A stretch of DNA of 64,000 nucleotides from a virus, in IMG/VR virus record IMGVR_UViG_3300023273_000760, positions 1 to 64,000 of that record; one strand, given 5' to 3'. The first letter of the stretch is position 1. Every line of letters begins with the position of its first letter. Both the position numbers and the translations under genes were made by a program. Under the pieces are notes generated by a model. It ran no database searches, was not told the DNA's origin, and worked only from the letters and a program-made list of their open reading frames with translations. Below, piece after piece: positions 1 to 64,000 of the stretch.

Positions 1-107
1 TAAACCGTACAACCTATCCCCGCGGGTTAGTGCGATGTGACTCAGCGTATTTCTACTACCAAGCCTGGGTACCACCCCTGGACAGTCAAGTTCGACCCTT
101 CTGGTAA
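1..107 (+). other. Possible 3' end of a CDS entering from the left edge
   Basis: Frame 3 is open from the window edge to a TAA at 105-107 and reads like the end of a protein, with the terminal residues VRPFW. Frame 1 is also open from a TAG at 28-30 to a TAA at 141-143 and looks protein-like too (FDPSGKGLFLALYTSDR). The stretch is clearly richer in G+C than the surrounding DNA, with many C-ending codons as in highly expressed genes. I cannot decide which frame is real, or whether a one-base error joins them. No family is recognised. From 144 to 232 the DNA is AT-rich and I see no gene. Confidence 0.3.
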
Positions 108-237
108 AGGCCTCTTCCTTGCACTATATACATCGGACCGCTAAATCCTTTGTAACTTATAGTATATAATATAACAAATCTTTGTGAAAAAAGCAATGGT
201 TAGGTTAACCAAAATAGATACTTTGAATAGTCAATAA

Positions 238-264
238 AAAAGGGCGACATAAAGCCGCCCTTTT
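238..264 (-). terminator. Intrinsic terminator after the capsid gene
   Basis: The arms AAAAGGGCGAC and GCCGCCCTTTT flank a 5-nt loop. Read on the minus strand, the one imperfect position becomes a G-U wobble, while on the plus strand it is an A-C mismatch. A T-rich run (TTTTTATT) follows on the minus strand. The site lies just downstream of the gp23 stop, so it most likely ends the capsid-gene transcript. It may also stop plus-strand transcription coming from the left. Confidence 0.8.
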
Positions 265-288
265 CTGTGTTTCTATTAATTCTAAGAA

Positions 289-1452
289 TTAACTGAATGT
301 AACACCTGTTACTGATACACGTGACAAGTAGTCTGCCGCATTACCTAGAGATGATGCAGTGTTGTTTAACTCTACATAACCATATCTAGTCATGAAACTT
401 ACTACTGGTTCAAATGTAGTTGGATCTAACACAACACCTGAAGACATTAGCGGGATGTATGGGCAATAGAATGCCGCCGCATCTGATTCTGATGAGCCTT
501 TGTATCCAACAAGTACATCTGTTGTATCTGAAGCATAAGCGTCTACGTAGATTTTCATCGCACCGTTAAGTGTACCAACTAATTTAGTGTTAGTTGGAGC
601 ATCAAAAGTACCTTCAGTTGTTCTTGCGAACGCTGAAGTTGTAGCAGACTGAAGTACAGTTAACGTATGCGGTGAAACCACTGCAAAGTTACCTGCGCCG
701 CGTCTTGTACGCTGTGCAATCTTGTTAGCCGCTCTGTTAATCATAACAGCAAGAGCCGCGTGTTCGTCACCGACGAATGTTGCAGTTCCTGATACAGCAG
801 TTTGATCATACTGTACGTCTGATTCAGCCGCACCAGCCAAGTTACGTAATGAAGCAAGAACTTCTTGATCGATTTCAGCAGTAATTTCTTGTGCTAAAGC
901 CGCCATAATTTCTGCTTCCACGTCAATGCCTTGCTGTGCTTGTGCGTCTTGTGCAGACTCAAAAGTCCAACGTGCTGACAATTTACGTGTTTTCGCTTCA
1001 ACTGTTTGCTTTAAGATTTGAATTGACATACGCTTACCTGCAGTACCTTCAAGTGCCGCTGTTGCGTCTGCCTTATCAGTTGTAGCATTACCTGAATATC
1101 CAAGTGCTAACTTGAATGGTGATAATGCTTCCTCACCTGCTGTGGCGTCATCAAATGTATCTGAATAACGTACACGTAAAGTGTGGATTTGCCCTACTGG
1201 GCCAGTCATTGGTTGAACACCTACGATTTCGTTTGCGATAACCGTTGGCATAACCCTTCTAATTACTGGTAGGATAACTCTGTTTAAAGTAGCAACATTC
1301 CCGGCTGAAGTGGCACCTGCTGTTGCTGACTCTGAAAGATACTTTTTAGTATTTTCAAGAGTAGCATTCATTACAGATTTTTTAGTGCCTTGTAGGCCTT
1401 CAAGTAATGCGCTCTTAGTTTCCTGCCATCTACTTTCTAATAGTTCTGACAT
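289..1452 (-). CDS. gp23: Major capsid protein (T4 gp23 family)
   Basis: This 387-residue protein matches the gp23 family in its N-terminal helical region, the following RVILPVIRRVMPTVIANEI segment and its C-terminal TRYGYVELNN. In T4, gp23 hexamers form the head shell, and the prohead protease removes an N-terminal segment after an L-x-E or I-x-E site. Here L39-S40-E41 (KYLSE, followed by SATAG) fits that consensus and would leave about 346 residues. The protein is shorter than T4 gp23 (521 residues). A good ribosome site (AGGAGAAAAAA) precedes the ATG. It follows gp20, the core protein, gp21 and gp22 in the classical T4 order, and an intrinsic terminator lies directly behind it. Confidence 0.95.
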   Translation of the reverse strand: MSELLESRWQETKSALLEGLQGTKKSVMNATLENTKKYLSESATAGATSAGNVATLNRVILPVIRRVMPTVIANEIVGVQPMTGPVGQIHTLRVRYSDTFDDATAGEEALSPFKLALGYSGNATTDKADATAALEGTAGKRMSIQILKQTVEAKTRKLSARWTFESAQDAQAQQGIDVEAEIMAALAQEITAEIDQEVLASLRNLAGAAESDVQYDQTAVSGTATFVGDEHAALAVMINRAANKIAQRTRRGAGNFAVVSPHTLTVLQSATTSAFARTTEGTFDAPTNTKLVGTLNGAMKIYVDAYASDTTDVLVGYKGSSESDAAAFYCPYIPLMSSGVVLDPTTFEPVVSFMTRYGYVELNNTASSLGNAADYLSRVSVTGVTFS

Positions 1453-1463
1453 TTTTTTCTCCT

Positions 1464-2563
1464 TTAATTTAATCCTGCAAGACGTCTAATGTCTACAACA
1501 TTGTCTGAAGTTGCAGAATTGCTTGCGCTACTAACGTTAGTTTCTTTATTGCCTGTTACTTCTTTTGCCTCTGTGAGCGTTGCCTTACGCTTCGCTGGAG
1601 TGTTACCGTCAATAACTGATGGTAGATACTTGTCAAACTGCTTTTGAATATTTTCAGTTCTAACAGACTCCAGTAAGTCTAACATTATTTCTTTCTGATC
1701 GTTGCTCAACGGAGCAGTTAATTCAGAAATAATTTCTTTTCTTTTTGCAGAATCTTGTGCTGATTTAATTTCAGCATCTTTTGATTCGACTAATTTAGCC
1801 TTTTCACTAACAGTTGCTTTCGCTTCTGCTAACTGTTTATCTTTCAACTCAACTACTTTCATCAATTTAGCAGTTTCTGATTTCTCATTCAAATATGAAT
1901 GTGAATACTCGTCTGCGAATGTTTCAAATAGTTTACGTCCAAAGTCATTTCTACGTGCCGCATCAATATCTTCCTTAAGTGAAGTAATCTCTTTCGAAAG
2001 TGTTTTTGCAACAGTGTTTTCAACAACTTTAGCGCCTTTCTTAATGAAAGACTCTTTAACAGTTTGTAAGTGCTTTTTAGCCTCACGAATTAATCGAACT
2101 TTTGTTTCTGCAAGGTCTTTTTTATCTTCATGGAACTCTGCAATTTCTTTTGCTAAAGCCTCTACAACGAATTCTTCTAGTTTGCCAAATTTCTCTGACA
2201 TAACTTTTTGATCTTCGTGTAGTTCCGAGACTTCTTTACCAAGTTGAGAAACTACAAAGTTTTTAAGTAAGTCTGCGTTTTCACGCATTGCTACATGGTA
2301 CTTTGCTCTTGCTTCAGCAAGTTGTTTCCTATCGTCTGCAAATTCCGTAATCTCTTCGGCCAGTTTATCATCAAGCATTTTTTCAACTGCTTCAATCATA
2401 ACTGATTTGTCATGCTCATACTTTTGAGCAAACTCTTCTCGAAGTTCGGATGTTACTTGCATACGGTTTTCTTGAATCTTGGTATCCCAAGCCTCTTGGA
2501 TGTCGGCTTTAACTTCTTCTGAATAGCGTTATTCTCAAAAAGTGATTTCAGTGCTTCCAACAT
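1464..2563 (-). CDS. gp22: Prohead core scaffold gp22, with a -1 base frameshift near the N-terminus
   Basis: gp22 is the main internal scaffold of the T4 prohead and is digested by gp21 after assembly. The uninterrupted part (ATG at 2462, 332 residues) is almost entirely charged coiled coil (ELREEFAQKYEHDK and similar heptads). The true start is probably the ATG at 2561-2563, which has a strong AAGGAGAACAAG leader. From there the frame reads MLEALKSLFENNAI and then falls out of frame. One base later the other frame continues as EEVKADIQEAWDTKIQENR directly into MQVTSELR, the expected gp22 N-terminus. A single missing base near 2521-2525 (ATT-CA where ATT-TCA is expected) explains the break. 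It could be an assembly or sequencing error, a real mutation or recoding. Internal initiation at 2462 is the alternative. Confidence 0.85.
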
Positions 2564-2573
2564 CTTGTTCTCC

Positions 2574-3200
2574 TTATTTTAATCCTTTGATGATGTTTAC
2601 TAAGGACTCTTTTAAATATTTCTGTGCCTTTGTGTCATTTTGAACTTCGCGAGCCAAGTTAAGTGCCTGATACCCACCGCGGGCATTCATCAAATGCTCA
2701 TAAATTGGTGTCGGATATGCACCAGGAGCAGATGGTTGAGCAACAATATCAACAGTAATAATCTCGAAATCACTTACATTGTTGTCTTCATTAACGTTAC
2801 CACTTCCCCTAGATGAGACTCCTAGTTTAACTCCGCTTTCTAGCATTGTTTTAACTAGTTGTCCCATTGGGGTTGGTAAAATTTTCATTTTTCCGTAACC
2901 GTTTGGTCCATCCATCCACATTTCTGTGATCATATGGCTTACACGATCTAAGTTAATGTTTAGACCTTCTGGATGATCAACTTCTCCGAGAACTGAATAT
3001 CCTCCCGATATTTGATCGTTGAGAGTGTTGACAGCCCTACCGATTTCACTTACAGGATACACACGCTGGTTAGCGTTGCGTACACCGCCTTGGATACAAA
3101 TACCTTTTAAATGAAGGTCTTTGCCGCCATTTTCAGTGTCGGTGGTCTCCAGGACGATCTTTGCCTGGTCGAATGTCAAGTTCTCTCGTAAGTTTAGCAT
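2574..3200 (-). CDS. gp21: Prohead maturation protease (T4 gp21 family)
   Basis: This 208-residue serine protease is of the herpesvirus-assemblin-like T4 prohead type. It cleaves gp23, the scaffold and internal proteins at L/I-x-E sites after prohead assembly and then digests itself. The histidine motif GEVDHPEG lies near residue 76 and the nucleophile motif GVSSRGSG near residue 130, with the typical spacing. ITVDIVAQPSAPGA is the conserved segment following the active site. Its length is close to T4 gp21. It sits between the acidic core protein and gp22, as in T4. Confidence 0.95.
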   Translation of the reverse strand: MLNLRENLTFDQAKIVLETTDTENGGKDLHLKGICIQGGVRNANQRVYPVSEIGRAVNTLNDQISGGYSVLGEVDHPEGLNINLDRVSHMITEMWMDGPNGYGKMKILPTPMGQLVKTMLESGVKLGVSSRGSGNVNEDNNVSDFEIITVDIVAQPSAPGAYPTPIYEHLMNARGGYQALNLAREVQNDTKAQKYLKESLVNIIKGLK

Positions 3201-3218
3201 CTAATAAAGTCCTTACAA

Positions 3219-4178
3219 TTAAGAGCCGATGATTGATTTATCGTCGACACTTCCTTCGCCTGCGCCTTTTTTCTCAGCGCCGTGGCCTTTGGCATTTGAT
3301 AATGACTTAGAAGCCTTACCGCCTGGAACATTTACGTTACCTGCGTTTTCTTCTTTAGGAGCACTAGCACCAGTTCCGCCTTTTTCTTCTGCTGAACCTT
3401 TTGCAATATTTGCAGTAGTACCACCCATGTCATTTTTGCCAGCAACTGGAGACTTAGACTTATCAGCGTTATTGCTAGGTGCAGAAACTTTTTCTACATA
3501 CTCGCGCATCTGTTCAGCCTGTGATTTTTGTCCTTCGAATGCTGGTTGGTTATCAATACCAAGTTCTGGAGCAAATTGCTCCTCTTCTGGCTCTTCTTCA
3601 CCTTCTTCGTCGCCCATGTCCATTTCAGCGTCGTCGCCTTCGCCTTCATCTTCATCGCCGTCATTTCCGCCGTCCATCATTTTTTCAAATTCGGCTTTAA
3701 GGTCATCTAGAGCATCTTCTAAGTCAACTACACGGTCTTCAATTTCTTCTTCACCGTCTTCGTCGCCTTCATCACCGCCTTCAATATCAGCCATCATGTC
3801 ATCAGTAGCATCGCCACCCATGTCATCTTCTGCTTCTGGGGTAATTTCGTCAAAATTCTCATCAACTTCTTCATCATCTGAAGATTCGTCAACTTCTTTA
3901 TCATCTGAAGATTCGTCAACTTCTTTATCATCTGAAGATTCGTCTACTTTGTCGTCTTCTGCATCATCATCTTTTGATGCTTCATCAACTTCTTCGTCGT
4001 CTTTTGATGATTCGTCAACTTCTTTGTCTTCGATTTCTTCTAGTTCATTCTCTAAAAGATTTTCATAAATTGTTCTTGATTTTTCTACAACGATTTCATG
4101 AAAAAGGTCTTCTGCACCTTTTTTGTCCTCGTTCACTAATTTTTCGAGCATTTCCTCGAATTTATTACGATCTGCCAT
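3219..4178 (-). CDS. Acidic prohead core protein (gp67/gp68-like position)
   Basis: This 319-residue protein has a short ordinary N-terminus (MADRNKFEEMLEKLVNEDKK), a very long Asp/Glu/Ser-rich middle with VDESSDDKE repeated in tandem, an acidic coiled-coil stretch (EDRVVDLEDALDDLKAEFEK), and a Gly/Ala/Lys tail. In T4 the small core proteins gp67 and gp68 lie here, between portal and protease, and are acidic or scaffold-associated. Its position and composition support a prohead core role. Its length and repeats are unlike T4 gp67 (80 residues). The start has a strong AGGAGG ribosome site. The long plus-strand frame opposite is a composition artefact. Confidence 0.7.
   Translation of the reverse strand: MADRNKFEEMLEKLVNEDKKGAEDLFHEIVVEKSRTIYENLLENELEEIEDKEVDESSKDDEEVDEASKDDDAEDDKVDESSDDKEVDESSDDKEVDESSDDEEVDENFDEITPEAEDDMGGDATDDMMADIEGGDEGDEDGEEEIEDRVVDLEDALDDLKAEFEKMMDGGNDGDEDEGEGDDAEMDMGDEEGEEEPEEEQFAPELGIDNQPAFEGQKSQAEQMREYVEKVSAPSNNADKSKSPVAGKNDMGGTTANIAKGSAEEKGGTGASAPKEENAGNVNVPGGKASKSLSNAKGHGAEKKGAGEGSVDDKSIIGS
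3874..3954. repeat. Three 27-bp tandem repeats inside the acidic core gene
   Basis: Two exact 27-bp units (3874-3900 and 3901-3927) are followed by a third, partly diverged unit (3928-3954). They encode VDESSDDKE-type nonapeptides on the minus strand. The unit is a whole number of codons, so copy number can change without breaking the frame. Confidence 0.9.
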
Positions 4179-4292
4179 TTCAAATCCTCCTATAAGTTTA
4201 AATATGGTAAGGCTGTCAGTAATATTTACATATTATTGGAAATATACGTGGAAAATAGGCTCAAAACGAATCGTTTTGGAACCCGAGTGTGA

Positions 4293-4889
4293 TTATTTAA
4301 ATCTTTTAACAAATTCATCAACTGTTATGTGTGATAAATTTGAAAAGTTTTTTAAACTTTTTGGGACGAAGATATCGTCTTCAGCAACTACTCTTATATA
4401 TCTCTTTTTACTATTTCTTTGCAAAATAATACCAACTTGACGTTCCCAGTTACCATAATACGTTGCTGGGTCTGCTTTTCTTTTGTAATTAAATGTGCCT
4501 GCATATATGTTGTTTACACGATCACTAACATCGCCTCTGCCTGTAGTTCCCTTAAAATCAAACCCTATAATATAGATATTTTCATTCCCGTGTTCTGTTG
4601 CTAAATCTAGTGCTGTAGGTCCAGAACTCCATCCTTTTGACGGATTCATAATATTCAATTTGGCAATATCTTTAAAGGTTTTATTATGATTGGTGTATAC
4701 GTTATGCTTCAGATGCCAGTTAGTTTTCACTATTTCTAGAACCATTTTAGCGTCAACTGCTACTAGATAATCTGGTTCATACTCTCGATATAAAGCGTTA
4801 CAGCCGTATACTTTGCCGTATTGTTTTAATGGTTCTAATGGAATTGTTTGTCTGCTTGTGCCGTTACCTAGAACGAATGCTGTGGACAT
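4293..4889 (-). CDS. MptE-like/DUF115-type protein in the head operon
   Basis: This 198-residue protein begins STAFVLGNGTSR, a glycine-rich loop, followed by YGCNALYREYEPDYLVAVD and later GPTALDLATEHGNENIYIIGFDF. These motifs resemble the MptE-like/DUF115 fold (pterin-pyrophosphokinase-like, also seen in some glycan enzymes). No substrate can be inferred. It lies in the head-gene operon between a small conserved gene and the acidic core protein, so it is expressed with structural genes. A homologue here seems to be a habit of marine T4-like phages (from memory). The start ATG overlaps no other gene and follows GGAGCATAGGTAG. The 114 bases downstream (4179-4292) hold no gene. Confidence 0.6.
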   Translation of the reverse strand: MSTAFVLGNGTSRQTIPLEPLKQYGKVYGCNALYREYEPDYLVAVDAKMVLEIVKTNWHLKHNVYTNHNKTFKDIAKLNIMNPSKGWSSGPTALDLATEHGNENIYIIGFDFKGTTGRGDVSDRVNNIYAGTFNYKRKADPATYYGNWERQVGIILQRNSKKRYIRVVAEDDIFVPKSLKNFSNLSHITVDEFVKRFK

Positions 4890-4907
4890 CTACCTATGCT
4901 CCGCAAC

Positions 4908-5147
4908 TTAAACTTCAGGTTGAGATGCAATACCGTACATTTGTCTTACAAAATGTAATTCTTTTTGTTTTTCTTCATTATGATATTCGCTTGCTCTACG
5001 TGCTTTATTAATTTGCTTTAGTGTAAGTCTTGTTTTGCGAGTATCATCTCTTTGTACAATGGATTCGTCATCAGCCGGATCGTACGACTTATCTTCGTTC
5101 GGTTCCATAGTTTCTTTGTCAAAGTAAAAAAATTCACGTAGTATCAT
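4908..5147 (-). CDS. Small conserved head-operon protein, 79 aa
   Basis: The gene reads MILREFFYFDKETMEPNED and continues with a basic/acidic region containing DTRKTRLTLKQINKARRASE, and ends IASQPEV. I recognise it only as the kind of small protein found next to the portal gene in cyanophage-like genomes. Its function is unknown. The frame stays open upstream to 5336, but that part is a Gln-rich shadow of the portal gene, so the ATG at 5147 is preferred. A late-promoter box (GATAAATA) lies only 5 nt before this ATG, leaving little room for a normal leader. Confidence 0.7.
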   Translation of the reverse strand: MILREFFYFDKETMEPNEDKSYDPADDESIVQRDDTRKTRLTLKQINKARRASEYHNEEKQKELHFVRQMYGIASQPEV

Positions 5148-5152
5148 AAAAG

Positions 5153-5160
5153 TATTTATC
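5153..5160 (-). promoter_or_regulatory. T4-type late promoter box, 5 nt from ATG
   Basis: On the minus strand the sequence reads GATAAATA, then CTTTT, then ATG of the 79-aa gene. In T4, late transcription starts roughly 6 nt after this box, which would place the start at or next to the ATG. Confidence 0.55.
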
Positions 5161-5163
5161 CTA

Positions 5164-6912
5164 TTATGCTGTAGGCACTGGTTCTGCGCCGCCGCCTGTT
5201 GCAGTATCTGGTGGTGTCGCCGCGCCACCGTCTGTTGGTGCTGGTTCTGCATTTGGATCAATGTCTTCCCCTGCTCCCATATCTGCTCCCATTCCTGCAC
5301 CACTAATACCAACATCTCGCATTTCTGCACTTGCATCTGTTGGTAACGGTGTTAGATTTTCATCATTTTCTTCACGCCACATACGTTCGTTTTCTGCAAC
5401 TTCTTCATCGTTCATTCCTAAGAAACGTTTCATTGCAAACCTATTTGATAAGAACGGAACTGCTTGAACTTGTGTAAATGTTGGAATACGTACATTATCA
5501 AGTTCTGATTGTCTGTATGAAGCAAAGTTCATTGGCTCTTGGAATTCAATATCAAACATTGAAATGTCAATATTCATACCTTTTTCTAATAGGTAACGTT
5601 TAAACTCCTCATTAAACTGTGATACAACTAAATTTTGTAAACGTTCGCAATACTTATTAAAACGTAATTCTTGAATATATGCTGTGCCAACTCTACCGTC
5701 ATTGTATTGACTCTGTCCTTCGTCTTGTGCCGCTGTTGGCAAGTAACTACTTGGAATACGCAAACCTCTAATAAGTTTGTTAGTAAAATATTTTAAGTCG
5801 TCAATTTCACCTAAGTTAGTACCACCTGGTAATGTTTCAACTTTAGATCCACGTCCTTCTGCTGTTTGCGGGAAGAAGTAATCTTCGTTTGTTGACAATG
5901 GATTATATGCACTATCAATTACACTTGTTGAGCCGCCTGTGCTACTTGGAATACGTCTTTGATGAATTTCTGTTTTAACACGCTCAACAAATTGCATTGC
6001 CAAGTGCGATGGCATATTACCTACATCAATGTAAAATACTCTACGCTCTGGTGCTCGTTGTGTTCTGTAAATAATAATAGCATCTTCGAGTAATTCTTTT
6101 TGTTTATAAACTTTAAAGATTGATTCTAATAATGAATTACCAAATGGATAGTTGTTATCTAATCCTTCTGATAGCGACAAGTGGACAACGTGTTCTGCAT
6201 CAATAGCATATTCTTGTTGTCCTGTTTGAAATCTACTTCCACCTTGTGATGTTCCAGTATTACCTACCATTCCTTGTGCGCCGCCTGCTTGATAACCTGT
6301 CGCAGGTTGTGAAGCACCGCCGCCTGTTACATTACCTGATGTAACATACGGGTCTGTAATAATTTGATCACGGAAATTAAAATTAATATCTTTTATAATA
6401 TATTGTTCAGGCTTTTTACCTTCGCTTTCGTTTACAATAATACGTGAAACTTTTGCAGGATCTACGTGATACCATTTTTTAGTTTCTGGATCTCTAATGA
6501 AAAAGGAATCTCCGTATTTGAATACATTACGTAAAATACGAAACATTTTTGTATCAAAGTTTTGCAGTTTACTCCATTGTAATAGGTACTGCTGTAAAAC
6601 TTTAATTTCTGAACTGGTGCCAGGCTTGTTAAATTTTAAAGCAAAATTAGTTCCGTTTGTAGGATTTTGATGAGAGCAAAACTCTCCTAAGATATCTAGT
6701 GCCGCATTAACTTCTGAATCGTTATCCATTACATTATATTGACCATAACGTTCAACGCGGTTTGGTGAACCTACATACACATCTGGAAGATAACTTGAAT
6801 AGTTTGATCGTGCCGGTCCTGGCTCCATACCGCCTCGTCCACTAAATGGACTTAATGAACCTGAATTATTATCTCCTGTTGGTACATTTGTAAAATATCT
6901 TTTCCAACTCAT
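5164..6912 (-). CDS. gp20: Portal vertex protein (T4 gp20 family)
   Basis: This 582-residue protein matches gp20, the dodecameric portal at the unique head vertex through which DNA is packaged and ejected. Conserved stretches include RNVFKYGDSFFIRD near residue 130, AIIIYRTQRAPERRVFYIDVG in the middle and the KLIRGLRIPSSYLP segment. The C-terminus is extended by a Gly/Pro/Ala-rich tail (TDGGAATPPDTATGG). T4 gp20 is 524 residues. The ATG follows a weak AGGAT element and starts 7 bases after the tape-measure stop, so the two genes are probably co-transcribed. Confidence 0.95.
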   Translation of the reverse strand: MSWKRYFTNVPTGDNNSGSLSPFSGRGGMEPGPARSNYSSYLPDVYVGSPNRVERYGQYNVMDNDSEVNAALDILGEFCSHQNPTNGTNFALKFNKPGTSSEIKVLQQYLLQWSKLQNFDTKMFRILRNVFKYGDSFFIRDPETKKWYHVDPAKVSRIIVNESEGKKPEQYIIKDINFNFRDQIITDPYVTSGNVTGGGASQPATGYQAGGAQGMVGNTGTSQGGSRFQTGQQEYAIDAEHVVHLSLSEGLDNNYPFGNSLLESIFKVYKQKELLEDAIIIYRTQRAPERRVFYIDVGNMPSHLAMQFVERVKTEIHQRRIPSSTGGSTSVIDSAYNPLSTNEDYFFPQTAEGRGSKVETLPGGTNLGEIDDLKYFTNKLIRGLRIPSSYLPTAAQDEGQSQYNDGRVGTAYIQELRFNKYCERLQNLVVSQFNEEFKRYLLEKGMNIDISMFDIEFQEPMNFASYRQSELDNVRIPTFTQVQAVPFLSNRFAMKRFLGMNDEEVAENERMWREENDENLTPLPTDASAEMRDVGISGAGMGADMGAGEDIDPNAEPAPTDGGAATPPDTATGGGAEPVPTA

Positions 6913-6918
6913 ATCTTT

Positions 6919-9420
6919 TTATCCTACGCCCTTCAATAAGTTACCTTGTAACCCTTTTGTTGCATTAACTTGGGCTCTAAGTAATTTGTTTTGTTCTTTT
7001 AATAAATCTATCATGGCTAATGCTGTACTGTTATTTAATCCATCTGAACTACTAACAGCATTAGAAGTGGTTGATGCTGATGCCGTTGTTGTACTATATG
7101 ATTTTGGTTCTGGTTTATCAGTCAATGCTATATCAGTATCTTCTCTTTTTGGTACTGTAGAATTAAACGGTGAATCTGCAGGTACTGGAGTTTTGATTCC
7201 TGTTTCTCTTTCTTTTGCGTCAGCAATTTTGGCTTCTGCTTCATCTTCGTCATCGTCACTGCCAAACCAATTAAACGGATTGAGCATTTTAATTTTATCA
7301 TAAATCCAAGAAACAGTATCACCTACCCAGCCAAACATAGTCATAAATGTATCGTAAATGAACATAATTGGAGTCTTTACCTTATCCCATATCCAACCAA
7401 ATGTATCTCCAATCCATCCAAACATTGTCATAAATGTTGACGTATAAAAATTAATAACCGGTTGTATGAAATCCCAAAGTGCGCCTACCTTTTCAGATAT
7501 CCAACCAAATAGTGTTCCTAATGTATCTGAAAAGAATTGCATTGTAGGACCTACTAGATCCCATAACATTGCCGCTTTGTCACCAATCCAAGAAAATACT
7601 CCCGATAGTGCGTCCCAGGCTCCGCCGATCCATCCTTTAATCGTTTCCCATCCAAACATTGCCAGCAATGCCGCACCGATTGCGAGGAATGGTGCAATAA
7701 TTGGTGCTGTAATAAGAGTTAGTATACCTGCACCTAATCCAATTAAAATAGTATCAAGATTACTTACAATCGCATTCCAAATACCAGAACCAATGTTGCT
7801 TACTAAAGAATTAAATGCTGTTCCAATAGCAGGACTAATTTTTTTATCCCAAACACTGCTGACAAAATTCATAATCTTATCCGTTATGCCTTCACCTTCG
7901 GCCGCTGAATCCCATTCTTCTTTAAGGAATGCAACCGTATCTTTTGCCCAATTAATAAGTCCTGTTGTAAATTCTTCAATCTTACTAACACCGCTTTCAC
8001 CTTTATCAGTAAACCAACTAGTAAATTTTCCAACATTGTCAACTAGCATATCAAACAATCCGCTTTCAACAAACACTTCCATTAGTTTTGCTCTTGCGCC
8101 AGCAATAGCATTTTCAAAGTTTGCGATAGCCGATGTACCTTTGTTACGCTTTTTTTGTTCCTCTTCAATTTCTTTAAAGTTCATGTTGTTTACTTTACCA
8201 GACATTTTTCTATAATCTGAAATTCCACTTAGTAAACCATCAAACCCTTCTTTGCCCATCAACGCCTGAATTGCGGCTGGATCCATATCTTTAAGCATTG
8301 ATTCAATTTGAGGACCAAATGCGGCCATTTTCTTCATGTATTCTTCTTGACCGATAGCACCATCACCCATTTGTTTTTGGAGTTCAGCAAAACCTGGAAT
8401 AGTTGATGCAAGTTTTTGTGCTAGAGGAGTTTGAGCAACACCGTCTGCCATATCTTTAATAGCACCTGCAAAACCTGGTAATTCAGATTCAACAAATGCT
8501 AAGTTGTTTTCAAAGTTTTTAAGATTTTCACCTTCTAATCTCATTTTTAATGCAAGTACGTTTGCTTCAGCATTTTGTTGTTTTAATAATGCTTCTGCTT
8601 CTTTTCGTGATTTACCTGTTACTTTAGCAAGTCGATCAATCTGCATTAAATAATCTTCAGATCCTTTGCGTAATTGTGCATCACTCATGCCTTGCAGTCT
8701 ACCTTGACGTGCTTGCATTTCCATGTATTCAGCAGTATGTTGATTAAGTTGCTCCATGGTAAATCCCATTCCCATAAAGTCTTGTCTGCTATTTCTAATA
8801 TCTTTTGCTAATTGACCAAAACGTTTTGCACCTTCAGTAGTTGTGCCACCAAGTAACATCATCTTGTCAGCATTATTACCAACCATCTCAGCAAACGCAT
8901 CTAGACCTAGTCCTGCTTGTGATGCCGCCATATTCATTTCAACTACGTTGTTACCAAAACTTGCGCCTACATCACTTAAATCTCTAAAAGTATCTACATT
9001 TCCTTCAATAAATCCTGTTAGTCCGCCGAGTGCATTTCCAATAAGTGGAACGTGCTGAGCAAAGTCGCTCATTCTGTTGCCGCCGGCGATGAATTCCATT
9101 CCTAATGCGCCAGCAGAAGTTACAAGACCCATCAAGCCTTTAGTTAACAATCCAGTCGCACTGCTAAGTCCCTTACCAAAGTTGTCTAATAATGTTGTAG
9201 TGTTTGAAATATTCTCACCAAAATCTCCTAATTTAGGAGAAAGGCCAGTTAATACTTTACTAATGCCGCCAGGACCGCCGGCTCCACCAGCACCGCCTCC
9301 GCCACCGGCTCCACCACCGCCTTTTTTAAGGGCGCGAAGTATCTCTTTAAGAGTAGAGTCCTCAGCCGCGTTTTGTGCAACTACGTTACCAAATCCAGGA
9401 ATATCAACTGTTACTGCCAT
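6919..9420 (-). CDS. Probable tail tape-measure protein (gp29-like role)
   Basis: This 833-residue protein opens with a short globular region, then a Gly-rich linker (about residues 33-55), long predicted helices (about 60-470) and a hydrophobic segment near 560-590 (LDTILIGLGAGILTLITAPI). A series of Trp-rich imperfect repeats of about 30-35 residues built on MFGWIGD follows (about 595-715), and the tail is Ser/Thr-rich. Long helical content with hydrophobic segments is typical of tape-measure proteins, which set tail length and leave the tail at infection. It sits beside gp26 and gp20. Sequence identity to T4 gp29 is not evident to me, so the role rests on architecture and place. Confidence 0.75.
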   Translation of the reverse strand: MAVTVDIPGFGNVVAQNAAEDSTLKEILRALKKGGGGAGGGGGAGGAGGPGGISKVLTGLSPKLGDFGENISNTTTLLDNFGKGLSSATGLLTKGLMGLVTSAGALGMEFIAGGNRMSDFAQHVPLIGNALGGLTGFIEGNVDTFRDLSDVGASFGNNVVEMNMAASQAGLGLDAFAEMVGNNADKMMLLGGTTTEGAKRFGQLAKDIRNSRQDFMGMGFTMEQLNQHTAEYMEMQARQGRLQGMSDAQLRKGSEDYLMQIDRLAKVTGKSRKEAEALLKQQNAEANVLALKMRLEGENLKNFENNLAFVESELPGFAGAIKDMADGVAQTPLAQKLASTIPGFAELQKQMGDGAIGQEEYMKKMAAFGPQIESMLKDMDPAAIQALMGKEGFDGLLSGISDYRKMSGKVNNMNFKEIEEEQKKRNKGTSAIANFENAIAGARAKLMEVFVESGLFDMLVDNVGKFTSWFTDKGESGVSKIEEFTTGLINWAKDTVAFLKEEWDSAAEGEGITDKIMNFVSSVWDKKISPAIGTAFNSLVSNIGSGIWNAIVSNLDTILIGLGAGILTLITAPIIAPFLAIGAALLAMFGWETIKGWIGGAWDALSGVFSWIGDKAAMLWDLVGPTMQFFSDTLGTLFGWISEKVGALWDFIQPVINFYTSTFMTMFGWIGDTFGWIWDKVKTPIMFIYDTFMTMFGWVGDTVSWIYDKIKMLNPFNWFGSDDDEDEAEAKIADAKERETGIKTPVPADSPFNSTVPKREDTDIALTDKPEPKSYSTTTASASTTSNAVSSSDGLNNSTALAMIDLLKEQNKLLRAQVNATKGLQGNLLKGVG

Positions 9421-9446
9421 TATTATATGCTCACTTTATCAGACAC

Positions 9447-9454
9447 TATAAATA
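9447..9454 (+). promoter_or_regulatory. T4-type late promoter for gp26
   Basis: A perfect TATAAATA box followed by C lies 33 nt before the gp26 ATG. A clear ribosome site (GCAGGAGATAAAA) lies between them. It drives the gp26/gp51 unit, divergently from the tape-measure gene. Confidence 0.8.
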
Positions 9455-9487
9455 CTTGTGCTATATACTATTTAGCAGGAGATAAAA

Positions 9488-10417
9488 ATGGCAGAAAATA
9501 ATGAAATTGGTAGTTCTATTCAGTCGGGAATTTCAACAGAACTTCCTAAAGGACCTATCAATGCTAACCCGTTAGCAAAACATTTTAGACAGCCTAAAAT
9601 TTATATTAGATTACCATCTGGTGGCAAATACTGGAAACGTGGTTCTTTAGAAGTTACTGAAAGCGGAGAATATCCTGTTTATTCAATGACTGCTAAGGAC
9701 GAACTAGTTTTAAAGACTCCAGATGCTTTAATGAACGGTGAATCAACAGCAACAATGATGTCTAGTTGTATTCCTCATATTAAAAATGCTTTTGATTGCC
9801 CTAGTATTGATCTTGATACAATTTTAGTTGCTATTAGAATTGCAACGTTTGGCGAAAGACTGACTATAACATCAAAAGTTCCAAATACCGAACTCACTAA
9901 AGACTTTGATATTAATCTAGTTGAATTATTAGATCGACTTCAACAGCGCGAGTATCCGGAAAAGTTTACTATTGATGATTTTACATTTACAATGGAACCT
10001 ACAACATATAAGTTGTTTACTGATATGTCGTTATTAAGATTTGAAGAACAACGTAAGTTACAACAAATTCAAGGTAATGATAAAATGGATGATAAAGAGA
10101 AATTAAAATTGTTTAATGCATCTTTTTCAAAACTTACTAATATTGCAGTTGACTTAGTAATTTCACAAATTAAAAGTGTTCAGTATCTTAGTGATCAGCC
10201 TGTTACAGATAAGTCCCATATTAAAGACTTTTTTGAAAACGTTGAAGGAACATTGTACGAAAGAATCCAAAAGTACATCGAAGAATTAAAAGAGGAATTT
10301 ACTATTCCAGACTTTGATGTAACTGCTACCCCAGAAGAAATTGAGGCAGGTGCACCTGAAACTTATAAAGTTCCAGTGTCATTTGATCAATCAAATTTTT
10401 TCGCACGTCAATTGTAA
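9488..10417 (+). CDS. gp26: Baseplate hub/tail assembly protein (T4 gp26-type)
   Basis: This 309-residue protein has the conserved N-terminal segment KIYIRLPSGGKYW followed by LTAKDELVLKTPDALMNGES-like text, as seen in the T4 baseplate (gp26/gp51) family. In T4 these are assembly factors of the central baseplate hub. In many tailed phages the equivalent genes beside the tape-measure gene encode tape-measure chaperones. The gene is divergent from the tape measure and has its own late promoter. The last 15 nt before its stop contain a slippery heptamer (T TTT TTC), and a second frame continues beyond the stop. This suggests that a longer fusion of about 381 residues is also made. Confidence 0.85.
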   Translation: MAENNEIGSSIQSGISTELPKGPINANPLAKHFRQPKIYIRLPSGGKYWKRGSLEVTESGEYPVYSMTAKDELVLKTPDALMNGESTATMMSSCIPHIKNAFDCPSIDLDTILVAIRIATFGERLTITSKVPNTELTKDFDINLVELLDRLQQREYPEKFTIDDFTFTMEPTTYKLFTDMSLLRFEEQRKLQQIQGNDKMDDKEKLKLFNASFSKLTNIAVDLVISQIKSVQYLSDQPVTDKSHIKDFFENVEGTLYERIQKYIEELKEEFTIPDFDVTATPEEIEAGAPETYKVPVSFDQSNFFARQL

Positions 10418-10632
10418 GCCAGCCTCTTGACGAAATCCTTCGTAGAACTGAAGCATTAGAAAACGAACAACGGCAAATTAAATACGATATGCTTAAAATT
10501 GTATGGTATATGCGAGGTGGTGTATCGTTAACAGAAGCCTATGATATGGGTCCAGAGGATCGTAAAATTATAGGTAAGATTGTTGAAGAAAATTTAGAAA
10601 CTACTAAAACTTCTAAACTACCATTCTTTTAA
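10387..10632 (+). CDS. gp51-like domain in the -1 frame, no usual start codon
   Basis: This open frame runs from just after a TGA (10384-10386) to a TAA (10630-10632) and encodes IVSQPLDEILRRTEALENEQ, then KIVWYMRGGVSLTEAYDMG, then SKLPFF. It is clearly coding. No ATG, GTG or TTG occurs before the internal ATG at 10489, which would discard the first conserved helix. The frame is -1 relative to gp26. By position it corresponds to T4 gene 51, the hub assembly catalyst that follows gene 26. Expression by -1 frameshifting from gp26 is the most economical explanation. Initiation at the ATT at 10411, or a short form from 10489, is possible. The similarity to gp51 is inferred from synteny. Confidence 0.75.
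   Translation, partial: SIKFFRTSIVSQPLDEILRRTEALENEQRQIKYDMLKIVWYMRGGVSLTEAYDMGPEDRKIIGKIVEENLETTKTSKLPFF
10396..10432 (+). promoter_or_regulatory. Probable -1 frameshift signal: slippery heptamer plus hairpin
   Basis: In the gp26 frame, 10396-10402 reads T TTT TTC, a standard X-XXY-YYZ slippery heptamer. Three bases downstream, CGTCAA (10406-10411) can pair with TTGACG (10427-10432), making a 6-bp stem whose loop contains the gp26 stop codon. Slipping back one base moves ribosomes into the gp51-like frame. The 3-nt spacer is shorter than usual. Confidence 0.6.
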
Positions 10633-10653
10633 AATAAAAAGTTTGTTAAAATA

Positions 10654-10682
10654 AAATAGGGCTCGAAAGGCCCTATTTTTTT
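10654..10682. terminator. Bidirectional terminator between converging genes
   Basis: A 9-bp stem (AAATAGGGC with GCCCTATTT) has a 7-nt loop and a run of T on the plus side and of A on the other side. It can end both the gp26/gp51 transcript and the opposing minus-strand gene, whose stop codon touches its right edge. Confidence 0.8.
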
Positions 10683-12909
10683 ATCTGAATCGTTCGCCTG
10701 GTCGTGTAGTTCTTGCTGGTGCCGCTGGAGTTGCTCCTGCCGCCGCTTTACTTGTCATTGTTTTTGTAACTTGTGCTTGTTTAGTTCCTGCTTTAACACC
10801 TGGTGCTGTTAATTGATCTTTTACAAGTTTAGCAACATTTGCTTTTGTAATCTCTTTAGCAAGTTCTTCAAGGTCTGGTCTACCTAATCCTTTTGTATCA
10901 GCACTTGCTGATTTACCAGTTGCCATGTTTACCCATGATTGACCTAACCAAATATGATCTTGTCCGTTTGCTTGTCTAACAAGTCCAATATTTTTACCGT
11001 CTCTATTTGCTTCAATGGCTCCGTCTACTGCTGGATTTTTAGGATCAACTAGTTTAGCATCACCTTTAACCCATTTAGCAATTTCTTCATCACTTGCACG
11101 TCTTTCGCCTGCTGATGCGCCTGCATTGCCTGCTGATGCGCCTGCACTACCACTTGCACCCTGACCACCGCTTGTTGACGCTGTATCAGCGTTAGAACCG
11201 CCATCTGCTTGTGTTGTATTAGTTCCTGCATCACTTTTAGCGTCACCACCTGTTCCACTAGCGCCACCTTTAGCGTCACCACCTGTTACACCAGCGCCAC
11301 CTTTAGCATCGCCGCCTGTTCCACCAGTTTCGCTATCTGCTGTTTTTCCTGCACTAGCGGCAGGTGCTGGTAAATCTACTTTTTGTTCTTGACCAATTGA
11401 TTTAATATCATCTGAGGATAGACCTGCATCTGCTAGTATGTTTGCAATACTACCTGCATCAGTAGGCTCTCCCATTTTTTTCCATGACTTGTTTAGTTTG
11501 TTAGCAGTAACTTTATTACCTAAGTCTTTACCAACTTGCTTAACACCTGCGGCCGCTTTGCCTGCCGCGCCTTTAACTGCGCCACCAACTGCACTTGCCG
11601 CTTTGCCTAATCCGCGTTTCATCTTTGCGCCAAGCGAGTTTGGATTGTCTAATGGTAATTCACCTTGTGCTGGATCTGCTTCTGCAATATACTGTTCTAA
11701 TAGATATTTGTAAGAAGTTTCGTAATCAATTGACTCTTCTGCTTTTGCTCCGCCGCCTTGTAAATCAAGTTCACCTTGTTCTGGTTCTACTTCTTCGCCG
11801 CCAACTTTGATAGGTGTTTGCTTACCTGAGGCTTGTACACTACCTTGTGCCGCCGCCGCAATGGCGCTGTTTGCCATTTCTAAGTTACTTAAGAATTGAT
11901 CGTTTGCTACCGCAACTGCTTTTGAAATTTCATTTGAAAGATTCATGTCCGCAATGAATTCTGCCTTGTCAAAGGTCTTTGCAAATGTCCATAATTCGTT
12001 AAATGCATTTATGCCTTCTGGACTATTGCTGGTTCCGCCAGCAGTTGCATCTCTCATCACGTCAAGTAGTCTTGTAAATTCTCCCACTTGATCTTCTGGA
12101 ATAACCATAGATCCTAGTTCTTTGACACTGCTGAATCCGGGCACTTCAAATGTTTTTGTAAATCCTACTTCAAGTGTAGTGAGTCCTGGTGCCTTATCAT
12201 AAGGAATTGCATCGTATCTTAATCCTTCTAACCAGTCTCCAATGCCGTCTAATGCCCAACCTGCAATAGCACCGTATGCGGCTGTTTTAATTGACTTACC
12301 AACTGCACTTGAAAGTTTTTCGCCTTGCAATAATTCTTTTGTTGAACGTAGTATTAAACCTGCGGCCGCACCACCTACTGGACCACCGGCAAATGCCGCA
12401 ATCGCTGTTAAGATACCAACTGCTAAACTTGCTTTGCCTGGATTTTCTTTTGCCCAATCACTTACTTTTTGTATGCCTTGTACAATTTTACTGTCTTTGT
12501 TGTTTGCTGTAATTTGTTTTTTAAGATCTTCAAACTTAGCATCAGCGTTTTTAATAGGACCTGCATTTTGTGCCATGCGTCCAAGTTCATTAATTTTAGC
12601 ATCAACCTTTTTAGCAATGTCCACAGGAAGTTTAGCGGCCGCCGCAACACCAGCGCCTACTTTGCCTGCTATTGTTTTATTATCTCCACCGGCCATTGCA
12701 CGTTGTTCAGCACCTTGGAATATAGCATTAATTTGATCAGCAGTTAGTTCTGCTTCTGCAAGTTTAACGTATTCTTCAAGTAGGGGCCAAAGTTCGCGTT
12801 CCCATCTATTAAGATAAATCTTTTGAGTTTCAGTTAGTGTTTGATATGAACTTTCAGTTAATATCTGTGCTGTTCTATTGTTAGGTTTGTTAATTTCGTT
12901 TAAATTCAT
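10681..12909 (-). CDS. Gly/Ala-rich putative virion-internal protein, 742 aa
   Basis: The family is not recognised with certainty. The N-terminus MNLNEINKPNN leads to two L-T-E tripeptides (residues 17-19 and 25-27), which fit the gp21 cleavage consensus. A helical region follows, then a small-residue hydrophobic stretch near 160-240 (LAVGILTAIAAFAGGPVGGA) that could insert into a membrane. The middle is of mixed composition. A low-complexity tract repeats GGDAKGGA-type units (about 530-600), and the C-terminal part is globular (LVRQANGQDHIWLGQSWVNM). A head-packaged protein processed by gp21 and ejected with the DNA would fit these features. The start overlaps the stop of the upstream gene (TAATG), so the two are coupled. 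Confidence 0.55.
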   Translation of the reverse strand: MNLNEINKPNNRTAQILTESSYQTLTETQKIYLNRWERELWPLLEEYVKLAEAELTADQINAIFQGAEQRAMAGGDNKTIAGKVGAGVAAAAKLPVDIAKKVDAKINELGRMAQNAGPIKNADAKFEDLKKQITANNKDSKIVQGIQKVSDWAKENPGKASLAVGILTAIAAFAGGPVGGAAAGLILRSTKELLQGEKLSSAVGKSIKTAAYGAIAGWALDGIGDWLEGLRYDAIPYDKAPGLTTLEVGFTKTFEVPGFSSVKELGSMVIPEDQVGEFTRLLDVMRDATAGGTSNSPEGINAFNELWTFAKTFDKAEFIADMNLSNEISKAVAVANDQFLSNLEMANSAIAAAAQGSVQASGKQTPIKVGGEEVEPEQGELDLQGGGAKAEESIDYETSYKYLLEQYIAEADPAQGELPLDNPNSLGAKMKRGLGKAASAVGGAVKGAAGKAAAGVKQVGKDLGNKVTANKLNKSWKKMGEPTDAGSIANILADAGLSSDDIKSIGQEQKVDLPAPAASAGKTADSETGGTGGDAKGGAGVTGGDAKGGASGTGGDAKSDAGTNTTQADGGSNADTASTSGGQGASGSAGASAGNAGASAGERRASDEEIAKWVKGDAKLVDPKNPAVDGAIEANRDGKNIGLVRQANGQDHIWLGQSWVNMATGKSASADTKGLGRPDLEELAKEITKANVAKLVKDQLTAPGVKAGTKQAQVTKTMTSKAAAGATPAAPARTTRPGERFR

Positions 12910-13529
12910 TATATCATACTCGCTAATCGTTTTTTATCTGCATCATTTAACAAATCTAATTGAGACTGTATACTTGCTGGAATTTCACTTGCTGGACCTG
13001 CCGCACTACCGTTTGCTGTTGGAGGTGCTTTACCATCAGGTGCTGTTGAACTACCTGTATCTGTTGATGCTCCAGTTGTTCCGCCTTTTGCACCTTGTTG
13101 TGCGCCAGCACCTGGTGCAGGTGAATCGCCAGTGCCAGTTGGAGCAGGTGTTGCACCACCTCCAACTTTTTTAGAATCTTGTACAACTTTTAATAGGATT
13201 TTGTCTAGCATGGCCTTGTTTAGTTGTCCTGTGCCAACATTGTTGTCAACAGCCTGTTCAGGATATTTTTTGCTTTTAAGCCAAGCACTAAGATCAGTAG
13301 CATCAAACTTGCTAATATTTTGTCCTGTTTGACCCATGTAGTTTTGGAATTCTCCACGAAGTTTATTTGCTTCGTCACCGGTATCAACTTGACCTGCGAT
13401 ACCCATAGCAGTGTCTTTAGCACCTACTTTTGCTAGTGCTTTAGCACCAAATTTCTTTAAACCTTGCTTAATAGCACCTACAGGTGCTTCGGAAACAGGT
13501 TTTTTAACAGCAATCTCGTTTATTTTCAT
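12909..13529 (-). CDS. Gly/Ala/Pro-rich putative virion protein, 206 aa
   Basis: This 206-residue protein starts MKINEIAVKKPVSE, similar to the N-terminus of the next gene (MNLNEI). It has a helical N-terminal half, a long Gly/Ala/Thr/Pro linker (residues about 125-180) and a short conserved-looking C-terminal helix (IQSQLDLLNDADKKRLASMI). I do not recognise a named family. The I-N-E near the N-terminus and the shared architecture suggest that both products are virion components, perhaps capsid-targeted. A late promoter lies 28 nt upstream with a GATTAGGATTTTGAA leader, and the downstream gene overlaps by TAATG. Confidence 0.55.
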   Translation of the reverse strand: MKINEIAVKKPVSEAPVGAIKQGLKKFGAKALAKVGAKDTAMGIAGQVDTGDEANKLRGEFQNYMGQTGQNISKFDATDLSAWLKSKKYPEQAVDNNVGTGQLNKAMLDKILLKVVQDSKKVGGGATPAPTGTGDSPAPGAGAQQGAKGGTTGASTDTGSSTAPDGKAPPTANGSAAGPASEIPASIQSQLDLLNDADKKRLASMI

Positions 13530-13557
13530 TTCAAAATCCTAATCTGTAATGTATTAC

Positions 13558-13565
13558 TATTTATA
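13558..13565 (-). promoter_or_regulatory. T4-type late promoter for the 206-aa/742-aa pair
   Basis: A perfect TATAAATA lies on the minus strand 28 nt before the ATG at 13529. It is divergent from a plus-strand box 12 nt away. Confidence 0.8.
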
Positions 13566-13577
13566 TCAAACTGTAGT

Positions 13578-13585
13578 AATAAATA
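13578..13585 (+). promoter_or_regulatory. Late promoter box, 7 nt from ATG
   Basis: AATAAATA is followed by TTCTACG and then the ATG of the 62-aa gene. No ribosome site fits between them, so the transcript may be leaderless or nearly so. Confidence 0.5.
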
Positions 13586-13592
13586 TTCTACG

Positions 13593-13781
13593 ATGAGATA
13601 TACATTTAATATCGTCGATGTGTTGGGCAACATCGTTGAAGAAGGGCTATCCTCAGAGGAAGAAGCATCTACAGTTTTAGGTATTCTTCAACACAATGGA
13701 ATAGACACATCATCTTATATTATCAATAAGATTGAACATTATACAGTTAAGGGTTTAGGAAGAGATCCTGATTTACATTAA
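13593..13781 (+). CDS. Small protein, 62 aa, unknown function
   Basis: The sequence starts MRYTFNIVDVLGNIVEEG and ends VKGLGRDPDLH, with an acidic helix (SSEEEASTVLGILQHNG) in the middle. It looks like a compact alpha/beta protein with no membrane segment. The family is not recognised. The frame is open upstream to 13464, but that part is AT-rich shadow sequence. The ATG at 13593 directly follows a late-promoter box. It is the only plus-strand gene between two minus-strand units. Confidence 0.65.
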   Translation: MRYTFNIVDVLGNIVEEGLSSEEEASTVLGILQHNGIDTSSYIINKIEHYTVKGLGRDPDLH

Positions 13782-13826
13782 TGAATAATCTATCAAACTC
13801 ATATATTGATAAACACAGTGTTTAGT

Positions 13827-13852
13827 AGATGTGCTAAAGCACATCTTGTTTT
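13827..13852 (+). terminator. Hairpin followed by T-rich run
   Basis: AGATGTGC, loop TAAA, GCACATCT form a perfect 8-bp stem followed by TGTTTT. It lies 45 nt after the 62-aa gene and probably ends its transcript. Confidence 0.65.
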
Positions 13853-13895
13853 CGCTATCGCTCAAACACTTAATTTCTTTTTAATTAACAACAAT

Positions 13896-14250
13896 AATTG
13901 CGAAGCAATTTAGCATCATGTAGATAGTTGAGCCACAATTCGCCCGTTGCCGGACGAATTGAGTAATTTGGGCCATCATGTGAGTTAGCCTTCACCACAC
14001 TGTTAAAGAAGATTACATATAATATGTACAGAGGCGGTAGATCGTCAACCCCTTACTTCAGCATTCGCAGTATCCACGGACGGCAGTTGTTCCTTAACAG
14101 TGCAAAAACACTTGCCGCGTATGTTGTATCTTTTTCACAGAGCATACATCTTTTATGCCTTAAGTTAGCATTTTCCTTGCAACGCACCAGTATCTGAATA
14201 TGGTATCTCACATATCCTCAAGATGAGTCGAGCATCCCCGACCAAACAAT
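13896..14250 (-). ncRNA. Structured RNA candidate, family unknown
   Basis: This is the longest stretch without a convincing gene. It is richer in G+C than its neighbours and dense in inverted repeats. They include AATTGC/GCAATT (13896-13910) and an 11-bp stem at 13936-13961, which on the minus strand has a GCAA (GNRA) loop and a G-U pair where the plus strand has a C-A mismatch. Others are TACATA/TATGTA (14014-14028), a long-range 9-bp pairing of 13998-14006 with 14094-14102, GCATA/TATGC (14142-14158), and ACCAgTAT/ATATGGT (14186-14204). The minus strand is favoured by the GNRA loop and wobble. A start-less minus-strand frame ending at 13885 (containing IRPATGELWLNYLHDAKLL) also looks protein-like, so a gene remnant is the rival explanation. 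It is not a recognisable tRNA, tmRNA or RNase P RNA. Confidence 0.45.
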
Positions 14251-14254
14251 GTTG

Positions 14255-14695
14255 CTATATCTTTGCCTTGATGCTATGTTCTAGCAATGCCTGTCGTAAT
14301 TTGTCTGAACCGCCAACTCTAACATTAATAATACCGTTGTAATAATCATCTCTCTCTAATACACGGCGGTCAAACTGTTCTCGTGCCTCTATGTAGGACA
14401 TTTCGCCCCTACCTTTACATAGGTATAATATTTCTCTTGTGAAGTTTTCTGGACCTAGTGCTTGTACATCAGCATTAAGACGATCTGATGAACCCCAATA
14501 GTCCTTCCAATCGCTTTCCTTAGTGCCTCTGCGTTTATTCTTTTTGCCTTTGAGTGGTGGCTTTGTGGTTTTAAATTTGGCTAGTTTCTTGCCTATATAC
14601 TTTTGCCCAGTGGTTGTATTTGTGATTAGATAAACAAATCCTTCATACTCGTCTGGTATAGTGTTTATCTGTTGTCCTTTGTAAGTCCAGTCCAT
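14255..14695 (-). CDS. GIY-YIG endonuclease (SegE-like)
   Basis: This 146-residue protein carries the GIY-YIG nuclease signature as GFVYLI (residues 19-24) and KYIGKK (32-37). A basic linker (KKNKRRGTKESDWKDYWGSS) and the later helix EAREQFDRRVLE supply the expected Arg/Glu region, and a terminal YYNGIINVRVGG supplies the conserved Asn. In T4-like phages such stand-alone proteins (Seg type) act as homing endonucleases that cut sequence-specifically and spread into related phages. It lies between the RNA-like region and a small gene linked to gp46, with no sign of a host-gene interruption. Confidence 0.8.
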   Translation of the reverse strand: MDWTYKGQQINTIPDEYEGFVYLITNTTTGQKYIGKKLAKFKTTKPPLKGKKNKRRGTKESDWKDYWGSSDRLNADVQALGPENFTREILYLCKGRGEMSYIEAREQFDRRVLERDDYYNGIINVRVGGSDKLRQALLEHSIKAKI

Positions 14696-14713
14696 ACTGA
14701 TACTTACCGTTGC

Positions 14714-14920
14714 CTATTTTTTCTTGTCTTGTTTTTGGTTCTTAAATGTTGTTAGAATCTCATCTGCACGTTGTTTAGCATGATTGCGTATTTCACGAAG
14801 CCATTTTCGAGATTCTTGCATAGTTCGCTCGCCTTTAAAACGCTCAAACTTTTCGTTTGCTTTAAAGTATTCTAAGTAAGCCTTAGTTAATTTGTCATGT
14901 GTATCGTCTTCAATGCTCAT
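14714..14920 (-). CDS. Small charged helical protein, 68 aa
   Basis: The sequence begins MSIEDDTHDKLTKAYLEYF and is basic and helical to its end NQKQDKKK, with a WLREIRNHAKQRADEIL helix. It has no recognised function. Its ATG overlaps the gp46 stop (ATGA), so it is translationally coupled to the recombination nuclease and could be an accessory factor or simply a co-transcribed small gene. Confidence 0.75.
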   Translation of the reverse strand: MSIEDDTHDKLTKAYLEYFKANEKFERFKGERTMQESRKWLREIRNHAKQRADEILTTFKNQKQDKKK

Positions 14921-16689
14921 TCTACAATATCAACGTCGTTTGCGTAACTAGTGAAGCCGTTTTCTTTTATAACTTTAAGTACATTTTGTACACGACCTTG
15001 TAGTTCGTCTTTATGTGAAATCAAATAGATATTCTTCTTACGTTCTCTACCCATTTTCTTAAGAATAGCAAGACTGCTTTCAACACCAGCAGTGTCCATA
15101 CCACTATCAATTAACTCGTCAACGAATAATAAGTTAACATTTTGATATAAACTTTCCCAAACATCACGGAATGCAAAACTTAGTCCTAAGATAAGTCTAT
15201 TGCGTTCACCTCTTGACAAGTTATCAAAGTCTAAGTCTTGTCCGAGTTGTGTAATCTCAACATTCAAATCGTTTTGGAATACTACTTGATGCGGTAATCC
15301 GATACGATCTAAATAATATGTTAATCTGTTGTTTAGATATGCAAGATTTTGTTCAATAATCTTTTTACGAATAAACGAATCTTTATTTGTTAATAGTTTG
15401 TATAAAAATTCTTGATGTTCTTTAAGACTTGTTAATTCGTTAATAGTGTCCCATGAAACTTCTTGAATAGCAGTTTGTTGTAATTCTTCAATTTGATCAA
15501 CATATGGATCGTTTTCTGTTTCTTTAGACTCTAATGCTCGTTTTAAATTATCAACATTACTTCGATGCTCGTATGCTTCTTTGGCTGTTTCATAAAATGT
15601 GTTAGGTTTTGCATCTAGATCACCTATTTCATCTAATTTAGATTGCACATTAATATACTTGTCATTAATCTCCATTAAGTATGTCATTGTTTCGCCATAC
15701 TCTTCTTGGAGTTGTAATTCAATTTGATGTTTCTTTTCTTCGTGTAGTTCTTGACCACAACTGTGACACTTCGCATTAACAAGATTTTCTAAGTCTTTTG
15801 TATACTTTGTAATTTGTTTGTCGGTTTGAGTTAATGCACTTTCAAGTGTAGAACGTTCTTTTTCAAGATTAGTTTTTTGCTTATTGTTTTCAGACCAATT
15901 AGCCAATAACTCGTGTGCTTCGAGTTCTTTTTCAATGTCTAAATGTTCTAATTCATCAATGCCTTTTTGTAAACGGTCACAATCTTTAGCATTTGATTGA
16001 CGCCAAGCACTTGATTTAACTTTTAAACTTTCAATAGTTTCTGCAATTTTCTCATTGCTTGTTTGTACTGCATTAATACGAGCAGTTTCATCTGTAATAG
16101 CATCTCGAACTTCTTTTTGTTTTATTTTTAGTTCTTCGGCTTTTTCAGTTAGAATAGTAATACCTAACAACTGTTCAATAATAGCACGTTGATCGTTTGA
16201 TTTCATTGCTAAAAAAGGTTCAGTGTACGTATTAAGAGCAACAATATGCTTAAACATATCATGGCTCATGTGTAATAATGTATTAATTTCGTCTTGTGTT
16301 CGTCGACTGTCGCCTTGTGACTCATCAGTCATCTCTTGTTCGTTATCATCAATGTAGAACTTTAGTAGATTAGGACTGCGTCCACGCTCAATTCTATATT
16401 GTGTTCCGTCTTTTTCAAATTCTAGTGTAACTAACATACCTTTAGAATTTGTTTTGTTAATTAAGTTATTAAGTTTGATATTTGTTAATGCTTGTCCATA
16501 CAAAGCATAACTTAATGCGTTAGCAATAGTAGTCTTACCTGTACCATTTCGTGAACCACTGTCGTCACCACCTTGGTCTAAGTTCTCGCCTAGTACTAAT
16601 GTAAGTTGTCTGTTACTAAAATCTACAGCCTGGGTCTGATTGCCCACACTCATAAAGTTTTTAACAGTTAAATCTTTTAACAAAATCAT
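14917..16689 (-). CDS. gp46: Recombination nuclease ATPase subunit (T4 gp46, SbcC/Rad50-like)
   Basis: This 590-residue SMC-like ATPase forms, with gp47, the T4 Mre11/Rad50-type complex that resects DNA ends for recombination-dependent replication and host-DNA breakdown. The Walker A loop is SRNGTGKTT near residues 46-54, preceded by an Asp/Gly-rich insertion. Long coiled coils flank the zinc hook CHSCGQ near residue 305. The ABC signature LSRGERNRL is near 490 and Walker B LLFVDELIDSG near 520. All catalytic motifs are intact. It follows gp47 with a 3-nt gap. Confidence 0.95.
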   Translation of the reverse strand: MILLKDLTVKNFMSVGNQTQAVDFSNRQLTLVLGENLDQGGDDSGSRNGTGKTTIANALSYALYGQALTNIKLNNLINKTNSKGMLVTLEFEKDGTQYRIERGRSPNLLKFYIDDNEQEMTDESQGDSRRTQDEINTLLHMSHDMFKHIVALNTYTEPFLAMKSNDQRAIIEQLLGITILTEKAEELKIKQKEVRDAITDETARINAVQTSNEKIAETIESLKVKSSAWRQSNAKDCDRLQKGIDELEHLDIEKELEAHELLANWSENNKQKTNLEKERSTLESALTQTDKQITKYTKDLENLVNAKCHSCGQELHEEKKHQIELQLQEEYGETMTYLMEINDKYINVQSKLDEIGDLDAKPNTFYETAKEAYEHRSNVDNLKRALESKETENDPYVDQIEELQQTAIQEVSWDTINELTSLKEHQEFLYKLLTNKDSFIRKKIIEQNLAYLNNRLTYYLDRIGLPHQVVFQNDLNVEITQLGQDLDFDNLSRGERNRLILGLSFAFRDVWESLYQNVNLLFVDELIDSGMDTAGVESSLAILKKMGRERKKNIYLISHKDELQGRVQNVLKVIKENGFTSYANDVDIVE

Positions 16690-16692
16690 ATT

Positions 16693-17697
16693 TTATAACT
16701 CATGGTAAATGTCTAGTAGTTTTTGTTTGTTGTAATTTTCCGATTCAATTGCTTCAATCTCTTGTGATACAATTTGATCAATACTTTCAAACTTTGTAAT
16801 ATCAATATCTGAATTTATTTCGTCATCTTGTGTACTAGGAATTAATGTAATTTCTCTACACTCGAAATTCTTCATAAATTCTTCTTTAATGAAACTTGCT
16901 TCTTCGTAACTAATTGGAATATCTAGTGTTACTCTTAGATACATATTGGGTTTAATAAGTGTATCTTTTTGATCAATAAGTTGCGATAATTTTACAGTTC
17001 TATACTTAGGACATTGCGGCCAATCAATATACTGTGGTTCGCCACCATGTTCTAAAATCATCATACCGCGTTTATCATCCCAAGCATCAGCATAGTTGTG
17101 CGGAAACGCATTACCAATATATGTAATATTTCCTAATGTTTGACGTTTATGAAAATGTCCTGAGAATACATATTCTTGATGTTTAAAATGTTCTGCTTGA
17201 AGTTCGCCTGTTTCAGGCATTTTTACCATAGCATTCATATAAAAGTTTGGAAGTTCAAAATGCCCAAACATATATTTGCTTTTAACTTTAGGAATTTGTT
17301 TCCATTCTTCGCCTACTAGCCAAGGGACCATTGTACTATCACCAATTGTTGTCATTTTATTAACAACAGTAATACCGTCAATGTGATTAGCAAATTCTAC
17401 AGAATGGATATCCCGTTTATCTTTATAGTATAAATCGTGATTACCGGGAAAGTAAAAGAATTGATCAAATGCTTTTCCTAGTTTTTCCAATGAACGTATC
17501 GAATGGTCCATCGTAATAATATTTAAACTGTTTCTGTTATGGTGCCAGTCGCCCATAAAGATGCCTGTTTCACATCCATTTAATTTTGCTTGTTCAATAT
17601 ACCAATCAACAAATGATTCACAGTCTTCGTTGTGCGTTTTAGAGTTAGATTTTAATCCAAAATGGATATCAGTAAACACTGCCGCTTTTTTAAACAC
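16693..17697 (-). CDS. gp47: Recombination nuclease subunit (T4 gp47, SbcD/Mre11-like)
   Basis: This 334-residue calcineurin-type phosphoesterase is the nuclease partner of gp46. Metal-binding motifs appear in order: FTDIHFG near residue 10, GDWHHNR near 50, PGNHDLYY near 100, and FSGHFHKR near 180. The start is GTG (17695-17697) behind a CTGGAG ribosome site, and no better ATG lies nearby. Its length matches T4 gp47 (339 residues). Confidence 0.95.
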   Translation of the reverse strand: MFKKAAVFTDIHFGLKSNSKTHNEDCESFVDWYIEQAKLNGCETGIFMGDWHHNRNSLNIITMDHSIRSLEKLGKAFDQFFYFPGNHDLYYKDKRDIHSVEFANHIDGITVVNKMTTIGDSTMVPWLVGEEWKQIPKVKSKYMFGHFELPNFYMNAMVKMPETGELQAEHFKHQEYVFSGHFHKRQTLGNITYIGNAFPHNYADAWDDKRGMMILEHGGEPQYIDWPQCPKYRTVKLSQLIDQKDTLIKPNMYLRVTLDIPISYEEASFIKEEFMKNFECREITLIPSTQDDEINSDIDITKFESIDQIVSQEIEAIESENYNKQKLLDIYHEL

Positions 17698-17756
17698 TAT
17701 ATTTTCTCCAGGTTACTATACAATAATACACTACCTTTATGTAAAAGTCAACTATT

Positions 17757-18596
17757 TTATTTTTCTTGTTCTTCTTTTAATCTTCTTTGAGCATCTGCTT
17801 CTTGACGTTCAAATTCGCCTTGCATCTGTCTAGTATAACTTGGAGTCATATCATTCATTTCAAGGATATCATCTCTAATGTTTTGATTGCGTTTTTCAAT
17901 GTTGATAACACGTACAAACGAGTTTGTAACTGCGGCAGTATAGTAAGCAAAAGGATTATCAGATTTTGATTCGTCAAACTGTAGTCCAATTTGTGCTAGT
18001 TGTAGTATGGCTTGTCCGCGCATCTCGTCATTATACGTATATCCACGAACATTACCACGAGTAGCATAACGATCACATAGTTTCATCCACATACGTGCTA
18101 GTTTTTCTGTTGCTGTACCGCCTCTAAGTGTAAAGTTGCCGTTTTCCATACCACCTGTCCAATGACTCTTACCAACGCAAATCAAATTATCCTTATCGTC
18201 AAACTTAAAGTGTTGGTACGGAGGAAAATTTAATTTAACTTTTGTATCTGCTACAGTCTTTGGATTTTTCTTACGACCTTTTTCCTCAGGAATATGATCA
18301 AATGTCATAATTCTAAAGATTAGTTCTTCTTTGGTAATTTTTTTATAATCTACTTCACATTCTGCTTGTTTAACTTTTTCACCTGCTAGTTTACGTGCGG
18401 CATAATCTGCATCACCTAGGCGCTTTGCTTTGTTACGTTTTGCTTCAGCAATAGTACGAACATTAATTTTATCCAAACTAGGCAGGATAATGTCATATTG
18501 TGCATACTCGTCGTCAGTAAAACTGCTAAAAGACGCCTTAGACTTATGAATCTCTTTCAATATGTCTTTGTTGTTTAAATAATTTACTTTTCTCAA
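17757..18596 (-). CDS. gp55: Late-transcription sigma factor (T4 gp55 family)
   Basis: This 279-residue protein carries the conserved gp55 core: MWMKLCDRYATRGNVRGYTY, then LQLAQIGLQFDESKSDNPFA, then the RVINIEKRNQNIRDDILE helix. gp55 directs host RNA polymerase to TATAAATA late promoters, many of which are visible in this window. It is longer than T4 gp55 (185 residues) because of a basic N-terminal extension, as in cyanophages. The likely start is TTG (18594-18596) behind a good TTGGAGAAATATC leader. The first in-frame ATG comes about 95 residues in, so TTG is probably real. Confidence 0.92.
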   Translation of the reverse strand: MRKVNYLNNKDILKEIHKSKASFSSFTDDEYAQYDIILPSLDKINVRTIAEAKRNKAKRLGDADYAARKLAGEKVKQAECEVDYKKITKEELIFRIMTFDHIPEEKGRKKNPKTVADTKVKLNFPPYQHFKFDDKDNLICVGKSHWTGGMENGNFTLRGGTATEKLARMWMKLCDRYATRGNVRGYTYNDEMRGQAILQLAQIGLQFDESKSDNPFAYYTAAVTNSFVRVINIEKRNQNIRDDILEMNDMTPSYTRQMQGEFERQEADAQRRLKEEQEK

Positions 18597-18647
18597 GATA
18601 TTTCTCCAATTTTATTCCTTATTATAAACTACTCTGATAAAAAAGTC

Positions 18648-18655
18648 AATAAATA
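18648..18655 (+). promoter_or_regulatory. Late promoter of the baseplate operon
   Basis: AATAAATAC lies 22 nt before the ATG, followed by an AACGAGGA ribosome site. The 20 bases AATAAATACTTATAACGAGG recur exactly before gp6 (24523-24542). Confidence 0.8.
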
Positions 18656-18677
18656 CTTATAACGAGGATTACCAATT

Positions 18678-19526
18678 ATGATATTTGACGAATTTAAAAA
18701 ACCTGAAGCCGGCGGACTTTTAGATACCGCTGAACGCATCATTAAAGATGGAATCGCTGATTTCCAGGAAGGTGCTAAAGGGTTTATGAAATCAATTAGA
18801 TCACGCACTATACCTTCTGACGGTGAACCTAGCGAACTTAAACTAGCAGAAGCAAGTTGGGCAACAGATCCAGCGGGAAAAGATTGGCGTGTCAAATTAA
18901 GTATTCCTAATATTCAGTCTTATAACGAGAGTCCGTTAATTGGACAGTTGAAGAAAACTGGAGGCTTATGCTTTCCATATACTCCAACTATTATTATGCA
19001 ACATAGTGCAAACTACAATGCATTAACCCCGGTACATAGTAATTATCCGTTCTATGCTTATGAGAATTCAAGTGTGGACGCAATGACACTAACTGGTCAA
19101 TTTTATGCTCAAAACTCATTAGAAGGAGCATATTGGTTAGGATGCTTACATTACTTAAGATCTGTAACAAAAATGTTTTACGGTCAAAGTTCAAATCAAG
19201 GAGCACCACCGCCAGTAGTTAAACTAAACGGATACGGTGACTATGTTTTTAAAAATGTTCCGGTAATCATTACAAACTTTACACTAGATATGCCAACAGA
19301 TGTTGATTATATTGCAGTTAACTTAGCACAGTTAGAAAAGAACGCAAAACGCATTGCTAACACAGATACTAGCCCAGATGAAAAAGGCCAAATTGCATAT
19401 GTTCCTGTTGAAAGTCAAATTTCTGTAACACTACAACCAATATACTCTAGATCAGAAGTTGAGAAATTTAGTTTAGATGCATTTGTAAGAGGAGACTATG
19501 TTGGTAAAGATAAAGGATTCATCTAA
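18678..19526 (+). CDS. Baseplate tail-tube junction protein (gp48/gp54-like)
   Basis: This 282-residue protein contains the run GLCFPYTPTIIMQHSANYNA, then AMTLTGQFYAQN, then LHYLRSVTKMFYGQSS and APPPVVKLNGYGDYVFKNVP. This pattern is found in baseplate proteins that cap the hub and initiate tail-tube polymerisation (T4 gp48 and gp54). It could be either, since both T4 proteins have a related tube-like fold. It opens the plus-strand baseplate operon and its stop overlaps the next ATG (TAATG). Confidence 0.75.
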   Translation: MIFDEFKKPEAGGLLDTAERIIKDGIADFQEGAKGFMKSIRSRTIPSDGEPSELKLAEASWATDPAGKDWRVKLSIPNIQSYNESPLIGQLKKTGGLCFPYTPTIIMQHSANYNALTPVHSNYPFYAYENSSVDAMTLTGQFYAQNSLEGAYWLGCLHYLRSVTKMFYGQSSNQGAPPPVVKLNGYGDYVFKNVPVIITNFTLDMPTDVDYIAVNLAQLEKNAKRIANTDTSPDEKGQIAYVPVESQISVTLQPIYSRSEVEKFSLDAFVRGDYVGKDKGFI

Positions 19527-19819
19527 TGGCAAATGATTCACCCTGGGGAAAAACAAGAATATCAAGTTCAGGATATTTAGATATCTTATCTATTCGAACA
19601 GTGCCGGCTGACAATGACGATGTGCTATACGAAATTCAATCACAGTATCATCAACGTCCAGATTTATTAGCATATGATATGTACGGTTCACCGAAGTTAT
19701 GGTGGGTATATGCTCAACGTAATATGGATACGTTAAAAGATCCAGTTTATGATTTTAGAGCAGGTGTAAGCATATATGTTCCTAAAGGTAGTCGACTACG
19801 AACCTTGTTAGGAATTTAG
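19526..19819 (+). CDS. gp53: Baseplate wedge protein (T4 gp53 family)
   Basis: This 97-residue protein matches gp53, the wedge component that joins wedges to the hub. Characteristic text is DVLYEIQSQYHQRPDLLAYD followed by KLWWVYAQRNMDTLKDPVYD. The final part, VSIYVPKGSRLRTLLGI, resembles a LysM-like end. It is shorter than T4 gp53 (196 residues), as in cyanophages. It is translationally coupled to the preceding gene and sits 1 nt before the next. Confidence 0.88.
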   Translation: MANDSPWGKTRISSSGYLDILSIRTVPADNDDVLYEIQSQYHQRPDLLAYDMYGSPKLWWVYAQRNMDTLKDPVYDFRAGVSIYVPKGSRLRTLLGI

Positions 19820-19820
19820 T

Positions 19821-22541
19821 ATGGCAGTAAAGCAACTATACCCGTGGCAAACTGAAGAAGGTAAAAAAGAGTTTAATCAAACAGACGGACTTGATGTCTA
19901 TGATGAAGATTATACAAACCCTACACCACTTCCTAATGGATACACTAGACCAGGACAGCAATCCGACGGTACAATAGCGTTCAAACCAAACAAGTCAATC
20001 GACACTAATGCAGATGCATTATCAGTTGAATCAATAGATAACACAGAAAATAAAAAAGCAACAGATGCCGCGAAAATTTTTAAAGAAATGTCTAAAATTG
20101 AATCAGCCGTAAGAAACTTTAGTGCCACCGGCGATGGTCGAATTATTGCTCTACCTATGCCAAATGTATTAATGCCTTATGCTAGTCACTCTTACAAACT
20201 TGGATTGTATTCCTTGTCAGATCACGAACTTAATAATCCAGATGAAACATACAGAACAAACTATCCTAAAGTTGCTGTATTACAAAGCGGTGGCGGATTA
20301 GGCGATAAAAAAGTAACAACAGCATATGAGATTAACGGTAAAAGGATTGAGTTCTTTATTGATAATTTAGAAATTGAAACTATTATTTCTCCTACTAAGA
20401 AAAAAGGGGTAACTAACGCGGTTGGTTTTAGATTTGAAGTACACGAGCCTTATAGTATGGGATTGTTTCTACAGGCTTTACAAATTGCGGCACTAGAAGC
20501 AGGGCATAAAAATTATACTGAATCACCTTTTCTTTTAACAATTGACTTTGTTGGTTGGAAACAAGATGGAACACCATATTCTGTTCCAGAATCAAAACGT
20601 ATGCTTCCGTTTAAACTTGTCGGAAGTGAGTTAGCAATTAATGGCGGCGGTAGTACATATACTGTAGAAGGAGTTGCCTACAACGATGTTGTACTTACAG
20701 ACCAAGTACAGCGGTTACCGGTTGATGTTTCTATTAAAGGTAGAACAATACAATCAATGATGCAAAGCGGTCCAGGAAGTTTATCTGCCGCTCTTAATTT
20801 ACATCATACTAAAAAAGCAATTGATGACAAAGTTCTTACTGCTGATCAATACTTTATTACATTTCCTAAAACTAGAGCAACTAAAGGCAATAGCAAACCA
20901 CTTGACAGTGAAACTAAAGGTGCTAACGAACAAAGTGAAGTTGGTACAGGAAATACAATTACTTCGAGTTTAAATGAAAATAAAAAAACTAAAGAAGAAT
21001 ATGAAATGTTATGGCACGCTGTTACAAATGCAGGAAAAATTTCTCGTGAAGCATTAGAATATGTACGAGAAAAATTAAGCAGTTTAGTATCCAAAACTTC
21101 TATTGGACAAGAAATTGAAAAGAAACAAACAGGTGAACAAAATTCAAATAATATTGGAAATGCAACTGTGTTTGATCCAGAAGCATTTGGTGTTACTAAT
21201 CAACCATACGGTCTTGCAGGATTTACTTGGGATGAAGAAAATCAAATTTGGAATAGAGATAGCGGACAATTAAAAATTGATCCTGCACTTGGAGAACTTA
21301 AATTTACAAAAGGCACAAGAATACAGGATGTTATTAGTGAAATAATTATTATTTCTGATTATGGTAAAAAGATCGTTGGTGCACCATCAGACGAAAACGG
21401 ATTTAAAGAATGGTTTAGAATTGATACTCAAGTATTTCAGATCTCCGATAATGACACAGAAGATCAAATCGGCCGCAAACCTAGAATTTATGTATTCAGA
21501 GTGTTACCATACAAAGTGCATGAGTCGAGGTTTATAGCGCCAAGTGCCAATGCCGCAGGAATTAGACATCTAAAAAAACAAGTCTGTAAAAAGTATGACT
21601 ACATTTATAGTGGAGCAAATGATGATATTCTTGATTTACAACTTAACATGGATAACACATTCTTTAAAAGCATTTCTCCAGGTAACTATCCTAAAACAAG
21701 TGGTCAAGAATCTGCATCTTCAGATCAAGAAAAGAAAGATGCATTACAAACAGAGACCGGTAATAAAGAAACACTAGGGGGAGAAGGCGGACCAACAGGT
21801 GATAGTGATATGCAAAGCACAGTCGCTCTTTCCACTGGTGCTGTGTCGCCAGATGATGCTAAAATTGATATTGCCCGTAGATTTAACGAAGCCATTGTAA
21901 ACAGTGATGTTGATATGCTCACAGTTGATATGACAATCTGGGGCGACCCTTATTACATTGCAGATAGTGGTATTGGAAATTACAATTCAGAAAACACAGA
22001 ATTTATTAATCTAAGCAGTGACGGAACTATTGATTATCAAAACGGTGAAGTTGACGTGGAAGTAAATTTTAGAACACCTATTGATATTAGAGACAATGGT
22101 ATTATGGGTTTCCCTGGCGATCAAGTCGCAGTTAACCAGTTCAGTGGCTTATATCAGGTAATTAAAGTAATGAACACTTTTGCTGGAGGACAGTTTAAAC
22201 AAGTTCTTGAACTTATACGTAGAAGTAATCAACGACCTGAAGCAGAAACTGATCAATCAGACAAAACTTCTACTAAGATTACAAATGAAGAAAAGAAAAT
22301 TCAAGGACAAAAACCAAAAGAATTTGATAAGAGTCTTATTGTAGTAGATGCAGATTTAATTGACGAATATTTAAAGAACGCAAGTCCTGAAGCATTAGTT
22401 ACCGCAGGAGTAGATGTAAGTCAAATTAGAACAACTAAAAAAGTTGGTCTTCCAGTTCATGTGTATGAATCATTAGTAACAGAAGGCGGAACTGAAATTG
22501 CAAGAAAACGTCTTAATAATAGCGGCAACACAGACATATAA
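19821..22541 (+). CDS. Large baseplate protein, hub candidate, 906 aa
   Basis: The family is not firmly recognised. The N-terminal third contains GFRFEVHEPYSMGLFLQALQ and TIDFVGWKQDGTPY, typical of a structural beta-rich domain. The middle (about 370-460) is polar and low in complexity. The C-terminal third has DMTIWGDPYYIADSGIGNY and FSGLYQVIKVMNTFAGGQF, which resemble tail-hub proteins that wrap the central spike. Its position, directly before the gp5-like spike, is where a gp27-type hub protein is expected. T4 gp27 has only 391 residues, so the call rests on context. The start ATG follows the gp53 stop by one base. Confidence 0.5.
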   Translation: MAVKQLYPWQTEEGKKEFNQTDGLDVYDEDYTNPTPLPNGYTRPGQQSDGTIAFKPNKSIDTNADALSVESIDNTENKKATDAAKIFKEMSKIESAVRNFSATGDGRIIALPMPNVLMPYASHSYKLGLYSLSDHELNNPDETYRTNYPKVAVLQSGGGLGDKKVTTAYEINGKRIEFFIDNLEIETIISPTKKKGVTNAVGFRFEVHEPYSMGLFLQALQIAALEAGHKNYTESPFLLTIDFVGWKQDGTPYSVPESKRMLPFKLVGSELAINGGGSTYTVEGVAYNDVVLTDQVQRLPVDVSIKGRTIQSMMQSGPGSLSAALNLHHTKKAIDDKVLTADQYFITFPKTRATKGNSKPLDSETKGANEQSEVGTGNTITSSLNENKKTKEEYEMLWHAVTNAGKISREALEYVREKLSSLVSKTSIGQEIEKKQTGEQNSNNIGNATVFDPEAFGVTNQPYGLAGFTWDEENQIWNRDSGQLKIDPALGELKFTKGTRIQDVISEIIIISDYGKKIVGAPSDENGFKEWFRIDTQVFQISDNDTEDQIGRKPRIYVFRVLPYKVHESRFIAPSANAAGIRHLKKQVCKKYDYIYSGANDDILDLQLNMDNTFFKSISPGNYPKTSGQESASSDQEKKDALQTETGNKETLGGEGGPTGDSDMQSTVALSTGAVSPDDAKIDIARRFNEAIVNSDVDMLTVDMTIWGDPYYIADSGIGNYNSENTEFINLSSDGTIDYQNGEVDVEVNFRTPIDIRDNGIMGFPGDQVAVNQFSGLYQVIKVMNTFAGGQFKQVLELIRRSNQRPEAETDQSDKTSTKITNEEKKIQGQKPKEFDKSLIVVDADLIDEYLKNASPEALVTAGVDVSQIRTTKKVGLPVHVYESLVTEGGTEIARKRLNNSGNTDI

Positions 22542-22550
22542 GGATTGTAA

Positions 22551-24032
22551 ATGGCAGAAACAAAGCGTACCGCAGGCAGTAAAGGTAAACTAGATCCAGG
22601 CCCGTATATTGCAAGGGTAATTAGCCACCTTGATCCTAACTTCATGGGAGGCCTTGAAGTTGAATTACTAAAAGCAACCGGCAGTGCTAACGACATTGCG
22701 GCAGACGAACAAACATTTAAAGTAAAGTATTCTAGTCCTTTCTTTGGACAAACACCTTATACTGGTCTAAGTAAAAATGAAGATTATGCATATACTCAAC
22801 AAGCGTATGGCTTTTGGGCAGTTCCACCTGATATCGGCTCAAGAGTAATTGTTATTTTTATCGAAGGCCAGCCCAATATGGGATATTACATTGCTTGCGT
22901 TCCTGACAATTATACAAATTTTACAGTTCCCGACAGGGGAGTTGCAACTAGTTATTATAGTGGACAGCCTACTATCTCAGAAGCATTTGGTTCAGCAATA
23001 ACTGGTAAACTAGTTACTGGCGAAATTAATAAAAAGAATATTCAAGACAATACAGGTACCGACCCAACAAAGTTTAGGAAGCCAATTAATCATGACTGGA
23101 TGTCTATGCTTGCACGAGCAGGATTAAACGCTGACGGTACTAGAGGATTAACATCTTCAAGTGCAAGACGCGATGTTCCTAGTATGGTAACAGGAATTAG
23201 TACTCCAGGTCCATATGATAAACGTAAAGGAAAGCCTAAAGCACCGTATGGAACAAAAGGTGCAACAGCAAATATTCCTTATAGTAGATTAGGTGGTACT
23301 AGTTTTGTAATGGATGACGGTGATGAAAATTTTACTAGAATCGGACCTGCAAGCACACATAACAAACAATTTAAAAATTCTGCACTAGGCGAAAGAGGAG
23401 GTGATCCTTCAATTCCGCATAATGAATTAACAAGAATACGCACTAGAACCGGACATCAAATTCTATTACATAATACAGAAGATTTAATCTATATTAATCA
23501 CGGTAGTGGTAATAGTTGGATTCAAATGAGTGCTAATGGCAAAATTGATATCTATTCAAAAGATTCACTAAGTGTTCATAGTGAAAATGATGTAAACTTA
23601 ACTGCTGATAGAGACATCAATATGCAAGCAGGTCGTAACATTAATTTATTAGCCAAGTCTGATATACAACTTGAAACAGATGCAAGTATTAAAACTCTAG
23701 CAGGCATTAACACACACATTACTAGCGGAGCATACAGTTACGTTAATAGTGGAGTAGACCATGTTGAAACAGCATCAAACATTCATATGAACGGTCCAAT
23801 TGCTTTACCGACAACTCCGTTGTCCACTCACGTGGTTCCTGGCGCTACCGCTACCGCTACCGCGTCTCTACACAAACGCTTGCCACAACATGAGCCTTGG
23901 GAACATCATGAAAACGTAATACCTAATGAATACACTCCTGTTAAAACTGATAGAACTACAGCAATGGACATTACAGGCTATAATGATATTGATTCAGTAC
24001 CTGATACCTTTAAAAAACAGTCGAAAAACTAA
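22551..24032 (+). CDS. gp5: Central spike / baseplate hub protein (gp5-like, lysozyme domain not seen)
   Basis: This 493-residue protein begins with an OB-fold-like segment (PYIARVISHLDPNFMGGLEV, then YGFWAVPPDIGSRVIVIFIE). A Gly/Pro-rich middle follows, then repeats of the needle type: VNLTADRDINMQAGRNINLL near residues 350-375. The C-terminus has RLPQHEPWEHHENV, a motif also seen at the end of gp5-like spikes. T4 gp5 carries a lysozyme domain between the OB fold and the needle. I see no catalytic lysozyme signature here (about 140-330), so cell-wall digestion may be done by another protein. It precedes gp25. Confidence 0.8.
   Translation: MAETKRTAGSKGKLDPGPYIARVISHLDPNFMGGLEVELLKATGSANDIAADEQTFKVKYSSPFFGQTPYTGLSKNEDYAYTQQAYGFWAVPPDIGSRVIVIFIEGQPNMGYYIACVPDNYTNFTVPDRGVATSYYSGQPTISEAFGSAITGKLVTGEINKKNIQDNTGTDPTKFRKPINHDWMSMLARAGLNADGTRGLTSSSARRDVPSMVTGISTPGPYDKRKGKPKAPYGTKGATANIPYSRLGGTSFVMDDGDENFTRIGPASTHNKQFKNSALGERGGDPSIPHNELTRIRTRTGHQILLHNTEDLIYINHGSGNSWIQMSANGKIDIYSKDSLSVHSENDVNLTADRDINMQAGRNINLLAKSDIQLETDASIKTLAGINTHITSGAYSYVNSGVDHVETASNIHMNGPIALPTTPLSTHVVPGATATATASLHKRLPQHEPWEHHENVIPNEYTPVKTDRTTAMDITGYNDIDSVPDTFKKQSKN
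23844..23861 (+). repeat. Hexanucleotide GCTACC repeated three times
   Basis: Three exact GCTACC units encode alternating Ala-Thr within the C-terminal part of the spike protein, next to RLPQHEPW. The unit is two codons long, so copy-number changes would be silent to the frame. Confidence 0.9.
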
Positions 24033-24034
24033 CG

Positions 24035-24042
24035 GATAAATA
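24035..24042 (+). promoter_or_regulatory. Late promoter box, 5 nt from the gp25 ATG
   Basis: GATAAATA is followed by TTGAT and then ATG. The geometry is the same as for the 79-aa gene at 5147. The upstream GGAT could instead act as a weak ribosome site. Confidence 0.5.
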
Positions 24043-24047
24043 TTGAT

Positions 24048-24494
24048 ATGAGCACACTTGAAAAGAATACAGTTCAAACAGTTAGGATTAAAAGTAATGC
24101 TGTAGAGCCAAAACCGGTAAAACAGTCAACTTATAGAGGCCTAAGTACGGTTAATCCTGACAACGAGCAATATACTTTATATGATATTGGTTTAATTAAA
24201 CAAGATCTATTAAATCACTTTCATATTAGGCAAGGTGAAAAGTTAGAAAATCCAGAATTTGGAACAATTATATGGGACGTATTATTTGAACCAATGACTG
24301 AAACACTTAAAGAAGCCATCGTAACTGATGTAACAACCATTATTAATAGTGACCCTCGTGTTAATGCTACAAATGTTATTGTAGACCAGTACGAAAGCGG
24401 TATTCAAATCGAATGTGAGTTATCATATCTACCTTACAATATATCAGAGCAGATGAAATTTTCCTTCGACCAGAATGCTGGGTTCTTAGGTTAA
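24048..24494 (+). CDS. gp25: Baseplate wedge protein (T4 gp25 family)
   Basis: This 148-residue protein of the GpW/gp25 family is a lysozyme-fold sheath initiator at the baseplate. Its core reads LENPEFGTIIWDVLFEPMT, then VTDVTTIINSDPRVNA and IQIECELSYLP, the usual family pattern. A polar N-terminal extension of about 40 residues precedes it. Its place before gp6 is the typical order. Confidence 0.92.
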   Translation: MSTLEKNTVQTVRIKSNAVEPKPVKQSTYRGLSTVNPDNEQYTLYDIGLIKQDLLNHFHIRQGEKLENPEFGTIIWDVLFEPMTETLKEAIVTDVTTIINSDPRVNATNVIVDQYESGIQIECELSYLPYNISEQMKFSFDQNAGFLG

Positions 24495-24522
24495 AGAATT
24501 AAGTACTCAGTTTACGAAAACA

Positions 24523-24530
24523 AATAAATA
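24523..24530 (+). promoter_or_regulatory. Late promoter before gp6
   Basis: AATAAATAC lies 20 nt before the ATG with an AACGAGGA ribosome site. The 20-nt element is identical to that at 18648. Confidence 0.8.
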
Positions 24531-24550
24531 CTTATAACGAGGAATAATAG

Positions 24551-27500
24551 ATGTCAACAACGGATAGACAGAATAGATTACTGCTTGCAGAAGACTGGAA
24601 GAGAGTATATCAAACATTTAGAAACGCAGACTTTAGGTCATATGACTTTGATAGTCTACGTAGAACAATGATCGCATATTTGCGTGAAAACTATCCAGAA
24701 GACTTTAACGATTATATTGAATCCTCAGAATATCTTGCTCTAATTGACCTTATTGCTTACCTCGGGCAAAACTTGGCATTTAGAGTAGATCTTAATGCTC
24801 GTGAAAACTTTATCGAACTTGCAGAACGTAGAGAATCCGTACTACGTTTAGCACGACTACTTTCTTACAATCCAAAGCGTAATCAAAGTGCAAATGGTTT
24901 ACTAAAGTTTGATAGTGTTTCTACAACTGAAGATATTGTAGATGCAAATGGAGTAAACTTATCAGGACAAACTATTGTTTGGAACGATCCAAGTAATCCT
25001 GATTGGTCAGAACAATTCCGTAAAATTTTAAATTCAGCATTACCAGAAAATGGTATTGTTGGCAGACCTGTTAAAAAAGGACAGGTTGACGGCATTACTA
25101 CAGAACAATATAGATTTAATGCTACAAATACTAATCTTCCAGTTTATAGTTTTAGTAAAAACGTAGGCGAAAAAAATGTAGTGTTTGAAGTAACAAGTTG
25201 TACTATTAACTCTAACACAATCTCTGAAGAAACTCCATTACCTGGTAACAGTTTAGCATTCTTATATAGAGAAGACGGTAAAGGAGCAGGTTCGTCAAAT
25301 ACAGGATACTTTGCACATTTTAGACAGGGAGTTTTAGACCAAGGAAACTTTAGTATTAAAAGCCCAATCGAAAATCAATCAGTTGCTATTGACACTACAA
25401 ATATTAATAATTCAGATGTTTGGCTTTATAAATTAGATACCAACGGCAATGAACAAGAATTATGGACAAAGGTTGATAGTGTTGAAGGTAACAATATTAT
25501 CTACAACAGTTTAAATAAAAATCAAAGAAACGTCTTTGCTGTTTTAAGTAGAATTGAAGATAGAATTAGTTTAATTTTCTCAGACGGCACGTTTGGAAAC
25601 TTACCTAAAGGAAATTTTAGATGTTATTTTAGAAAAGGCATAGGAAGTAAACTTACTATTACTCCTGATAGTATGACAAATATTAGTGTCAGTGTTCCTT
25701 ATCTAAGTGCTTCCGGTACTAACGAAGTTCTTAGCATTACTATGTCTTTAAAATATACAGTTGACAATTCAAGTTCAACTGAATCAACAAGAAGTATTAA
25801 ACAAAACGCTCCAGCAACTTACTATACACAAAATAGAATGATTACTGCTGAAGATTATAACGTAGCACCGTTAACAGTTAGTCAAGAAGTTGTAAAAGCA
25901 AAAAGTGTTAATAGAACAGCAAGCGGAGTAAGTAGGTACTTTGATTTAATTGATGCTACTGGAAAATATTCTAGCACTAACATTTATGGTAATGACGGTG
26001 CAATTTATAAAGAAGTTTTAAGCAAACGTATTAATTTTAGTTTTGCTACTAGAACAGATGTTGAAGGTCGAATTGCAAATACAATTCAACCATTATTAAC
26101 TAGTCAAGAAGTTAAGAACTTTTACTTAGGAGAGTTTCCTAAAATTTCCGCTGGCGACTTGTCTGCAAGTTGGACTCAAGTAGCATATCAAACAAATAAC
26201 TCGAGCGGATATTTAACAGATACATTAGGTATCAAATATACAACAGGTCCATTTACAGGTAGTACATTAAGATATTTAGAGCCAAATTCAATTATTAAAT
26301 TTGTTGCTCCAACAGGACAGTATTTTGATACTAAAAATCAAAACAAATTAGAAACTGGTGATGCAACACCAGATGGTGCCGTAACTTACCTTTGGACTAA
26401 AGTAGTTAGAATAAACGCCGACGGTACTGAAAACTTTGAAGATGGTACTGGCCCTATTGTGTTTAACGATGTTATTCCAACAGGCGCAATACTTAACGAA
26501 ATTAAGCCTAAGTTTGCAACTAACATTACAGACGCAGTTAGTTCACAGATGGCAGAACAAATTTTTGCATATAGAACATTCGGTCTAAGATATAATGTTG
26601 TAGACAGAGAATGGAGAATTATTTTCAATAATAACTTAAACGTTAGTAACGCATTTAATATGGGTAAAACAGGTGATACTTCAAATCAGAATTTAGATTC
26701 AAGTTGGGTGTTATTGTTTGAAACTGACGGAGAAAAATATACTATTACATACAGGGGTGTGCGTTATATCTTTGAAAGTGATAAGGAAGTTAAGTTTTAC
26801 TTCGATGAAACAGATAGAATTTATGATAGCAGAAGTGGTAAAGTTATTAGAGATAAGATTAACTTACTTTCTATTAACAAAACTCCTGATAGTGCGGCAC
26901 CATTAACTGTTGATTTTCCTTGGCAAATCACTAAAGAATATAGAGATGCTGAAGGATATATTAATAGTAAAAAAGTAGAAGTAGGGTTTTTTGATTCAGA
27001 CGATGACGGTGTTATTGATAATCCAGAATCGTTTTTACAGTTTGTTGATCCTGACACAAATCCAGATCAGAAATTTGTATTTTTAAAAGAAGTTATTAGC
27101 AATAATAAATCAACAAATTATAATTATATTAATCCTCAAGTTGAAAATATTGTTGTTAGACAAAATGAATCAGCAACAGGACCACTATCTAGTTATGACG
27201 ATGGTGTAATTTTTTACTTCATTGATGCTGATGTTTTTAAACAGTATTCGGGTACAACTTCTACACTTTCATTAGTTACAAATTATAAAGCATATGTTGG
27301 AAGAGGCGATCTTAAATTCCAATATGTACACAGTGCTGATGAAAACAATAGAATTGATCCTAGTTCAACAAATATTGTTGATACATTCTTATTAACAAAA
27401 ACATATGATAGATCATATAGAGAATATTTAACAGGTACTAGAGATACTAAACCTCTACCACCTAGCACTGATGCATTGTTCCAGAGTTTTGGAAGTTCAA

Positions 27501-27997
27501 TTAATAAGATTAAATCGATCAGTGACGAAGTAATTTACCATCCAGTAAAATATAAAATTTTATTTGGAAACAAAGCAGATTTAGATTTACAAGCAACATT
27601 TAAAGTTGTTAAGAATCCAGACATTGTTACTAATGATAACGATATTAAATTACAAATTATCAATGCTATTAATACATTCTTTAGTTTAGAATTTTGGGAC
27701 TTTGGAGACAAGTTTAGTTTTTCAGAATTGTCAACATTTATTATGACATCAACTGCTCCTAATATTAGTACAGTAGTTCTTGTTCCTAAACAAACAGACA
27801 AAGCATTTGGTAGTTTATACGAAATAACAACTGAAAGCGATGAGATTTTTATCTCAGGAGCAACAGTCGACGACGTCGAAATTATCGACAGTGTTACAGC
27901 ATCAAGGTTAAGAGCGACAGGTGCTATAACTACAACGGCTTCCAGTGGAAATGCTGGGATCCAATCTACTTCAAATAGCGGAGGAAGCAGTTACTAA
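24551..27997 (+). CDS. gp6: Baseplate wedge protein (T4 gp6 family), enlarged
   Basis: This 1,148-residue protein has the gp6 N-terminal signature: YLRENYPEDFNDYIESSEY, ALIDLIAYLGQNLAFRVD, and ENFIELAERRESVLRLARLL. gp6 forms the inner iris ring that holds baseplate wedges together. T4 gp6 has 660 residues, and the extra length here lies in the middle and C-terminal half, which is beta-rich and Ser/Thr/Asn-rich. The conserved C-terminal LEFWDFGDKFSFSEL region near residue 1045 is present. The end overlaps the giant gene by one base (TAATG). Confidence 0.92.
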   Translation: MSTTDRQNRLLLAEDWKRVYQTFRNADFRSYDFDSLRRTMIAYLRENYPEDFNDYIESSEYLALIDLIAYLGQNLAFRVDLNARENFIELAERRESVLRLARLLSYNPKRNQSANGLLKFDSVSTTEDIVDANGVNLSGQTIVWNDPSNPDWSEQFRKILNSALPENGIVGRPVKKGQVDGITTEQYRFNATNTNLPVYSFSKNVGEKNVVFEVTSCTINSNTISEETPLPGNSLAFLYREDGKGAGSSNTGYFAHFRQGVLDQGNFSIKSPIENQSVAIDTTNINNSDVWLYKLDTNGNEQELWTKVDSVEGNNIIYNSLNKNQRNVFAVLSRIEDRISLIFSDGTFGNLPKGNFRCYFRKGIGSKLTITPDSMTNISVSVPYLSASGTNEVLSITMSLKYTVDNSSSTESTRSIKQNAPATYYTQNRMITAEDYNVAPLTVSQEVVKAKSVNRTASGVSRYFDLIDATGKYSSTNIYGNDGAIYKEVLSKRINFSFATRTDVEGRIANTIQPLLTSQEVKNFYLGEFPKISAGDLSASWTQVAYQTNNSSGYLTDTLGIKYTTGPFTGSTLRYLEPNSIIKFVAPTGQYFDTKNQNKLETGDATPDGAVTYLWTKVVRINADGTENFEDGTGPIVFNDVIPTGAILNEIKPKFATNITDAVSSQMAEQIFAYRTFGLRYNVVDREWRIIFNNNLNVSNAFNMGKTGDTSNQNLDSSWVLLFETDGEKYTITYRGVRYIFESDKEVKFYFDETDRIYDSRSGKVIRDKINLLSINKTPDSAAPLTVDFPWQITKEYRDAEGYINSKKVEVGFFDSDDDGVIDNPESFLQFVDPDTNPDQKFVFLKEVISNNKSTNYNYINPQVENIVVRQNESATGPLSSYDDGVIFYFIDADVFKQYSGTTSTLSLVTNYKAYVGRGDLKFQYVHSADENNRIDPSSTNIVDTFLLTKTYDRSYREYLTGTRDTKPLPPSTDALFQSFGSSINKIKSISDEVIYHPVKYKILFGNKADLDLQATFKVVKNPDIVTNDNDIKLQIINAINTFFSLEFWDFGDKFSFSELSTFIMTSTAPNISTVVLVPKQTDKAFGSLYEITTESDEIFISGATVDDVEIIDSVTASRLRATGAITTTASSGNAGIQSTSNSGGSSY

Positions 27998-30900
27998 TGG
28001 CTTTTGAAAATGATCAAAACGAGTTTCCAATTCAACCTGGTGATAACGAAAACGAAAAAAGAACCAGTTTACAACACTTACCTCGTTATTTTAGAACAGT
28101 AGCAAACAAGAAGTTTCTTAACAGTACACTTGACCAGTTAATGCAACCTGGCGAGATTGAAAAGATTAGTTCTTATTTCGGCAGAAGAGATGCTAAAGCA
28201 TTTAGACCTGATGACAACTACATTGATGATGTAAATTCAGATAGAGAAAATTATCAGTTAGAGCCTTCTGTAGTTATCAAAGACCAATTTAATAATGTTG
28301 ATTTTTATAAAGACTATAATGACTTTATAAATCAACTATCAGCATTTGGAAATTCTAATACTAACCATTCAAAAATTAATGCACAAGAATATTATGCATG
28401 GAATCCACATATCGACTGGGATAAGTTTGTAAACTTCCGCGAATATTATTGGTTACCAGCCGGACCACAAGTTTTACCTATTTACGGACAAAATAAAGAA
28501 ATTGTTTCAACTTTTAAAGTAACAATAGAGGAGAATGACGACAACGTAGCATATAAATTTACGCCTACGGGCCTAACACAAAATCCTACTTTAAAACTTT
28601 ACAAAGGTCAGACTTACATCTTTGAGGTTGACACCCCTGGGTATCCTATTGCGTTTGCCACTAATAGGGCATTTACTCCAGGACAGGCTATAGTTACAGA
28701 AACAGTCGAAGGTGTTATTGCTCCAGGTAAGTTTGAAGCCGAGTTATATGATTTCGATGGTTACGATACTGGTGAATACATAGTAGAACCTGTAGAAGGT
28801 GGCATCGAGGGATTTACCCAAGGAGATAATATTTCAACACTATGGACTGACGGCATTGAGTCGGCAACTGTGTTTGTTGAAAAGGGTAAAATTAAATTTA
28901 CGGTGCCTTTAGATGCACCTGATAAACTATTTTATATTAGTAAAGACGATGTTAATACTAGTGGCTTAATTAATATTTTTAATATTTTAGAAAATACAGA
29001 AATTAATGTAGAAGAAGAAATATTACAAAAGAAGACATACCAAACAAGAACAGATGTAGAACTTTCAAACGGTATGTTAGTAGAATTTTTAGGAGATGTT
29101 ACACCTGCAAAATATGCTCAAGGTACTTGGTATGTTGAAGGTGTGGGAGATTCTATTAACTTAATTGCTAAATCAGATCTTGAAATTACAGGACCTTATA
29201 GTGAAAGTGTTTTTGTACCTTTTGATAGTGATAATTTTGACAAACTTCCGTTTGGTCAAGCACTAAACTATCCTAAGGATAAAGATTATATCACAATTAA
29301 TCGAGCGGCAATTGACGGAAACCCTTGGACCAGACATAACAGATGGTTTCATAGATCAGTAATTGAAACTGTTGCTAGAGAAAATGGCACTCCAATTGAT
29401 ATTGATCAATCAGCAAGGGCAACAAGACCAATTATCGAATTTGATGCAGGATTAAGACTTTACAATTTTGGATCTAAATTTAAAACAAATGTTGATTTAA
29501 TTGACGACAAGACTATTGATGTATTTTCATTAATTGAAGGTTCGATTGGATATAACATTGATGGTATTGATTTAGCAGATGGTTTGCGTATTCTATTTAC
29601 AGCAGACCCAGACCAGCGTGTTAATGGTAAGATTTATAAAGTTAAATTTATCGATCATAACAGTATACGTCAAATTGCATTACAAGAAGAGTCAGATACA
29701 GATCCATTAACAAACGAAACTGTTTTGATTAAAGCAGGTATTGAAAATCAAGGCAAAATTTATTGGTACAATGGAACCAAGTGGATTAAAGCACAAGAAA
29801 AGATTTCTGCAAACCAACCACCATACTTTAATTTGTATAGTTCTTCAGATGAAAATTTTGATAGTTATATATCAACTACATTTAAAGGAACAAAACTTTT
29901 TAGTTATAAAGTTGGAACTGGTACTAACGATAGTGTGCTAGGATTTCCGTTAAGTTATAGAAACATTGAAAATAGTGGAGATATACTTTTTAACTTTGAT
30001 CTGTTAAATGACGAATTTACATACCAAGTAAATCAAGTTCAATATACTCAAAAAACAGATACTACTACTTTAAGAAAGTATACAGATTTAAACACTTATG
30101 AAAATGTAAGTGGTTGGAAAAAAGCAACAACAGAAAGTCAGCAAAAAGTTATTCGTCAATATGTTGTTGAAGGTCAAAAAAATAACTTTGCTATCGATGT
30201 TTATAATCGCAGTGGAGATCTTAACGAACTAGAAGTTAGTGTTTGGGTTAACAATGAGCGTAGAGCAGATTGGGAAATTAACAGAGAAAACGGTGTTGCA
30301 TATATTACGTTTACTAACGATCTTACAACCGGTGATAATATTATTTTACGCTGTACTAGTGAAGCAGATAAAAACAGTAATGGCAAATATGAGTTTCCAA
30401 TTAACTTACAAAACAATCCGTTGAATCAAAATATTGTTAACTTTACATATGGTGAAGTTAATGATCATGTTAATAGCATTATTGAAAATGTTAATGAGTT
30501 TTCAGGAGTGTTTCCTGGAGTTAGTAATTTAAGAGACTTAGGCCAACTTTCAGAATACGGTACTAAGTTTACTCAACATAGTGGTGCATTACCTTTAGCA
30601 ATTTATCATATTACTAATAAAGATTTTAATATGGTTAAAGCCATCCGTTATGCTAGAAAAGAATATGCTAAGTTTAAACGATCATTTATTAACATTGCTT
30701 CAAATTTAGGTATTGATGGATCTGCAAGAACTTTAGTAGATAAGATTATTGAAAAATGGCAATCGGACAAATCAAAACAGTCAGCATTTTATTGGACTGA
30801 TATGATTGGTAACGGCGCGAAAAAAGTTCGCGAGTTTAATGTTGTTGATACAGGTAATAGGTTTTACAGTTTAACAACTCCGTTTAGTTTATTAGATATT

Positions 30901-33900
30901 AGTGCAAAAGCAGTTTACGTTTACAAAAACGATCAACAACTAATGCACAGTGTAGATTATACATTTACAGATGAAGGATTTATTCGTTTAGAAGACAGTT
31001 TAGAAATTGCAGTTAACGATGTAATTACAATTTACGAATATGAATCAACTGATGCTTCATATATTCCGCCAACTCCAACAAAATTAGGATTATGGCCATT
31101 ACATTTTCCTGTAAAATATACTGACAACACTTACAGAACTCCGCAAGTTGTTATTAAAGGACACGACGGTAGTATTATAAAGGCATACGGAGATTATAGA
31201 GATGATGTTATTCTTGAATTAGAAAAACGAATCTATAATAATATTAAAGTTCAATACGATAAAGATATTTTTGATATTGATAGTTTTGTAGGCCATCGTT
31301 CAAGAGAAACTCAATTTACTAAAAATAATATCGATGATATTATTATTACAGACTTTATCGAATGGTTAAGCATTGCAGGCGATCCTGATTATACAGATTT
31401 TAGTTTTTATGACAGAGAGGATTCATTTACTTGGAATTACTCTATTATGTCAGATCCAGATGGAAAGCCATTAAATGGTTTCTGGCGTAGTGTTTATAAT
31501 GAATATCTAAGTACAGATACTCCGAATACAACACCTTGGAAAATTTTAGGGTTTGTTGAAATGCCGACTTGGTGGACAGAAGTATATGGTCCAGCCCCGT
31601 ACACAAAAGAAAACTTAATTCTTTGGGAAGATTTAGAAGTAGGCAGGGTTAGAGAACCTAATAAGCCAATTAGATATCGTCCTAATTATGCACGTAAAGA
31701 TCTTACAAAATACGTTCCAGTAAATTCACAAGGACAATTAGTAAGTCCGTATGAAAGTGGATATGCTAGAGGACTTATTGCTCCTGATACAAATAAAGCA
31801 TTTGTGTTTGGCGACGAAGCACCAACTGAAACAGCATGGCGCAGAAGTTCAGAATTACCGTTTGCATTAATTAATGCTTGGCTAATTTGCCAACCAGCAA
31901 AAGTTATTGGAACAGGATTTGATAGAGCAAGAATAGTTCGCTCTGCGGCAAATGAACTCATTTATAATACAAGCAATAAACGTCTTACACCAACAGATAT
32001 TATATTCCCTAATACAGCGGAATCACAAACTCGTGTTACTACTGCTGGATTGGTCAACTATATGTTCAATTACATTAATGCAGATGTTACAAAGTTAAAT
32101 GAAACATATAGTGAACAAGTAAAAACTATCGGAGTACAACTAGGATTTAAAATGGGAGGCTTTAGCACTCCTGCTAAGTTTAAGTTGTTACTAGACTCAA
32201 GAACACCTAGCAATAAAGGTAATGTTTTTATTCCTGAAGAAAACTACAAGATTTTCTTTAACGTTTCAACACCTATTGATACTGTTTCATACAGTGGTGT
32301 TATTATTGAAAAGAATGCTTCGGGTTTTGTTGTTAAAGGATATGACAGAAGTCGTCCATACTTCTTATATAATAAACCAATTGACCGTGCTTCAGATCCT
32401 GTAGTTAATATTGGCGGAGTAAGCGAACCATTCCTTGAATGGCAAAATGGCGAGCAGTATAGAGTTGGTCAAATTGTCCGCAACGGCGACAACTTCTTTA
32501 GAGTAAAAGTAACACACACTGGTGCTGGATTTAATTTAGATAACTTTACTAGACTAGCAGAGTTACCAATTGAAGGCGGCGTTGAAGGTGTTATTAGAAG
32601 AAACTTTGAACTTGATGCGACACAATTAAAGTACGGAACATTAATGCGTACACCTCAAGAAGTTATCGACTTCCTATTAGGATACGGACAATGGTTAGAA
32701 TATAAAGGGTTTTCTTTTGATAATTTTAATCGTGAAATTGAAACTATTGAAAACTGGGAACTAAGTGCTAGGGAGTTTTTATTCTGGACCACACAGAACT
32801 GGAGTTCAGGTGCATTACTTACACTTTCACCTAGTGCAAGCAATTTAAAATTTAGTAAAGACTATGCAGTTGTTGATAACATCTTTGATAATTTTTATGA
32901 TTATACATTATTAAAAGCAGATGGACAAAAATTAAGTGAAAACTTTGCTAATACTATTAGAACAAATCAAAACGAATTTGGATTAAAACTTAAAAATACT
33001 GCTGATGGAATATACTTTTTAAAACTTCCATTAGTACAAAAAGAACACGTTGTATTAATTGATAATACAACAGTCTTTAATGATACAATTTATAGTCCAG
33101 CATCTGGTTATAGACAAGCACGTATTAAAGGTGTTGGCTATCGTACTAGCGGTTGGAATGGAAGTTTTGATGTTCCTGGCTTTACGTACAATGATGTTAG
33201 AATTAAAGACTGGGAAGAAAATACTGATTATGCTATTGCTGATATTGTAAAGCATAAAACATTTTATTATAGTGCTAAAAAGAAAATTCCAGGAAGTTTA
33301 AATTTTGATGATACAGAATGGTACAGATTACCTCAAGAACCTAAATCAGAACTTATTCCAAACTTTGATTATAAAGCAAATCAGTTTGCAGACTTTTATG
33401 ATCTTGATACTGACAACTTCGATAGTGAACAACAACGTATTGCACAACATTTAATTGGATATCAAAAGAGACAATATTTAGAAAATATTATTCCTGATCC
33501 AGTTAGTCAATATAAATTCTATCAAGGATTTATTCAAGATAAAGGTACACAAAATAGTTTAAGTAAATTGTTTGATGCTCTGTCTAATACAGAAAATTCA
33601 AGTTTAGAATTTTTTGAAGAGTGGGCATTTAAAGTAGGTCAATATGGAGCAAGCGGTGGCTTTGAAGAAGTTGAATATTTAATTGACGAATCAAAGATGC
33701 GTTTACAGCCACAGCCATTCCAGTTGGTACAAAATATAGATCCACAAGCAACAGACTTAGTATATAGATATGCTAAAAATGATGTTTATTCTAAACCTGA
33801 AAATTATAATCATACACCATTCCCAACTAAAGATTTAAGCGATTCAGATTCGTATATTAAAACTGCTGGGTATGTTGCTGAAGATGATATTGATTTTAAA

Positions 33901-36900
33901 TTTACAAACTACGATAGTATTTTAGACTTTTCTGTAAAATCAGTTTCAGTAGGTCAGTATGTTTGGGTTAGTAAACGTGGACAATCGTGGGACGTTTTAC
34001 GACAAACTGAAACACCATTCAAGGTTAAAAGTATTATTAATAGTGATAGTTCAAGTTCTATTGAGATTGAACTTAATAGAGTCCCGCAATTTGAAAAAGA
34101 TGACATTATTGGTGTACTAGGAACAATACCAGATTCAGAAAGATTTTATAAAGTTAAACGAGTAAGTCTTAATATTGTATATGCTGAAACTACAGGAGAA
34201 GTACCTGACGTTCCAGAAGCAAACGGATTCCTTGTTAAACTTAACTCAGTAAGAGTTCCGTCATTGACAGATGTTAATGCAGTTGTTACCCGAGATAATT
34301 ATTCAGCAAATGAGCGTGTTTGGGTTGATTCAGATGAAGTTAACCGTTGGACTGTTTTAGAGAATACAAACAATTATAAATTAAATCAAAAAAGTTATAA
34401 TGCTACACTCGATGGAGTGTTTGGCAGTGATACTAGACGTTTTGGATCAAGCATTTCTGCTAACGATATTAACACAGTAGTTGCCGTAGGTGTTCCTAAT
34501 CCTACTAACACTAGTTTAGGTAGAGTAGACATTCACTATAGAGCGGCAGAAAACTTGAATATGATTCAATCACAAGTACTTGACTGTCCTCCAAACTTGT
34601 TTACAGGTGGCGAAAGTTTTGGTAGTTCTACAGCAGTAAGCACTGACGGTAAGTTTATTGTAGTTGGAATTCCTTATGCTGGCAATGTTAAAACAACATA
34701 CAAAGGTACATTTGATCCTGTTTCAACATATCAACAAGATGACATTGTACAGTATACTAATCAATTCTGGAAAGCAAAAACAACAGTATTTCCAAGTGAT
34801 GACAGTTTAGCATATCCAAGTTTTGCATCTCATGTTAACGCAGTTGTCGGTACAGATGACGACGGAGTCTATGATAACCTTTGGTTAATTTTACGAGGAA
34901 ACTTTACATTCCAAGAAGAAGTAACTGATCACGTTTTAATTAGAGCCCAATCAGTTCAATACGAAGGAAGTGCAGTTGGCGACAAATTACAGTTAATTTG
35001 GAACTCTAAAAATACTAGATATCCATCAGGTGTTAATCCATTTAATGACAGCAATATATTATCATCAGACTTCTTTACAGGAGAACACATCATTGAAGAA
35101 AAGGTTGATGATATACTATTAGTTGACAATACACAAGCAATTCCAGATATTGGAGAAACAATTAGTAGTGATATTGCATTAGGTATTGTTGTATACAAAT
35201 ATACAACTGGTGACAATAGAACACTTATCTATGTTAATGAAACAAATGGCGATTTTGCAGATGAAGGTACATTAACAGTTGGCGATATTAATATCGGTAG
35301 TTACGAACGTGCAGTACAACAACCTAATGATGATCTTGCAGGTTGGTGGAAAATTCCAGTCGGTCAGACATTTAACGTAACACAAACTATTGAAACTAAA
35401 CCATATTTAATTGTTCAAGACATTATTAAACAAGCAGAAGTTCGTACAGTTAATTATTGGGAAAATGTTTATAACATTGTAGATGACGCTGATCCTGGAG
35501 TTCCGTCATATATTGAAACATTAACATGGAATAGTGAAGCAGGATATGAAATCTCAGACAAGTGGGTATTCAGATTACCTAAAACACTTGAAAATGATAT
35601 TACAGCACCGAACGATGAATTTCAATTTTGGTTTAATGAATATCGTAATGCAGATGGAATTGTACAAGAGCCATCAGTTATTGCTCCTGAATTAGACCAC
35701 GATTATCTGAATAGAACAACTCACAGAGTTTATGATATCTGGGACGGTTGGGCGAATGTAAACTTAACTAACTTTGATAATAGTGGTTCGCCAACACCAG
35801 GCGATCCTGACTACAATCCCAATTATGGTAATCCGTATATTCCAGTTGTTGGCGATATTGTAAGAGATAACGATACTCTTGCAACAGGTGAAGTCATGTA
35901 TGTCGAAAAGGTGTTTAATAACTTAAGACTCTTCCTTAGAAATACAACAGGAACATGGAAGAAAGGTAGTGAATTTGGGAACATTTCAAGTTTAAGTATA
36001 GTTGAAGGTTCACAAGGTGCAGGAACTATTAGACTTGTTGGTACTACAATAGGAGTATATTTAACAAACAATACAGTGGGTCCACTTATTGTTATTGATA
36101 GAGGCGAAAACCTTACTCCAGGAAGTACTAGAACATTACAAAATTTTGAATACTGGGTTTATAAACAAACAGTAATACAAGGTTCTCCAAGAGAGGCAAA
36201 TCCACCTTCATTATCAAATAATGATTGGACTAGAGTCTATAACATACCTGTAACTGAAACAGGGATAGCAAGCGGACTTGTGCGTCAAGGAGCATATGCA
36301 GTTTACGAAAGAAATGCTAGTAACTTCTATGTATTAACAAACGTCTATACAATGCCAGATAGTACTAACTACAAACATCTTGGAGCAACTATAGATTTAA
36401 TTACTCGACCAGATGGAAGTCGTGCAATTTATATTTCAAGTAAGGGTAATAACACATTTGCAGAACCTGGTAGAATTAATATTATTAATTACGATGAGTC
36501 ACTAGGCTGGCAATTAGGTTCAGATGAAAACTATCGTGGAGAACACGATCCGACTATTACATATTACGAAGGTGAATATGTAAAATATGCAGAAGAAATT
36601 TATCAAGCAACTACTAATGTTTTACCTAGAGCATTTAATTTAGCAGACTGGGTGTTAGTTGAAACAGGCGTTGACTTAAACGGATACATTCCTAACAATA
36701 CAGGATTTATTGTTGGCAATGATAGTGCATTAGAAACTTCTAATCTATTACAGTTTGGATCAAATTATGATGTAAGTAAAAACGGACACGTATTAGCATC
36801 AGTAGTTAAGTATGGCGATCAAGTTGACAGTGCATTAAGTACTCCTAAACTTGCGATTTACAGATTAATTAACGGACAGTTCCTTTGGGATCAGTTAGTT

Positions 36901-39900
36901 GATTCGGAGAAAGTAGATATTAACTACGGATCAAGTGTTGCTGTTTCTGATGATGGCAAATTTATTGCTGTAGGTGCAACTAATTGGAGCACAACTTATA
37001 CAAATGCTGGTGCAGTTTATCTATATGAATCAATTCACGGAACATTTAGTCTAGTACAAACACTAACTGGTCCAAAAGGATTACCAAATGAAAAGTTTGG
37101 TTCTAAAGTAAAATTTAGTGGAGACAGATTAGTTATTACATCATCAGGCGGAGATTCAACAAGCATAACAGAATTTGATGCAAACTTAACATTATTTGAT
37201 AACGGAACAACGTTGTTTAATACAACACTTACTGATACAGGTGAGATATTTGTATTTGAATTAACAGGAAATAGATATGTTTATGCTGATAAAATTAAAA
37301 ACTCAGATCCAAATGTTGTATACTTTGGTGAAGTATTAGCAGTTAGCAATAATCACATTTATGCAGGATTACCTACTTACTTAAACGAAGAAGAAAATAG
37401 TTCTCCGGGCGCAGTATTTGATTATAGAAGCCCTTCAACAGGTAAGTTATGGACAAGAAAGCGTCAAGCAAGACCAGTTGTTGATGTTAACAAAATTAAA
37501 AGTGTTAGTATTTACAACAAACAAACTAATGTTGTAGATGAGTATCTTGATTATATTGATCCGCTACAAGGAAAAATTGCCGGACCGGCAGAAGTTGAAT
37601 TATCATATAAAACTACATATGATCCTGCAAGTTATAATATTGTAGATGATAGTGTAGTAGGGGTAGTTAAAGATGCTACTATTTTTAATACAGTTGATAT
37701 AGTTGGTAAACTATGGTGGGATATTGATGCTGTAAGATTTATTAATCCTTATAGTAATACTGGAAATATTTTTAGTGTTACAAATCAGTTTAATACAATT
37801 TTTCCAGGTACTGAAGTTGAAATTTATGAATGGGTAGAGACAACATTATTACCAAGCGAATGGGACGAAGATGCAGATACAGAAGAAGGACTTACACGTG
37901 GTATTAGCGGAAAATCTAAATACGGCGACAGTGTATATTCAACTAGAAGAGTATATGACGAACCTGCACAAAAGTTTACAAATTACAATTATTTCTGGGT
38001 AAGAAATAAAAAAACAGTTCCAGATGTACCAGGTAGATCAATTAGTGGTGCCGATGTTCAAGAATTAATTAGAGATCCTAATGGTCAAGGATACAAATAT
38101 GTAAACTTATTAAGAGATAATGAGTGGGCGTTACATAATTTAGGATCAAGTATTACAGGAAAAGATAGTGTTATTAAATTTAGTTATTGGACTATTGATA
38201 ACCTTGAACAGAATATTCATAATCAGTATAATATTATTACTGATGGACTTGGTACAAGTATTCCTAAATCAGACTTAGAAGAAAAATGGTTTGATAGTTT
38301 AATTGGGTTTGACAAACAAGGTAGAGAAATTCCTGACAGACAGTTAGGAAATCAAGACAAATACGGAGTACTAAACAACCCACGACAAACTATGTTTGTT
38401 AACAGAGTTGAAGCACTTAAACAAGCAATTGAAAGAGTAAACATTGTATTAAAACAAAATGTATTAATTGATGATTTTGATTTATCAGATCTAGATAGTA
38501 ATGATCCTAAACCAACCCTAGCATCAAGACTTTATGATTTGACAATTGATACAGATTTAGAACTTCAATATGTTTCAGTTAGTAAAGTAAGAACTGCACA
38601 ACTTAATGCAACTATAATTGATGGTAAATTAATTAGAGTAGATATTGTTGACGGAGGAAGAGGCTATAAAACAAATCCAACAGTAGAGTTTGTTACTACA
38701 GCAGGAGAAAATGCTGAAGTTGCTCTTGAAATTAACAGCATTGGATCGGTTATTAGTGCAACAGTAATTAATCAAGGTTCAAATTACAGCAGTACAGACG
38801 TAATTACCGTACGTAAGTTTTCTGTGTTAGTTAATACAGACACTTCTTATGCTAATAGATGGTCAGTTTACGAGTACGTTGGCGGCAATTATCCGTGGAA
38901 TAGAATTATTAGTCAAAGTTATGATGTAAGAGATTATTGGAGTTATGATAATTGGTATGCAGAAGGTTATAATGAATTAACTAAAGCAGATTTCGTAATT
39001 GACGAAACATACGAATTAGAATCGTTAGATGACGTTTATGGTCAAATTGTAAAAATTAACAATGTAGGTTCCGGCGGCTGGTTACTTTTACGTAAAATTG
39101 ACGAACAAGTAAATGTTGATTATACTATTAACTATGAAACAATCGGTAGAGAAAATGCTACAGTACAACTATCTAAAGCATTGTACGATTATAGCGATGA
39201 ATTAGTTGGTTATGATAGTTTTGGATATGATGATAGTGCGTTTGATTTAATACCAGTTCAAGAATTAAGAATTATACTGTCATCATTACGTGATAAAATA
39301 TTTGTTGATGACTTAGCAATTCATTATAATGAATTATTCTTTGCACAAATGCGTTATATTTTAAGTGAACAACCATTTATTGATTGGGCATTTAAAACTT
39401 CATTTGTTAAAGCAAAGCATAATGTTGGTAAACTAAGAAAAGACATTACATTTAATAATGACTTCTTAGAAAGTTATGAAGAATATGTAAAAGAAGTTAA
39501 ACCTTATAAAACTAAAATTAGAGAATACTTATCAACATATGAAGGTGATGATAATACTCAAACAATCGTTACTGATTTTGATTTGCCACCTTACTATAGT
39601 GATGCTAGAGGAAAAATTGTTCCTGTAGATACTAGAGTAGTAAATGATACTGTACAAGTAAACGGTATCACATCTTATCCACAAAAGCACTGGTTAGAAA
39701 ATGTAAGTTTTAAAATTAAAGAAATTAATATTTACGAAGCAGGTTCGGGTTATCTAAATGCACCATCAGTTGAAATATCCGGCGGCGGCGGCACCGGCGC
39801 TGTTGCTGAAGCGTACATTGGTAAAAACGGATCTATATCTGAGATTAGAATTACTAATCCGGGTACAGGATATATTTCAGCACCTACTATTACTTTAAAT

Positions 39901-42885
39901 GGTTCTCCAGGAGATAACGGAACAGTTGCTAAAGCAAGTGCAGTTATTGGAGATTCAAATTTACGTGCTACACACTTAGCCGTTAAGTTTGATAGAGTAA
40001 CTGGTGCGTTCTTTATAACAACACTTGATGAAACAGAAACATTTACTGGAACAGGCGGAAGATATAAATTTACTTTAAAATGGCCAGTAGATTTAAGAAC
40101 AAATAAAATTAAAATTACTATCGGAGACGACGAAATACTGTCAAGAGATTATACTATTACTAATGTTAATGACAGTAATGGTAGAACACATGATAGAAAA
40201 ATAGGCCAAATTGTTTTTAATACTCCTCCTGCTAATAACAAAACTATAACAATTGAGTATTTTAAAGATATATCATTATTAACTGCGGCAGATAGAATTA
40301 ACTTATTCTACAATCCAACTACAGGACAGTTAGCAAATGACTTAGGGCAATTACTTGACGGCATTGACTACGGTGGTGTTCAAGTTAAGAGTTTCAACTT
40401 TGGCGGTGGCTCGGGTTGGAGTGCAGATTCGTGGTTTACTTCTGCATATGATACATATGATAATACATATGAAGATGAAGTATTCCGTTTAAGTGATGAC
40501 AGTACAAAAATTTACGACTTTGCTAAAGCATTAGAAACAGGTATTGAATATAATGTTTATAAAAATGGTATAAGAATTGATGATCCTAACTTTGGAACAG
40601 GAAATCCTGTTACAAATCCAAATGCAATCATCCAAAGTATTACTGGAGCAAGCCAAACAGGATTTATTTTAACTGATGATGGTACTATTGTTGAGTCTAC
40701 GGTAATCAAATTTGATGAAGAGATTTTACCAACACAATCAGGCGATGTAATTGTTATTCGCAAAAATACATCAGACGGTTCGTTTATTCCTGATCCAAGA
40801 GCATATGATACATTAATTACCGGCGGTGACTTAGCATATGCAACTGCTTCAGGTATAAATCCAGAAGATATTGTTATCGACGGTGACGGATTTGTTACAC
40901 CTACAACATCTAAAGGACCAGAGGAACTTATTCCTGGACAAGTTCTTGATACATTAGATATTAAAGTATACGATAGAGTTGGTGAAGGCGGAAGTAGAAT
41001 TGAAAGTGTAGCATATGTTGGAGATAATGTTACAAAGATATTTAACTATGATGGTCAACCACAAAGTAAGTTTGCTATTTTTGTTAAAGTAAACAACATT
41101 GTTAGAACAGATTATACAGTAGATTATAAAAACAAAACAATAACATTTACTTCAGCACCAGCAATTAATAGTTCTGTAAACATTATTACAATGAGCGGCA
41201 ATGGTGAGGAAATATTAGATCTAGATACATTTACTGGAGACGGCTCAACAATTCAATTCCTTACAAGAGTTGACTGGAAAGATGAACTTAACAGTTTAAT
41301 CACAGTTAATGGCGAGAAAGTTGATTATATTTTAGAAACAACAGACAGTTCATATGATACTGCTAACAAAGTTGCAATTACATTTGGTCAAGCACCGGCT
41401 GAAGGTGCAGTAATTAATTATGGAATTTATGCAAGTAACGCACAAACATTTAGTGAAATTAAAACTGATAATATTAGATCAGATGGAAGTACATCAACAT
41501 ATGAATTAAGTTTAACTCCATTTAGTAGTTTACCAGCAAGTCATAACTTAATTGTTAGAGTTGGTGATAACATTCTTAACGCAGGATACAACGAATCATT
41601 TATTATTGATGACAGAGTAGAATATGCATTACGTAACTGGCAACAACCAGGCGGTACATTAGGTGCTAATGATATCTTAGTATTATTGAACGGCGTAGAA
41701 CTTACATATACTATAGATTATATTTTCCGTCCTGCAAACTCTAGTGTTGAAATTTTTGAAAACGTTAAAGTTCCTGGAGCAAGACTAGATGTGTATGTAA
41801 CTGTTGACGGAGAATACACAGTAAGTGGAAATACAATTACACTTAACACAGTTCCACCTGAAGACGAAATTTTTAGAGTAACACATTTTAGTAGACACGA
41901 TATTCAAGAAATTGATCGTAAAAATTATGACATTGTAACAAGAACTACACTAAACTTTGAAAGTGCTGGCGATATTGAATACAATCATTTGAAAGCAGGT
42001 CTAATTAAACTTGAGAGACAAACTATTGATGCTGAGTATGTTTGGATTATTGTTAATGGAAAGATTCAAACACCTAGTGTTGATTATAAAGTAACAAATG
42101 ACAGATTCTTTGTGCGTATGGCAACACCGTTAAATGAAAACGATGCTGTTGAAGTAATTCAGTTTGCTGAATCAGGACCAACAGTTTCTAAGTTTGGATT
42201 TAGACAATTTAAAGATATGTTGAATAGAACAGTTTATAAACGTTTAGGTGATGTGAATAAGTATAGACTACAAGCAGATTTAAAACAGTTTGACAAAGAA
42301 ATTTTAGTTGAAAACGGTGAAACCATGTTTATACCTGATAAAGCCAATAATGTTCCAGGTGTTATATTTGTTAACGGCGAGCGTATTGAATATATGGTTA
42401 AAGACGGTAACAGTTTACAACAGTTACGTAGAGGTACATTAGGTACAGGTGTTAGAGACATTCATAATGTAGGAGACGAGTTGTTTGATCAGGGATTCCA
42501 ACAAACAATTCCATACCAAGATAAAACATTAGTTAATACATATGAAGGTGATGGCACTACATCAGAATTTACACTAGATTGGACTCCGGCTAGTGTTAAT
42601 GAATTTGAAGTATTTGTTGGTGGCAAGCGTCAACGCAAGAATGCTATGTATATGTTTGACCCAACGGTTGATCAAGATTCACCAGAAGGTGACGTATTGC
42701 AACCAGCGCAATATAGCATTTTAGGTAATACAATGACGCTATTAACTGCACCAGCAGATGGAGTTCGAATAACAGTAATTAGAAGGGTTGGAAAAGTATG
42801 GAATGACCCTGGAAAAACACTAGGTAAGACAGAAAATGCTATCGCACAGTTCTTAAGAGCGGAAGAGGTTGACTTACCTAAATAA
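27997..42885 (+). CDS. Giant baseplate/virion protein, 4,962 aa (gene-7 position)
   Basis: This single frame fills almost a quarter of the window. The N-terminal 150 residues (LPRYFRTVANKKFLNSTLDQ, then ISSYFGRRDAKAF) and its place directly after gp6 suggest the gp7-type outer wedge scaffold, but T4 gp7 has only 1,032 residues. Visible modules include chitin-binding-like segments near residues 1482, 1738, 2238 and 2849. Seven FG-GAP-like repeats (FGSSISA, FGSSTAV, YGSSVAV, FGSKVKF and others) lie near 2149, 2208, 2795, 2920, 2977, 3034 and 3110. Gly-rich GxGY repeats occur near 3540-3600 and 3910-3990, and GDG-T--F beta modules near 4342-4480 and 4849-4935. It may serve as the outer baseplate and carbohydrate-contacting apparatus. 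Confidence 0.75.
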   Translation: MAFENDQNEFPIQPGDNENEKRTSLQHLPRYFRTVANKKFLNSTLDQLMQPGEIEKISSYFGRRDAKAFRPDDNYIDDVNSDRENYQLEPSVVIKDQFNNVDFYKDYNDFINQLSAFGNSNTNHSKINAQEYYAWNPHIDWDKFVNFREYYWLPAGPQVLPIYGQNKEIVSTFKVTIEENDDNVAYKFTPTGLTQNPTLKLYKGQTYIFEVDTPGYPIAFATNRAFTPGQAIVTETVEGVIAPGKFEAELYDFDGYDTGEYIVEPVEGGIEGFTQGDNISTLWTDGIESATVFVEKGKIKFTVPLDAPDKLFYISKDDVNTSGLINIFNILENTEINVEEEILQKKTYQTRTDVELSNGMLVEFLGDVTPAKYAQGTWYVEGVGDSINLIAKSDLEITGPYSESVFVPFDSDNFDKLPFGQALNYPKDKDYITINRAAIDGNPWTRHNRWFHRSVIETVARENGTPIDIDQSARATRPIIEFDAGLRLYNFGSKFKTNVDLIDDKTIDVFSLIEGSIGYNIDGIDLADGLRILFTADPDQRVNGKIYKVKFIDHNSIRQIALQEESDTDPLTNETVLIKAGIENQGKIYWYNGTKWIKAQEKISANQPPYFNLYSSSDENFDSYISTTFKGTKLFSYKVGTGTNDSVLGFPLSYRNIENSGDILFNFDLLNDEFTYQVNQVQYTQKTDTTTLRKYTDLNTYENVSGWKKATTESQQKVIRQYVVEGQKNNFAIDVYNRSGDLNELEVSVWVNNERRADWEINRENGVAYITFTNDLTTGDNIILRCTSEADKNSNGKYEFPINLQNNPLNQNIVNFTYGEVNDHVNSIIENVNEFSGVFPGVSNLRDLGQLSEYGTKFTQHSGALPLAIYHITNKDFNMVKAIRYARKEYAKFKRSFINIASNLGIDGSARTLVDKIIEKWQSDKSKQSAFYWTDMIGNGAKKVREFNVVDTGNRFYSLTTPFSLLDISAKAVYVYKNDQQLMHSVDYTFTDEGFIRLEDSLEIAVNDVITIYEYESTDASYIPPTPTKLGLWPLHFPVKYTDNTYRTPQVVIKGHDGSIIKAYGDYRDDVILELEKRIYNNIKVQYDKDIFDIDSFVGHRSRETQFTKNNIDDIIITDFIEWLSIAGDPDYTDFSFYDREDSFTWNYSIMSDPDGKPLNGFWRSVYNEYLSTDTPNTTPWKILGFVEMPTWWTEVYGPAPYTKENLILWEDLEVGRVREPNKPIRYRPNYARKDLTKYVPVNSQGQLVSPYESGYARGLIAPDTNKAFVFGDEAPTETAWRRSSELPFALINAWLICQPAKVIGTGFDRARIVRSAANELIYNTSNKRLTPTDIIFPNTAESQTRVTTAGLVNYMFNYINADVTKLNETYSEQVKTIGVQLGFKMGGFSTPAKFKLLLDSRTPSNKGNVFIPEENYKIFFNVSTPIDTVSYSGVIIEKNASGFVVKGYDRSRPYFLYNKPIDRASDPVVNIGGVSEPFLEWQNGEQYRVGQIVRNGDNFFRVKVTHTGAGFNLDNFTRLAELPIEGGVEGVIRRNFELDATQLKYGTLMRTPQEVIDFLLGYGQWLEYKGFSFDNFNREIETIENWELSAREFLFWTTQNWSSGALLTLSPSASNLKFSKDYAVVDNIFDNFYDYTLLKADGQKLSENFANTIRTNQNEFGLKLKNTADGIYFLKLPLVQKEHVVLIDNTTVFNDTIYSPASGYRQARIKGVGYRTSGWNGSFDVPGFTYNDVRIKDWEENTDYAIADIVKHKTFYYSAKKKIPGSLNFDDTEWYRLPQEPKSELIPNFDYKANQFADFYDLDTDNFDSEQQRIAQHLIGYQKRQYLENIIPDPVSQYKFYQGFIQDKGTQNSLSKLFDALSNTENSSLEFFEEWAFKVGQYGASGGFEEVEYLIDESKMRLQPQPFQLVQNIDPQATDLVYRYAKNDVYSKPENYNHTPFPTKDLSDSDSYIKTAGYVAEDDIDFKFTNYDSILDFSVKSVSVGQYVWVSKRGQSWDVLRQTETPFKVKSIINSDSSSSIEIELNRVPQFEKDDIIGVLGTIPDSERFYKVKRVSLNIVYAETTGEVPDVPEANGFLVKLNSVRVPSLTDVNAVVTRDNYSANERVWVDSDEVNRWTVLENTNNYKLNQKSYNATLDGVFGSDTRRFGSSISANDINTVVAVGVPNPTNTSLGRVDIHYRAAENLNMIQSQVLDCPPNLFTGGESFGSSTAVSTDGKFIVVGIPYAGNVKTTYKGTFDPVSTYQQDDIVQYTNQFWKAKTTVFPSDDSLAYPSFASHVNAVVGTDDDGVYDNLWLILRGNFTFQEEVTDHVLIRAQSVQYEGSAVGDKLQLIWNSKNTRYPSGVNPFNDSNILSSDFFTGEHIIEEKVDDILLVDNTQAIPDIGETISSDIALGIVVYKYTTGDNRTLIYVNETNGDFADEGTLTVGDINIGSYERAVQQPNDDLAGWWKIPVGQTFNVTQTIETKPYLIVQDIIKQAEVRTVNYWENVYNIVDDADPGVPSYIETLTWNSEAGYEISDKWVFRLPKTLENDITAPNDEFQFWFNEYRNADGIVQEPSVIAPELDHDYLNRTTHRVYDIWDGWANVNLTNFDNSGSPTPGDPDYNPNYGNPYIPVVGDIVRDNDTLATGEVMYVEKVFNNLRLFLRNTTGTWKKGSEFGNISSLSIVEGSQGAGTIRLVGTTIGVYLTNNTVGPLIVIDRGENLTPGSTRTLQNFEYWVYKQTVIQGSPREANPPSLSNNDWTRVYNIPVTETGIASGLVRQGAYAVYERNASNFYVLTNVYTMPDSTNYKHLGATIDLITRPDGSRAIYISSKGNNTFAEPGRINIINYDESLGWQLGSDENYRGEHDPTITYYEGEYVKYAEEIYQATTNVLPRAFNLADWVLVETGVDLNGYIPNNTGFIVGNDSALETSNLLQFGSNYDVSKNGHVLASVVKYGDQVDSALSTPKLAIYRLINGQFLWDQLVDSEKVDINYGSSVAVSDDGKFIAVGATNWSTTYTNAGAVYLYESIHGTFSLVQTLTGPKGLPNEKFGSKVKFSGDRLVITSSGGDSTSITEFDANLTLFDNGTTLFNTTLTDTGEIFVFELTGNRYVYADKIKNSDPNVVYFGEVLAVSNNHIYAGLPTYLNEEENSSPGAVFDYRSPSTGKLWTRKRQARPVVDVNKIKSVSIYNKQTNVVDEYLDYIDPLQGKIAGPAEVELSYKTTYDPASYNIVDDSVVGVVKDATIFNTVDIVGKLWWDIDAVRFINPYSNTGNIFSVTNQFNTIFPGTEVEIYEWVETTLLPSEWDEDADTEEGLTRGISGKSKYGDSVYSTRRVYDEPAQKFTNYNYFWVRNKKTVPDVPGRSISGADVQELIRDPNGQGYKYVNLLRDNEWALHNLGSSITGKDSVIKFSYWTIDNLEQNIHNQYNIITDGLGTSIPKSDLEEKWFDSLIGFDKQGREIPDRQLGNQDKYGVLNNPRQTMFVNRVEALKQAIERVNIVLKQNVLIDDFDLSDLDSNDPKPTLASRLYDLTIDTDLELQYVSVSKVRTAQLNATIIDGKLIRVDIVDGGRGYKTNPTVEFVTTAGENAEVALEINSIGSVISATVINQGSNYSSTDVITVRKFSVLVNTDTSYANRWSVYEYVGGNYPWNRIISQSYDVRDYWSYDNWYAEGYNELTKADFVIDETYELESLDDVYGQIVKINNVGSGGWLLLRKIDEQVNVDYTINYETIGRENATVQLSKALYDYSDELVGYDSFGYDDSAFDLIPVQELRIILSSLRDKIFVDDLAIHYNELFFAQMRYILSEQPFIDWAFKTSFVKAKHNVGKLRKDITFNNDFLESYEEYVKEVKPYKTKIREYLSTYEGDDNTQTIVTDFDLPPYYSDARGKIVPVDTRVVNDTVQVNGITSYPQKHWLENVSFKIKEINIYEAGSGYLNAPSVEISGGGGTGAVAEAYIGKNGSISEIRITNPGTGYISAPTITLNGSPGDNGTVAKASAVIGDSNLRATHLAVKFDRVTGAFFITTLDETETFTGTGGRYKFTLKWPVDLRTNKIKITIGDDEILSRDYTITNVNDSNGRTHDRKIGQIVFNTPPANNKTITIEYFKDISLLTAADRINLFYNPTTGQLANDLGQLLDGIDYGGVQVKSFNFGGGSGWSADSWFTSAYDTYDNTYEDEVFRLSDDSTKIYDFAKALETGIEYNVYKNGIRIDDPNFGTGNPVTNPNAIIQSITGASQTGFILTDDGTIVESTVIKFDEEILPTQSGDVIVIRKNTSDGSFIPDPRAYDTLITGGDLAYATASGINPEDIVIDGDGFVTPTTSKGPEELIPGQVLDTLDIKVYDRVGEGGSRIESVAYVGDNVTKIFNYDGQPQSKFAIFVKVNNIVRTDYTVDYKNKTITFTSAPAINSSVNIITMSGNGEEILDLDTFTGDGSTIQFLTRVDWKDELNSLITVNGEKVDYILETTDSSYDTANKVAITFGQAPAEGAVINYGIYASNAQTFSEIKTDNIRSDGSTSTYELSLTPFSSLPASHNLIVRVGDNILNAGYNESFIIDDRVEYALRNWQQPGGTLGANDILVLLNGVELTYTIDYIFRPANSSVEIFENVKVPGARLDVYVTVDGEYTVSGNTITLNTVPPEDEIFRVTHFSRHDIQEIDRKNYDIVTRTTLNFESAGDIEYNHLKAGLIKLERQTIDAEYVWIIVNGKIQTPSVDYKVTNDRFFVRMATPLNENDAVEVIQFAESGPTVSKFGFRQFKDMLNRTVYKRLGDVNKYRLQADLKQFDKEILVENGETMFIPDKANNVPGVIFVNGERIEYMVKDGNSLQQLRRGTLGTGVRDIHNVGDELFDQGFQQTIPYQDKTLVNTYEGDGTTSEFTLDWTPASVNEFEVFVGGKRQRKNAMYMFDPTVDQDSPEGDVLQPAQYSILGNTMTLLTAPADGVRITVIRRVGKVWNDPGKTLGKTENAIAQFLRAEEVDLPK

Positions 42886-42888
42886 ATA
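42881..42888 (+). promoter_or_regulatory. Late promoter box overlapping the giant gene's stop
   Basis: AATAAATAC spans the TAA stop and lies 18 nt before the next ATG, with GTAGGAAAA as ribosome site. Confidence 0.7.
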
Positions 42889-42906
42889 CAATGTAGGAAA
42901 ACACAA

Positions 42907-43521
42907 ATGACAGATAATTTATTAGATAAAAACGGAGTGTTAGTGCAGGGTCATATTAAGATATATAACCCCGAGACTAGCGAAATTTACATTGATAAGC
43001 GCAATGCAATTCACTATGAGAATATGAGTATTGCACTTGCTGAATCATTGGCCAACGCAGGACAGGGATTTGTATACGAAATGGCATTTGGGAACGGTGG
43101 TACTAGTGTTGATCCTACAGGCATTATTACATACTTAACACCAAATAGCACTGGTACAAATGCTTCATTATACAACCAAACTTATAAAAAGGTTGTTGAT
43201 GACAGATCAGCAAATAACGTAGATCCAAATAGAAACAAAATTGAAACACGACACGTTACAGGCACTAGTTATACAGATATCTTAGTAAGTTGTTTGTTAG
43301 ACTACGGTGAACCAAACGGGCAAGAAGCAAACGATACTGCTACTAATACAGAAAGTTCATTTGTATTTGACGAACTAGGATTAGTAAGTTATAGTCCAAC
43401 TGGTGACGGCAAACTTCTTACACACGTTATTTTCCATCCTGTACAAAAGTCGTTAAACAGATTAATTCAAATTGATTATACAGTTAGAGTACAATCATTA
43501 ACTGGTTTTAACGAGGGGTAA
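42907..43521 (+). CDS. Virion structural protein, 204 aa
   Basis: The protein opens GVLVQGHIKIYNPETSEIYI with KRNAIHYENMSIALAESLAN, and ends HVIFHPVQKSLNRLIQIDYT. It contains GFVYEMAFGNGGTSVDPTG. I recognise the type from marine T4-like phages, where a similar protein follows the giant wedge gene and precedes the fibres. It is probably an adaptor or baseplate component, but no specific T4 equivalent is claimed. It has its own late promoter and sits 4 nt before the first fibre gene. Confidence 0.6.
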   Translation: MTDNLLDKNGVLVQGHIKIYNPETSEIYIDKRNAIHYENMSIALAESLANAGQGFVYEMAFGNGGTSVDPTGIITYLTPNSTGTNASLYNQTYKKVVDDRSANNVDPNRNKIETRHVTGTSYTDILVSCLLDYGEPNGQEANDTATNTESSFVFDELGLVSYSPTGDGKLLTHVIFHPVQKSLNRLIQIDYTVRVQSLTGFNEG

Positions 43522-43525
43522 TTAG

Positions 43526-45595
43526 ATGGCATATACTATTAACTACACTGACATTACTAATAAAGGTAGTATAGTCATTGAGGATAACACAGTTGATACG
43601 TCAACTAGTTTAAGTATCCCAGGAAGATTTACTACTGATTACGGTACGTTAATTGGTCAAAACTTTTTACAACTATTAGAAAACTTTTCAAATACAACAG
43701 CACCACAAAGACCAGTAGAAGGTCAGTTATGGTATGATACATCTATCGGTGTTAACATTCTTAAAATTTATGACGGCACTAACTGGATTGAAGCCGGAGG
43801 ATTAAAAAGAGGTGAGTCAGCACCAGATGTTGCTAATTCAGTTGCTGGAGATTTATGGGCAGATACAGACAATCAACAGTTATATTTGTATACAGGTTCA
43901 GGTTGGATTTTAGTTGGTCCAGAATTTAGTGACGGTTTAGCCGCAGGTGTTCGACCTTCAACATTAACAGGAACAGACAACGTTAATTATACAGCACTTA
44001 AAGTTGAAATAGGCGGCAAAGTACTTGCCATTTATGCTACAAGTGCATTTACTCCAAAGGCAACAATACAAGGATTTAGTTCGCTGAAGGCAGGCTTTAA
44101 TATGAGTTCTGCTGATATTACTGGCGCTGGTGTTGCAAAGTATTACGGTATTGCAGAAAAAGCAGAAAGTTTAATTATTGCTGGAGAGGCTAACCCTGTT
44201 TCAGCAGAAAATTTCTTAAGAGGCGATAAAGAGTCAATTTCTTCTAAAGGATTAATTATTAGAAATAACTCAGGTGTACAAGTTGGAAGTGATGCAGTTG
44301 TTCAAATTGGTATTGAAGGACAGAATGCAATTATTTCAAATAATACTTCTGGTGCAAACATTGACTTAAGAATTAATAATGCAGGTAACCTACAACCTGT
44401 TATCAGAATTGACTCAACACAAAAAGTTGGTATTAATAACTTATCACCAGCAGAAGCATTAGACGTAACTGGTAATGCTATTATTAGTAACAACCTTATT
44501 ATTAATGGAATTGCAGAAGCAGTTAATATTTCAACAGGTGCTATTACAACAAAAGGCGGACTTGGTGTTGCTAAGAGTGCAAGGATTGGAAATGAATTAG
44601 AAGTAGGATCAACCGCAACGTTTGGCGGATCACTACTTCCAGATACATCAAACACAAGAAGCATTGGATCTGCAATATTAAAATTTGCAGAAGTTAATGC
44701 AAATACTTTTAAAGGTAACTTAGTAGGTAATGTAACTGGAACAGTTACAGGACGTTCAGGAAGTTCAGATAAACTTGCTTCAAGAACAACATTCCAAGTT
44801 ACAGGTGACGTAACTGCTCCGAACATTATTTTTGACGGACAGTATACAGCACCAGGCGAAACTACACTAGTTAAAACATTTGATATTAGTGTTAATAGTA
44901 CATTTGTTACTAATAAGCCAAACGTTCCAACATCGAGATTTGATGACGAACTTTTAATTAATAGACTTAATGACGAAAATGGTAGCGGAACAGGTCTTAA
45001 AAAAATATCAAGAAGTAACTTGTTTAGTGCATTACCAGTTAATCCAGTTGGAATGATAGTTCCATATGCAGGAGATAACAGTACAGCATCAGATTTAAAT
45101 GGATGGTTATTATGTGACGGTAGAGAAGAATTTATTGTTGATTGGCCTCAATTGTATGAAATTATCGGAACAAAATATAAAGCAAATCCGGCGTTAGGTA
45201 AATTTGCATTACCAGACTTACGTGGTAGATTCCCGCTAGGCCAAGACAACATGGGTACACAACAAGGATCAGCAAATAGAGTTACTGATGCTAACGCTGA
45301 TACACTTGGCGGCACAGCAGGATTTGAAAAGAAACCAATTAAAGTTGAAAACTTACCAGAACACGAACACGATTTACGTGGACCAAGTGGTACACAATAT
45401 TACGTATCACGTGATGTTCAAGGTGCACCAGTAGATGCAGATGCTACAGTAGCCGATGCTCCAACAGGAACAAATGCAGGACAGAAGTTTCCATTCTCAG
45501 GAGGCGTGGTAAGTACAACAACAGTAGGACAAGATTTTGATATTATGAATCCTTACCTGGCTGTTAACTATCTAATTTACGCGGGGGCAAAATAA
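43526..45595 (+). CDS. Tail fibre with gp12-like collar domain, 689 aa
   Basis: The N-terminal 90 residues form a module shared with the next two genes (MAYTINYTDI, then IGQNFLQLLENFSN, then VEGQLWYDTS). It is probably the attachment domain to the baseplate. A beta-helical shaft follows. A tail-collar domain lies near residues 509-575 (GWLLCDGREEF, then FALPDLRGRFPLGQDNMG), as in T4 short fibres (gp12). LPEHEHD near 611 contains an H-x-H, as in metal-binding fibre tips. It most likely contacts the host receptor. It overlaps the next gene by TAATG. Confidence 0.85.
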   Translation: MAYTINYTDITNKGSIVIEDNTVDTSTSLSIPGRFTTDYGTLIGQNFLQLLENFSNTTAPQRPVEGQLWYDTSIGVNILKIYDGTNWIEAGGLKRGESAPDVANSVAGDLWADTDNQQLYLYTGSGWILVGPEFSDGLAAGVRPSTLTGTDNVNYTALKVEIGGKVLAIYATSAFTPKATIQGFSSLKAGFNMSSADITGAGVAKYYGIAEKAESLIIAGEANPVSAENFLRGDKESISSKGLIIRNNSGVQVGSDAVVQIGIEGQNAIISNNTSGANIDLRINNAGNLQPVIRIDSTQKVGINNLSPAEALDVTGNAIISNNLIINGIAEAVNISTGAITTKGGLGVAKSARIGNELEVGSTATFGGSLLPDTSNTRSIGSAILKFAEVNANTFKGNLVGNVTGTVTGRSGSSDKLASRTTFQVTGDVTAPNIIFDGQYTAPGETTLVKTFDISVNSTFVTNKPNVPTSRFDDELLINRLNDENGSGTGLKKISRSNLFSALPVNPVGMIVPYAGDNSTASDLNGWLLCDGREEFIVDWPQLYEIIGTKYKANPALGKFALPDLRGRFPLGQDNMGTQQGSANRVTDANADTLGGTAGFEKKPIKVENLPEHEHDLRGPSGTQYYVSRDVQGAPVDADATVADAPTGTNAGQKFPFSGGVVSTTTVGQDFDIMNPYLAVNYLIYAGAK

Positions 45596-47694
45596 TGGCA
45601 TATCAGATTAACAAAACGAATGGTGATTTATTAGTAGAACTAGTTGATGGACAACTTAATACACAAACAACAGATATTTCTCTAATTGGTCGTAACTATT
45701 CAGGCTTTGGTGAATCTATTAATGAAAACTTTGTCAAGATGTTGGAAAACTTTACCAACACACAAGCACCTGCTAATCCTTTAACTGGACAATTATGGTA
45801 CGACTCAAGCGAGTCACGTTTAAAATTATATGACGGCGCACAATTTAAAAGTGCCGGCGGACCTATTGTAAGTCCAACACAACCACAAATGGTTACAGGT
45901 GATCTTTGGATCGACAATTTAAACAACAAGTTATATTTCTATGATGGAACTGATTTAGTTCTTGTAGGACCTCCATATGCAAGTTCAGAAGGACTGTCGG
46001 GATTTTCAACCGAAACAGTTCTTGATAATACACAAAGTAACAGAACAATAGTAAAATTAAATGTAGGAGGTACAACAGAAGCAGTACTTTCTAATATTAG
46101 ATTTACTCCAGATTCAAGTAATACTATTAATGGCATTAACGGCGCAGTTGAAAAAGGAATTAATATAATTAATGACGATTTTAAATTCCACGGAACAGCA
46201 ACGTCAGCAGATACTATTATTAATGCACAAGGTATTAAGAAAAACGCATCACAGTTTTTACCTACAGATGCTAATGGTGTAACCAATGGAACAATTACTA
46301 CTATTAATAACGGTGGTATTACAATTGGTCCAGAAGATAATATTGTTATTAAAATTGTAAATAACCAAACATTAATTGAAAATACAGTTCGTGATAGAAA
46401 CTTAGAAATTAAAGTTAGAAAAGCAACAGGTTCCACAAGTGCAATTAAAGTTAATACTGCAAATAGTTATATAGGAATTTTTAATAATAATCCTCAAGCA
46501 ACATTAGACGTTGGCGGTGATGTAAAAATTGCCGGTAACCTAACTATATCTGGCGAAACATTCCAAACAGATGTAGAAAACATGAGGATTCAGGATAAAA
46601 ATATTGAACTTGCTATTGCAAGTGATAGTACATTATTAACAGATCCAGAAGTTGATAATGCTGGTTTTATTGTAAAAGCAACTCCGAACGATAAAGAGTT
46701 ACTTTGGAAAAATACAACTAATTCTTGGACATCAAATGTTTATTGGGATTCAGACCTAGGGTACAAGTTAAACGGTAACACAGTGTTTAGTGGTACAGAA
46801 ATGACTTACATTGCAAGTGCTCCTGATTTAACATCAGTTGGTACCCTTACTAACTTGAATGTAGATAATGTTAACATTAACGGAAACTTAATTTCATCAG
46901 TTGTACAACCTTTACAATTAACAAGTGCAACAGCAATTATTGAAATTGTTGATAGCAAAATAATTAGAGGATTAGGAACACCGGCACAAGATACAGATGC
47001 GGCAACAAAACTTTATGTTGATAATGCAATTGATAACGAAGGTGTAGTACTGGCATTAAACATTACTGGATTAGGATATGATCCAGCACAAGGTGGCGGA
47101 GCAACATTTGCGGCAAAAATTACAACATTGTTAGAAGAAATTGTTCCAGCAAGTACAAAGATTAATGGAGTTCAAGCAAAGATTCATGCAACAGATCAAA
47201 CATCAGCATCAGCATTGTTTACTGCAAGTGATCTAAACACTGCATTAGAAGAGTCAACAGTTGAAGTTGATCATACTGTTTCAGCAAGTTCAAATCTTAT
47301 TACGAGCATTATTAAAGGTACAACAACTACAATTACTACTAATGGTGTTCACAAATACACAGCAGGTAGACAAATTGATATTACAGGTGCTACAGTAAAT
47401 AGCGGTACACCTATGGCTTCGCTAACTGGAACATTTACAGTAGACAGTGTATTGTCAACTACTGAAGCAATTATTTCTGCAAACACAAGTGGTGAAGCAG
47501 GAACATACGATGCTAATTCAGCAACAGCAACTAGAGTTTCTGAAGTAGGTAATGAGAACGAAAGTGTACTTAAAGACGTAGAATTTAGTGATGTTAACGG
47601 TGCAGTTAGTTTAACTGTTTCAAGATACAAACTAATTTGTACAGTAAACGGGGGCGTATGGACTTATACTAGCGGACAAAGTTCTGCGGTATAA
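45595..47694 (+). CDS. Tail fibre paralogue, 699 aa
   Basis: It starts MAYQINKTNGDLLVELVDG and shares the roughly 90-residue N-terminal module (ENFVKMLENFTNTQAP, GQLWYDSSESRLKLYDG). The shaft is beta-rich and includes VGGDVKIAGNLTISGETFQT, a segment common in phage fibres. The C-terminal 250 residues (from about 450) differ entirely from the other two fibres, ending VNGGVWTYTSGQSSAV. No collar domain is seen. It is probably a receptor-binding or decorating fibre whose distal part was exchanged. Confidence 0.78.
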   Translation: MAYQINKTNGDLLVELVDGQLNTQTTDISLIGRNYSGFGESINENFVKMLENFTNTQAPANPLTGQLWYDSSESRLKLYDGAQFKSAGGPIVSPTQPQMVTGDLWIDNLNNKLYFYDGTDLVLVGPPYASSEGLSGFSTETVLDNTQSNRTIVKLNVGGTTEAVLSNIRFTPDSSNTINGINGAVEKGINIINDDFKFHGTATSADTIINAQGIKKNASQFLPTDANGVTNGTITTINNGGITIGPEDNIVIKIVNNQTLIENTVRDRNLEIKVRKATGSTSAIKVNTANSYIGIFNNNPQATLDVGGDVKIAGNLTISGETFQTDVENMRIQDKNIELAIASDSTLLTDPEVDNAGFIVKATPNDKELLWKNTTNSWTSNVYWDSDLGYKLNGNTVFSGTEMTYIASAPDLTSVGTLTNLNVDNVNINGNLISSVVQPLQLTSATAIIEIVDSKIIRGLGTPAQDTDAATKLYVDNAIDNEGVVLALNITGLGYDPAQGGGATFAAKITTLLEEIVPASTKINGVQAKIHATDQTSASALFTASDLNTALEESTVEVDHTVSASSNLITSIIKGTTTTITTNGVHKYTAGRQIDITGATVNSGTPMASLTGTFTVDSVLSTTEAIISANTSGEAGTYDANSATATRVSEVGNENESVLKDVEFSDVNGAVSLTVSRYKLICTVNGGVWTYTSGQSSAV

Positions 47695-47695
47695 C

Positions 47696-47703
47696 GATAA
47701 ATA
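47696..47703 (+). promoter_or_regulatory. Late promoter before the third fibre
   Basis: GATAAATA lies 24 nt before the ATG, with an AAAGGGG ribosome site between them. Confidence 0.75.
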
Positions 47704-47727
47704 TATACAATAAAGGGGTTAGAAACT

Positions 47728-49206
47728 ATGGCATATATTATTAATAAAACCGACGGTTCGCAGATTGCGGTAGTTGAAGACGGTACAGTCGATCAAACTA
47801 CTAGTCTTAAACTAGTTGGTAAAAACTATGCTGGTTACGGTGAAATCCAGAACGAAAATTTCGTTCATTTACTAGAAAATTTTTCAAGTGCAAATTCACC
47901 ATCCAGAGCAATAGCAGGTCAAATTTGGTTTGATTCAGGAGTAAGCAAACTAAAATTTTATGACGGCACAAAATTTAGAACAACTGGCGGTGCTGAAGTA
48001 AGTTCTTCACAACCATCAGGACTTACTGAAGGTGACTTTTGGTGGGATAATGCAAACAATCAGTTGTATGCAAACACAGGAACAGGTTTTATCCTAATTG
48101 GTCCACAATCACAAGGTGATACTTTAACTAGTTTTGTTACTGATACAGTAAGAGATATTTCACAAGCACAACGAACAGTTATTAAAGGTACTGTAAACGA
48201 TGAAGTAGTTGTTGTACTTTCAGCGTCAGACTTTACGATTGACTCATCCGACCCCGACAATGCCATAACAGGATTTGATGTCATTCATAGAGGTATGACT
48301 ATGAAGAACACAACAAACGCTACACAAGGTGTTACTTCAACTGCTCATAGATGGTGGGGAACTGCTACTAACTCAGAAAAATTAGGCGGAAGAGATGCAA
48401 GCGAATACGTTGTAAGTATTCCGGGACAAGAATCATCATTTACTGAAATTGTAAGATTTAGTGATACAGGCTTTACTGTTGGTGCATCAAATGATTTAAG
48501 AGTTTCAATTGAAAATGATAACCAAGGTGTTATTGCAAACGAAGTTGGAACTGTAATTAGATTTAAAGTTGACAACGATCAGTCACAAGTAACAGAACCA
48601 ATGCAAATTAAAGCAGAAGGTATTGTTCCTGGTGCAAACAACACTTACAACTTAGGTAATACTAATAGCAAGTGGAACAACGTTTGGGCAACAACATTTA
48701 ACGGTACAGCAACTACAGCAAACGCAATGGTAGTTGGTCAGAATAACAGAACAGCAAGTACTTCGGCTACTGCTGATACAGTTGCAGTTAGAGACAGTCA
48801 AGCAAATCTAAATGCAAACCTATTTAACGGTACTGCTACAACAGCACGTTACGCTGACTTGGCAGAGAAATACACAACTGATGACGAGTATCCAACAGGT
48901 ACTATTATGGCAGTTAGTGATAATGAAGACTCAGAAACTACATGGTGCCAAATTGACGGAATGCCAATTGGTGTTATTTCTGCTAAACCTGCTTACTTAA
49001 TGAATGCAGATGCAGAAGGTCAAGCGATTGCACTTAAAGGTAGAGTACCAGTAAGAGTTGTAGGACCTGTTAACAAAGGCGACAAACTATACGTAGGTGC
49101 TAACGGTACTGCACAAAAAGCCAACGAAGGCGAATTAGTAGGTGTTGCACTAGAGTCTAATGATAGACACGAAGAAAAATTAGTAGAAGTTGTACTAAAA
49201 GTTTAA
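47728..49206 (+). CDS. Tail fibre paralogue with C-terminal ADLAEKY domain, 492 aa
   Basis: The N-terminal module matches the two upstream fibres (MAYIINKTDGSQIAVVEDG, NENFVHLLENFSSANSP, GQIWFDSG). The C-terminal 120 residues begin ARYADLAEKYTTDDEYPTG and contain KGRVPVRVVGPVNKGDKLYV, a domain that often ends marine phage fibres and can act as a trimerisation or self-processing unit. It is shorter than its neighbours. It has its own late promoter. Confidence 0.8.
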   Translation: MAYIINKTDGSQIAVVEDGTVDQTTSLKLVGKNYAGYGEIQNENFVHLLENFSSANSPSRAIAGQIWFDSGVSKLKFYDGTKFRTTGGAEVSSSQPSGLTEGDFWWDNANNQLYANTGTGFILIGPQSQGDTLTSFVTDTVRDISQAQRTVIKGTVNDEVVVVLSASDFTIDSSDPDNAITGFDVIHRGMTMKNTTNATQGVTSTAHRWWGTATNSEKLGGRDASEYVVSIPGQESSFTEIVRFSDTGFTVGASNDLRVSIENDNQGVIANEVGTVIRFKVDNDQSQVTEPMQIKAEGIVPGANNTYNLGNTNSKWNNVWATTFNGTATTANAMVVGQNNRTASTSATADTVAVRDSQANLNANLFNGTATTARYADLAEKYTTDDEYPTGTIMAVSDNEDSETTWCQIDGMPIGVISAKPAYLMNADAEGQAIALKGRVPVRVVGPVNKGDKLYVGANGTAQKANEGELVGVALESNDRHEEKLVEVVLKV

Positions 49207-49219
49207 AGGGAAGAAGTAA

Positions 49220-50152
49220 ATGGCAGTTGTAACAGCGGCAAGGTATAATACATTACAAGCAAAGGTGGCTAACGTTTTAGGTAACGGAAGCGGTCAATTT
49301 GGATATGGACAAGTGTTAGCAAGTTCACAAGTAGCCGCAGAAACAGTTATCGATTCGACACACATGGCTGATCTGTACACTGATTTAGTTGCAACAAGAG
49401 TACACCAAGTTGGAAGTGTTCCACAGTCTATTGCAACAGTAGCGGCAGGCCAAGTTATCGAAGAAGATTCGGCTGATACTGGAACAGGTAGAGGTATTCT
49501 TCAATATGAAGATTTAGCAACTACTCTTGAAACAGATAAAGATTTAATTTATACTGTAGATACATCACAAAGCACAATTACTAATAGTAAAACTTCAAGT
49601 ACTAGAACTACTTCATGGTCTGGTATTGTTGATCATGTTGTTACAGTTACTTTTGCAAGTGCTGATGCACGTAGACACTTCTTTAATGCAGGCGGAGAAA
49701 TTCGTTTTACAGCAGACTTAGATCCTGATGTTTCAAACGGTAAGAACAACGATTGGAATAACTTATTATCATCAATGGGAACAGTTCTTTTTAAATCAGA
49801 TGACTGTACTTCAAATGGTACTACTCCAGGAACTCCACAAGGTCTTGGAAACTTTGATTTAACATCAACTTATCAACTTGTATTTCAGAAAGACGGAACT
49901 GGTGTATATTCAATGAACGATTATAATATCAAAGCAAAAGAGAATACAACAGCACAAATTGAATTTTTAATTGAATTTAGAGACGACGATGTTGGTTCTG
50001 ATGCTGGCGACTCAAATAATGATGGCGCAATTAACCCAATTGACGAAAGTGTAACTGGTACATTAGAGAGTGTAGTTGGCGAAAGATTACCAACTGGTCT
50101 TTATGTAGCATTAACTAGTCCAACATTTGCTACAACAAATAACTTAACATAA
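49220..50152 (+). CDS. Virion structural protein, 310 aa
   Basis: The protein begins MAVVTAARYNTLQAKVANVL, with a helical N-terminus followed by a beta-rich body (DHVVTVTFASADARRHFFNA, then GGEIRFTADLDPD). It has many Thr, Ser and Asp and no membrane segment. I recognise the pattern from fibre-adjacent structural proteins of cyanophage-like genomes, but cannot name a T4 equivalent. It is the last gene of the baseplate/fibre operon and is followed by a strong terminator. Confidence 0.6.
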   Translation: MAVVTAARYNTLQAKVANVLGNGSGQFGYGQVLASSQVAAETVIDSTHMADLYTDLVATRVHQVGSVPQSIATVAAGQVIEEDSADTGTGRGILQYEDLATTLETDKDLIYTVDTSQSTITNSKTSSTRTTSWSGIVDHVVTVTFASADARRHFFNAGGEIRFTADLDPDVSNGKNNDWNNLLSSMGTVLFKSDDCTSNGTTPGTPQGLGNFDLTSTYQLVFQKDGTGVYSMNDYNIKAKENTTAQIEFLIEFRDDDVGSDAGDSNNDGAINPIDESVTGTLESVVGERLPTGLYVALTSPTFATTNNLT

Positions 50153-50199
50153 GAATTCCTACTACCTTAGGAACCGTGATGTTGCAAGGCGTCACACTA

Positions 50200-50229
50200 G
50201 AGTCACTTTTTAAGTGACTCTTTTTTTTT
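50200..50229 (+). terminator. Strong intrinsic terminator ending the structural operon
   Basis: GAGTCACTT, loop TTT, AAGTGACTC form a perfect 9-bp stem followed by nine T. It separates the structural genes from the accessory cluster. Confidence 0.92.
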
Positions 50230-50232
50230 GAC

Positions 50233-50240
50233 TGTAAATA
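50233..50240 (+). promoter_or_regulatory. Weak late-like promoter before the accessory cluster
   Basis: TGTAAATA differs from the consensus by one base and is followed by CAGTACT and the ATG. No ribosome site fits between them. Confidence 0.4.
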
Positions 50241-50247
50241 CAGTACT

Positions 50248-50592
50248 ATGGACGAGAAGTTATCAAAAGCCCTTGAATTTGGCAATTATTCTGCTACACT
50301 AGAAAATCAAAAGCGTATGTTACAAGAAAAATTTGTAACAGATACGATTTATTTCTGCGCAGGTGGACAATTTACTATTACTAAAGAACTTATTAATTAT
50401 TGCCAAACATTACTAGGTAGCGGACAAGAGTCGTTTATATTAATTGATGATAATAGTATTCCTATTGAAATACAAAGTATTGAAAAATTTAAAGAAGAAA
50501 TTTTTGACAAGTACTTTGTTGCTCTTAATGAATATCATACGTCTTATCAAAAATTAACAAAAAGTAGGTCCGTTGACGGATTAGTAGAATGA
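50248..50592 (+). CDS. Hypothetical protein, 114 aa
   Basis: The protein contains NYSATLENQKRMLQEKF, then a segment TIYFCAGGQFTITKELINYC, and a C-terminal helix ending KSRSVDGLVE. No family is recognised. It is soluble and mixed alpha/beta in appearance. It is the first gene of the plus-strand accessory block, and its stop overlaps the next ATG (ATGA), so it is coupled to a glycosyltransferase. Confidence 0.65.
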   Translation: MDEKLSKALEFGNYSATLENQKRMLQEKFVTDTIYFCAGGQFTITKELINYCQTLLGSGQESFILIDDNSIPIEIQSIEKFKEEIFDKYFVALNEYHTSYQKLTKSRSVDGLVE

Positions 50593-51428
50593 CAAATGGG
50601 ATTCTTTTATTTGCATACAATAATGAACAAATAGATTACGTTGCTCAAGCGTGTTATCTAGCCAATCGTGTAAAACAGTACATGAACCTTCCTACTACTT
50701 TAGTTACTGATGATAAAGCAAGGGTTGAAAAATATTATAATGGTAATGAAGTATTTGATAACATTATAGAAGTTTCATCTATTAGATATAATAAAAAACG
50801 CTATCATGATGGAGCGTTGTCGTTCAAACTTCTTAACTTTAAGAATTTTAATAGAGATAATGCTTATAATGTTTCGCCATACGATCAAACACTAGTACTA
50901 GATACTGACTATATTATTTCCAATGACTTATTACTAAGTTGTTTTAATAGTGTTAATGACTTAATGGTTTATTCAAAGAGTCTTGATATTTCGGGATGGA
51001 GAGAAGCAGAAGAATTTGATTTAATAAGTGAAACTAGTATAAAATTTTATTGGGCCACAGTTGTGTTTTTTAGAAAAACAAAATCTAATAAAGTGTTCTT
51101 TGATCTAATAACACATATTAAAGAAAATTATGAACACTATCGAAACTTGTATCAACTTACTAACAGTGTTTATAGGAATGACTTTGCTTTTAGTATAGCA
51201 ATACATATTATGGCAGGACACTATGGATCTGGATTCGTAAAAGAATTACCAGGAAAGATGATTTATAGTACAGGTAAAGATATCTTAGAAAAAATTAAAG
51301 ATGATGAATTAACTTTATTAGTTGAAAAACAAAATAGATCGGGAGAGTATACCCTTTTAAAATCTAAAGGCTTAAACTTACACGTAATGAATAAGTTTAG
51401 TTTGAATAGGAACATTTCTAATGCCTAA
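50589..51428 (+). CDS. Glycosyltransferase-like protein with DTD motif, 279 aa
   Basis: The N-terminus ILLFAYNNEQIDYVAQACYL and the central TLVLDTDYIISNDLLLS fit a GT-A nucleotide-sugar fold, where the D-x-D binds metal and donor. A similar arrangement occurs in the next gene (FTFLAQNNEQDNYVRQAELL and FVLDTDMIVCHNL), so the two are paralogues. The substrate is unknown. Both ends overlap neighbouring genes by a few bases. Confidence 0.65.
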   Translation: MTNGILLFAYNNEQIDYVAQACYLANRVKQYMNLPTTLVTDDKARVEKYYNGNEVFDNIIEVSSIRYNKKRYHDGALSFKLLNFKNFNRDNAYNVSPYDQTLVLDTDYIISNDLLLSCFNSVNDLMVYSKSLDISGWREAEEFDLISETSIKFYWATVVFFRKTKSNKVFFDLITHIKENYEHYRNLYQLTNSVYRNDFAFSIAIHIMAGHYGSGFVKELPGKMIYSTGKDILEKIKDDELTLLVEKQNRSGEYTLLKSKGLNLHVMNKFSLNRNISNA

Positions 51429-52242
51429 CTTTACTTTTCTTGCACAAAATAATGAACAAGACAATTATGTACGTCAAGCAGAATTACTAGCAATGAGTAT
51501 TAGAAAAACTAATCCAGACAGTAAAATTTGCTTAATAACTAATGAAGACACTGAATGGATTAAAGAAGGACTGTTTGACGATATTGTACCTATTCCGTGG
51601 GAAGATAAAGCAGATGAGCACAAATGGAAAGTACAAAACAGATGGAAAATTTATCATGCTTGTCCATATGACGAAACTTTTGTATTAGATACAGACATGA
51701 TAGTATGTCATAACTTAACACATTGGTGGAATTTAATGCAAAATTATGATGTATTTTATACAACTAATGTAACAGATTATAAACAGTGTAAACTTAATGT
51801 AACATACTATAGAAAAATGTTCGAAGCAAACAACTTACCAAACATTTATGTCGCATTACATTATTTTAAAAAGTCAGAATTTGCAAAACAGTTTTATACT
51901 TGTTTAGAAGAAGTAATGAAAAACTGGGAATACTATTATGAAAGGTATGCACCTAAGAAAATGCAAAAGTTTTTAAGCGTTGACGTATGTACAGCAATAG
52001 CAATTAGAGTGTTAGGTGTTGAACATATAGTTACAAATACTAAACTACCATTTCCTACGTTTGTACATATGAAACCGTATGCACAAAGTTGGAAAATACA
52101 AACAACAAAATGGCAAGACCGTGTTAGTTGCTTTATTGATGATAAACAACAACTTAAAATAGGTGGACATTTGCAGGACACAGTGTTTCATTATACTGAA
52201 AAAGATTTTACGGAGAAATATTATGACAGATTCAATAATTAA
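51421..52242 (+). CDS. Glycosyltransferase-like paralogue with DTD motif, 273 aa
   Basis: It reads FTFLAQNNEQDNYVRQAELL at the start and DETFVLDTDMIVCHNLTHWW near residue 95, again a GT-A-type D-x-D. The downstream YVALHYFKKSEFAKQFY and PFPTFVHMKPYAQSW resemble acceptor-side text of GT8-like enzymes. Together with the upstream paralogue it may add two different sugars. The start ATG overlaps the upstream stop by 8 nt. Confidence 0.68.
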   Translation: MPNFTFLAQNNEQDNYVRQAELLAMSIRKTNPDSKICLITNEDTEWIKEGLFDDIVPIPWEDKADEHKWKVQNRWKIYHACPYDETFVLDTDMIVCHNLTHWWNLMQNYDVFYTTNVTDYKQCKLNVTYYRKMFEANNLPNIYVALHYFKKSEFAKQFYTCLEEVMKNWEYYYERYAPKKMQKFLSVDVCTAIAIRVLGVEHIVTNTKLPFPTFVHMKPYAQSWKIQTTKWQDRVSCFIDDKQQLKIGGHLQDTVFHYTEKDFTEKYYDRFNN

Positions 52243-52777
52243 TTTTCCAGTTAAAGTTCAGAAATTTAAAGAACATAGTGTTCTTAAAGAATTATTATTA
52301 ACAGCAATTAATGAACAAAAAGAAGTAGAACATTTAATCGGACCTAATAATGATATTACTCGTTGTGATTGGCAACCTGCAAGATTTAATACTAACCGAC
52401 GTTGGGTAAAGGATATAAAAGATCCGTTAACTGAACATATTGCAAAGTGGGCAGAGTCGTTTGGATATGCAAATTTTAAAGTGCTTGAAATTTGGTTTCA
52501 ACAATATGCACAGAACAGTAAACACTCTTGGCACACACATGGCGGAAATTTTACGTGTGTGTATTATCTAGATTTGCCTAAAGATACTCCACGTACTCAG
52601 TGGATTAATCCTACAACTCTAAATGAAGAAACTTTTTGTGTTGCAGAAGGTGATATTATTATATTTCCAAGTTGGTTAATACATAGAGCACCACAAAATG
52701 AATCAAAAAATATGAAAACAATTATTTCATGGAACATTGAAGTTGGGATATCTGACTTCTACGGAGAAGGTCAATGA
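52223..52777 (+). CDS. 2-oxoglutarate/Fe(II) oxygenase, 184 aa
   Basis: The core HSWHTHGGNFTCVYYLDLP and EGDIIIFPSWLIHRAP match the putative 2OG-Fe(II) oxygenase group common in marine phages. His104 or His106 and His154 are the likely metal ligands, and the ending MKTIISWNIEVG is usual for this family. Such enzymes hydroxylate proteins, sugars or small molecules using 2-oxoglutarate and oxygen. I chose the ATG at 52223, which has a CGGAGAAAT ribosome site. A longer GTG frame exists but overlaps the upstream gene far more. Confidence 0.8.
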   Translation: MTDSIINFPVKVQKFKEHSVLKELLLTAINEQKEVEHLIGPNNDITRCDWQPARFNTNRRWVKDIKDPLTEHIAKWAESFGYANFKVLEIWFQQYAQNSKHSWHTHGGNFTCVYYLDLPKDTPRTQWINPTTLNEETFCVAEGDIIIFPSWLIHRAPQNESKNMKTIISWNIEVGISDFYGEGQ

Positions 52778-53349
52778 CAATGTCTTGGAAAGAAGTTCCG
52801 TTAAAGCCATCACAAACTTGGCTTGATTTTGATTTAGATAGTGGTGTAATAAAAACTATCGGAGCAACACCGTTAAGTAAACATAGTATCGAAGTTGACT
52901 ATGAGCAAGTTAAAGATTTAATTGAAGGTAAAGTATATTTTAAACACTTTTTAGTTCAATTTAATCCAACTAGCACAATGTATGAGTTGGTTAATAAGCA
53001 CGACGAAAAGAAATACGAATATAACGTTAATTCTAGTTTATATAAAATACAAAAAACTAATAAAGCAGATATTATAATTTGTAAAAATTATAAAAAGAAA
53101 CAATGGGAATTAAAGTTTGGTGATTTATTTGCAAAAACATTGCTCAAAAACAACGTTACATTACAAACAGTAAAGCATTTTAGTGTAGTAGAAAAGAATA
53201 ACCCATTTGTACTATACAGAACATTAACATTCAATTTAGCGTCAAATAATTTAGTCTTGCAATTTAATGATAATGATGCTATAATAGAATTTGACATTTA
53301 TACGAATAAACTTTTTAACAGTTATGGGATACAAATTGAACAAGATTAA
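52774..53349 (+). CDS. Hypothetical protein, 191 aa
   Basis: The N-terminus MSWKEVPLKPSQTWLDFDLD is followed by a beta-rich body with many Lys and Asn (KNYKKKQWELKFGDLFAKTL). No domain is recognised, and no signal or membrane segment is present. It starts within the upstream stop (ATGA) behind ACGGAGAAGG, which indicates coupling to the oxygenase, and overlaps the downstream gene by 26 nt. A role in the same pathway is likely only by position. Confidence 0.6.
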   Translation: MTMSWKEVPLKPSQTWLDFDLDSGVIKTIGATPLSKHSIEVDYEQVKDLIEGKVYFKHFLVQFNPTSTMYELVNKHDEKKYEYNVNSSLYKIQKTNKADIIICKNYKKKQWELKFGDLFAKTLLKNNVTLQTVKHFSVVEKNNPFVLYRTLTFNLASNNLVLQFNDNDAIIEFDIYTNKLFNSYGIQIEQD

Positions 53350-54223
53350 GATACAAGATGTTGATATTATCTTTCTAAGTTATGATGAGCCTAATGCTGA
53401 AGAAAATTGGGCAGACTTACAACGGAAGATACCTTGGGCAAAACGTGTACACGGAGTAGAAGGATCAGATGCGGCACACAAAGCCTGTGCAGATTTATCT
53501 GAAACAAAACATTTTGTAACTGTAGATGGTGACACTATTGTCGACCCTAAGTTTATGCAAGTTGAATTAGACTTAGATAAGTTAGGTGTAGACGATGACT
53601 ATCAATTTAGTTGGTGTGGTAAAATTGATGTTAACGGACTTATGTACGGCAATGGAAGTTTAAAGATGTGGACAAAAGATTTTGTTAAAAATATGAAGAC
53701 ACATGAAAACACTGACGGATCAGATGAAACAAGTATTGAATTTTGTTACTTTGACAACTATTATCAATTAAATGAAAACTATAGTAAAAGTATTATTACA
53801 GCAACTCCACATCAAGCATGGAGAGCAGGATTCCGTGAAGGCGTTAAAATGAGTCTGGATAGGGGAAAGCCAACAGAAGATATTAATTCATTATGGTGGC
53901 AAAATAGACACAGACTTTTTATTTGGCAAATGGTAGGTTGTGATGTTCCTAATGGTATCTGGGCGGTATATGGCGCACGACTTGGAACATATATGAATAT
54001 GTGTACAGATTGGGATCATACACAGACAAGAGACTTTACTTACCTCAATGAGTTATGGAAAGAACACGAGACTGTTACAGTCGCAGAAGAATGTAAAGAA
54101 CTAGGAAAGAAATTAATTAATGAATTAGAATTACCTATTGCCGTTGTTCCGTTTGATAAATTACAAAGTGAATTTTTTAAGACAGTATACATAAACGGCG
54201 ATAGAGTAATTAGGCGTAAATGA
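53324..54223 (+). CDS. Glycosyltransferase-like protein with VDGD motif, 299 aa
   Basis: The N-terminal half reads DVDIIFLSYDEPNAEENW, then PWAKRVHGVEG and HFVTVDGDTIV, with D68 and D70 forming a D-x-D. The same order occurs in the gene at 62622 (DIVFISYGEPHADQN, AKRVKDIEG, VVDGDA), so they are paralogues about 9 kb apart. The pattern fits a GT-A-type fold. The C-terminal half (SLWWQNRHRLFIWQMVG) is absent from the shorter paralogue. The ATG at 53324 is preferred over a TTG at 53291. Confidence 0.65.
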   Translation: MGYKLNKIKIQDVDIIFLSYDEPNAEENWADLQRKIPWAKRVHGVEGSDAAHKACADLSETKHFVTVDGDTIVDPKFMQVELDLDKLGVDDDYQFSWCGKIDVNGLMYGNGSLKMWTKDFVKNMKTHENTDGSDETSIEFCYFDNYYQLNENYSKSIITATPHQAWRAGFREGVKMSLDRGKPTEDINSLWWQNRHRLFIWQMVGCDVPNGIWAVYGARLGTYMNMCTDWDHTQTRDFTYLNELWKEHETVTVAEECKELGKKLINELELPIAVVPFDKLQSEFFKTVYINGDRVIRRK

Positions 54224-54465
54224 AAATAAGATATTATCATAATATTGATGGTTGGCGTTGGCTAGGATTTGTATTAGCAATGGTTAGTGCATTTTTATTA
54301 AGTGGCGGTAATCCTGCAATACAATGGTTAGGATGGGGCATCGCTTGCTTTAGTTGTAGCATATGGATTTACATGGGATGGAAAGATGGTGATACTCCTA
54401 GGGCATTAATGGAGTTAATGTATTTGCTTCTTGCTATAAGAGGCGTTTGGAATTGGATTCAATGA
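54220..54465 (+). CDS. Small membrane protein, 81 aa
   Basis: It has two clear hydrophobic segments (RWLGFVLAMVSAFLLSGG and WLGWGIACFSCSIWIYMGW) and a third weaker one near the C-terminus (ALMELMYLLLAIRGVWNW). The charged loop KDGDTPR lies between them. The topology resembles a miniature PnuC-like or transporter-related protein, but no family can be assigned. It could anchor or feed the cluster's enzymes at the host membrane. Start and stop overlap both neighbours (ATGA). Confidence 0.7.
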   Translation: MKIRYYHNIDGWRWLGFVLAMVSAFLLSGGNPAIQWLGWGIACFSCSIWIYMGWKDGDTPRALMELMYLLLAIRGVWNWIQ

Positions 54466-55829
54466 GTGAATTAGACAGAATTAAAACAGTAATGCCAGAA
54501 ATTGATAAAATTTCTCCTTCATTCTGTTTGGCTAAATGGCATCATGTTACTATCTATTTGCAAACAGGCGAAACACACAGTTGTTATCATCCAGCACCTC
54601 ACAAGATTCCTTTAGAAGGATTAATAGATAATCCAAGCCAATTGCATAATACTCCGCAAAAGAAACTCGAACGTAGAGAAATGTTAGCAGGATTAAAACC
54701 TAGTGGTTGTCAATACTGTTGGAACATTGAATGTATGGGTAAAGATTACATTAGCGATAGACATATTAAAACAGCAAGTATTCATACACCAGAACGTATT
54801 GAAGAAATTACAAGTAATCCTTGGGACTATAATATTAATCCCGAATATATTGAAGTAAACTTTAGTAATGAGTGTAATTTTAAATGCGGTTATTGTCATC
54901 CTAAGTTTAGTAGTAGATATTGGAACGAAATTAAACAACACGGACCATATAAAGATAGTACAGCACATCGTAACGATATTGACTGGATAGAATTATATGA
55001 AGAAGAATCTAATCCTTATGTAGAAGCATGGTGGAAATGGTGGCCTGAAGTTAGTAAGACATTGAACATCTTACGTGTTACAGGTGGAGAGCCTTTGATG
55101 CATAAAAGTACTTGGAGGCTTTTTGAAGAATTAAAATCAAATCCAAAGCCGCATTTAAATATTGAACTTAACAGCAATATGGGTGTAAAGCCTGCACTAG
55201 TTAAAAAATTAACACAAGTCGTAAAAGAACTTAGAGAAACTAATTGTATTGCAAGTTTTAAATTATATACAAGTATAGATACATGGAGTAACCGTGCAGA
55301 ATATACACGTACTGGATTAGATTTAAAAATTTGGGAAACAAATTTAGATTATTATCTATCCAACACACCCTGGCCTGTAACATTTATGATTACATTTAAC
55401 ATATTCTCTGTTACAAGTTTCAGTTCTTTGTTAGAAAAAATATTAGAATGGCGTAAAAAATATAATACAGATGAACAAACAAAATGGCAACGTATAAGGT
55501 TTGATACGCCATACCTAACTGATCCTATTCAGTTTGATATAAACATACTTCCTAAAGATGAATTCATGCCTTATATGAAAAAGCACTTAGAGTTTATTGT
55601 TAATAATTTAGATGACACAAACAGAACTAAATTTAGTAGTTTGGAATATGAAAGATTTAGGAGAGTAGTTGACTATATGGAAACAACAAACTATTCTGAG
55701 AAAAAACTATTAAACGGAAGAAAAAACTTTCATACATGGTTTAGAGAATACGATAAAAGACGCAATACTAATCTTGTAGAAACGTTTCCTGAATTTAAAG
55801 AATTTTACAATTTTTGTAAAACTTGCTAA
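54462..55829 (+). CDS. Radical SAM protein with twitch-type layout, 455 aa
   Basis: The cluster motif is CNFKCGYC (Cys138, Cys142, Cys145), followed by RVTGGEPLMH, the S-adenosylmethionine-binding GGE. An N-terminal CQYCWNIEC (near residues 83-92) adds three cysteines that could bind an auxiliary cluster or mark a twitch-like domain. Such proteins are common in marine T4-like phages, where they are annotated as twitch-domain radical SAM enzymes of unknown substrate. It starts inside the stop of the membrane protein and its 3' end overlaps a minus-strand gene by 35 nt. Confidence 0.82.
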   Translation: MSELDRIKTVMPEIDKISPSFCLAKWHHVTIYLQTGETHSCYHPAPHKIPLEGLIDNPSQLHNTPQKKLERREMLAGLKPSGCQYCWNIECMGKDYISDRHIKTASIHTPERIEEITSNPWDYNINPEYIEVNFSNECNFKCGYCHPKFSSRYWNEIKQHGPYKDSTAHRNDIDWIELYEEESNPYVEAWWKWWPEVSKTLNILRVTGGEPLMHKSTWRLFEELKSNPKPHLNIELNSNMGVKPALVKKLTQVVKELRETNCIASFKLYTSIDTWSNRAEYTRTGLDLKIWETNLDYYLSNTPWPVTFMITFNIFSVTSFSSLLEKILEWRKKYNTDEQTKWQRIRFDTPYLTDPIQFDINILPKDEFMPYMKKHLEFIVNNLDDTNRTKFSSLEYERFRRVVDYMETTNYSEKKLLNGRKNFHTWFREYDKRRNTNLVETFPEFKEFYNFCKTC

Positions 55830-56940
55830 CTAATTTCTGATTGTGTATTAATACGTCTTCTATATCTTGTAAGTTACAATCATTATTAGCAATGTGTTCA
55901 ATTAATTCAAAAATAGCAATTAACCTATCTGTAGGATTTTCAATACTGTCGTAGTCTTCACTCCACAAACTATCAAATGTTTTAAATCCAAGTTCTTTAA
56001 TATATTTTAAAGTATGCGGCGGTCCAACCATAACAAACGGTCTACCATATAACATTGCATTAAATGTTTTTTCACTAAAGTTAGCAGTAGGTTGTGCAAA
56101 ACGTGTTTCGTTAACAATAGCACACATACTATCTAAATAAAATGCTTCTAGTCCTCTACCTTGAGGAGCAAACACAGGCCATTGCTTCATGCTGGCATCA
56201 GTTGTTTTTGCATTTTTATAATCTAATACATATGGAATATTTTGATTTAATGTATCGATATTTTGTTTAATTATTGTTTCGTAATTAGTACCACTCCATT
56301 TGTCTAGTTCAATCCAAGTGCGGTCCATTAATAATTCATAGTTAGTTTTAAAGTTCCAACTTAAATAACAATCTTTGTCTACAAGAAATGCAGATAGTAA
56401 ATGACGATGTTTAGTATAACGCCAGTTTGGACAAATAAATTTTTTATTATAATTTAAATCAAGTGTAGTATTACCACCACAAAAGAAATCACGTAAAAAT
56501 ATATCCATGCAAAATAAGTTTAATGTTGGATAATTTTTAGCATAATATTTTTGTATATTATAATCTCCTGTATATACATTGATATTTTTAATACTGTTCT
56601 TTTGTTGCCAATTAACAATACTATCTAATTCGTCTGCATAAAGATTATCAAATGTATTAAATTCACTATAGAAATGGTTGTTATGGATCGTATCTTTTAT
56701 ATATGGACTAACAGGCTCGTACAAGTAGATATCAACACCCTTACTTAATTTTTTATATGTTTTAGGAGACAGTTCTAAACTGTCAAACTGTTTGATATGA
56801 TTAGTACCTGTGTAAACAAAAGTAGGACGAGTTGTATCTTTTAATAAAGATTCACGGAATAGTTCAGTTAACATTCCTTTATCTTTGTTGCGTATATTTT
56901 TCTGTGGAATATTTTTCCAGAATAAGTCCTGGACAAACAT
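55795..56940 (-). CDS. Putative glycosyltransferase-like protein with C-terminal EKT motif, 381 aa
   Basis: The C-terminal third reads NETRFAQPTANFSEKTFNAM followed by LYGRPFVMVGPPHTLKYIKE and LGFKTFDSLW. A similar arrangement occurs in the protein at 59688 (NESTMETMFPTEKTYAPIYY, then KPFLVF, then FGFEMYDELF). This resembles the donor-binding half of glycosyltransferases such as the fucosyl or exostosin type, but the identification is tentative. The N-terminal part contains no recognised motif. It is the last gene of the minus-strand operon. Confidence 0.55.
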   Translation of the reverse strand: MFVQDLFWKNIPQKNIRNKDKGMLTELFRESLLKDTTRPTFVYTGTNHIKQFDSLELSPKTYKKLSKGVDIYLYEPVSPYIKDTIHNNHFYSEFNTFDNLYADELDSIVNWQQKNSIKNINVYTGDYNIQKYYAKNYPTLNLFCMDIFLRDFFCGGNTTLDLNYNKKFICPNWRYTKHRHLLSAFLVDKDCYLSWNFKTNYELLMDRTWIELDKWSGTNYETIIKQNIDTLNQNIPYVLDYKNAKTTDASMKQWPVFAPQGRGLEAFYLDSMCAIVNETRFAQPTANFSEKTFNAMLYGRPFVMVGPPHTLKYIKELGFKTFDSLWSEDYDSIENPTDRLIAIFELIEHIANNDCNLQDIEDVLIHNQKLVSKFYKNCKIL

Positions 56941-57431
56941 TAGTAACTTCCTGTAATTTGTAAAGTGTATCTTGGATCTACGCCAATGTTACTTGCGGCG
57001 TGTGGAGCATCGGCATCCCATAAAACATATTCTCCTGCTTTATAGTTTACAACACCAATACCTTCTACTTCAAAGTAATGACCTGGTTTCCAATCTTCTA
57101 AAAATACAATAGCACGTCTTACATTTTTTCGTTCTTGATTAAACACACGACAATATGTATTAAAATGATCAACGTGTGTAGGCATAATATCTAATGTATC
57201 CATTCTATAAAACACAAATCCAGGATTATGTAAATTTAATAATGATGCAACTTTTTCTACCCATTCAGGCATTGGATTTTTACTGTCATACATTTTGCCT
57301 GTTGTAGTAGTATGTGTATATCCTTGTTCACGCCAAGCATCTGCTTCTTCACCTGTAATAGGTTGTCTAACGTAATTAAAATCTTTGAAATCATCATTCC
57401 AAAGTTTGCTAATAATCCCTCTATAAAACAT
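56940..57431 (-). CDS. 2-oxoglutarate/Fe(II) oxygenase, 163 aa
   Basis: The metal site is seen in MPTHVDHFNTY (H-x-D type) and in WDADAPHAASNIGVDPRYTL, where the distal His and the 2-oxoglutarate-binding Arg lie about 10 residues apart. This is a complete small double-stranded beta-helix oxygenase. It overlaps the amidinotransferase gene by 11 nt at its start and the EKT protein by one base at its end, so it should act on the same product. Hydroxylation of a guanidino compound or sugar is possible. Confidence 0.78.
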   Translation of the reverse strand: MFYRGIISKLWNDDFKDFNYVRQPITGEEADAWREQGYTHTTTTGKMYDSKNPMPEWVEKVASLLNLHNPGFVFYRMDTLDIMPTHVDHFNTYCRVFNQERKNVRRAIVFLEDWKPGHYFEVEGIGVVNYKAGEYVLWDADAPHAASNIGVDPRYTLQITGSY

Positions 57432-58389
57432 CTCTATGTGTATCCAGTGTTACGCAGTGAAATCCACCGCCAAGTGTTCTTTGATGTCTTGTTGGCAACA
57501 TAGCACAATCAATACCTTGTGCTTCAAGAACTTTACGTAGTGGCTCCTGATGTTTCTCAAGTGCTACTAACTTAGTATTTACACTAAACAAGTTCATATT
57601 AATCCATGTACTTGCATTACACCATTTAGGATAGTGACCGATATCAACAGGTTCAGGACACCATAATATATCCCAGTTTCTAAAAGGTTCTGGCAAATCG
57701 TCTTTACTTTTAATCCTACTTGGGTTAGCAAGTAATAATCCTTCACGTAAGAATGCTATAGTACTATCAATATGCATATAACTATAAACGTCTTGTAATA
57801 AATGCACTTTGGCTCTATCACCTAATGCATCTTGCAGTAGTGTTGCACCTAGTTTATTTCCGCTATTACTTACAAGATATAAAACGTGATCGTTAGCACG
57901 AATAACATTTGCGGCATCGAAAGCAGGTTCAAATTCGTTTAATGCAAGTATGTCTTTATTGCCAATGCAGTCAGTGTTATACAATGCACTTTCGTAATAA
58001 CAACGTATTTCTTTAGGATTATTTAAATGTTTTTCAAATGCTTTCCATTCGCCTTTTCTTGCACGAATAGGCATAGGTGTTGCAAGTGTTAAATCTCCAT
58101 GTACAAATACACTATCTCGAGGACAATAATTATAATAATTACAATCAGTAGCATCTGGCCGTACAACCTCAACTGATTCTCCTTTTAAAAAATCTACAAA
58201 AACTTCTAAATCTTCATTTGCTTCATCGATAACTTGTTGCGGATAAGAGCCTTTAATAATTTCTGTTTCGTCAGATTTATCTGCAAAGTTTACACAGCGT
58301 AAACTAATATCAATGTCATTTGGAATTTTAGCATTATCTGCAATTCCTACAATTACTTTACGAAGTTGTCCCCATTCGTTACTAGACAT
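57421..58389 (-). CDS. Arginine:X amidinotransferase (GATM/StrB-like)
   Basis: This 322-residue enzyme belongs to the guanidino-group-modifying superfamily. The catalytic triad is visible: Asp158 in FEPAFDAANV, His206 in YMHIDST and Cys312 in LGGGFHC, with CPRD at 89-92. Family members move the amidino group from arginine to glycine (GATM) or to inosamine phosphates (StrB in streptomycin synthesis). The length is near that of StrB. The aminotransferase two genes upstream would supply an amino acceptor. It overlaps both neighbours by 8-11 nt. An arginine hydrolase role is the alternative. Confidence 0.82.
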   Translation of the reverse strand: MSSNEWGQLRKVIVGIADNAKIPNDIDISLRCVNFADKSDETEIIKGSYPQQVIDEANEDLEVFVDFLKGESVEVVRPDATDCNYYNYCPRDSVFVHGDLTLATPMPIRARKGEWKAFEKHLNNPKEIRCYYESALYNTDCIGNKDILALNEFEPAFDAANVIRANDHVLYLVSNSGNKLGATLLQDALGDRAKVHLLQDVYSYMHIDSTIAFLREGLLLANPSRIKSKDDLPEPFRNWDILWCPEPVDIGHYPKWCNASTWINMNLFSVNTKLVALEKHQEPLRKVLEAQGIDCAMLPTRHQRTLGGGFHCVTLDTHRDVL

Positions 58390-59062
58390 ATGATTTACGT
58401 CCTTCCCAATGTTCTAAAATTAAATCTTCTAATTCAAGATTACTCATTCGAGAATTTTCGCCTTTTAATTGTTGAATAATTATTTCCATGTTAGAACACC
58501 AGTCTTTTGTTGATTGTTTTAAATGATATCCAAGACTTGGATAAATTGTATTTTCCACATAATCCATATGTTCTAGTACACTAGGGTGTGAGTCATCTTG
58601 ATATACGCATTTTGTTTTAGGAAATATATTATTTGAACCTGGCAAATGATTTGGAACACTTGTAATATGCCCATTAAAAATATCTTGTGTAAATTGTTTT
58701 ATATAAGCATTGCCTTGTAATATAGCAGTTTCGTTTCTTATGTCGTCGTTTTCTACACTCCAGTGTTTTTGTAGGTATTCGTTTGAATAATAATCACTGT
58801 TTAGTATGTTGCCTTCAGTAATCCATTTTTCGTCTTTAAGTAAATCAACTCTAGTCCAACTACTCCAAACTATACAAATAATATCTTCTGTCTGAAAACT
58901 ATGTTTGCGATTTGCTTCCACTAGTCTACAAGCAATGCCCTGATTCCCCATACCTGCTTTTCCATAGTTATGATTTTCACAGCCTAAATCTTTTGCAACA
59001 ATATCACTCCATGTAGGCCAAATGTATTCGGTATACGAGCAACCAAAAGTAAACAATCTCAT
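58382..59062 (-). CDS. SGNH/GDSL-like hydrolase, 226 aa
   Basis: Block I is FTFGCSYTE, with the nucleophile Ser9. Block II/III is YGKAGMGNQG, with Gly and Asn for the oxyanion hole. Block V is DDSHPSVLEHMDY (Asp156, His159). The order and spacing fit an esterase or O-acyltransferase-related SGNH fold. The paralogue at 61813 shares the FGCSYTE start. It may remove or move acyl groups on a carbohydrate. It is coupled to the genes on either side by short overlaps. Confidence 0.7.
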   Translation of the reverse strand: MRLFTFGCSYTEYIWPTWSDIVAKDLGCENHNYGKAGMGNQGIACRLVEANRKHSFQTEDIICIVWSSWTRVDLLKDEKWITEGNILNSDYYSNEYLQKHWSVENDDIRNETAILQGNAYIKQFTQDIFNGHITSVPNHLPGSNNIFPKTKCVYQDDSHPSVLEHMDYVENTIYPSLGYHLKQSTKDWCSNMEIIIQQLKGENSRMSNLELEDLILEHWEGRKSYV

Positions 59063-59643
59063 TTAAAAACATCCATATCTGGCAGATACGGATAATCATC
59101 ACTACTCCATATTTTGCCTTTTTCTAAATCGTTAATTTTATCTAAACCAAGTTGTGCAGTTTCTGGAGTCATATAATAATGATATCCTACAAATTTAATA
59201 TTTTGTTCCGCCCAAGGTTTGTCGTCTGTTCGTCCATCATATGCCATTTGTTTTAGAATATTATAATCTCTCTCACTAGGACAAAGTATTGCACCGCCTC
59301 TGCCTAAACTTAATGCTTTTTTATATTGAAAACTTAAACACATAAACATATTATTAATGTATGAGTGTCTTTCAAACATTGTAGCCGCATCGATTATTCT
59401 TGTATTACCTAGAGGATAAGATCTAGTCCATTCAATGTCTTGAAATTCCCAATCAAGGCCGAGTTTTTCTAAGGTAAAGGGTATGCTAATATATGTCCTA
59501 CTTGGAACAGTAATTTTAGTTTGTGGCTGTAAGTATCTTAGGCTCAACTCAATAGCATGAGTGCAACTATCTACAGCAACAGCATAAGGAGAACCATAGT
59601 ACTCTGCTATTGCTTTTTCAAATTTATTGACGGTTTCAAACAT
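59059..59643 (-). CDS. Miniature DegT/StrS-type PLP aminotransferase, about 194 aa
   Basis: The text YAVAVDSCTHAIELSLRYL, RIIDAATMF (PLP-binding Asp) and LSFQYKKALSLGRGGAIL (Schiff-base Lys in SF-x-x-x-K form) are clear DegT/DnrJ/EryC1/StrS motifs. Normal members have about 370-400 residues. This one lacks the C-terminal small domain and most of the N-terminal arm, yet reads intact, ending YLPDMDVFK. A partner subunit or a degenerate, non-catalytic role is possible. I place the start at 59643. The ATG six bases upstream overlaps the TATAAATA box. It heads the five-gene minus-strand operon. Confidence 0.75.
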   Translation of the reverse strand: MFETVNKFEKAIAEYYGSPYAVAVDSCTHAIELSLRYLQPQTKITVPSRTYISIPFTLEKLGLDWEFQDIEWTRSYPLGNTRIIDAATMFERHSYINNMFMCLSFQYKKALSLGRGGAILCPSERDYNILKQMAYDGRTDDKPWAEQNIKFVGYHYYMTPETAQLGLDKINDLEKGKIWSSDDYPYLPDMDVFK

Positions 59644-59648
59644 ACACA

Positions 59649-59656
59649 TATTTATA
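59649..59656 (-). promoter_or_regulatory. Late promoter, 5 nt from the mini-aminotransferase ATG
   Basis: A perfect TATAAATA is followed by TGTGT and then ATG at 59643. It serves the minus-strand operon. The divergent gene begins only about 30 nt away. Confidence 0.6.
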
Positions 59657-59687
59657 TACGCAGATAATAAGTATAAGTGTGAGTGAA

Positions 59688-60626
59688 ATGAGTTATAACA
59701 ACATCGTTATGTGGTCAAAGCATTGGAGTCTAACCAACTTCTTGAAGACTATTGACAATAATCCAAATTCTAATATTGTAATATTAGGTGCAGAAGAATT
59801 TAGTATGTTAGGTTGGGAAAATTATCCTAATCAAAAAAAAGTTAATAAGCATATTAAAGGAAAGAATGTTCATTTTGTTGCAGGACATTTTGGAGGCAAC
59901 AATAACTTTTGGCCTAAGTATGGAAATTTGATTGTTTGGAAAAGTTTTTGGCCGGCAAACACAGTTTACGAATTTAACAAATTTAATCATTCAATTTCTA
60001 ATAAAGATATATCAATTCCATTTATTAGTATGAACAACCAACCTTGGCAACATCGTTGTCTAATGATGGATACACTTGCAAAACATAACTTAATTGATAA
60101 GGGTAGTATTAGTTGGAATAATCTTATTAATGATTATGATTGGAAGTATTGGAAACAAGAACGATTAATTATTGATAAAGAGTATGCTAGTACAACTGCT
60201 CAATACAGTACGTTGCCAAATGATTATAATTTTAGTTTAGTAAGTCTAGTTAATGAATCAACAATGGAAACAATGTTTCCTACAGAAAAGACTTACGCTC
60301 CTATATATTATAAGAAACCATTTTTGGTTTTTAGTGTACAAAACTATCACAAGATGTTAAGTGAAGAATTTGGATTTGAAATGTATGATGAATTATTTGA
60401 TTATAGTTTTGATTCAGAGCCAAATCAAGAAAAACGTGCAGATATGATTGCAATTCAAATTAGAAATTTAGTTAATCAAAACTATAACGATCTTTATAAA
60501 AAGGTTGCACAAAAAGTAGAAAGAAACTATAATAAACTAATAGATATTAGTTTAGATAAAAGTCGTGTTCCAAAAATTGTATTGGAATGCGGTGCGTATA
60601 AAAAATTAATTGAGGTTATGAAATGA
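59688..60626 (+). CDS. Putative glycosyltransferase-like protein with EKT motif, 312 aa
   Basis: The C-terminal part contains SLVNESTMETMFPTEKTYAP, then YYKKPFLVFSVQNYHKML and FGFEMYDELFDYSFDSE. It shares the EKT core with the protein at 55795 but is otherwise diverged. A donor-binding Rossmann-like half is plausible, but no acceptor site is recognised. Start choice: ATG at 59688 or GTG at 59679; neither has a clear ribosome site. The stop overlaps the dehydrogenase start (ATGA). Confidence 0.55.
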   Translation: MSYNNIVMWSKHWSLTNFLKTIDNNPNSNIVILGAEEFSMLGWENYPNQKKVNKHIKGKNVHFVAGHFGGNNNFWPKYGNLIVWKSFWPANTVYEFNKFNHSISNKDISIPFISMNNQPWQHRCLMMDTLAKHNLIDKGSISWNNLINDYDWKYWKQERLIIDKEYASTTAQYSTLPNDYNFSLVSLVNESTMETMFPTEKTYAPIYYKKPFLVFSVQNYHKMLSEEFGFEMYDELFDYSFDSEPNQEKRADMIAIQIRNLVNQNYNDLYKKVAQKVERNYNKLIDISLDKSRVPKIVLECGAYKKLIEVMK

Positions 60627-61816
60627 GTATTATTGGATATATTGGTGTAGGTAAATTAGGTGTACCCTGTGCTGAGGAAATTGTTAAGAAAGGTCATAAA
60701 GTAAATGGATATGACATTTCGCCAATTGTTTCTGATTTAATTAATCAGAAAGACACTATTGAAGAAACTGTTAAAGATGCTGATATTGTATTTGTTGCTG
60801 TTCCAACACCTCACGATCCTGCATATGATGGGAAACGTCCGACAAGTCATTTAGAACCTAAGGATTTTAATTACGACATTGTTAATACAGTATTAGAAGA
60901 GGCAAACAAATATATGAATAAAAAACAGTTGCTTGTTTTAATATCAACTGTATTACCTGGAACAACACGTAGAGAATTTGTACAACGTGTAACTAATACT
61001 AGATTTGTTTATAATCCTTACTTAATTGCAATGGGTACTGTAGGTTGGGATATGATTAATCCCGAGATGATTATGATCGGTACTGACGACGGTAGTGAAA
61101 CTGGCGATGCAAAACAGTTACGTGATTTTTATGATACCATAATGGAAAATAATCCTCGTTATGTAATTGGAACATATGATGAGTGCGAATGTATCAAAGT
61201 ATTTTATAACACATTTATTTCAACAAAACTAAGTCTTGTTAATATGATTCAAGATGTAGCCGAACGTCAAGGAAATATTAATGTTGACGTAGTTACTAAA
61301 GCACTTGCTGAATCAACAATGCGTATTATGAGTGATCGTTATATGACAGCCGGCATGGGAGATGGCGGAAGTTGCCATCCAAGAGATAACATCGCTTTAC
61401 GTTTTATGGCAAAAGAACTTAATCTTGATTATGATATATTTGATAGCATTATGACAGCAAGAGAAGTGCAAGCAAAGAACCTTGCTAAATTTGTTGTTAA
61501 AACAAAAGAGAAATATGGTGGAAGTATTTTGTTAAATGGAGTTTCTTACAAACCGGGTGTTTCTTATACTGACGGAAGTTATGCATTATTAGTAGATTAC
61601 TACATTCGAGAACTGGGTGAATCGGCAATTTACATTGATCCGTTAGTATCTGAAATCCCAAGTAGTGCATACAATCCTACTGGAGTAATTTTATTGTGCC
61701 ATCCAGAACCATATGTAGAGTATGGAACAGATTCTGTGTTTATCGACCCTTGGAGACAAATGAAACCTGACTCTAACTATATGGTTATTCATTACGGGAA
61801 TACAAGAAAGAAATGA
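60623..61816 (+). CDS. UDP-glucose/GDP-mannose dehydrogenase family, 397 aa
   Basis: The N-terminal Rossmann loop is GYIGVGKLG (GxGxxG). The active-site segment GMGDGGSCHPRDNIAL supplies Cys251. CIKVFYNTFISTKLSLVNMI gives the conserved Lys and Asn. The family oxidises a nucleotide sugar twice to the uronic acid (UDP-glucuronate or GDP-mannuronate). The substrate is not fixed by sequence, and the usual second cofactor domain near the C-terminus is short. It provides acidic sugar donors, or ketone intermediates that an aminotransferase could use. It overlaps both neighbours by 4 nt. Confidence 0.88.
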   Translation: MSIIGYIGVGKLGVPCAEEIVKKGHKVNGYDISPIVSDLINQKDTIEETVKDADIVFVAVPTPHDPAYDGKRPTSHLEPKDFNYDIVNTVLEEANKYMNKKQLLVLISTVLPGTTRREFVQRVTNTRFVYNPYLIAMGTVGWDMINPEMIMIGTDDGSETGDAKQLRDFYDTIMENNPRYVIGTYDECECIKVFYNTFISTKLSLVNMIQDVAERQGNINVDVVTKALAESTMRIMSDRYMTAGMGDGGSCHPRDNIALRFMAKELNLDYDIFDSIMTAREVQAKNLAKFVVKTKEKYGGSILLNGVSYKPGVSYTDGSYALLVDYYIRELGESAIYIDPLVSEIPSSAYNPTGVILLCHPEPYVEYGTDSVFIDPWRQMKPDSNYMVIHYGNTRKK

Positions 61817-62634
61817 TTTATTCAAAGTCTAAACCTTTATTATATTTTGAGGAAGTTGCAGGAAAGTCATTACATTGGTATTGCGGAGATGATTCTGAAA
61901 ACTATGTAATACATAATAAACCAGATTGGAAATATTATTCTACTGCTGACAAGTTAGATTACACTTTTAATAGTTTAGGTTATAGAACTAAAGAGTTAGA
62001 CAAATTAGATAATGACTATATTCTTGTTTTTGGATGTAGTTATACTGAAGGCGTTGGGTTATTTGAAAACGAACTATGGTGTAATATATTAGGTAAAGAT
62101 TTAAACATTGACGTTGTTAACTTAGCCAAAGCAGGTACTGGACCTGACATTATTAATATTAACACACAATTATTTGTTAAAAATAAATTTGTTAAACCTC
62201 GTGCAGTTGTAATACAATGGCCACAAGCATCAAGAAAAAGTTTTGGTTATATAGAACGTGAAGGACTATTTAAAAAAGCAATTAGATTAGAAGATAGAAA
62301 TATTCAATGGTCTAATGTTTTAGACGAACCGGCTGACACTTACGAAATGTTAGATTCTCAGTGGTATTTTAAACGTTGGGCGTTAGAAGACGGTCAAATG
62401 TTATTTGAAAATAGTTTACATATTAATAGTGTAAACAACTTATGGAACGCACTAGGCGTTCCAGTCTTTCATTGGACCTTCCAAGGAGACTTTGCTACTT
62501 CTTATGATAAGGATATGTTTGCTAAACTTAATTTAAAAAATGAAGATAGAGCCAGAGACAATGCACATGACGGTCCGTTGATTCATCAGGAAGTAGTAGA
62601 TAAAATTAGGGATAACGTAAGATGTATGATATAG
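61813..62634 (+). CDS. SGNH-like hydrolase, 273 aa
   Basis: Ser76 lies in DYILVFGCSYTEGVG, followed by VVNLAKAGTGPDIININTQL (Gly/Asn oxyanion region). Asp249 and His252 in RARDNAHDGPL take the place of block V. An N-terminal extension of about 70 residues precedes the fold. It is a paralogue, in outline, of the gene at 58382. Such enzymes often act as esterases on acylated sugars or as O-acyltransferases in surface-glycan loci, which suits the adjoining dehydrogenase. Confidence 0.65.
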   Translation: MIYSKSKPLLYFEEVAGKSLHWYCGDDSENYVIHNKPDWKYYSTADKLDYTFNSLGYRTKELDKLDNDYILVFGCSYTEGVGLFENELWCNILGKDLNIDVVNLAKAGTGPDIININTQLFVKNKFVKPRAVVIQWPQASRKSFGYIEREGLFKKAIRLEDRNIQWSNVLDEPADTYEMLDSQWYFKRWALEDGQMLFENSLHINSVNNLWNALGVPVFHWTFQGDFATSYDKDMFAKLNLKNEDRARDNAHDGPLIHQEVVDKIRDNVRCMI

Positions 62635-63308
62635 TTTTTATTAGTTATGGTGAGCCTCATGCTGATCAGAACTTTGAATTTTTAAAAAGTAAATTTCCAA
62701 TGGCAAAGCGTGTAAAAGATATAGAAGGAATACATCAAGCACATATACTTGCGGCAAAGAAATGTTTTACTAAAATGTTTTGGGTAGTGGATGGCGATGC
62801 AGTATTGCAAAACGATTTTAATTTTGATTACGAGGTTTCCGAGTGGGATTTAGAAACAGTTCATGTATGGAGAAGTCTAAATCCTGTAAACAACTTGGAA
62901 TATGGATACGGTGGGGTTAAACTTCTCCCTAGATCACTCACACTGAACATGGACACCACCGTACCCGACATGACAACAAGTATTAGTAGTAAGTTTAAAG
63001 CAATGCCTGAAATAAGCAACATGACTGTTTTTGACACCGACGAGTTTGCAACTTGGAAGAGTGCGTTTAGAGAATGTGCAAAATTAGCAAGTAGATCTAT
63101 TAAAGGCCAAGTAGATGAAGAAACAGAAAAGCGTTTAGAAACTTGGTGTACTGTAGGAAACGGACAATACGGCAAATATGCTATTCATGGTGCTCTAATA
63201 GGAAAACATTGGGGAGAACAATATAAAGATGACAAAGAAATGTTATATAAAATTAATGATTTTAAATGGTTAAAAGAACAATTTAATGACTATAGCGATT
63301 CCATTTAA
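62622..63308 (+). CDS. Glycosyltransferase-like protein with VDGD motif, 228 aa
   Basis: It reads YDIVFISYGEPHADQN, then MAKRVKDIEGIHQAH and MFWVVDGDAVLQNDF (Asp57 and Asp59), the same order as the gene at 53324 but without its C-terminal half. The compact length suggests a minimal GT-A-like domain. The acceptor is unknown. It overlaps the SGNH gene by 13 nt and the following radical SAM gene by 22 nt. Confidence 0.62.
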   Translation: MYDIVFISYGEPHADQNFEFLKSKFPMAKRVKDIEGIHQAHILAAKKCFTKMFWVVDGDAVLQNDFNFDYEVSEWDLETVHVWRSLNPVNNLEYGYGGVKLLPRSLTLNMDTTVPDMTTSISSKFKAMPEISNMTVFDTDEFATWKSAFRECAKLASRSIKGQVDEETEKRLETWCTVGNGQYGKYAIHGALIGKHWGEQYKDDKEMLYKINDFKWLKEQFNDYSDSI

Positions 63309-64000
63309 AGATATTAACAAGTTCGGTCAACGCACAATGTTAGACACACAGTTGTTTAATGTTAGTTGGATACTTGGACGTTTTTGTAATTACAAATGTA
63401 GTTACTGCTGGCCATATGCTAATACAGATAAACCTGATCATCAAGACTTAACCGTTTATAAAAATACTATTGATGAAATAAAACGTCAAGCACGAGAAAA
63501 TGGATTCACTGATTTTCATTTTAGTTTTAGCGGAGGAGAACCTACTGCCTATAAATACTTTGGGGAGATTATAGATCATTACTGTAGTGATACAGTACCT
63601 GAATATCAAAGTATACACATGACTACAAATTTGTCACCGGGCAGTAAGTGGTGGAATACTTTTATAAAGAATACTAAGAGTTTACAACGTCGAAGTGTTA
63701 CAGCAAGTTTCCATGCAGAGTTTGCTAATGAACAAGAGTTTGGAGATAAATGTCTTCAATTAATGAAGGACGGAGTATATGTTACAATTAATCAAGTTAT
63801 GGTTCCAGAGCAGTTTGACGAGTATCTTGAAAGATGTCAAAGATTTGCCGACAGAGGAATCAATGTTACGGTTAAGCCGCAATCAGATCCTACTGCGTCA
63901 TTTGTGGTCAATAGTTACACGGAAGAACAGTTAAAAATTATGCAACAAGGATTTCCACAACATATACAAGATGAGGAAGTCTATCAGATTAAATTAACAG
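63287..64000 (+). CDS. Radical SAM protein, cut by the window edge
   Basis: The frame starts at the ATG 63287-63289 inside the preceding gene and stays open to the end of the window (at least 238 codons). The cluster motif CNYKCSYC lies at Cys34, Cys38 and Cys41, and FSGGEPTAY at residues 81-89 supplies GGE. The later FHAEFANEQEFGDK and TINQVMVPEQFDEYLE are typical barrel strands. It is a second radical SAM protein in the cluster and lacks the N-terminal Cys-rich extension seen in the first. The substrate is unknown. Confidence 0.82.

Follow-up and report, generated by a model that had tools for sequence, protein, structure and literature searches.

An invariant slippery heptamer near the 3′ terminus of a gp26-like gene suggests a -1 frameshifted tail assembly chaperone in a T4-like phage lineage

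How many proteins are produced from the gp26-like gene at positions 9488-10417 (+) of the window, by which we mean the whole 64,000-nucleotide stretch of viral DNA that was analysed? The 3′ end of this ORF, read directly, is TCA AAT TTT TTC GCA CGT CAA TTG TAA, and the zero-frame stop TAA at 10415-10417 (+) ends a short form of 309 aa. The zero frame splits the T-rich segment into T (10396), TTT (10397-10399) and TTC (10400-10402), which is the pattern X XXY YYZ. Because the last codons of the gene lie in that register, T TTT TTC at 10396-10402 (+) represents a textbook -1 slip site. A second heptamer, A AAT TTT at 10393-10399 (+), overlaps the first and is kept in part of the lineage, and no other in-frame TTTTTTC was found in the five window ORFs that were checked. 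In the -1 frame, an open stretch begins at 10387, just past a TGA at 10384-10386, and runs to a stop at 10630-10632; its earliest ATG, GTG or TTG is the ATG at 10489. If ribosomes slipped at the heptamer, base 10402 would be read twice, and a -1 extension of 76 codons and a stop (10402-10632, +) would be joined to 305 upstream residues to give a predicted long form of 381 aa. The initial annotation had placed the heptamer in the overlap at the end of gp26, had found no start near the beginning of the -1 frame, and had counted 76 codons after the slip and a 381-residue product. All of its coordinates check out, as do the register and the arithmetic, and the 381-residue product is a prediction from the sequence. 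A sequencing error (an indel) as the source of the two frames was also considered and rejected. Such an indel is unlikely because the gene is identical in two contigs from other samples (L006 and L007) and because both frames are kept in identical and divergent relatives alike.

The 309-aa protein matched PF12322 (T4_baseplate) with an E-value of 4.9e-9 and 36.6 bits over residues 61-269, compared with a curated Pfam cut-off of 24.5, and it matched phrog_150 with an E-value of 1.4e-10. According to these profile matches, the gene at 9488-10417 is a member of the T4 gp26/gp51 family. The AF2 model of the short form (pLDDT 89) matched predicted T4-like "baseplate hub assembly" proteins in a fold search, and a search of the PDB by fold and by sequence found no relative of the gp26 domain. 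Proteins of approximately 490-690 aa from the giant phages Erwinia Special G, phiEaH2 and Ralstonia RSF1 have partly the same predicted fold, with modest TM-scores, and these models suggest that they are possibly unrecognised chaperones.

The gene neighbourhood agrees with the earlier remark that in many tailed phages such chaperones are encoded beside the tape-measure gene. The divergent neighbour at 6919-9420 (-) matched phrog_58 (E 1.2e-17), and a tape-measure homologue was located divergently upstream in 75 of the 77 loci with enough sequence; the next gene encodes a T4-type portal (PF07230, 4.8e-104). In phi-Grn1, a phage of the KVP40 type, the first long gene past the gp26 extension (L183 3498-5468) matched phrog_58 at 7e-10, and by this match its layout is the classical chaperone/tape-measure order. 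Other features of the window include a GIY-YIG endonuclease gene of the SegE type at 14255-14695 (-) (PF19835, 1.2e-35) beside a gp46-like AAA gene, and two adjacent ORFs at 10681-12909 and 12909-13529 (-), whose Ala/Gly/Thr-rich products (742 and 206 aa) matched nothing in Pfam or PHROG. After the -1 stop, a hairpin and T run at 10653-10679 (+) form a putative intrinsic terminator, assigned by consensus match only.

Relatives were collected by a protein-only search of viral contigs that was blind to the slip site, which yielded 80 loci, and a phage collection added distant isolates, of which five were fetched. The analysable set consisted of the 84 sequences that reach the stop, the window included. 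TTTTTTC occurs in frame, 10-40 bases 5′ of the stop, in 84/84 analysable and 66/66 non-redundant sequences, which establishes the invariance of the slip site in a set where protein identity falls to about 25%. Across the 66 non-redundant sequences, no codon pair of the gene other than TTT TTC is fully invariant, and the top-codon share at the median conserved residue is 0.58. Elsewhere in the gene, TTC accounts for 16% of the Phe codons. Given x-F-F and the local codon usage, the chance of T TTT TTC is about 0.09 per independent sequence, and because the loci are related, the 66 sequences do not amount to 66 independent trials. In addition, the two slip-site Phe residues are among the ten invariant columns of a 52-sequence protein alignment. 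An alignment of related genomes had been proposed at the outset, and with the heptamer in frame throughout and the extension conserved, its outcome supports frameshifting.

Conservation of the extension spans its full length and begins with the first codon past the slip, 5′ of any start. Its length is near-constant, with 76 aa in nearly all relatives, and no stops were found in the -1 frame of the relatives. Among 36 aligned sequences, Arg1 (directly after the slip), W35, M37, R38, G39, R54 and N64 are invariant, and the mean top-residue share is 0.56 for residues 1-9, 0.52 for residues 10-29 and 0.66 for the rest. Differences at positions 1/2/3 of the -1-frame codons number 791/363/1951, which represents a coding signature. 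No convincing Pfam or PHROG match was found for the extension of the window lineage. The annotated downstream ORFs of ACG-2014a (L188 3301-3396) and Atu_ph07 (L004 3430-3552) begin at late internal starts and therefore truncate the conserved extension; these ORFs appear to be artefacts that the frameshift introduced into the annotation.

Programmed slip sites were also examined for stimulatory elements. The 6-bp complementarity between CGTCAA (10406-10411) and TTGACG (10427-10432) that had been reported downstream of the heptamer (10406-10432, +) does exist, but a role as stimulator is not supported. The stability of this hairpin corresponds to a z of -0.17, with 79/200 shuffles folding at least as well, and all six pairs are kept in only 2/60 distinct homologues. 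At the hairpin positions, 49% of the cells are paired in the window lineage, which is above shuffles and far from a kept helix. Because its stability is at shuffle level, its conservation is limited to these two homologues and no common fold was found downstream of the slip site in the window lineage, the hairpin was rejected as a conserved stimulator. For the lineage overall, the sequence downstream of the slip folds slightly more stably (mean z -1.2), by differing stems, and neither a conserved downstream hairpin nor an upstream SD-like element in the manner of dnaX was found there. In the cyanophage-type loci, a 10-bp hairpin begins 5 bases past the heptamer, with a mean z of -3.2 versus -0.4 for controls and 92.8% of the cells paired. 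Its covariation is weak, with one pair showing double changes, and the region is also coding. An SD-like GAGGG is located about 10 bases 5′ of the heptamer in these loci, and the Glu of this element is encoded by GAG in 75/78 of them versus 27% GAG overall. This dnaX-like layout, observed in L088-L168 within a segment covering 15 bases 5′ and 44 bases 3′ of TTTTTTC, is absent in the window lineage.

In a rival reading, the downstream frame is an independent small gene, whose translation would depend either on ribosomes that terminate and reinitiate close to the gp26 stop or on an internal or unusual start codon such as ATT 10411 or ATG 10489. Start codons at or near the gp26 stop are indeed present in 121Q and phi-Grn1 (TAATG) and in Phosso (ATG), and Vibrio D531, Vibrio VP-1 and Cygsa01 carry TAATG without a slip site. 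Moreover, at 36/84 loci the -1 frame contains an ATG somewhere from its opening to a point about 25 codons beyond the slip, so reinitiation could add product there. However, the window and 38 others (39/84 loci) have no start codon in that same stretch, and the heptamer is kept in all relatives of the window lineage even where an ATG is present. Furthermore, the segment 5′ of ATG 10489 is also conserved, and an internal start at that position would therefore lose 29 conserved residues, the invariant Arg1 included. Homologues with an ATG and no slip site had been named beforehand as telling against frameshifting; distant ones do exist, but the number of close relatives without the slip site is zero. 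We consider a separate small gene to be quite improbable.

The T run might instead act on RNA polymerase, in which case the part of the mRNA with an altered number of U would encode the long form. T or A runs can cause such slippage, and the sequence by itself separates transcriptional from ribosomal slippage incompletely. However, six T is a short run for slippage during transcription. The run also ends in C and fits the X XXY YYZ register precisely in all members of the lineage, and the cyanophage sites are flanked by the SD-like GAGGG and the hairpin, as are ribosomal sites. In our judgement, polymerase slippage is even less probable than a separate gene. It might finally be argued that the -1 frame is open by chance or belongs to a broken gene and that TTTTTTC merely encodes Phe-Phe, considering that low-GC sequence carries T runs and that TTTTTTC occurs nine times on the + strand of the window. 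This argument is refuted by the protein-level conservation of a frame of near-constant length in the 36 aligned relatives and by slip codons that are invariant despite biased codon usage, and we give it next to no weight.

On the comparative evidence, we consider it highly probable that this locus of the gp26/gp51 family encodes a tail assembly (tape-measure) chaperone, with a short form and a -1 frameshifted long form. The same evidence supports the earlier suggestion that a lambda-like -1 frameshift scheme may operate in a T4-like phage. The majority of ribosomes would stop at TAA 10415 and release the 309-residue short form. A minority would slip by -1 on T TTT TTC, where both tRNA-Phe would re-pair from TTT TTC to TTT TTT, and these ribosomes would continue to 10632 and produce the 381-residue long form. 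If the two products act as lambda gpG and gpGT do, the part that they share would coat the tape-measure protein and the extension would recruit the tail tube. The sequences themselves show the family membership, the slip site with its invariance, the conserved extension and the tape-measure neighbour; that ribosomes slip, how often they do so and what the products do as chaperones are what we infer.

Full-length matches to PF12322 were obtained for T4 gp26 (8.8e-64) and T4 gp51 (3.9e-52), whose genes lie on opposite strands, and T4 gp51 consists of a gp26-like domain and an extra C-terminal tail. By this sequence relationship, the two are paralogues, one short and one long, and T4 therefore has two genes where the frameshift phages have one. 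The usual view of 26 and 51 as simply separate genes, on which the initial annotation drew, is thus out of date. In the tree, T4 gp26 and gp51 form two sister clades (94/77) beside the KVP40-type frameshift gene (82/86); this topology, with moderate support, is consistent with one duplication giving T4 26/51. In one T4-type genome (L177 2501-3255), two ORFs, 120 and 123 aa long, divide the gp51 frame between them.

In cyanophage P-SSM2, the ORF called "gp51" encodes 58 aa and follows AGT TTT TTC GTA TAA in the -1 frame, and T TTT TTC lies exactly 10 bases 5′ of the stop in 78/78 analysable cyanophage-type loci. Judging from these sequences, the cyanophage-type "gp51" ORF is the -1 extension of gp26. 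When the cyanophage-type extension was compared with the gp51 tail, hhalign gave a probability of 95.8, an E-value of 7e-9 and a score of 43, and 30 shuffles scored at most 15. The extension of the window lineage scored 14-16 against the same tail, no better than 30 shuffles, with SLTEAYDMGPEDR aligned to SLTELENMMPWER. The label "gp51-like" is therefore significant, by profile comparison, for the cyanophage/KVP40-type extension and only suggestive in the window lineage, to which it had been applied.

Other relatives have different architectures. At the gp26 stop of L182, L184 and L187 (Vibrio D531, Ackermannviridae VP-1 and Pseudomonas Cygsa01), the TAATG overlap leads into a -1 ORF, which points to coupled reinitiation of a putative separate small protein. 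Neither heptamer nor TAATG is present in phiA8-29, and the four relatives without the slip site cluster in the tree (95/91). Variants of the heptamer are TTTTTTG in Rhizobium RHph_I1_9 and TTTTTTT in Melnitz-3. The frameshift would be the route of the window lineage, jumbo phages, cyanophages and KVP40-type phages; TAATG would be that of D531, VP-1 and Cygsa01; and duplication would be that of T4 26/51. We lean slightly towards the view that this is one family with three interchangeable routes to short and long forms (-1 frameshift, TAATG-coupled small gene and duplication) and that the T4 pair derived from a frameshift gene.

According to a passage of a 2016 review, lambda-type chaperone frameshifting is widely conserved and T4 is listed as an exception (PMC5009743), and a passage of a T4 tail assembly review classes gp26 and gp51 as chaperones of hub assembly (PMC3004832). 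Two later papers, in the passages concerned, attribute the identification of T4-like tail assembly chaperones to Vladimirov, Gautam & Davidson (2022, Virology 566:9), one citing that study on some T4-like phages whose short and long forms have separate genes (PMC10885494) and the other on T4-like chaperone genes with poly-T slip signals (PMC12846349). In the Abraxas record, gp26, gp51 and gp28 are named "tape measure protein assembly chaperone". Because of these reports and this annotation, the mechanism and the family were already known, and the window lineage is, as far as we have checked, a new member. The loci analysed here indicate that many T4-like lineages retain the chaperone frameshift. 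Therefore, most of the small "gp51" ORFs in the records of these lineages would be parts of a frameshifted protein, and their annotation could be changed to that of joined genes. P-SSM2, 121Q and PA5oct are cultured phages with directly testable sites, and the T4 gp26/gp51 pair can be read as a duplicated version of the single gene.

The window gene resembles lambda gpG/gpGT in its in-register X XXY YYZ near the end of the first frame, its conserved -1 extension and its adjacent tape-measure gene. However, it has no demonstrated sequence relation to gpG, its two forms are predictions from the sequence, its tape-measure gene is divergent rather than downstream, and its heptamer is T TTT TTC. 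Phage Adele (Vandenendeviridae/Andersonviridae) also has a poly-T slip site in a contractile-tail chaperone gene, although the motif described in that passage is GTTTTT (PMC12846349); the likeness noted here is in the slip site. T4 gp26 and gp51 share the PF12322 domain with the window protein, but T4 has two divergent genes where the window lineage has one gene with a slip site, and the gp51 tail has no significant similarity to the lineage's extension. The gp26-like proteins of the jumbo phages 121Q, PA5oct, Atu_ph07, Phosso and pEa_SNUABM_19 are 25-30% identical to the window protein, and some have an ATG near the stop, but all have the in-frame TTTTTTC and a -1 extension. Although the extension of P-SSM2 and its relatives is approximately 60 aa long and homologous to the T4 gp51 tail, and although these cyanophages have their own stable hairpin and SD-like element, both lacking in the window lineage, they carry an identical T TTT TTC where gp26 ends, followed by a -1 extension annotated as gp51.
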